Virus record (IMG/VR): IMGVR_UViG_3300030104_002375
Coordinates: 1 to 26,388 of that record
Source of the DNA: a virus
Reading direction: 5' to 3' (one strand)
DNA: 26,388 nt
The position numbers were made by a program, and so were the translations under genes. A model generated the notes under the pieces. It was given only the letters and a program-made list of their open reading frames with translations. It searched no databases and was not told the DNA's origin. Shown in pieces: positions 1 through 26,388 of this stretch; the first letter of the stretch is position 1, and every line of letters starts with the position of its first letter.

Positions 1-164
1 AAACTAGCCACAAGTGAATCCCAGTCACCAAAATCTAAGTTTCTAGTTTCAATTATATGTGGTGGGTACGAGTCAATACTTCTTGCAGAATGTTTCCTAC
101 ACACTTTAACTGTAATAGTACCATTGACATTATTATGCTCAATGACCTTAAAATTAATCTTCAT
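1..164 (-). CDS. Hypothetical protein, N-terminal part, cut by window edge
   Basis: An open frame starts at an ATG (complement of 162-164) and stays open to base 1, giving 54 codons; the 3' end lies outside the window. The protein begins MKINFKVIEHNNVNG and contains a short run with several His, Arg and Tyr residues. I do not recognise a family. It lies 28 bases downstream of the nucleotidyltransferase gene on the same strand. A late-promoter-like AATAAATA overlaps that gene's stop codon, and an AAGG lies about 11 bases before the ATG. The start is therefore plausible; the function is unknown. Confidence 0.6.
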   Translation of the reverse strand, partial: MKINFKVIEHNNVNGTITVKVCRKHSARSIDSYPPHIIETRNLDFGDWDSLVAS

Positions 165-185
165 AACTCATTAGCCTTATTCGAT

Positions 186-193
186 TATTTATT
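186..193 (-). promoter_or_regulatory. Candidate T4-type late promoter (AATAAATA)
   Basis: The minus strand reads AATAAATA here, one base from the T4 late consensus TATAAATA. It overlaps the stop codon of the nucleotidyltransferase gene and lies 22 bases before the ATG at 164, a usual distance for a late promoter. A single 8-base match in AT-rich DNA can be chance; the intergenic position is what supports it. Confidence 0.45.
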
Positions 194-651
194 CAGATTC
201 CTAATAGTTTACGTTGACGGTTAAAATAATTATGCAGTATCCATGAACTGCTGTTCATTTTATCTGTACCACCTATACCCCATTCAAACGTTACTCTATC
301 ATTGTCTTGGAATTTGTCAAGCTCTGGGGTGTTTCCCTTGCCCCTATCTCCACCATTACAGAATACAACTTCAGCAGCAATTTCTAAGCATTTATCTATA
401 GCACCACAGGCAGAATCATCTGCGTCATCCCATGATATTACAGCATCAACCATGTCAAGATGTCGTACAATATCTGCACGTTCTGTCCAAGATTGAAAGT
501 ATTGTCCTTTCTTTCTCTTCAACCATGGGTCACCATTCAATCCTACTACAAGATAGTTTGATAGGTCTTTTGCTTTTGTGAAATATCGTATGTGACCACT
601 ATGTATTGGGTCAAATCCACCAGTAACAAGACTCACTTTTTCAAAGATCAT
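193..651 (-). CDS. HxGH-type nucleotidyltransferase (cytidylyltransferase-like)
   Basis: A 152-residue protein of the nucleotidyltransferase superfamily. Residues 9-20 read VTGGFDPIHSGH, the nucleotide-binding loop with the HxGH signature (H17, H20). GGDRGKG in the second half and SSSWI near the C-terminus fit the other substrate loops, the latter resembling the ISSTxI-type motif. Relatives transfer CMP or AMP from the NTP to a phosphorylated sugar or polyol, for example glycerol-3-phosphate or heptose phosphate; the actual substrate cannot be read here. Start choice: an in-frame ATG at 663 would overlap the upstream nuclease by 16 bases, whereas the ATG at 651 makes the classic ATGA overlap with that gene's stop, so I take 651. 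It probably acts in the host cytoplasm and may help make or remodel a surface sugar. The coupling to a nuclease gene is unexplained. Confidence 0.8.
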   Translation of the reverse strand: MIFEKVSLVTGGFDPIHSGHIRYFTKAKDLSNYLVVGLNGDPWLKRKKGQYFQSWTERADIVRHLDMVDAVISWDDADDSACGAIDKCLEIAAEVVFCNGGDRGKGNTPELDKFQDNDRVTFEWGIGGTDKMNSSSWILHNYFNRQRKLLGI

Positions 652-1130
652 GTAGCATCCCATTCATTATTTTTCTTTATAGTGCCAAATTCCCTGCGTA
701 TTTTTTTGAGTTCCTCGAAATCCTTTTTCTTCGTTCCCCCATCATATTCCCAAGCATATCCTTCCTCAATCATCTGCTCATTCAATGAAACAATATCATC
801 GTTAATATAGAGCCAACCAAGAAGCCTACCATACTTCCCAACGCCACCCTTAAGTTCAGTTCTAATAATGAGTTCTTCTCCACCTTTAATAGCTCCCTCT
901 AAATGTTCTTTCATCCAGTTAGTCGCATCAATTCCAAGTACTTTTTCTTCCTTGTCTCTTGTACGTTTCTCTGGAGTATCTACACCAGCTATTCTAACAC
1001 GTTCCTTCTTAAGTAGGTCAAATCCCAAGTCAATCGTCACATCAATCGTGTCACCATCAACTACTCTGTTAATCTTGACCACCCTAAAATTATAGCAGCT
1101 CTTTCTGCTAGGTGGAATCATTTTACCCAT
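648..1130 (-). CDS. Staphylococcal-nuclease-like (thermonuclease) endonuclease
   Basis: A 160-residue SNase-fold protein. All expected active-site positions are visible: VDGDTID (D27 in place of SNase D21), RIAGVDTPE (R46, D51, T52, E54 in place of R35, D40, T41, E43) and KYGR (R103 in place of R87). The family cuts DNA and RNA using Ca2+. There is no clear signal peptide, unlike secreted bacterial relatives, so it probably acts inside the host, perhaps in degrading host nucleic acid; that role is inferred. An AAGGA at 1136-1140, five bases before the ATG, supports the start at 1130, although a second in-frame Met exists at residue 4. The downstream nucleotidyltransferase overlaps its stop by ATGA. 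Confidence 0.88.
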   Translation of the reverse strand: MGKMIPPSRKSCYNFRVVKINRVVDGDTIDVTIDLGFDLLKKERVRIAGVDTPEKRTRDKEEKVLGIDATNWMKEHLEGAIKGGEELIIRTELKGGVGKYGRLLGWLYINDDIVSLNEQMIEEGYAWEYDGGTKKKDFEELKKIRREFGTIKKNNEWDAT

Positions 1131-1149
1131 GATAATCCTTAATTTGTTA

Positions 1150-1157
1150 TATTTAGC
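1150..1157 (-). promoter_or_regulatory. Weak late-promoter-like motif (GCTAAATA)
   Basis: The minus strand reads GCTAAATA across the stop codon of the Gly-rich fibre gene, about 20 bases before the nuclease ATG. It matches six of eight positions of TATAAATA. Because TAA is also the stop codon, part of the match is forced, so the site is weak. The nuclease gene has its own good ribosome binding site, so a separate transcript is possible. Confidence 0.25.
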
Positions 1158-4100
1158 AGACGGTTACACCGTATTCTATATCACCTGCAATCGTTCCATT
1201 ATTGGTTACTGATACCCCTGAAGTAGTACCACTTGAAGGTGTACCTTGACCTGTAGAAGGTGCAGTCCAACTAATTTGAGTATTAGCTTCTGCAAATGTA
1301 CCAGATGTAACGTTAACTACTAGATCATCACTACTAGATCCAGTACCTTGTCCTTGAACTGTTAGTTGACGTGGGTTAGTAGAATTAACTGAGTATCCAG
1401 TTGAGTTACCAGCCTGTCCAACATACACAGTACCTGGTGCAACTGTAGCAGGTACAGTTCCACTCATAGCACCTGTACCTGATGTAGTAGTATTAACAAC
1501 ACTTACTGTTAAGGCAGCGTTGTTATCATCACCATCCATATCATGTATACCTAGCGTCTTTGGATTAGCCAGCCCAGCTGGATTACCAGTAAGAATACCA
1601 TGAAGATATCTTTGAGATTTATACAGACCTTCGGGTTCATCATCCTCATTATATAACTGACCTGGTGTCCATGAGTTAGGATTATTAGGATCTGTCTGAT
1701 TATCATACTCATCTGGTGTGTCAGTCCAGACTCCAACTTCCCTATTTGGTGTTGGTTGATCACCAGTATTTAATGATGTTTTTAATACAGCACCAGAAGC
1801 ATTTTTAACTACAAATGCAACACCACCTGGATTTGCTGGCCATGTATTAGGGAATGAAGAAGAAGAATTATTACGAACTTTAACTGTTAATTTACGATTT
1901 CCAACAGGCTGGGAAGAAGTTGTAATATTATCAGAAGTAGTAGAATTACTCGTACTTCCTACTAAAGTGTCATCAATAAGATATTGTGCTTCATTATCAG
2001 CAGCAACTTCTAAAAATAATTGTCCACCATTGTGTGCAAAAACATAATCTGCTTCATGCCAAGTACCTAATAATGGGTTAGTAGTAGATGGGAACACAGC
2101 ATAGGTATTCATAAATGATCCCCATGCACCACTAGGATTTTGTGGGAAAGCATCACTTGATCTAGCAACTATACCTCCAGTTGCATCCTTTAATACCCAT
2201 GCAACACCAGCTGGATTCATATTCCAATTATTATTTCCATTACTACCATTGTTTATAGTTGCTGTTACCCAATAATCTCTAGTATCAGTTACGTTAATTG
2301 TATAATTTGTAGATGTATTATGTGGACCAGGTAAAGGACCAGAAGTAATAGTTCCTAATGTTGTTGTTGTATCCCATACAAATGTTGCTGTACCATCACA
2401 CTGACACTCAAGTGTATATGTTCCTGTACTTGAAAGATTAAATCTCCAAATACCAGTATGATTTTGATTTGCTAATACCTGAGTATTAGAAGGGAACATT
2501 GCATAGTCCTTCATAAACTGTGACCAACCTTGAGGATCAGTCAAATACCAACCAGAAGCACCTAGAGAAGACTTAACCCATGCAGATTGTGGACTCCATT
2601 TTAACCAATCAACTGTAATATCATCGTCTCCAATATCAGTATATCCTCCATCCTCATCCTCTTCAAATGTATGAAATGTACCAGTTAACTTAACTGTCAG
2701 CTCATGTGTACCAGGATTAGGTTTTACAACTGTCACACTAGCATTAGAACTACCAGTTTCTTGGTTCCATGTCATTGTGAACTTCTCATAAGTGGAAGAT
2801 ACACTACCACCCGTAGGTGATGTTAAGAAGACTTCTACAAAGTCACATGCTCTACCATCCTGTCCCAGCTGATCATTCCATGTCCATGCAAAGTTAAGAG
2901 TAGCAGTACCAGTACCAGTTAGATCAAGTTTAACATAACTATCATTTGTTGCTTGACCTTCTATTGGATCAGGATAACCAGATGAGAATGGACCAAATGC
3001 TCCAGATGTTAACCTAAAGTTTGCATCTATATCACCTACCCCAGCTGATGTACCAGTAGCAATACCGATTGTAAAGTTACTAGGTCCTGTGTCACTACCT
3101 ACCTTACTAAAGAATACAAATGGGTATTGGTCTGTATTAGTTCTTGTCCATGTAAATGTCTCTGTACTGTCTACGTCTGGAGTACCAGCAGTTCCTGTTA
3201 CTATTCTAACAGCATCACCACTTAATCCAGGATTACCACCTACTGTCTCCCATGCTCCACCATAAGATTCATTACCATCTCCTCCTCTTTGTGGTGCAGC
3301 ACTAGGATCTCCACCACGTCCACCATCTCCAGCATCTGTGCCATCACCTGATCCTCCAGCACCACCTAATCCAGCAGTCGTCTGCGATGAGTTATTGCCG
3401 TTCGATCCTGAGAATGTACCTCCACCGCCTGAACCACCCTGTCCAATCGGGAATCCAGCACCACCTCCTCCACCGCCTCCTCCAGCAGTGGGGTCATAAT
3501 CATTTTTGTCGGATGGGTCAACGGCTGAACGACCTCCTCCACCGCCACCTCCGTAGCCAGCTTGAATGTAACCATTGTTAACAACAGCAGATGGGTCATA
3601 CTCAACACCGAGTCCTGAAGTACCATTACTTCCTACGCCACCTGGAATTCCACCGTTACCACCACGTCCACCAGCACCAAAGATTCTACCCCCTGATCCT
3701 ACGTTCGTTTCTAATCTAGTATCATTATCCCAACTTCCAGTACGTACTGCACATATACAGTCATCACTACCACTGGCGGATCCTATAGTTTGATTTACAT
3801 GTATAAAGACCTTACATCCACTACTGGATGAAGGTTTCGATCTCCAACCTAAAACATCAACTTCCCCAGAATTATACTGGGATCTTCCATTTCTTCTAGT
3901 CGTATTATTATTTATTGGTCTCCATAAATCTGATATAATATTAAGTCTCTTTGCATAGAAATCAGAGAATCTGATTGCACCTGCTTGAGGAACACCCTGA
4001 TCCAGTGGCATGGAAGTCATACCACCATAACTCTTACTTACTCTATAGTTACCTAGTGAGACAGCAGTATTAGCAGATGGAAAACCAAATGCCCCTGAGT

Positions 4101-4170
4101 CTGCACTAGGTCCGAACTCAGTTCTTATATCTGATGCAGATATCTGTACACCTGACGACTGAAGTGCCAT
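1153..4170 (-). CDS. Gly-rich tail fibre / adhesin-like structural protein (1,005 aa)
   Basis: A large virion fibre or adhesin candidate. Residues 1-75 resemble the N-terminal segment seen on many marine phage structural proteins, ending GAIRFSDFYAKR. Residues about 159-318 are dominated by glycine, with runs of seven to eight Gly separated by short variable loops. This resembles the polyglycine-helix sandwich of T-even gp38-type receptor-binding tips. Residues about 528-790 hold tandem units of roughly 127 residues with shared WxxFMxxYAxFPS and GVAWVxKDA-type motifs, probably beta-sandwich domains. The C-terminal 200 residues are Thr/Ser/Gly-rich and Ig-like in pattern. Its ATG overlaps the stop of the preceding fibre gene as TAATG, so the two are coupled. 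The role in host recognition is inferred from architecture; I see no catalytic motif. Confidence 0.75.
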   Translation of the reverse strand: MALQSSGVQISASDIRTEFGPSADSGAFGFPSANTAVSLGNYRVSKSYGGMTSMPLDQGVPQAGAIRFSDFYAKRLNIISDLWRPINNNTTRRNGRSQYNSGEVDVLGWRSKPSSSSGCKVFIHVNQTIGSASGSDDCICAVRTGSWDNDTRLETNVGSGGRIFGAGGRGGNGGIPGGVGSNGTSGLGVEYDPSAVVNNGYIQAGYGGGGGGGRSAVDPSDKNDYDPTAGGGGGGGGAGFPIGQGGSGGGGTFSGSNGNNSSQTTAGLGGAGGSGDGTDAGDGGRGGDPSAAPQRGGDGNESYGGAWETVGGNPGLSGDAVRIVTGTAGTPDVDSTETFTWTRTNTDQYPFVFFSKVGSDTGPSNFTIGIATGTSAGVGDIDANFRLTSGAFGPFSSGYPDPIEGQATNDSYVKLDLTGTGTATLNFAWTWNDQLGQDGRACDFVEVFLTSPTGGSVSSTYEKFTMTWNQETGSSNASVTVVKPNPGTHELTVKLTGTFHTFEEDEDGGYTDIGDDDITVDWLKWSPQSAWVKSSLGASGWYLTDPQGWSQFMKDYAMFPSNTQVLANQNHTGIWRFNLSSTGTYTLECQCDGTATFVWDTTTTLGTITSGPLPGPHNTSTNYTINVTDTRDYWVTATINNGSNGNNNWNMNPAGVAWVLKDATGGIVARSSDAFPQNPSGAWGSFMNTYAVFPSTTNPLLGTWHEADYVFAHNGGQLFLEVAADNEAQYLIDDTLVGSTSNSTTSDNITTSSQPVGNRKLTVKVRNNSSSSFPNTWPANPGGVAFVVKNASGAVLKTSLNTGDQPTPNREVGVWTDTPDEYDNQTDPNNPNSWTPGQLYNEDDEPEGLYKSQRYLHGILTGNPAGLANPKTLGIHDMDGDDNNAALTVSVVNTTTSGTGAMSGTVPATVAPGTVYVGQAGNSTGYSVNSTNPRQLTVQGQGTGSSSDDLVVNVTSGTFAEANTQISWTAPSTGQGTPSSGTTSGVSVTNNGTIAGDIEYGVTVC
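1785..2590 (-). repeat. Tandem ~127-residue domain repeats inside the Gly-rich fibre gene
   Basis: Translated units begin near residues 528, 655 and 781 with AWVKSS, AWVLKDATGG and AFVVKNASGA. The first two contain WSQFMKDYAMFPS and WGSFMNTYAVFPS at matching places. The third is only an entry segment. The repeats are clear at protein level and much less so in DNA, which points to an old domain duplication, not recent slippage. Confidence 0.6.
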
Positions 4171-7100
4171 TAGTCCTCTTGTAGTTCTGAAACGGTTGCT
4201 TTCAATTCATTCAGTTCTAATGTAAGTTCCTTAACTGCCTCGATGAGTAGTGGAACTAACTTCTCATATCTAACTGCCTTGTATCCTGTATCCCTAGTTG
4301 TTACAACTTCAGGTATTACCTCCTCAATCTCTTGTGCTAATACACCAACGTCACGACCTGTCTTACCTGACTTGTCATTCCATTCAAATGTGTTACCACT
4401 GATCTTGAGTATCTTATCAAGTGGATCCTCGATAGGATGTACATGATCTTTGAGTCTTTCGTCAGATGTTGCGAAAGCGGTGATGTCACCTGTTACTATT
4501 AGATTGCTTCCACTATATGTGAAGGCAGAACTATCAACTAACTTACCACCTGAACCAACTAAGGCTACTCTACCGCTAGTTAGATTCTCTACTGTAATCT
4601 CATTGGTAGTAATACCATTGTTAAATTCAGCAGCTCCATTGAATGTGGATGTTGCTGTGACAGTAAGAGTATCACTAGAGGAGTTACCAATAGTGGTGTT
4701 CCCATTAAAGGTAACGTTACCATCAACATTCAGGGTGGCATCGAAGTCCACCGCACCCTGTCCGTTGAGTGTTCCCGTTATCGTAACGTTACCAGTATTA
4801 GTTAGGTTACCATCTCTTTCATAATTTCCATCTTGTTCGATATCGCTGTCAAACTTAACATCACCCTCAGTGTGTAGTACATTACTACCTGTTGCTCTGT
4901 TCCTACCAAGTGCTAATTGATCGAATGAGTAATGCTCTGAGTCAGCATCCCTAGAGATAGGACCCCATACTTGCCATTGCTCTGCACCTGATGTCTTAGT
5001 CTTAACCCAACCAATGTAACCTCCACGTTTAAACTCAGTCTGGAATAATACATTGTCAGTATTATTATTAGGATAGATGCCAGTACCACTATCCCAGATA
5101 CCAAAGTGAACAGACTTATTGATTGTACCTGCTCTGTTTCCAGTTAAGGTTAGGTCAATGATCTCAGTATTACCAAGACTATAGAAGTTATCAATAACAG
5201 TCAGATCATCAAACTGTGCCGAGTTAGGTAACTTGAAGCTCTTACCACCTTCACCATCACCGATGTTATCAACCTCAGTTAGAGTACCACCTGATGCCTC
5301 AAACTTAAGTTTACCAATGTAGAAGTCTCCACTGTCATTCATACCAGTGTAGATAACAAATCCACCACGTGTCTGTCTTGACTGTGATAGTAACTGTTCC
5401 TTAGTTGCCAGTACTCTATCCTGAGTCTGTGGCATCGCAGTTGAATAGTTACCTGGTCCGAAACCTACGTATTCAAATGTATGACCTGATGCTCTCAGTA
5501 TACTGTAACGTCTTCCTTCTACTGGTAAGACTTTAATTCTACGTACTGGTGCATCATCAGCATGTTCGACAGCATTAGTTCCAAGTAATCCTCTGAGTAA
5601 TCCATCAGATTCATTAGATACTCTGACTATCTCATCTTCAATCAGTAGGTAATCTCCTCGTTTCAGACCTGCACTGTCGTTTAGTGTTGCAGTAGCGTCA
5701 GCAGTACCAATACCTGATGCCAAGTTGGTAGTATGACCACCGTATATTGGTACTCCACGATTAGATGACCTTACACTGAAACCTGTGCCGTAAGCAGTAG
5801 CAACTCCCACTGGTGCGGCTGGTGCATTAGATGTGATACCTATGTTAACCTTGTAGGTAGTAGAATCAATCTTGTCAGTAACATAATGAACACCGTTATA
5901 AACAGATGCGAACTCTTGGTAACCTTCAATCTTAATTGTGTCACCAATCCTCCAGCCGTTGTCACCTGCAACAGTGATAGTAGAAATACCTGATGCTGGA
6001 TCATGAGTTATAGTATTAACACCAGTACTTACACCAACATGATACACATATCCTGTACCTTGTCCAAACGGTACAGCATCCAGTCCGTCTCCAACATAGT
6101 TGATAGACCTTGAAGATGGAACGCTTTGAATACGGAACAACCCGTTATAGTTTGTACTTGATACACCAACAACTTCTATAGCATCACCAGTATTATTTTT
6201 AATCGTGCTTACTGTTATAGTACAGTCACTACCACTTAGACTATGTTTGGGGACCCCAAACACAGTGAGCAAATCTCCTACGTTATATCCTGAACCAGGA
6301 TCACTTATAGTAAGACTCGCTATAGCACCAGCAGTGTTTACAGTAACATCGGCAGTAGCACCTTTACCAGCACCTCCGACTAAGCGGGCACTGTAGAATT
6401 TCTCGATACCACCTGACTGAGTACCATAGTTTGTACCTGCTGATGTTATAGTAAATGCCTTAACACCATTCAATCCGTGCTCAGTAGCAGTATGAACAGT
6501 CAGTATATTACCATTAACTTCAGCAGAAGTAATACCTATACCAATACCCATAGACTCAATCATAGAGTCTAATGATTCCTTGGTTAGTGACCTGGATGGG
6601 TCACTTGTATTAACATCACCAATATCATCCCTTACAGCATAAGTCTTAGCAGCAATAGGATCATCCTCTGGGTTATCAATACTTACTTTAGGTACTACGT
6701 TACGGTAATCCTGTGCAAATGAATGATCGTCAGTATTGAAAGGTGCTACCTCTGGAGTGCTATGATACGATAAGAATGATAAGTCATAGACACCATCCTG
6801 TACATCCTTCTTGTATTCTTGAACAGGTGTGTTAGCATATATCTGATAAGAAGGACCAAAGGTTCTCTTAACAAAGTATGGACTATCAGTTCTACCACTA
6901 CCAATAACAGTAGAATCATGTACTGTATAAGGTATACCAGCATTAGATATTGTACTGATGCTGCCTGGGTTAGTGTTTAGTCCAACAGAGAATGTCTTAC
7001 TATCAGTAATAGCAAGAACACTGTATATTCCATTAAATCCTAGATTATCTAAACCATTAGCATTATTCTCAGACTTCAACCTAGTAACTTCAACAATATT

Positions 7101-9689
7101 ACCAACATTCAGTCTATGTGGATTCTGTGCAGTAACGATAGCAACATTACCAGCCCATGTAGCATCAACTATATTAGTACTGGTTCTTAAGTTATTAACA
7201 CTTGTAAGTGTATCATTAACTGAACCATACATGTCATCATCAATAACAGCAGATGATTCCTCAATAGAGAATCCATTGTTAGGAGCTGCAGCTAGTGTTG
7301 CTGACTCAGGTATAACATATCTAACTCTATAGGTCTTATCTTCAGCACTTCTCTGGTCTGGCTTTCTGTATATGAATAGTGATTGTGTCTTAGGTGATAT
7401 AGTAGCAGTGTTAGTATTAATACCAGTACTTATAGTATTACCAGCACCTACGTTAACATACCAGAATCCAAGATCTTCGTCATACTGGATTGGATGACCT
7501 GGTTGCCCTGGCTCCTTATCCTCAACTGTAGATACTATCCTTAAACTACCACCTAGGTTGTTTATACCAAGAAGTCTACCTTCAGTACCAGCAAGAGCAT
7601 TATTATATGTTGTAGCAATATCAATCTCATCAGGTGCTCCTTCAACTGGAATCACATAATACATTCTGTCATACTCTATACCATCAGGTAATGAACCATC
7701 TTCAGAATATATCCTGACAGACTCACCCTGTAAGAACTTATGTTCTTCTCTTAATGTAAAACGTGACCCTGTAATCTTGTTTATACCATTTTCCCTGAGA
7801 ACCTCAGACTCCTTCTTAGCAACTACCCTTTCGTCAGGATTTGACTGGGGTACTGGCATAAGAATAGGAGATGCATATATCGCATTCTCTATGTTTGCAT
7901 ATACTATTTCATTATCTTTGTTACCAATATTATAACCATTGGTTACGAATGGTGGTAAAGCATCCTTCTGAGTATAACCATGTAGTAACAGTTTAGTATC
8001 AGTAGCACCTATACCAGTTGGTAAACTTGTGCCTGTGAATAGGTTGTCTGTGTTGTCTACATCAACTGGAACCCAGTTATATCTCGTTGACCCCCTGGTG
8101 TTTTTTTGTGGCGGAATAATTTCTGTGATATACCCTGCATCATCTTTACCAAACGCCTCAAATCTATACTTATCAGCTTCTAATGCCCTAGCACCAAAGT
8201 TACTGTTACTGTTGGTGATAGACATATCACCACCCCTGTCTGCAACAAAGTGTTTAGCATAACCAATAGCGAAAACAGATACAGCCTGTATGATAGAATT
8301 ACTTGCCACCCTAACGTGGAAGTTCTCCCATTCGGGTTTGTGTCTTGCTCTACTATTAGTGTGTAGTGATATAGATGAACCTAGTGTTGCTTGATCTTCC
8401 CATATACCTGTCTCCTCATTGTATAGAACATAAGCATTATCATCTTTGTTCAATGATATACCAGTGAACTGTGCAGTAACCATTGATTTGAAACCAGTGG
8501 CTTTGTCACCATCACAATCCATACCATTCATACCAAACACTGATCTAATAGAACAGTTAAAGATATATGGTGAGGATGATGTAACTGTATCAGACTCAAT
8601 AGTTACAAATGGTTCCTTGTTAACCAACAACGGTGTTGCTGTTGATGTAGGAGTTGTAGCTAATGCATAGGTAAATGTAGTGTCATTAACAACACCAGTT
8701 ACCATGTAACTACCATCATACTCAGGGTTATCAACACCAGTAATAAGGATAGGTGTATCTACATTAAGCCTATGGTCAGACTTAGTGATAACAGTAACAA
8801 CTGGAGTAGCAGTAGTGTCACCTGTATTTCTACCAGAATATATGTCCTTGATAGAAATAGCACCTAACTGACTGATAGCACCAACAATACGGGTCTCATC
8901 GATCTGTGTCTCAAAGTCGTTGTTAGCTGGGTAGTTAGGTAATGCTCTACCACTGTTAGTACCATAACCAAGTGTTAACTTGTTATAGTACATGTCAAGG
9001 TCAGTGGTGGCAAGGTTACCATCACCAACATTGTTAACACCATCAGCAAACTCAAAACAAGTTAGTTTATGGTGTGAATAGTTTGGTGTGTATACACTCT
9101 TAGTATAATCTCTAAAAGTTCTATCCTGTTGGTCACCATCAAAGAATGAGAATCCAAAGAACCAGCATGAACCAGTTACTTTAAAGATAGAAGTTCTAGG
9201 TAGGTTATTATTATGTGGGTCTGGTATATACTTAGGTCTAATCTTAGTCTTTCTTAAATCTTGTCCAACAACTGATGTACCACGTGGCATGATAACACCA
9301 CCGTGCATACTATTAAACTTATATAATTCGTTGTTAGGATCATGTATATTAAAGTTAGTACCAACACTGAACTGGTCTATCTGTACTGATGTGCCGTTAA
9401 CATCAAACAAGTCACCGTCTGTGTTTATACTATATCCTGGTCTATTGTCAATATAATGTGTACCTGGACTTACAAGTATAGTAGTCTTATCAAACTTATC
9501 ATTATCCTTTCCAATCTGGTACGAGAATCTAGCAGACTCAATCAACGCACGTTGAATAGTCTTAAAAGGTCTGGCTCTTGAGTTACCAGTATTTCCAATA
9601 TCATCCGTTGCATCCAGTTCTTCTGGGTTTACGTATATGACATTGCCCTGAACGTTCTTCAGGAAATTTTCCAATCTGCTTAACGGCAT
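4170..9689 (-). CDS. Very long tail-fibre-like structural protein with C-terminal S74 chaperone
   Basis: An 1,839-residue virion protein. The N-terminus (residues 1-60) carries SRARPFKTIQRALIESARF, typical of right-handed beta-helix (pectin-lyase-like) phage fibres. The middle holds about four copies of a module with the pattern HxLNVGxxVxIxGV...YNGxYxV...TFxY, near residues 280-345, 845-905, 1055-1200 and 1225-1290. Residues about 1590-1735 are NGNVTxNGNTTI-type strand repeats. The last 99 residues, from TSDERLK (Ser1742), form a peptidase S74 / endosialidase chaperone domain. In this family the domain folds the trimer and then cuts itself off at the Ser. A C-terminal coiled coil (LLIEAVKELTLELNELK) follows, as usual. 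It precedes and is coupled to the Gly-rich fibre (TAATG). It is probably a side fibre or baseplate-attached fibre; its exact place in the virion is not known. Confidence 0.82.
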   Translation of the reverse strand: MPLSRLENFLKNVQGNVIYVNPEELDATDDIGNTGNSRARPFKTIQRALIESARFSYQIGKDNDKFDKTTILVSPGTHYIDNRPGYSINTDGDLFDVNGTSVQIDQFSVGTNFNIHDPNNELYKFNSMHGGVIMPRGTSVVGQDLRKTKIRPKYIPDPHNNNLPRTSIFKVTGSCWFFGFSFFDGDQQDRTFRDYTKSVYTPNYSHHKLTCFEFADGVNNVGDGNLATTDLDMYYNKLTLGYGTNSGRALPNYPANNDFETQIDETRIVGAISQLGAISIKDIYSGRNTGDTTATPVVTVITKSDHRLNVDTPILITGVDNPEYDGSYMVTGVVNDTTFTYALATTPTSTATPLLVNKEPFVTIESDTVTSSSPYIFNCSIRSVFGMNGMDCDGDKATGFKSMVTAQFTGISLNKDDNAYVLYNEETGIWEDQATLGSSISLHTNSRARHKPEWENFHVRVASNSIIQAVSVFAIGYAKHFVADRGGDMSITNSNSNFGARALEADKYRFEAFGKDDAGYITEIIPPQKNTRGSTRYNWVPVDVDNTDNLFTGTSLPTGIGATDTKLLLHGYTQKDALPPFVTNGYNIGNKDNEIVYANIENAIYASPILMPVPQSNPDERVVAKKESEVLRENGINKITGSRFTLREEHKFLQGESVRIYSEDGSLPDGIEYDRMYYVIPVEGAPDEIDIATTYNNALAGTEGRLLGINNLGGSLRIVSTVEDKEPGQPGHPIQYDEDLGFWYVNVGAGNTISTGINTNTATISPKTQSLFIYRKPDQRSAEDKTYRVRYVIPESATLAAAPNNGFSIEESSAVIDDDMYGSVNDTLTSVNNLRTSTNIVDATWAGNVAIVTAQNPHRLNVGNIVEVTRLKSENNANGLDNLGFNGIYSVLAITDSKTFSVGLNTNPGSISTISNAGIPYTVHDSTVIGSGRTDSPYFVKRTFGPSYQIYANTPVQEYKKDVQDGVYDLSFLSYHSTPEVAPFNTDDHSFAQDYRNVVPKVSIDNPEDDPIAAKTYAVRDDIGDVNTSDPSRSLTKESLDSMIESMGIGIGITSAEVNGNILTVHTATEHGLNGVKAFTITSAGTNYGTQSGGIEKFYSARLVGGAGKGATADVTVNTAGAIASLTISDPGSGYNVGDLLTVFGVPKHSLSGSDCTITVSTIKNNTGDAIEVVGVSSTNYNGLFRIQSVPSSRSINYVGDGLDAVPFGQGTGYVYHVGVSTGVNTITHDPASGISTITVAGDNGWRIGDTIKIEGYQEFASVYNGVHYVTDKIDSTTYKVNIGITSNAPAAPVGVATAYGTGFSVRSSNRGVPIYGGHTTNLASGIGTADATATLNDSAGLKRGDYLLIEDEIVRVSNESDGLLRGLLGTNAVEHADDAPVRRIKVLPVEGRRYSILRASGHTFEYVGFGPGNYSTAMPQTQDRVLATKEQLLSQSRQTRGGFVIYTGMNDSGDFYIGKLKFEASGGTLTEVDNIGDGEGGKSFKLPNSAQFDDLTVIDNFYSLGNTEIIDLTLTGNRAGTINKSVHFGIWDSGTGIYPNNNTDNVLFQTEFKRGGYIGWVKTKTSGAEQWQVWGPISRDADSEHYSFDQLALGRNRATGSNVLHTEGDVKFDSDIEQDGNYERDGNLTNTGNVTITGTLNGQGAVDFDATLNVDGNVTFNGNTTIGNSSSDTLTVTATSTFNGAAEFNNGITTNEITVENLTSGRVALVGSGGKLVDSSAFTYSGSNLIVTGDITAFATSDERLKDHVHPIEDPLDKILKISGNTFEWNDKSGKTGRDVGVLAQEIEEVIPEVVTTRDTGYKAVRYEKLVPLLIEAVKELTLELNELKATVSELQED

Positions 9690-9694
9690 AGCCT

Positions 9695-9702
9695 AATAAA
9701 TA
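9695..9702 (+). promoter_or_regulatory. Candidate late promoter (AATAAATA) for the plus-strand coiled-coil gene
   Basis: AATAAATA on the plus strand lies 30 bases before the ATG at 9733 and differs by one base from the T4 late consensus. Its expected start site, near 9709, lies inside the region covered by the opposite late promoter. Confidence 0.5.
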
Positions 9703-9722
9703 CTGACACCTACTCTTCAACT

Positions 9723-9730
9723 TATTTATA
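9723..9730 (-). promoter_or_regulatory. Consensus T4-type late promoter (TATAAATA) for the fibre operon
   Basis: The minus strand reads TATAAATA, a perfect T4 late -10 element recognised by gp55-containing RNA polymerase. It lies 33 bases before the ATG of the 1,839-residue fibre gene at 9689, in a 43-base intergenic gap. It is the only exact consensus I found in intergenic DNA of this window. Confidence 0.65.
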
Positions 9731-9732
9731 CC

Positions 9733-10500
9733 ATGGCAGTTGGTCCTAAAACCCAATACTTGATTGCATCTTATGCTCGTGAAATCAAACAAGATAAACA
9801 GCAAAGAGAAGATATACAAAAGACACTTGACGGTGTAAAAATATTTTCAGGTGATAACAACAATGAACTGGTTACAGTCATAGAAGGTTGTGATGAAATG
9901 ATAGACAGATACCAACCATCAGTGGAAGGTCTAGATGATAAGATAAATGATGTCAATAATAGTATAAATGCAGTCCTACAAACGATATTAGATACTGGAA
10001 CGGCAGCAAGTGACTGCTCCGAAATAGATGGAGAACCTGTCCTTGCTGGTACAGATGAGGATGGAGATCCAGCAGCACTTAGTAGAGAAATTGCATACGA
10101 TCAGGTGCAACTACACAGCTGGGCATTTAGTGGTGAAGATCCCTTTGCTAAAACTATTACAGTACTAGACGGTACTAATAGTGGTATTGGTACATATACT
10201 GGTATAGCAACAGTTCTAGTTGGTAGTTACTTAGAGTTCGTATCAGGTAGTGATGGAACTAACTGTGATGGAACCCAAGCAACTATTGATGCTGAGTATG
10301 CAAAACTACCAGCACTACGTGCAGAACGTGATGCTGTCATAGAGCATGTTAATATTATTAAGGAAGAAAGAGCAAGATATGAACTACGTAAGTATGGTAT
10401 GACTAACTCTATGGAAATGATTGATGATCAAATAAGCAAAAAAGAAGGTCTAATAGCAGCACTAGAAGACCCTGATTACACTGATTATATTAAGGAGTAA
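9733..10500 (+). CDS. Coiled-coil hypothetical (probably structural) protein
   Basis: A 255-residue protein whose N-terminal 90 residues and C-terminal 60 residues are predicted by eye to be long charged helices (for example ALRAERDAVIEHVNIIKEERARYEL). A Gly/Thr-rich, beta-prone middle (residues about 125-185) separates them. Such a helix-beta-helix layout suggests a trimeric fibre-accessory or connector protein, but I recognise no family. A late-promoter-like motif precedes it, which supports late structural expression. It is the only plus-strand gene among minus-strand neighbours. Its stop overlaps the end of the opposing 188-residue gene by 11 bases. No strong ribosome binding site is visible before the ATG. 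Confidence 0.7.
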   Translation: MAVGPKTQYLIASYAREIKQDKQQREDIQKTLDGVKIFSGDNNNELVTVIEGCDEMIDRYQPSVEGLDDKINDVNNSINAVLQTILDTGTAASDCSEIDGEPVLAGTDEDGDPAALSREIAYDQVQLHSWAFSGEDPFAKTITVLDGTNSGIGTYTGIATVLVGSYLEFVSGSDGTNCDGTQATIDAEYAKLPALRAERDAVIEHVNIIKEERARYELRKYGMTNSMEMIDDQISKKEGLIAALEDPDYTDYIKE

Positions 10501-11056
10501 ATTCAGTCTTACAATATATACAACTCCTACGGACTACAAATTCATAATCCCAAGCCCAGTCTGGTGGTCCGTAATCATAACACTTAACCAACTTAATATA
10601 ATCCTTTTGTCTTTGAGTAAAAGTATCCATGAAGTCAAAAGCATCCATAATATCGTCTATCAAGACAGTATCATCCCATATTAATTGATCCCAAGACTCA
10701 TCCTCACGTAACCACATCAGTGGTTTACCTTCATCTCTAACAGCAAACCTATAGAATATTCTATCTACTATCTTGTCAGGTCTTGACTCTACAGTAAATA
10801 ACTTATCTCTAATCTTAGTGAATGGTATACTTGCTATAGCATTGTTTGCTCTACGTTCAGTGCTCCAAGTATGTGTATGAGTAGGATATGCATTTGCTAA
10901 AAACTTAATTTTCTTACTATACTTAAAGGTATTAACCTTTGGTGTCTTATTGTGATCAGTTAACCAACAGTGGTCACCATCAGCATTAAGCATAGCAATC
11001 CTAAAAACATTTTCAGATATAAAATCTGGATCATTAACATCTGAAGGATTCATCAT
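10490..11056 (-). CDS. Hypothetical protein, last gene of the small-gene cassette
   Basis: A 188-residue soluble protein rich in Trp, Asp and aromatic residues, with no signal peptide or membrane segment. The C-terminus carries SCIYCK, a CxxC pair that could bind a metal, but no second pair is present. I do not recognise a family. The ATG overlaps the stop of the Zn-finger-like gene (ATGA; a second ATG follows directly), so it is translated as part of the same small operon. Its 3' end overlaps the opposing coiled-coil gene by 11 bases. Because the cassette has a sigma70-type promoter, early or constitutive expression is inferred. Confidence 0.65.
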   Translation of the reverse strand: MMNPSDVNDPDFISENVFRIAMLNADGDHCWLTDHNKTPKVNTFKYSKKIKFLANAYPTHTHTWSTERRANNAIASIPFTKIRDKLFTVESRPDKIVDRIFYRFAVRDEGKPLMWLREDESWDQLIWDDTVLIDDIMDAFDFMDTFTQRQKDYIKLVKCYDYGPPDWAWDYEFVVRRSCIYCKTEFTP

Positions 11057-11196
11057 CTTTTTTTCTTAGGTTTCGATTTTCTTTTAGGGTTGAAATTAAA
11101 TTTAGAATTTGCTTTTTTACATCGTTTGATGTGGGAACCAAATTCTATACGACTACTACATATATGTCCACACATAGGACATTTAATCGCTGCCAT
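11053..11196 (-). CDS. Small Zn-finger-like protein with basic tail (47 aa)
   Basis: A 47-residue protein starting MAAIKCPMCGHICSS. It carries CPMCG followed about 14 residues later by HIKRC, a CxxC...HxxxC pattern consistent with a single zinc-binding knuckle. The last 20 residues are almost all Lys, Arg, Pro, Ser and Asn, ending KPKKKR, which suggests nucleic-acid binding. The frame can be extended to a TTG at 11241, but that would overlap the upstream gene by 59 bases. The ATG at 11196 overlaps it by only 14 and is preferred. The ribosome binding site is weak, so coupling to the upstream gene is likely. A regulatory or host-takeover role is inference only. Confidence 0.6.
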   Translation of the reverse strand: MAAIKCPMCGHICSSRIEFGSHIKRCKKANSKFNFNPKRKSKPKKKR

Positions 11197-11371
11197 CGGA
11201 TAGATAAACAACCTCAGTCCTATCAGAATTACTCCTGACAAGATCTAAAACATTTAGGAACTGATCTATTGTGTCACAAAGCACTTCATTAACAGACCCA
11301 TCCTCACCATAGATGCAATAGGTCTTGTTCATGACATCCACTTCGATCAAGCTAACGCACTCGTCAATCAT
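11183..11371 (-). CDS. Small acidic hypothetical protein, first gene of the cassette
   Basis: A 62-residue acidic protein starting MIDECVSLIEVDV, with no recognisable domain, signal or membrane segment. The ATG follows directly on a seven-T run. A sigma70-type promoter (-10 at 11396-11401) predicts a leader of under 20 bases with no Shine-Dalgarno, so translation may be leaderless-like or weak. It overlaps the Zn-finger-like gene by 14 bases. The coding call rests on the clean frame, the overlaps and the promoter placement. Confidence 0.55.
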   Translation of the reverse strand: MIDECVSLIEVDVMNKTYCIYGEDGSVNEVLCDTIDQFLNVLDLVRSNSDRTEVVYLSDGSD

Positions 11372-11395
11372 AAAAAAACTGAGACTACAGTATGT

Positions 11396-11424
11396 ATTAT
11401 ACCACAGGGTATGCTCCCTGTCTA
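11396..11424 (-). promoter_or_regulatory. Sigma70-type promoter with extended -10 for the small-gene cassette
   Basis: On the minus strand TAGACA (11419-11424; five of six matches to TTGACA) is followed after exactly 17 bases by a perfect TATAAT (11396-11401), preceded by TGG (extended -10). The -35 shares its TAG with the stop codon of the 312-residue structural gene. Transcription would start near 11389, about 18 bases before the first cassette ATG. Confidence 0.7.
11404..11421. promoter_or_regulatory. Inverted repeat between -35 and -10 (possible operator or hairpin)
   Basis: ACAGGG and CCCTGT are perfect 6-base inverted repeats around a 6-base loop. They fill most of the space between -35 and -10. 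The position suits an operator, but the same sequence could form an RNA hairpin just past the stop codon of the upstream gene. No T-run follows directly, so a standard terminator is less likely; a T7 run lies about 25 bases further on. Confidence 0.4.
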
Positions 11425-12360
11425 TTCCTTGACATCGTAATGATATCCAGCAATACTATATTCTGACTGGTCATCAGGGTAATCTGCTGCTGATTCTCCT
11501 TCGTATTCTACGTGCAACTCAGGACCAACTCTATCTGCCCATACAGTATAGTATGCATTGATAGCACCACCAGCATTATTCTTAATGAAGACTCTTTGCC
11601 CCCATTCTATTCTGTCAACAAATAATTCTTGATAGACACCGATAGGTGTTAGTGTCACTGTGATAGTCTCTTTCTTAATAAGACCTCTCCAGTAATCTGG
11701 TAGTTCTATGATACCATCTTTAGTTACTGTACCACGTACATAGACTGCTGCCTCAGGACCTTCAACACAAATGTGTCTCAGTCTATGTCCTTCCTTATTA
11801 GGATGTTTAATATCAAAACCTTTTCTAGTAGAAAGAGTCCTACCAGAACTGGTCATCACTTCATCAGCCATGATCATTCCATAATGTCGATAAACTGGTG
11901 CAGCCGACTTCTTCGCTGGACAGAAATCACCCTGTACAGGTTGAGCATTCGACTCACCGCCAATACCAGTATTATACCCTAATCTGTTCAAAAAGCCAAT
12001 GTCGTTGTTAGCACCTATCCTATTATTGACACCTATGGTGTTGGATATACTAAAGAAATTACTGATAGCAAAGTTATTCATCCACCCATAGTGATGGGTT
12101 CCACCAGTAACATCCAATGCTAGTAATGGTATACCAGATACAAAACCACCTGTAATACCAGGAATATTAGGTCCAATATTAACAACTGCCCTTGCAAAAC
12201 CTACATTAGTAGGTGCTCCAAAGAAAGCAGGACCAACACATGATAGTGTACCAGCAAAAGGATCTAAACTGTTTAAAGTAAGAAGCGACTGATCCTTCCT
12301 AATAGGTAGTTCTGGTCCAATATAAAGTTTTGATGCTCCTAACTCACCTGCGATTGCCAT
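11422..12360 (-). CDS. Virion structural protein downstream of gp5 (312 aa)
   Basis: A 312-residue protein. Residues about 90-140 show Asn/Gly/Ile repeats (SISNTIGVNNRIGANNDIGF) suggesting stacked beta turns. Residues about 185-215 carry FDIKHP...GHRLRHICVEGPEAAVYVRG, a motif I know from marine phage structural and fibre proteins. It is the last gene of the hub operon, one base after the beta-helix spike gene, with a good AGGAG at 12367-12371 six bases before the ATG. The location suggests a tail-tip or short-fibre component. It has no S74 self-cleavage motif, so it is not a standard fibre chaperone. Confidence 0.7.
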   Translation of the reverse strand: MAIAGELGASKLYIGPELPIRKDQSLLTLNSLDPFAGTLSCVGPAFFGAPTNVGFARAVVNIGPNIPGITGGFVSGIPLLALDVTGGTHHYGWMNNFAISNFFSISNTIGVNNRIGANNDIGFLNRLGYNTGIGGESNAQPVQGDFCPAKKSAAPVYRHYGMIMADEVMTSSGRTLSTRKGFDIKHPNKEGHRLRHICVEGPEAAVYVRGTVTKDGIIELPDYWRGLIKKETITVTLTPIGVYQELFVDRIEWGQRVFIKNNAGGAINAYYTVWADRVGPELHVEYEGESAADYPDDQSEYSIAGYHYDVKE

Positions 12361-12361
12361 G

Positions 12362-12898
12362 TTATACTCCTAGAACAATTTGATCCAATAACATATCTAT
12401 AACATCACCCACACCCGTTGGTATCAACTTACTTTTCTTTTCATGTATGAATACTGGGTTACCTGATATGATGTTCCAACCATCAGAAGATGTCAAAACA
12501 TTCTGATTTGCTTTAATTACTATGTTAGTACCTAGTATAGTAGTATTGTTATCTGCATCTAATCTAATATCATTAGATGCTTGAGTAATAAAATCATCAC
12601 AATCAAAGACTATTTTATCTGCTGTAATGGATAATGTACCTTTACAGTCTATATTAAGGTCACCTTCTGACTCAATATTAAGGGGTCCTTCTCCTTTCTG
12701 TATAATATTTGAACCCTTATTATTGGGTTGTGCTTTAACTTCCCATCCACCATCTTCAAACAAACGTACATTTGCTCCAGAACCAGCAGCTAACTGAACC
12801 TGTCTAGTCCTCAATACTGCTGAACTTTCAGAACCAATAATTAAAGTACCATCTTCAGGGTTATTGAAGATTAATGGTGGAGATATTTTTTTAGACAC
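12362..12898 (-). CDS. Beta-helix spike protein (gp5 C-terminal-like)
   Basis: A protein of about 178 residues with regular short beta-repeats in the middle (GDLNIDCKGTLSITADKIVF, then NDIRLDADNNTTILGTNIVI). This is like the triple-stranded beta-helix needle of T4 gp5C or VgrG/gpV spikes. T4 carries the needle on gp5 itself; here it is a separate gene directly after gp5, so it probably completes the membrane-puncturing spike. No ATG is available: the frame opens with TTG at 12904 or GTG at 12898. I prefer GTG, which overlaps the gp5 stop by eight bases. No strong ribosome binding site is seen, so coupling to gp5 is likely. No PAAR-type tip motif is visible. Confidence 0.7.
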   Translation of the reverse strand: MSKKISPPLIFNNPEDGTLIIGSESSAVLRTRQVQLAAGSGANVRLFEDGGWEVKAQPNNKGSNIIQKGEGPLNIESEGDLNIDCKGTLSITADKIVFDCDDFITQASNDIRLDADNNTTILGTNIVIKANQNVLTSSDGWNIISGNPVFIHEKKSKLIPTGVGDVIDMLLDQIVLGV

Positions 12899-14870
12899 AA
12901 TCAATTACAGTTAGGACTTTAGTACCTTCTGGGATAATCAAATCCTTATCAGGTTCAGTAAACTTAACTATGGGCTGAATGATAGCACCATAACCAGTAT
13001 CGCTATTTATTGTGAATGTTGGGAAGTCAGTTACACCAGGTATTTTGACCAGATTTTCCATACCAATGATACGTCCATCATCATCTACAATAGGTTTAAA
13101 TGTATCACCATTGCCAGTAGTTATAGTATCATCACCAGTATAACCTACACCAGTGTTAATAATATCACCATCATCTACTGTACCTACAACCTCAGTACCT
13201 TCATCAGTCCCTGTTGAATCATCAGGACCTAAGTATCCACCACCAGGTAATTCTATGATAATATCAACAACCTTCTCATCTTCTACAACTGCCCGTGCAG
13301 TAGCACCCCTACCATTATCACAGTTATCAATTATAGTAACAAAAGGTGTGTTCTTATAACCAAGACCAAGACTCTTCATATTAACACCAACCACTTGACC
13401 AATAGAGTTGATGACAGCATTTGCTGCTGCTCCTACTCCACCACCACCAAATATTTCTATCTTAGGAGGACCACATAACTTAGCATCAGTGGAACAGTCA
13501 CCAACCAGAGCAGCCACATCTTCTGAACCTGTACCACCTGTGGGGAATATACCATCAACAAAGTCCTCTATCTTACCACCCAGATCTAACTTACTAAACT
13601 GTGATGATATATTGATTGCTCTTTGGAAGTCAACCATGCTCTTCTTGCTAGGTCCAAAGTTAGTAGCCCAATCATAAGGTTCTGTATCACACTCTTGACC
13701 TTGACATGATAAGAAGTTAAGACCCATCTGAGCATAACCCATCGCTTTGTTCATAAATCCCATGAATGAACCAATCGGACCAAGTATACCCATGATACCG
13801 TTTAGTGAAGGTCCGATAAGACCTTGGATCTTATTAGTCAAGTTAGACATAAGACCAGCGATTGCCTGTTCAGCAGCACAAAGGGGAAGATTTACGACCT
13901 TACCAATCAACCCCATAAGGAAATCAGATATAAAGCTACCTAATCCCTTAATAATATTCTCAATAACACAGTAGATTCCATCGATACTCTTTTTAATAGC
14001 GATATCCTTTAGTAAGTTATCTGGTATTAAGAAACCTAGTGCCTGTTCGACTAACTTGTAGATCTTCTCGAACATAAACTTCCGAGCCAAGCGAATCAGT
14101 TTTGCAAACTGTCTGGATATCAGTTTACTAATTCGCTTAACTAGGTTCTTAATATCATATATCTGATTAAGGATAGGATCGATAAATCCGTCAACAGTTT
14201 TCTGGAGACCACCTACGATTTCAGTAAATGATGCTAATGCTTTAGCAACATCACTCATAAAGCCAGCAGAACCTGTGCATGCTTTTGCTTTACGTATCAA
14301 TCGTTGTTCATCATTTATTACTGTTAACTTTGCCTTTAAAGGCTTCCTGTCGTCATCACGTACTTCATTGTTTTCATCAGGTATAACACCTGCTTTATGA
14401 ATCTTACCAGCAGATACTGGTGAATGATGCATACCAAACTTCAAATTGTTATTGAAAGCAATAGGTTTAAATCCTGATGATTCATCAGAGATAACTTTAT
14501 TCCATGCTTTCACACCTTCTGCTGGTATGAAGTCAGCATTATGCAACGACCCAAGTACGATGGGTTGCTGCATATCCTCACCATCGAGGAAGAAACCTAT
14601 TACAGTCTCACCCCCATGTATAAAGAAAGTATGACCAGCACCATTAGTACCTGAACCTAAACTAGGTGGTAGTAAAAAGTGTGCCCAAGGTAGTTCCGAG
14701 TCTGGTACTTCGTTAGTGCTAGGATGTCTTCCTAAAATTCTAACTTTGGCACGATAACCATACGCTATACTATAATCACGCCATGCTTCATCAGCAGCGA
14801 CTTGACCGATAAACCAATGGAAACCGTCTTCACCTATAAAGTTAATTTTAGAAAAACTTTGTTCTAGCAT
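12891..14870 (-). CDS. gp5: gp5-like baseplate hub protein (OB-fold), lacking lysozyme
   Basis: A 659-residue hub protein. Residues about 10-125 form the gp5 OB-fold: FHWFIGQV near the start, RAKVRILGRHP, ELPWAHFLLPP, then GETVIGFFLDGED and PIVLGSLHN. In T4 gp5 a lysozyme domain follows; here residues about 200-395 are instead long hydrophobic and amphipathic helices (for example ISKLISRQFAKLIRLARKF). I see no lysozyme catalytic motif. Residues about 475-640 contain GxGY and GxGATA beta modules. The C-terminal beta-helix is in the next gene. It probably sits on the gp27-like trimer at the tail tip. The ATG overlaps the His-rich gene's stop as TAATG. Confidence 0.88.
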   Translation of the reverse strand: MLEQSFSKINFIGEDGFHWFIGQVAADEAWRDYSIAYGYRAKVRILGRHPSTNEVPDSELPWAHFLLPPSLGSGTNGAGHTFFIHGGETVIGFFLDGEDMQQPIVLGSLHNADFIPAEGVKAWNKVISDESSGFKPIAFNNNLKFGMHHSPVSAGKIHKAGVIPDENNEVRDDDRKPLKAKLTVINDEQRLIRKAKACTGSAGFMSDVAKALASFTEIVGGLQKTVDGFIDPILNQIYDIKNLVKRISKLISRQFAKLIRLARKFMFEKIYKLVEQALGFLIPDNLLKDIAIKKSIDGIYCVIENIIKGLGSFISDFLMGLIGKVVNLPLCAAEQAIAGLMSNLTNKIQGLIGPSLNGIMGILGPIGSFMGFMNKAMGYAQMGLNFLSCQGQECDTEPYDWATNFGPSKKSMVDFQRAINISSQFSKLDLGGKIEDFVDGIFPTGGTGSEDVAALVGDCSTDAKLCGPPKIEIFGGGGVGAAANAVINSIGQVVGVNMKSLGLGYKNTPFVTIIDNCDNGRGATARAVVEDEKVVDIIIELPGGGYLGPDDSTGTDEGTEVVGTVDDGDIINTGVGYTGDDTITTGNGDTFKPIVDDDGRIIGMENLVKIPGVTDFPTFTINSDTGYGAIIQPIVKFTEPDKDLIIPEGTKVLTVIDCV

Positions 14871-15139
14871 TAATCGTCATACACTCGACATTCCAGTGAA
14901 TCTGGATGGTTATCACAATACACTTCTAGGTGCTTATCTTCATGGCGTGTGTGCCAATCGTTTATCTTACCTTCATTAGGTACGACTTCTTCTTCTGTGT
15001 GATCATGGAATGCATCATTGTGCATTTCCAAATCCTTTTCAGAGTATTCAATCATGCCATGATTGACATGCTCCTTATGATCTTTGGGATCAATATAAAC
15101 CTCATGTTTGAGGTCATGTTTAGGGATTTCAGTTGTCAT
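14870..15139 (-). CDS. His-rich small protein between gp27-like and gp5
   Basis: An 89-residue, strongly charged protein with 12 histidines spread along its length (including HDH at 45-47 and HEDKH at 66-70), many Asp/Glu, and two Cys near the C-terminus. There is no membrane segment. No family is recognised. Both ends are locked into the operon: ATGA with the gp27-like stop and TAATG with gp5. It is therefore almost certainly a real gene, probably linked to hub assembly. Metal binding is suggested by composition only. Confidence 0.65.
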   Translation of the reverse strand: MTTEIPKHDLKHEVYIDPKDHKEHVNHGMIEYSEKDLEMHNDAFHDHTEEEVVPNEGKINDWHTRHEDKHLEVYCDNHPDSLECRVYDD

Positions 15140-16377
15140 TTAAGTTCTTCGTAAGAGTCTCGTACAAGCTCCAAAGCGGTCACTGCACCTTTTGATAGGA
15201 ATTTATGGGATAACCTAGTTATCATATAAGATCCCTTGGCAGGGCTACTACGAAAATCCGTAGCAGCTGTATTTAGCTTAGGTAGTTTACACGTTATCAT
15301 AGCACCTACTCTTAATTTTAGGTTAAGTGGAACCGTAATATTCAGGGTTTGCGAAAATAAGTTCGATAACCTAGAGACAGTCTGTGCTTGGTACTTAGTC
15401 ATATTCATAGATGCTGTCTCACCTTCGGGAGGTTCCTCGAATGCCATAGCACCTATGTCAACAAGACCTAACATTCTTCTACTAGGTGATGCTGCTATCT
15501 CTGGTATTGGTTCATCAGCACCCATAGTAGTATGCTCACCATCATCCCATGAGTATTCATGTAATGCAGGTAGTCTTGTTAATAAATCAAAGAATATATT
15601 AGTACTCTTATATGCACCATCTCGTAACTTTTTGAGTACATCATGGTTAGTAGTGAATATAGGTGGTGCTATAAGTTTAAAGTTAGTATCTGTATGGATA
15701 CTTTCACCATCCTCCCTATACTCATACTCAAACTCAGGTTCTTCCTTTAATATACTTTCAACACTCTTATAATGGTATCCATCCATATCTTCCCAAAATA
15801 AAAACCCTGCATGTCCCTTGGTTGTGGAATTCTCTGCCGTGTGTGGTATAGATCTATTACGTAACCATGCAATACAGTATAAAGGTTTCTTCATGTTACC
15901 CATGAAATGATAACCATTCAACGTTTGCTCTACATCAATCCTTTCTTCAGGAACCTGCATCACCTCCTTCAATATCTTTTCAACAGAATCACCTATGTTA
16001 CCCTTATACTTACCACTAACCCTAGTCATCTGATTATCATAGGTTCCTTTAGTCTCACCCTGTAAAGTATAGAACTCTCGTTTACCTTCTCTAAGATTAT
16101 TAGTAATATTAGATAGTATTAATGGGTTTGTATCTCCATATGTTATCTCACCTGTTTCATGTTCTATTTTAATATTAAGTCTACCACCTGATCTTATAGG
16201 TGTTAGATCCATAAATCCAATAGTATCCTGTATACCAATCTCCATATGAATACTTGGATCAAATATACTTTCATGATACTCTATGGTATTATGTTGCATC
16301 CTGATGTCAGTTGCCTGTACACCATCACCAGTATAGGTAAGATTCTTTAAACTAGCGTTCTGTAACCAATCAGCCAT
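15136..16377 (-). CDS. gp27-like baseplate hub protein
   Basis: A 413-residue protein (T4 gp27 has 391) with the hub-fold pattern shared by gp27, gp44 and gpD-type hubs: SGKYKGNIGDSVEKILKEV, a hydrophobic CIAWLRNRSIP segment, GFLFWEDMDGYHYKSVE, and a C-terminal beta domain ending ITRLSHKF. The hub trimer bridges the six-fold tube to the three-fold spike. The order hub, small protein, gp5, spike fits this. The ATG overlaps the sulfotransferase stop as TAATG. Sequence similarity to T4 gp27 is low, so the call combines motif, size and position. Confidence 0.8.
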   Translation of the reverse strand: MADWLQNASLKNLTYTGDGVQATDIRMQHNTIEYHESIFDPSIHMEIGIQDTIGFMDLTPIRSGGRLNIKIEHETGEITYGDTNPLILSNITNNLREGKREFYTLQGETKGTYDNQMTRVSGKYKGNIGDSVEKILKEVMQVPEERIDVEQTLNGYHFMGNMKKPLYCIAWLRNRSIPHTAENSTTKGHAGFLFWEDMDGYHYKSVESILKEEPEFEYEYREDGESIHTDTNFKLIAPPIFTTNHDVLKKLRDGAYKSTNIFFDLLTRLPALHEYSWDDGEHTTMGADEPIPEIAASPSRRMLGLVDIGAMAFEEPPEGETASMNMTKYQAQTVSRLSNLFSQTLNITVPLNLKLRVGAMITCKLPKLNTAATDFRSSPAKGSYMITRLSHKFLSKGAVTALELVRDSYEELK

Positions 16378-17207
16378 TATACTATACCAGTTTTTACAGT
16401 TTCATAGTACTGTTTATTCTCTTTATAAGGAACATCCCAGTCATCAGCATACCCATCTTCAAGACCAACTGATGAAGATGTTATGTTAAATTTACCCACT
16501 TTCCAAGATTTAGGAATATTTATACCCAAAAACTCATTTAATACAGTAGACAATACACCATCTTTATTATCAAAATCACCCATTTTAGCAATCATAGTCG
16601 GCCACTTTGATGAGAATTTTTTTACAAAGTCTTTATAGTTATTACATTCTTTATTATTAGGTGTACCTATAAAATTCCTTTTACATGATCTTAACCACGA
16701 AATAGAATCACGTAGACAAATAATAACTCTAATATCAAAATGTTCATCTAATTCAGACTTTACTATATCCAACTCTTCACTGGATAGAGCACCATTCATT
16801 AAAGAAAAATCCATTACAGGCACACTGTTTGGTGTAGATTCATGTAATCTCCGATAATCCTCCCAGTTCGGAAAACGATTAAGTCTATCAATTAAATCTG
16901 TGTAATCACCTACACTCAACCATGGTTTAGGATTCTTAGTATAATGTCTAATTCTACGCAAAATATGACTCAAGTAATCATCATAAGTTTCCCATCCATA
17001 CTTTTCCCAATCCCAAGGTTGGTTATAATGTTCTTTAGTCTCATTATTATAGTAGCTTTGATGTTCATTACCTCTTAAAATTCTTCTCCAATATTGAGGT
17101 TCTTTAAATAAAGGATAAACAGCATATGTTGGGTCACATAAACTATAGAATAATGAAGTTGTGCCAGATTTAGGATGTCCTGGACATACAGCAAGTATAG
17201 GTTTCAT
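16377..17207 (-). CDS. PAPS-dependent sulfotransferase inside the hub operon
   Basis: A 276-residue protein with the sulfotransferase signature. Residues 9-19 read PGHPKSGTTSL, the 5'-phosphosulfate loop that binds PAPS. KEP at 35-37 matches the KE(P/L)xYF acceptor-side segment of bacterial and HSST-like enzymes. VIICLRDSISWLRS (residues 161-174; R166, S168 or S170) matches the 3'-phosphate-binding strand and helix. The family moves sulfate from PAPS to sugar hydroxyls or amines, tyrosines or small molecules; the acceptor here is unknown. There is no signal peptide, so it acts in the cytoplasm. It lies between a tape-measure-like gene (ATGA) and the gp27-like hub (TAATG), fully integrated in the late operon. 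T4 has no counterpart. A virion-modification or host-surface role is inference. Confidence 0.8.
   Translation of the reverse strand: MKPILAVCPGHPKSGTTSLFYSLCDPTYAVYPLFKEPQYWRRILRGNEHQSYYNNETKEHYNQPWDWEKYGWETYDDYLSHILRRIRHYTKNPKPWLSVGDYTDLIDRLNRFPNWEDYRRLHESTPNSVPVMDFSLMNGALSSEELDIVKSELDEHFDIRVIICLRDSISWLRSCKRNFIGTPNNKECNNYKDFVKKFSSKWPTMIAKMGDFDNKDGVLSTVLNEFLGINIPKSWKVGKFNITSSSVGLEDGYADDWDVPYKENKQYYETVKTGIV
16517..16524 (-). promoter_or_regulatory. Exact late-promoter motif (TATAAATA) inside the sulfotransferase gene
   Basis: The minus strand reads TATAAATA within the sulfotransferase frame (codons for GINIP), 140 bases before the gp27-like ATG. It could be an internal late promoter for the downstream hub genes. 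Exact 8-mers of this kind are expected a few times by chance in 26 kb of AT-rich DNA, so confidence is low. Confidence 0.25.
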
Positions 17208-18469
17208 TGTGTCCTTGCCTGACGTATTATCTCAGTCCAACTTATAGTATTAGTATTTCTACCACCATAATATCCAGTTGAATTATTAATATTGTTAATT
17301 ACAACAGCATTACTATTACCATTAGGCACATTAAATGGTGTAACATTATTATTGACGACACTATCTAACTTCTTCTTTCTAGTAATAGTATTCTTAACAC
17401 TATTCCATAGATTGACACCAGACATAGTTTTAGATGCTATAACTGGTGCTTTAACTGCTACAGCAGCACTAGCACCTAAAGTTACAAGATCACCTACAAT
17501 AGATTGAGTCTTACCACCAACAGCAAAATCATCTATACCATTATCTACAAGTAGTGTTCTCTCACGTACTGTAAGTTCTTTATTAGTATTGACCTTCTCA
17601 ATAATCTTGGTTATCTCAGTTGTGTGGAATTCTTTTTCTGTTATATTATTCTCAGTTATAATATCTTTACCCTTTTCTACTATAGGAGTCTGTGGATCAA
17701 CTTTTTTTTCTTCCTGCGACTTTCCCTTATCCTCTTTCTTATCCTCCTTGGCAATAAGATTCTCCCAATTAACTAATCCCATCATCTCTACAGATTTACT
17801 GTAAAGAGTAAGGGAGTTGTCAAAATGATTTACTACAGGTTCTGGTTCAATCTTATCAACTACATCTTGTGAATTTTCCTCCCTACCCATCATCTTACGA
17901 TATAACTTTTTAACTGCTGCCTCACCTATAAGTCCACCAACAAGACCACCAACAAGTTCACCAGCAACCATCAAAGGTCCATCTGGTATAAAGAATCCCA
18001 ATCCAGCACCTATCTTTGCACCAGCCCAGAATCCACCACTACCAACAGCTGCTTCATCTACTGGTGTTCCTGACGCTACATCAAGACCAAAATTCAATAT
18101 ACCACCACCTACACCAACTCCCTTTGCCTTTGGAAGTTTGGTATTTTTAAGAACATCACCTGTAACCTTTACTTTAGGTGCTTTTCCTTTTTTAAATAAT
18201 CTACTAAACAAACCTGCACCAGCACCACCACCTAATATACCTAGCTGAGTAGATCCCCTTTTTATATCCTTACCAAGTTTACTTTGACTCTTACCAAGAG
18301 TCTCATATAGTTCCTTTTTCTCCTTAAATAAATTCTCTTTTAATACTATATTCTGTTTCAAATATCTATTATCAAGAAAGTTAGATCTACTATAAACATT
18401 GACTAACTTTGCAGTCTTAAACTTTATTGCTTCTGTTTTTGGTATTAACTTACTACTATCTATTGTCAT
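17204..18469 (-). CDS. Tape-measure-like or internal tail protein of unknown function
   Basis: A 421-residue protein. Residues 1-75 are a charged helical region. Residues about 75-190 hold Gly/Ala-rich hydrophobic stretches (LGILGGGAGAGLF, GELVGGLVGGLIGEAAV) that look able to enter a membrane. Residues about 200-300 are a Lys/Glu-rich linker or coiled coil, followed by a second Ala/Val-rich segment and an Asn-rich C-terminus. This layout is common in tape-measure and injected internal tail proteins. No T4 family match is evident by eye, although T4 gp28 or gp29 would be expected near here. The ATG overlaps the hydrolase stop (ATGA) and the 3' end overlaps the sulfotransferase (ATGA). Confidence 0.65.
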   Translation of the reverse strand: MTIDSSKLIPKTEAIKFKTAKLVNVYSRSNFLDNRYLKQNIVLKENLFKEKKELYETLGKSQSKLGKDIKRGSTQLGILGGGAGAGLFSRLFKKGKAPKVKVTGDVLKNTKLPKAKGVGVGGGILNFGLDVASGTPVDEAAVGSGGFWAGAKIGAGLGFFIPDGPLMVAGELVGGLVGGLIGEAAVKKLYRKMMGREENSQDVVDKIEPEPVVNHFDNSLTLYSKSVEMMGLVNWENLIAKEDKKEDKGKSQEEKKVDPQTPIVEKGKDIITENNITEKEFHTTEITKIIEKVNTNKELTVRERTLLVDNGIDDFAVGGKTQSIVGDLVTLGASAAVAVKAPVIASKTMSGVNLWNSVKNTITRKKKLDSVVNNNVTPFNVPNGNSNAVVINNINNSTGYYGGRNTNTISWTEIIRQARTQ

Positions 18470-19929
18470 GTGCCAGCACCTAATAATAGATTACAAGCAA
18501 ACTCATCTACTGATTTGAAATCAGGGAAGCATTGTAAACTTCCAGTGCCAGGTGAAGTAGGTGGTTCTGCATTTGTTGCAGTATTATTATTATCCTGTGA
18601 CAACATAGGAAGTATTGTATTATTTGTCTGGATCTTTGATGTCTCATCAGGATCCTGATTTATTGACATGAACTGTTGCCAGTTAGGTTGCTTCCATCCT
18701 TCAGGTTTTACTGCACCAGGTTGTTGCCACCAATAATGATAGAAGTTACCCTTCTCATCAAACATAGGGTCTTCTTTCTCAACTCTATTATGTAATTGAC
18801 TTTGACCTTTAAAATCTGTTCTACCTTCTAGTAATGCTAATGCACTTGCAATTTTATCCTGTCCTTCAATAGATGATAATTGCTTTTGTAATTTCTTATC
18901 ATGGAATGCACGTTCTTTAGTAACTGCCTCATATTGATTCTCTTGTAACACAACCTCCTTTATACTATTAGGGAAATGTTTTGATGATACCCTATTCAAG
19001 ATAGATGCTGCTACAGCATGCTCATCATCAGTACCCCTAGCAGCTTCTGCTGATACACCATATGCTAACCACTTATAATCTTCGTCACTTAAATTCAATT
19101 CTTGTGCATCTGTCATCGCACTAGCTAATATATTACCTTTATTAGTCAGTTTTATTAAAGGTACTAAAGCAGATTGAAACTGTTGATTTAATGTATCAAA
19201 TCTACTAAGATCTTTTTTATCAATACCAGTACCAGTAGAAGTTATTGGTTCTGATGCATTTGCTTTACCCATCTGAGATAGTCCTAGCAAACTTAAAAGT
19301 GCTAATGGTATTCCTATCTTAGGATTCTTTAGATGTTTCATCAATCCCATACCCTTACTCATACCAGCACCCTGAGTAACCTTTGTTGCTGTTTGAGCTC
19401 CACGACCACGTAATAAAGCACCTAAACCAAGACCACCTACAATACTACTTACTATATCAGCATTTGCTGCTCCAGCAAGTAAACTATTACCCAAAAATCC
19501 ACCAATATCACCTTTAAAAAGATTATCAAATGCTGCAAAACCTGCTACAGCACCAAATGCAATTCTAGAAATACTTAAACTTTTACTTGTTTCTTCTATA
19601 ACCTTCTTTTCTTCCTTTATAAGTTTACGTTCCTGTTGCATAAACCTACGTTTAGCAGACATGTCTCTTAATATAGTACCTCTTAAACTGTCAAGATTAT
19701 TATTAACCTGTTCAAATTCTAATGTTACCTTACCCAAATTCCTCAATATCTTCGGTGTCAATCCTTTATTATCTTCTATCTGTTGCTGCATCTTCTCCAA
19801 CTTTGCACCAGCAACGTCTAACCTTCTAACCAAAGGTTCAGTGGCAGTATTTTGACGTTCAGGTTCAGCCATCGGAAACATCCGAGACTTAGGCAATACA
19901 TCACCAGTATACTTTTTTCTTCTAGGCAT
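18466..19929 (-). CDS. Hub/tape-measure-like protein with SleB-type cell wall hydrolase domain
   Basis: A 487-residue protein. Residues 35-118 are coiled coil. Residues about 120-220 are hydrophobic Gly/Ala-rich helices (ISRIAFGAVAGFAAF, IVGGLGLGALL, IPLALLSLLGL). Residues about 285-405 are a Hydrolase_2 (SleB-like) domain: LAYGVSAEAARG with the candidate catalytic Glu295, HAVAASILNRV, FPNSIKEVV, NQYEAV and FYHYWW. SleB-type enzymes cleave peptidoglycan glycan strands as lytic transglycosylases. Because gp5 lacks lysozyme here, this protein probably opens the host wall during injection. The ATG overlaps the gp51-like gene by eight bases. Whether it is the tape measure or a hub plug cannot be told from sequence. 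Confidence 0.8.
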   Translation of the reverse strand: MPRRKKYTGDVLPKSRMFPMAEPERQNTATEPLVRRLDVAGAKLEKMQQQIEDNKGLTPKILRNLGKVTLEFEQVNNNLDSLRGTILRDMSAKRRFMQQERKLIKEEKKVIEETSKSLSISRIAFGAVAGFAAFDNLFKGDIGGFLGNSLLAGAANADIVSSIVGGLGLGALLRGRGAQTATKVTQGAGMSKGMGLMKHLKNPKIGIPLALLSLLGLSQMGKANASEPITSTGTGIDKKDLSRFDTLNQQFQSALVPLIKLTNKGNILASAMTDAQELNLSDEDYKWLAYGVSAEAARGTDDEHAVAASILNRVSSKHFPNSIKEVVLQENQYEAVTKERAFHDKKLQKQLSSIEGQDKIASALALLEGRTDFKGQSQLHNRVEKEDPMFDEKGNFYHYWWQQPGAVKPEGWKQPNWQQFMSINQDPDETSKIQTNNTILPMLSQDNNNTATNAEPPTSPGTGSLQCFPDFKSVDEFACNLLLGAGT

Positions 19930-20104
19930 TAGCTGCTTGCTGTGCTTCTAGTCTTTCTTTCTCCAGAGCATTTAGTAGATATTTCATGTAAATGTCTCTT
20001 TCAAAAGGTATCATATTCTCAATTTCAGATAGACTCCACTTATGATAATGCATTAATGCAAAATTAATTTCATAAAAAGAATCCACACTGCTATGATATA
20101 GCAT
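19922..20104 (-). CDS. gp51-like baseplate hub assembly factor
   Basis: A 60-residue helical protein containing YHKWSLSEIENMIPFERDIY, a pattern typical of T4 gp51 and of small tail-assembly chaperones. T4 gp51 acts in building the hub and is not found in the finished virion. Gene order supports the call: in T4 genes 26 and 51 are neighbours, and here it follows gp26 with a TAATG overlap. Its short length limits certainty. Confidence 0.7.
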   Translation of the reverse strand: MLYHSSVDSFYEINFALMHYHKWSLSEIENMIPFERDIYMKYLLNALEKERLEAQQAANA

Positions 20105-20829
20105 TATGCGAAAAAAGATGACAAGCCCTCAATTACTATCTCATTCTCAGCCTTTGTATTAGGATTAACAACAGTGGTCTTGTACTGCAACTTAGGCATT
20201 GTTGCAAAGAATTTCTCAACTTTAGCAAACTGGTTAGAGTCAAGTTGTTCAATGAAATCTACAAGTTCCCTTTCAGAGTAGTCTGTGGAAGACCATGCTT
20301 CCTCTTCATTATAAATTGTGTCTATACACTTTGCTACTGACTTAAACGCAGTATCAATAGTGTCACCTTTGTTCTCAGTTACATTAAAGTTCGTATTAAG
20401 GAACTCTTGCATTGAAGGATACTTCAACTTAATATGTAACCCACTACCCAAATCAACGTCTTCATTATGTTCATCTGGTACAACCAATTTAATGTCACCA
20501 ACATCAACTGTTAGTGGAACTTGAGTCTTACCATCATCCTCACATACTACGTTTAGTTCTACTGTTTCACCAACAGACTTTCCACGTATATTCAGAAATA
20601 AGTATTCAATATCGAAACTGGGTAGATTTTCGATTCTAACACCACGTGTCATTATACAGTTCTTAAGAACCTTATTAATGGCAGTAGATATAGTTTTTGA
20701 GTTACCATCCTCAAGAGCAAGCAATAGTACCTTTTCTTCCTTAACAAGGAATGGTCGATACTTACATGTCTTGCCTGTAGATAGTAACTTCAGTTCATAG
20801 GTTGGTGTAACAACCTTGGGTAAAGGCAT
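20104..20829 (-). CDS. gp26: gp26-like baseplate hub protein
   Basis: A 241-residue protein (T4 gp26 has 208) with the family pattern: PTYELKLLSTGKTCKYRPFLVKEEKVLLLA near the start, FDIEYLFLNIRGKSVGE, IKLKYPSMQEF, and a C-terminal ELVDFIEQLDSNQFAKVEKFFATMP followed by the short Cys-free tail. The protein takes part in hub formation. It is separated from gp54 by 24 bases, the only real gap in the operon. An ACTAAATA motif there might act as a weak late promoter. No clear Shine-Dalgarno precedes the ATG. Confidence 0.8.
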   Translation of the reverse strand: MPLPKVVTPTYELKLLSTGKTCKYRPFLVKEEKVLLLALEDGNSKTISTAINKVLKNCIMTRGVRIENLPSFDIEYLFLNIRGKSVGETVELNVVCEDDGKTQVPLTVDVGDIKLVVPDEHNEDVDLGSGLHIKLKYPSMQEFLNTNFNVTENKGDTIDTAFKSVAKCIDTIYNEEEAWSSTDYSERELVDFIEQLDSNQFAKVEKFFATMPKLQYKTTVVNPNTKAENEIVIEGLSSFFA

Positions 20830-20853
20830 AACAATTCATTACAGTAGCTTTAT

Positions 20854-21840
20854 TTAGTTCTCTGGAACTAATGGTAATCCTAATGACTGTCTAAGTCCAT
20901 TTGCTCTTGGATCACCTACCATTGCATCAAGTGTTGCTTGTTGTTGCTCAGTTATTTTTATTTGTTTTTGTTTTTCAGTAATCTTCTCTACTGACCTAGT
21001 TACATTCTCATCAGATTCAATAACTTGTCTAGTTCCATCCTCATGAATAAGTGTCATAGTTACTTCACCTGTAGGTAACTCACCTTGACGATATAAAACT
21101 CCCGTTCTATCTGTATAATATGTCTCATAGTTAAAGGTAACAGATGTTTTAAGCAACTCAGCATCCCCATATGCTAGTGGTGAAGCAACAACACTAACTG
21201 GAAATGCATTCATTAAATTATATTGAATACTATTTGGAACTTCTACATAACCATTCTTATATAATCTATCCCACTTACTCACAACATCCCTTGTAAATGC
21301 TGTTATCTTCATATTACACTTATATGTTTTGGGATATTTCATCCTCCTATATGCAAAAATATCATCCATTCTTTCCTTAGTACTTTCACCAGATCTACTG
21401 GTGCTATGAATATTTGTTGGGGAAATATATTCAGTCCATGCATTAAAAACATCATTAGTGAAGTAATCCCTTTGAGAATAAAATGTCAATGTCACATCAG
21501 GAAATGTTCTATATGATGCATATCCCTGTGCTATTCCCTGCCTAAGACCCCTAACTGAACTGACTTCTATATTAGTTGATGGTAATACTGCTTCAGAGCA
21601 AAATAATGCCAAATAATCACCAGGATTCTTTGTCATATTACTACTATTCATAGCATACGTATTGATAAACTCTGCTAAAGAGTTATCATTGCCATTATCA
21701 TTAAATGCACTATTAAAATCTATCCACACATCATATACATTATTAAATGCTGGTACTACACCAGACTCAGTACCTACTGTCCAAAGTTGATTGGTAGGTA
21801 TTCTAAATCTTTCTCCAGCAAATAGTTCCTTCCCAGCCAT
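20854..21840 (-). CDS. gp54: gp54-like baseplate tail tube initiator
   Basis: A 328-residue protein (T4 gp54 has 320). The C-terminal half shows the tail-tube-like fold signature FPVSVVASPLAYGDAELLKTSVTFNYETYY, shared by gp54, gp48 and gp19. The N-terminal half has GLRQGIAQGYASYRTFPDVTLTFYS. gp54 sits on gp48 at the top of the hub and starts polymerisation of the tube. A helical Gln/Lys-rich tail follows. It is the first gene of the minus-strand operon, divergent from gp4 across a 34-base gap. gp48, its usual direct neighbour in T4, is here on the opposite strand. Confidence 0.82.
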   Translation of the reverse strand: MAGKELFAGERFRIPTNQLWTVGTESGVVPAFNNVYDVWIDFNSAFNDNGNDNSLAEFINTYAMNSSNMTKNPGDYLALFCSEAVLPSTNIEVSSVRGLRQGIAQGYASYRTFPDVTLTFYSQRDYFTNDVFNAWTEYISPTNIHSTSRSGESTKERMDDIFAYRRMKYPKTYKCNMKITAFTRDVVSKWDRLYKNGYVEVPNSIQYNLMNAFPVSVVASPLAYGDAELLKTSVTFNYETYYTDRTGVLYRQGELPTGEVTMTLIHEDGTRQVIESDENVTRSVEKITEKQKQIKITEQQQATLDAMVGDPRANGLRQSLGLPLVPEN

Positions 21841-21844
21841 CTGG

Positions 21845-21852
21845 TCTAAATA
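21845..21852 (+). promoter_or_regulatory. Candidate late promoter (TCTAAATA) for the gp4 operon
   Basis: TCTAAATA matches seven of eight positions of the T4 late consensus and ends 22 bases before the gp4 ATG. The 34-base gap must also hold the promoter for the divergent gp54 operon. On the minus strand a TATAAT lies at 21861-21866, without a good -35. Confidence 0.4.
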
Positions 21853-21874
21853 AGACTAACATTATATACTATGT

Positions 21875-22312
21875 ATGGCTTATAGTGGGAAGTTTAGACC
21901 AACTAAACCCAGAAAATACAAGGGTGATCCAACAAACATAGTTTTTAGGTCTTTGTGGGAACTAAAATTTATGAAATATTGCGATACTAATAAGAATATA
22001 ATAAAGTGGGCATCTGAAGAGCATGTAATACGTTACAAATCACCAATAGATGAAAAATACCACAGATACTTTCCAGACTTCTATATTAAATACATTGACA
22101 ATAAGGGTAAAACCTTAGAAAGTATAATTGAGATCAAACCACTAAAACAAGTAAATCCACCAAAACAACAAAAAAGAAGAACTAAAAGGTATGTTGCAGA
22201 AGTATATGAATATGCCAAAAATCAGGCAAAATGGAAAGCAGCAGAAGAATATTGTAAAGATAGAAGATGGGATTTTAAAGTACTAACCGAAAAAGAACTT
22301 GGAATTAACTAG
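21875..22312 (+). CDS. gp4: gp4-like head completion protein (nuclease fold)
   Basis: A 145-residue protein (T4 gp4 has 150) with the head-completion pattern: FRSLWELKFMKYCD, IKWASEEHVIRY, YFPDFYIKY and IIEIKPLKQ. E29, D68, E86 and K88 form a PD-(D/E)xK-type site, so a nuclease activity is plausible; in T4 gp4 (with gp50/65) acts after DNA packaging so that the head can join the tail. The ATG at 21875 is chosen over one at 21871 that stops after four codons. It begins the plus-strand operon and overlaps the next gene by 14 bases. Confidence 0.85.
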   Translation: MAYSGKFRPTKPRKYKGDPTNIVFRSLWELKFMKYCDTNKNIIKWASEEHVIRYKSPIDEKYHRYFPDFYIKYIDNKGKTLESIIEIKPLKQVNPPKQQKRRTKRYVAEVYEYAKNQAKWKAAEEYCKDRRWDFKVLTEKELGIN

Positions 22313-22727
22313 CAACCTACCAAACTCAAAACTTGTCACATCACCTGAAATAGGACATCTTGTCATGTTTAGGTATAAGGCAAAACTTGCAGATAAGATA
22401 GTATATGACAAAACACCTTGCCTATACGTTGCTATAGATGCTGGTGGGTTCTTTTATGGATGTAATTTACATTATTATCCAATGAATGCAAGAAAGGATA
22501 TATTAGAAACAATAGATGGATTAAGGGAAAGTGCCGATCCTGAATGGGATAGATTTATGTTTGGTAGCAGTGGGTTCCATAAATACTTGAAATCAGAAGT
22601 AGAATCACCATTTCTGGATATTCCAATGGAAGAATGGGAACTAGCAATTTCTTTACCAACAGAAGATTTCGTAAGAACTTTTCGTGGAACGGAAGTTCCT
22701 GTGTCAAATAGGAGTATGTGGAAATGA
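22299..22727 (+). CDS. Hypothetical protein between gp4 and gp48, likely TTG start
   Basis: A 142-residue soluble protein with an SH3-like or barrel-like start (GHLVMFRYKAKLADK...PCLYVAIDAGGFFYGCNLHYYP) and a helical, acidic C-terminal half. No confident family. In this frame a stop at 22284 leaves no ATG before 22365. The TTG at 22299 therefore seems to be the start, keeping the N-terminal segment and giving a 14-base overlap with gp4. It ends in an ATGA overlap with gp48. The position suggests a tail or head-tail assembly role. Confidence 0.65.
   Translation: MELTSNLPNSKLVTSPEIGHLVMFRYKAKLADKIVYDKTPCLYVAIDAGGFFYGCNLHYYPMNARKDILETIDGLRESADPEWDRFMFGSSGFHKYLKSEVESPFLDIPMEEWELAISLPTEDFVRTFRGTEVPVSNRSMWK
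22710..22714 (+). promoter_or_regulatory. Ribosome binding site deciding the gp48 start
   Basis: AGGAG lies nine bases before the ATG at 22724 and only three before the alternative in-frame GTG at 22718. It also precedes an out-of-frame ATG at 22716 that stops after three codons. Together with the ATGA overlap it favours 22724. Confidence 0.55.
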
Positions 22728-24292
22728 GTAATAAAGTTAAATCATATTCATTCCCTACTGCTGGTTCTTCAGAAAATTTTGAAGTAACTTTAGAAGGATT
22801 TAAGTATCAAGTAGTATACAATACCAATCCAAATAGTAACAATTTCCTCAATATAATCTCAGTTAAAAAAAGAAGTGGTTTGTCTTGGGAACCTGTAGGA
22901 CCTACAATAGAAGGACTGGTAAAAAATGATGAAGCTACAAAATTAGAATTTACTAAAAAACTAGCAGTACATAAATTAGGAGTAAATCAGGCTGGAGAAC
23001 CTTGGATAACTCACGCTGCAAATGCAGCCGATATATCAGGTAATGGAGAATTGTGGGCTAACGTACCAACAATAGAAAGCTTCTATTTACCGAATGGTCA
23101 AAAATCAACAAGTCTTATAACTGAAGGATTAGATCTAACAAAAACAGTTAAGGTTAATTCTAATTTTGAAACAGACCTTAATGTAGAAACAGAAACTACT
23201 TTGGGTGAAGTAAAAAAAGTACCATCTATTGAAAATGCATCTAATTTAAGTTATCCATTAAATGCTTATAAAAGCGAGATTAATGTACAAGATCATATAA
23301 TAATAGAAGCATTTAAGTATAGAGCACCTCAAGAGCAATTGGCTCCTGTCCTTCAAGGTAACTGGGATGCGATGTCAACCCTTAAAGAACCAGATGGAAA
23401 AAAGGGAGCAGAAAGTTTTGTTAAAAGTGTAACTAAAGGTTTACCTAGAAATAGTAATATACAACAATACCATGGTTTAGTTAAATTACCAATACCTAAT
23501 GAATTACAAATGTCTAACGGCATTTCGTGGGGTGATGAAAGTGCTAATGCATTTACTACTGCTGCGTTCTTAGGTGCAACAAACACAATTAGGCAAAAGG
23601 GTACAGATCCATTTGCCCTTCTTAAAGCTGGAGCAACTGGTACTAGAGATATAGTATCTGGTTTAACGAATGGGCAAGGAAATAATGAAGACTTCAAAAC
23701 GCTTGCAAGTGCATTTGGAGCACAATTTGCACTAGGTAGTATTGGTATAAATGTAGATCCAGGACAAATGATCACACGTGCTACTGGTAAGGCAATAAAC
23801 CCTAATTTAGAACTACTATTCAATGGTCCTAAGTTAAGGAATTTCTCATTTAACTTCTTATTTGCACCAAATGATACAAATGAAGCATCTGAAGTACGAA
23901 AGATTCAAAAGTTCTTGAAGAAATGTATGTCTCCATCAAGAAGTAGTGGAAATAGACTATTCATAGATACTCCAGACGTATTCAGAATACGTTTTAGAAG
24001 TGGTAGTGACAGAATAGGTGGTGTTGGTATGATAAAGATATGTGCTATGACTAAATGTGCAATAAACTATAGTCCTGAAAACACATGGATGTCATACAGT
24101 GATAAAAATGCAGGTGCTATGCCAGTAAGAAGTAACATGACTTGTGATTTTACTGAATTAACACCTATATTCCAAGATCATTATGAGAAGGATGTATGGG
24201 GCGATGATCAACAATTTGCAGATCTAAGAGACCTTCAAGTTCCTAATGGTGCAAATGCTTTCCAAGAAAATACCGATGATGTAGGATTCTAA
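22724..24292 (+). CDS. gp48: gp48-like baseplate tail tube cap
   Basis: A 522-residue protein, longer than T4 gp48 (364). The family part is the C-terminal third: LLFNGPKLRNFSFNFLFAP, DTNEASEVRKIQKFLKK, DVFRIRFR, INYSPENTWMSY and MTCDFTELTPIFQDHY. This is the tube-like fold that caps the hub and receives gp54. The extra N-terminal 200 residues contain a beta-rich segment, and the middle has Gly/Ala-rich helices. The start at 22724 is chosen for the ATGA overlap and AGGAG spacing. gp53 follows with a TAATG overlap. Confidence 0.82.
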   Translation: MSNKVKSYSFPTAGSSENFEVTLEGFKYQVVYNTNPNSNNFLNIISVKKRSGLSWEPVGPTIEGLVKNDEATKLEFTKKLAVHKLGVNQAGEPWITHAANAADISGNGELWANVPTIESFYLPNGQKSTSLITEGLDLTKTVKVNSNFETDLNVETETTLGEVKKVPSIENASNLSYPLNAYKSEINVQDHIIIEAFKYRAPQEQLAPVLQGNWDAMSTLKEPDGKKGAESFVKSVTKGLPRNSNIQQYHGLVKLPIPNELQMSNGISWGDESANAFTTAAFLGATNTIRQKGTDPFALLKAGATGTRDIVSGLTNGQGNNEDFKTLASAFGAQFALGSIGINVDPGQMITRATGKAINPNLELLFNGPKLRNFSFNFLFAPNDTNEASEVRKIQKFLKKCMSPSRSSGNRLFIDTPDVFRIRFRSGSDRIGGVGMIKICAMTKCAINYSPENTWMSYSDKNAGAMPVRSNMTCDFTELTPIFQDHYEKDVWGDDQQFADLRDLQVPNGANAFQENTDDVGF

Positions 24293-24954
24293 TGGCTTAT
24301 TTCGACTTATTCCCAAATATACACTTACCAACGTATAATAAGCACAATTCAAGCTTAGATTATACATTATCTAAGAACTTATTTAAACGTGCAAAAATAA
24401 GAGATGACTTATTCCAAAATGTCACCTCTTTTGATAAATTTACGGTAATTGGTGATACTAGACCAGATCAGGTTGCAGAACGTCTTTATGGTGACTCTGG
24501 GTTAGACTGGATTATACTAATATCCAATAATGTACTAAATGTACGTGAAGAGTGGCCTATTGGTCAAACTGAGTTAAACAACTATTTGCTCAATAAGTAT
24601 AGTGACGATCAACTAAGATCTGTCCATCATTACGAAACTAAGAAAATAAGTGATACTAGCGGAAATATGGTAATGAGTAAAGGAAATATAGTTGACGAAA
24701 ACTTCAGTTTTGAGTTTTTAGACCAAGGAACGAATAAAACCGTTACAGGCAGTGATTTACTAAATTCTGTAACTTGGTTTGAATGGGAAATTAAGAAAAA
24801 TGAAGAAAAAAGGAATATATGGGTATTACGACCAGGTTGGTTAGAAACTGTAATTGAAGATATGAAGCAAATTATGACATATACCAATTCTTCCCAATAC
24901 ATTAATTCTAGACATAAAAAAGGAACTAACTTAAGGATATTATCCCCAAGATAG
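24292..24954 (+). CDS. gp53: gp53-like baseplate wedge protein
   Basis: A 220-residue protein (T4 gp53 has 196). It starts with MAYFDLFPNI and carries the conserved GDTRPDQVAERLYGDSGLDWIIL segment, a LysM-like fold in T4 gp53, and a C-terminal WVLRPGWLETVIEDMKQIM...GTNLRILSPR. gp53 clamps neighbouring wedges together around the hub. It is the last gene of the plus-strand operon. The next gene to the right is convergent, 79 bases away. Confidence 0.85.
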   Translation: MAYFDLFPNIHLPTYNKHNSSLDYTLSKNLFKRAKIRDDLFQNVTSFDKFTVIGDTRPDQVAERLYGDSGLDWIILISNNVLNVREEWPIGQTELNNYLLNKYSDDQLRSVHHYETKKISDTSGNMVMSKGNIVDENFSFEFLDQGTNKTVTGSDLLNSVTWFEWEIKKNEEKRNIWVLRPGWLETVIEDMKQIMTYTNSSQYINSRHKKGTNLRILSPR

Positions 24955-25033
24955 TTCCAAAAAGGTATTTGACCAAAAAATTGCGGAGATTTTTTTCCCG
25001 AATTAGGGGAATTAAAAATCGAATTTGCCTGTG
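24955..25033. other. Convergent intergenic gap, possible weak terminator
   Basis: Between the stops of gp53 and the small membrane protein. AAAAAAT and ATTTTTT (24975-24997) can pair around GCGGAG-type loop bases and are followed by a T-run on the plus strand. TTCCC and GGGGAA further on could add a second short stem. No strong GC-rich terminator is seen. Confidence 0.3.
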
Positions 25034-25309
25034 CTAAAAAGGCTTTGGATGTGTGGTAACATCACCATGTATCTCACCGATGTCATCGATGTGTGCATGA
25101 TCTATGTTAGCATGATCGACACTGATGTGTGAATCTTCTACTACCTTGACCTTGTATACAATCTTGGATGTCTTCTTAGCAAAGTGAAGATCTATCCTCT
25201 TCTTTAACCAATATAAGAAAGCGAGTACCAATATAAATTGGATGCCTTCACCCCAAGACATATTCCATGCTTGGTTTAGGTCAAGACTTGTTGCTGCAAT
25301 GTAATACAC
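25034..25309 (-). CDS. Small membrane protein with His-rich tail, downstream of gp32
   Basis: A 91-residue protein. Residues about 22-35 (GIQFILVLAFLYWLKKR) form one membrane segment followed by positive charges, so the C-terminus is probably cytoplasmic. The tail carries regularly spaced His/Asp (HISVDHANIDHAHIDDIGEIHGD). No family recognised. It starts with GTG directly after the gp32 TAA, and an unusually strong GGAGGAG (25313-25319), lying within the end of gp32, supports this start. It is probably co-transcribed with gp32, so likely early to middle expression. Confidence 0.65.
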   Translation of the reverse strand: MYYIAATSLDLNQAWNMSWGEGIQFILVLAFLYWLKKRIDLHFAKKTSKIVYKVKVVEDSHISVDHANIDHAHIDDIGEIHGDVTTHPKPF

Positions 25310-26218
25310 TTACTCCTCCGCTAGGCGTTGGAAGTATTTTAGTGCCTCATCATCAGCATCAACTTGTCCATCGTTAGCAGTCGATGGGTGTGCTGCAACA
25401 GGTTCTTTCTTCTGTACGTATACAGGTTGTTCTTCCTCGGCAACCTCTGGGTCTATTCGAGGAGTCTTTGTGGTTGGATTAAGTACACTATCCATACGCT
25501 TCTCTAAGTCAGCATATGCTTTGAACTCTGTAGGTTTAGTAAACTCTTCTAGAGAATACTGTTTCTTCCATAGTCCTTCTAGTGCATCATCATCTTCTAG
25601 TAGTGGTTCAACTGAACCAAACTCTGATGAATCGTAGTTACGATACCCTGCAACGTTCTTAATTTTCATCTTGAAGTTAGCACCCTGCCAGAAATCGAAT
25701 GGATCAATTGCTGTCTCATCCTCATATTCTGGTTGCATAGAAGCAGTTATCTTATCAAAGATCTTCTTACCAAACTTGAAGAGGAATACTCCACCTTCAT
25801 TGTGTGGGTTTGCTGGATCCTTAACAACATAGATGTTGGCAATGTAAGTTAACTTACGTTTCTGATTACGTGCTTGTGCCCGTTCAGGTGAGCCATCACC
25901 ACCACTGTTCCAAAGTATTCTATTGTACTCTGATACTGGATCTTTTTGACCCAATGTGGTTAAACTGTTCTCAATGTACCAACCACCAGGTCCTTGGAAA
26001 GCATGTGAATATAACTTTGCCCAAGGTAGTTCTTCACCTTCTGGTGCTGGTAGAAATCTGATAACGGCATAACCGTTACCTGCTTTGTCTACTTCTGGTT
26101 TCCATACACGCTCATCAGCACCAACTTTAGTGCCTTTAGACATCTTTTCTATCTCAGTCGTCAGTTTGGACGTGAGACTGCCGAGTCGTGATTGTTTCTT
26201 TAGATCTGCGAATGACAT
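25310..26218 (-). CDS. gp32: gp32-like single-stranded DNA-binding protein
   Basis: A 302-residue protein (T4 gp32 has 301). The N-terminus MSFADLKKQSRLGSLTSKL resembles the basic cooperativity segment. The core has ERVWKPEVDKAGNGYAVIRFLPAP, LPWAKLYSHAF, GPGGWYIENSLTTLG, PVSEYNR and GGVFLFKFGKKIFDKI. The C-terminus is acidic (DGQVDADDEALKYFQRLAEE), as needed for partner binding. It coats ssDNA in replication, recombination and repair. The protein contains no cysteine, so the zinc site of T4 gp32 is missing. A near-consensus sigma70 promoter precedes it; the predicted leader is about 28 A/T-rich bases without Shine-Dalgarno, compatible with autogenous control by gp32 binding. Confidence 0.93.
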   Translation of the reverse strand: MSFADLKKQSRLGSLTSKLTTEIEKMSKGTKVGADERVWKPEVDKAGNGYAVIRFLPAPEGEELPWAKLYSHAFQGPGGWYIENSLTTLGQKDPVSEYNRILWNSGGDGSPERAQARNQKRKLTYIANIYVVKDPANPHNEGGVFLFKFGKKIFDKITASMQPEYEDETAIDPFDFWQGANFKMKIKNVAGYRNYDSSEFGSVEPLLEDDDALEGLWKKQYSLEEFTKPTEFKAYADLEKRMDSVLNPTTKTPRIDPEVAEEEQPVYVQKKEPVAAHPSTANDGQVDADDEALKYFQRLAEE

Positions 26219-26253
26219 TTAGATTTGTGGATTAATTGATTGTCAATAAACAT

Positions 26254-26282
26254 AGTATACACCAGTATTTAGGTGATGTCAA
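26254..26282 (-). promoter_or_regulatory. Sigma70 promoter of gp32
   Basis: On the minus strand a perfect TTGACA (26277-26282) is followed after exactly 17 bases by TATACT (26254-26259; five of six matches to TATAAT). Transcription should start near 26247, about 28 bases before the gp32 ATG. A CTAAATA lies within the spacer, perhaps by chance. Confidence 0.75.
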
Positions 26283-26285
26283 GAC

Positions 26286-26310
26286 AAAAAAAAACCCCCT
26301 AGATGGAGGT
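26286..26310 (-). terminator. Rho-independent terminator upstream of gp32
   Basis: On the minus strand ACCTCC pairs with GGGGGT (one G-U) around an ATCTA loop and is followed by nine T. The G-U pair and the T-run show that it works on minus-strand transcripts. It should end transcription from a gene to the right of the window, just before the gp32 promoter. Confidence 0.75.
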
Positions 26311-26388
26311 GTGGGAGGTTGGATTAATGTATACCAACAAGTAAGGGGCATTGCTACATGAGTAGATTTTTACCTTACTGTCTGAGAC
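26299..26388 (-). CDS. Possible 3' end of a minus-strand gene cut by the window edge
   Basis: From base 26388 one minus-strand frame stays open for 29 codons and stops with TAG at 26299-26301, inside the terminator stem. The peptide ends YINPTSHTSI. The other two minus frames stop at once. It could be a gene end or simply an open stretch; the terminator shows that some transcript comes from this side. Confidence 0.3.
   Translation of the reverse strand, partial: VSDSKVKIYSCSNAPYLLVYINPTSHTSI

Follow-up and report, generated by a model that had tools for sequence, protein, structure and literature searches.

What is the gene of a putative sulfotransferase (ST) doing in the middle of a phage tail operon, and what would its product modify? 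The stretch of DNA analysed here, an IMG/VR record 26,388 bases long to which we refer as the window, carries such a gene on the minus strand at 17207-16377, a complete open reading frame of 276 aa with an ATG start. The first-pass annotation had described a complete-looking frame at 16377-17207, with no mention of strand, lying between a tape-measure-like gene and a gp27-like hub gene and joined to them by ATGA and TAATG overlaps, and all of this is borne out. The upstream junction reads ...ACAATGAAACC, where the ST ATG overlaps the TGA of the gene in the T4-GC14 position, which stops at 17204. The downstream junction reads ...GTATAATGGCT, where the stop codon TAA of the ST shares a base with the ATG at which the gp27-like gene begins (16377). 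From upstream to downstream, the features discussed below are:

17204-18469, minus strand: upstream neighbour in the T4-GC14 position, tape-measure-like, with a glycine zipper; shares ATGA with the ST gene
16377-17207, minus strand: ST gene, 276 aa, hypervariable allele (open reading frame, profile search, fold, allele divergence)
17151-17174, minus strand: 5'-phosphosulfate-binding (PSB) loop PKSGTTSL, residues 12-19, invariant in the hub alleles and nearly so in 12 relatives
16914-17138, minus strand: variable stretch, residues 24-98 without the conserved K35-R45 helix, with the highest amino-acid divergence between alleles
17100-17105, minus strand: K35-E36, invariant in 12 of 12 aligned relatives; E36 is a candidate catalytic base by analogy with 3-O-sulfotransferases
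16803-16811, minus strand: DFS, residues 133-135, D133 and F134 invariant in the alignment of relatives
16686-16712, minus strand: putative 3'-phosphate-binding segment R166...S174 (RDSISWLRS), from the alignment and the PDB profile search
16614-16673, minus strand: loop of variable sequence (residues 179-198) in which alleles differ by in-frame indels
15136-16377, minus strand: downstream neighbour, gp27-like hub/tail protein (T4-GC15); shares TAATG with the ST gene

The product of the upstream neighbour has only weak matches to tape-measure families, that of 18466-19929 possesses a cell-wall-hydrolase domain, and that of 15136-16377 is a phrog_350 tail protein in the gp27/T4-GC15 position. 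Gene order in the window (gp48-like, GC8, gp4, tube, gp26, gp51, GC13, GC14, GC15, gp5) is that of the T4 cyanophage P-SSM2. This arrangement suggests late translation of the ST as part of the tail operon, coupled to that of T4-GC14. Near-identical to the window is Marine virus AG-345-D19, from a single-particle study (PMC6122165) in which its plate belonged to the extracellular sort gate. This relative has about 173 kb of contigs and a psbA gene, and its gp17 is 80% identical to that of Synechococcus phage S-BM3. The P-SSM2 gene order in the window, together with the cyanophage-like terminase and psbA in the relative, places the virus in a T4-like cyanophage (Kyanoviridae-like) setting. Since AG-345-D19 carries psbA, a marine picocyanobacterium is the most likely host.

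The motifs by which the gene had been recognized, the PKSGTTSL loop (residues 12-19), the KEP segment (35-37) and VIICLRDSISWLRS, are all found in the translation. In an alignment of 12 phage relatives, taken among the matches listed in a motif scan of viral contigs (more relatives are probable), T16, L19, K35, E36, Y118, D133, F134, R166 and F226 are kept in all 12, while S14, G15, T17, S18, S135, S174 and Y191 are nearly invariant. The 3'-phosphate segment has an Arg and a Ser eight residues apart past the central strand (R166 invariant, S174 nearly so in these relatives) and aligns to 3rnl and 3bd9 in a profile search against PDB. All 15 motif residues are invariant in the five hub alleles although only 132 of the 276 positions are (P = 1e-5).

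The case from established motifs, on which the first-pass annotation had relied, is weaker than it appeared. Pfam Sulfotransfer_4 (PF17784) and Sulfotransfer_3 (PF13469) have in common with the phage family, in the same order, a PSB loop, a K-E pair, a DFS-type segment and an R...S 3'-phosphate segment, but each phage-family member tested scores under the curated cut-offs: against Sulfotransfer_4 the window protein reaches 18.9 bits and the other hub alleles 15.2-21.5 bits, where 22.8 are required. No model of PHROGs (E ≤ 0.1), NCBIfam or PADLOC (both ≤ 0.01) matches the window ST. The assignment to the family nevertheless holds by profile and fold. With the 12-member profile nearly only sulfotransferases are found in PDB (24 of 26 matches), the best being 3rnl (1.8e-6), followed by heparan sulfate 3-O-sulfotransferases (3-OSTs) 5 (6.9e-5), 3 and 1. 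An AF2 model built from the 12-member alignment has a mean pLDDT of only 68.3 and a pTM of 0.68 (C-terminal residues 240-276, with pLDDT < 50, were left uninterpreted; a model from four hub alleles alone, pLDDT 34.5, was not used). Its two best fold matches are sulfotransferase domains, that of the Synechococcus PCC 7002 olefin synthase (4gox, Z 12.2 over 205 residues) and that of CurM (4gbm, Z 11.6), while 3-OSTs and TPSTs follow at about Z 10 and P-loop kinases reach up to 10.6, below the top two; Foldseek alone ranks P-loop kinases and GTPases alongside sulfotransferases and does not separate them. Taken together, the profile, the model and the motifs make it very probable that the gene belongs, as a divergent member with putative activity, to the PAPS-type sulfotransferase family.

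The known enzymes that are nearest to it differ in instructive ways. In 3-OSTs the catalytic Glu sits where the window ST has its K-E motif. Identity to the 3-OSTs is only about 13-15%, and the region of the window ST equivalent to their acceptor cleft is unrelated and hypervariable. The olefin synthase and CurM domains, matched over about 200 residues, are parts of polyketide synthases and act on carrier-bound intermediates, whereas the window ST is free-standing and located in a virion operon. Among the nearest solved structures, enzymes acting on proteins (TPST), on small molecules (olefin synthase, CurM) and on glycans are all represented, which counts against a firm choice of acceptor.

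Relative to the window allele, the ST protein is 71% identical in AG-345-D19, 70-71% in the viral-collection contigs L003 and L004, and 63-64% in L006, where neighbouring proteins are mostly 97-100% identical. Nucleotide identity is 98-99% outside the ST gene, falls to as low as 63-78% inside it and rises again at the gene edges, where the change is sharp. Divergence is concentrated between the motifs, in residues 24-34, 46-129 and 179-198, so that the variable sites appear, judged from sequence motifs, to lie outside the PAPS site. Nei-Gojobori dN/dS against the window allele is 1.85 for AG-345-D19 and 1.44, 1.58 and 0.99 for the others. By bootstrap, a test independent of any tree, dN exceeds dS significantly in two of ten pairs (window and AG-345-D19, P = 0.004; window and L004, P = 0.024). 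One-ratio values of the flanking genes are low (gp27 0.16, gp26 0.19, GC13 0.34, GC14 0.36), while that of the ST is 0.78 (M0), not different from 1 (lnL -2668.4 vs -2669.6). In our own implementation of the site models, applied to the five hub-site alleles, M2a is preferred over M1a for the ST with 2dlnL = 63.7, about 20% of codons having w about 7.9 and 35% having 0.02; its P-value is not to be taken literally, as the model assumes one tree and the evident recombination can inflate the result. Residues with high w are 25, 27, 50, 60, 69, 70, 75, 77, 83, 84, 120, 126, 129, 142, 168, 185-197 and 247-249. The controls gp27 and gp26 give no signal and GC13 and GC14 little.

A one-ratio value close to 1 could be attributed to relaxed constraint, i.e. 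the ST could be passive cargo drifting freely in a recombination hotspot, and the known hypervariability of the gp17|gp18 interval (PMC3037559), where sister genes of the ST are found (see below), would suit such an origin. We nevertheless regard this explanation as very improbable. All seven alleles are open, every indel has a length divisible by three, and there is no stop among the 115-185 differences per pair, although 6.2% of random changes would create one, which under drift has a probability of 6e-4 to 7e-6 per pair. Motif residues are fixed, and about a third of codons are at w about 0.02. Decay as the cause of the divergence is ruled out by the same lack of stops, the in-frame indels and the 15 of 15 fixed co-factor residues. 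These observations support an ST that is complete and apparently in use. Diversifying selection is most likely acting on it outside the co-factor site, and a fixed co-factor part beside a renewed remainder suggests an acceptor that changes. Such fast change around a frozen co-factor pocket suggests an arms race over the molecule that is modified.

Alleles of the ST also do not follow the genomes in which they reside. In the ST tree AG-345-D19 pairs with L003 (94% identity), while surrounding GC13 pairs L003 with L004, and the best ST tree forced to contain the L003 and L004 pair is rejected (AU P = 0.008). The first and the last 30-50 bp or so of the hub ST gene are nearly invariant in DNA and could provide the homology for such an exchange. 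A second instance was observed at the gp17|gp18 site of two phages: the flanks there have dS of 0.79 and 0.38, while the ST has dS of 0.06 and dN of 0.08 (dN/dS 1.29, not significant alone, P = 0.23). Such low ST divergence between strongly diverged flanks indicates a recent exchange of the ST between diverged backbones. Most likely, recombination in well-conserved flanks moves ST alleles between genomes as a cassette.

Exchange and diversifying selection are typical of counter-defence genes, and the ST could accordingly be a counter-defence or signalling enzyme whose target, which sulfation would disarm, is a defence protein of the host, a nucleotide-like signal or a toxic small molecule, with the arms race driving dN/dS. 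Related folds do act on small molecules and proteins. However, placement in a late operon is late for counter-defence, no PADLOC model matches the protein and no defence-like neighbours were seen, and we consider this role unlikely. Less likely still is an auxiliary metabolic gene, sulfating a host lipid or metabolite and altering physiology with no relation to surface recognition. Surveys do place the sulfotransferases of phages among auxiliary genes related to sulfur (PMC13079714, PMC12285232), and the best fold match is the olefin synthase domain of Synechococcus, but a constant substrate predicts purifying selection, while amino-acid change in the ST proceeds at a rate at least as high as silent change.

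The gene at the hub junction was found in five genomes only, the window, L003, L004 and L006 from the viral collection and AG-345-D19 from phage records; the latter is the single full-length relative of the window protein in a tblastn search of 50,697 phage records. Among 78 contigs bearing gp27 (identity 29-44%), several of them near-identical to each other, the ST is absent from the hub junction in all 77 with a readable upstream gene, and GC14 directly adjoins gp27 there. Neither P-SSM2 nor DSL-LC03 nor the 172-kb contig G007 has an ST at this junction. A sister clade lies between gp17 and gp18 in two contigs among the matches listed, also with an ATGA junction, and support for the grouping of hub and gp17|gp18 STs is 100/100; AG-345-D19 itself (L101) has no ORF between gp17 and gp18, only a 57-bp gap. 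More distant relatives occupy further slots. In L135 the ST follows a fibre-like gene beside ORFs that are probably of 2OG-oxygenase type, named by sequence appearance, and in L236-L239 it lies near gp25/gp6 with carbamoyltransferase-like and SGNH-like ORFs. In L236, L238 and L239 several paralogous SGNH-like ORFs (MHYNLLFNGCSxTxGSELEG) are clustered with sulfotransferases; the L236 and L238 clusters contain carbamoyltransferase-like ORFs and adjoin baseplate wedge genes, and that of L239 contains radical-SAM-like ORFs. A scan of genome contigs for a cellular donor of the ST returned a 33-residue fragment of similarity and no donor.

This distribution bears on two claims of the first-pass annotation. 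The tight integration of the gene had been held to argue against recent insertion, which does not agree with its confinement to one lineage at the hub site (0 of 77 relatives) or with the swapping of its alleles between backbones. A role tied to the hub is likewise hard to reconcile with a sister clade between gp17 and gp18 in related phages, and the stable, hub-linked virion function originally proposed is weakened. In relatives the gene was found in several late-gene slots, which goes part of the way towards the random placement that the first-pass annotation had named as a refutation. The sister STs lie at exactly the site of the gp17-gp18 hypervariable cassettes (Millard 2009 / Sullivan 2010, PMC3037559) and are exchanged as cassettes in the same manner, whereas the window ST is at the T4-GC14|T4-GC15 hub junction, which the available part of PMC3037559 does not name as a mobile site.

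Other tail genes in these genomes are variable too. The C-terminal ~100 aa of the tail-tube-like protein at 20854-21840 (about 20854-21150) are swapped between near-identical genomes, with one type in the window and L006, another in L002 and a third in L003/L004; the site-model signal of the tail tube (2dlnL 38.8) is driven by this swapped part. In the gp48-like tube-cap gene (22718-24292) the last ~150 aa are about 35% identical in L003/L004, where neighbours are 96-99% identical, and between the window and AG-345-D19 its dN of 0.042 exceeds its dS of 0.019. The window also encodes a glycine-rich fibre/adhesin-like protein of 1005 aa (1153-4170), of which AG-345-D19 has a 698-aa version, about 300 aa being present or absent.

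Such tail variation, together with the hub-operon position, the translational coupling, sister genes that are also placed in late virion operons or after fibres, and TPSTs among the fold matches, would suit a virion-modifying enzyme, which during assembly would sulfate a protein of the tail, baseplate or fibre, either at Tyr/Ser or on a glycan that it bears. ST alleles do not, however, co-vary with the C-terminus that varies in the tail tube (r = -0.15), the window and AG-345-D19 share about 97% identity in their fibres where the ST differs by 29%, and the same subfamily occurs at unrelated slots (gp17|gp18) where proximity to the hub is not kept. We consider a virion target about as improbable as the counter-defence role. 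The first-pass annotation had left the choice between a virion part and a surface sugar; the surface sugar is the better reading, and the virion part is disfavoured by these comparisons.

Further indications come from the other sulfotransferase-like genes of AG-345-D19, of which there are up to six. Three are tandem overlapping ORFs (L098, 8562-10654), the last of which ends at the contig edge, and they directly follow a large fibre-like gene with GDVTGD repeats. Others are found in L097, L013 and L012 (323 aa, 403 aa and 280 aa). The three L098 ORFs and L012:11200 are termed sulfotransferase-like only because they resemble each other and look like P-loop proteins; none has a Pfam match. Adjoining the genes in L097, L013 and L012 are those of a CMP-sugar-type cytidylyltransferase, a carbamoyltransferase, a methyltransferase and SGNH-like proteins, and at the end of the window (about 193-663) lies a cytidylyltransferase-like gene (PF01467, 4.2e-10), which may serve to make an activated sugar or polyol. 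A search of 14 records of relatives gave no APS kinase, so that PAPS would come from the host.

The starting point for any proposal is what can be read directly from the sequence, i.e. the enzyme family, the operon position, the restriction to one lineage, the exchange of alleles and a surplus of amino-acid change beside a co-factor site that is frozen. We tentatively favour, as quite possible though far from assured, a recombination-shuffled, PAPS-dependent ST that sulfates a variable acceptor, most likely a cyanobacterial surface glycan. A phage ST of the Sulfotransfer_1/3/4 superfamily would be made late from the tail operon, coupled to T4-GC14, and draw PAPS from the host. It would move sulfate onto an acceptor that differs between host strains, probably a hydroxyl of LPS or EPS at the cell surface, or of a precursor of these glycans. 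Cyanophages use the LPS of cyanobacteria as a receptor, and sulfate is common in cyanobacterial EPS (PMC4390846). A surface altered so late may keep progeny from adsorbing again to the dying cell or to what is left of it, or keep rivals from superinfecting. With an acceptor that varies, diversification would fall on the ST outside its PAPS site, and its alleles would be swapped as a cassette through conserved flanks. Surface glycans are favoured over virion proteins by the sugar-type neighbours of the other ST-like genes and the cytidylyltransferase-like gene of the window, and also by the fact that the ST allele tracks neither the tail-tube C-terminus nor the fibre; the position among virion genes would equally suit a virion target. 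A wider version, which we hold to be unlikely, is a multi-copy sulfation system with up to seven ST-like genes per phage, which would re-code host surface glycans strain by strain and of which the hub copy would be the fast-evolving specificity component.

In the literature searched we found no study of the function of a phage-encoded sulfotransferase. In marine surveys the function of phage sulfotransferases, for example those of OM43 phages, is stated to be unclear (PMC10580990); the surveyed genes are likewise phage-borne but are single occurrences by domain annotation, while for the window ST selection and exchange are supported at the level of alleles. The main interest of the locus goes beyond the view of the first-pass annotation and lies in an enzyme that is shuffled and evolves fast inside a tail operon which is conserved otherwise. 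With a series of alleles in which the co-factor site is frozen and the remainder changes fast, it becomes a testable question which variable host or virion molecule is modified. If the acceptor is a surface glycan, the ST would be a sulfate analogue of serotype conversion in abundant lytic viruses of the ocean, and would bear on the strain diversity of cyanobacteria; if the multi-copy reading is true, the whole set of genes would give lytic marine viruses, by means of sulfate, a counterpart of the serotype conversion brought about by phages.
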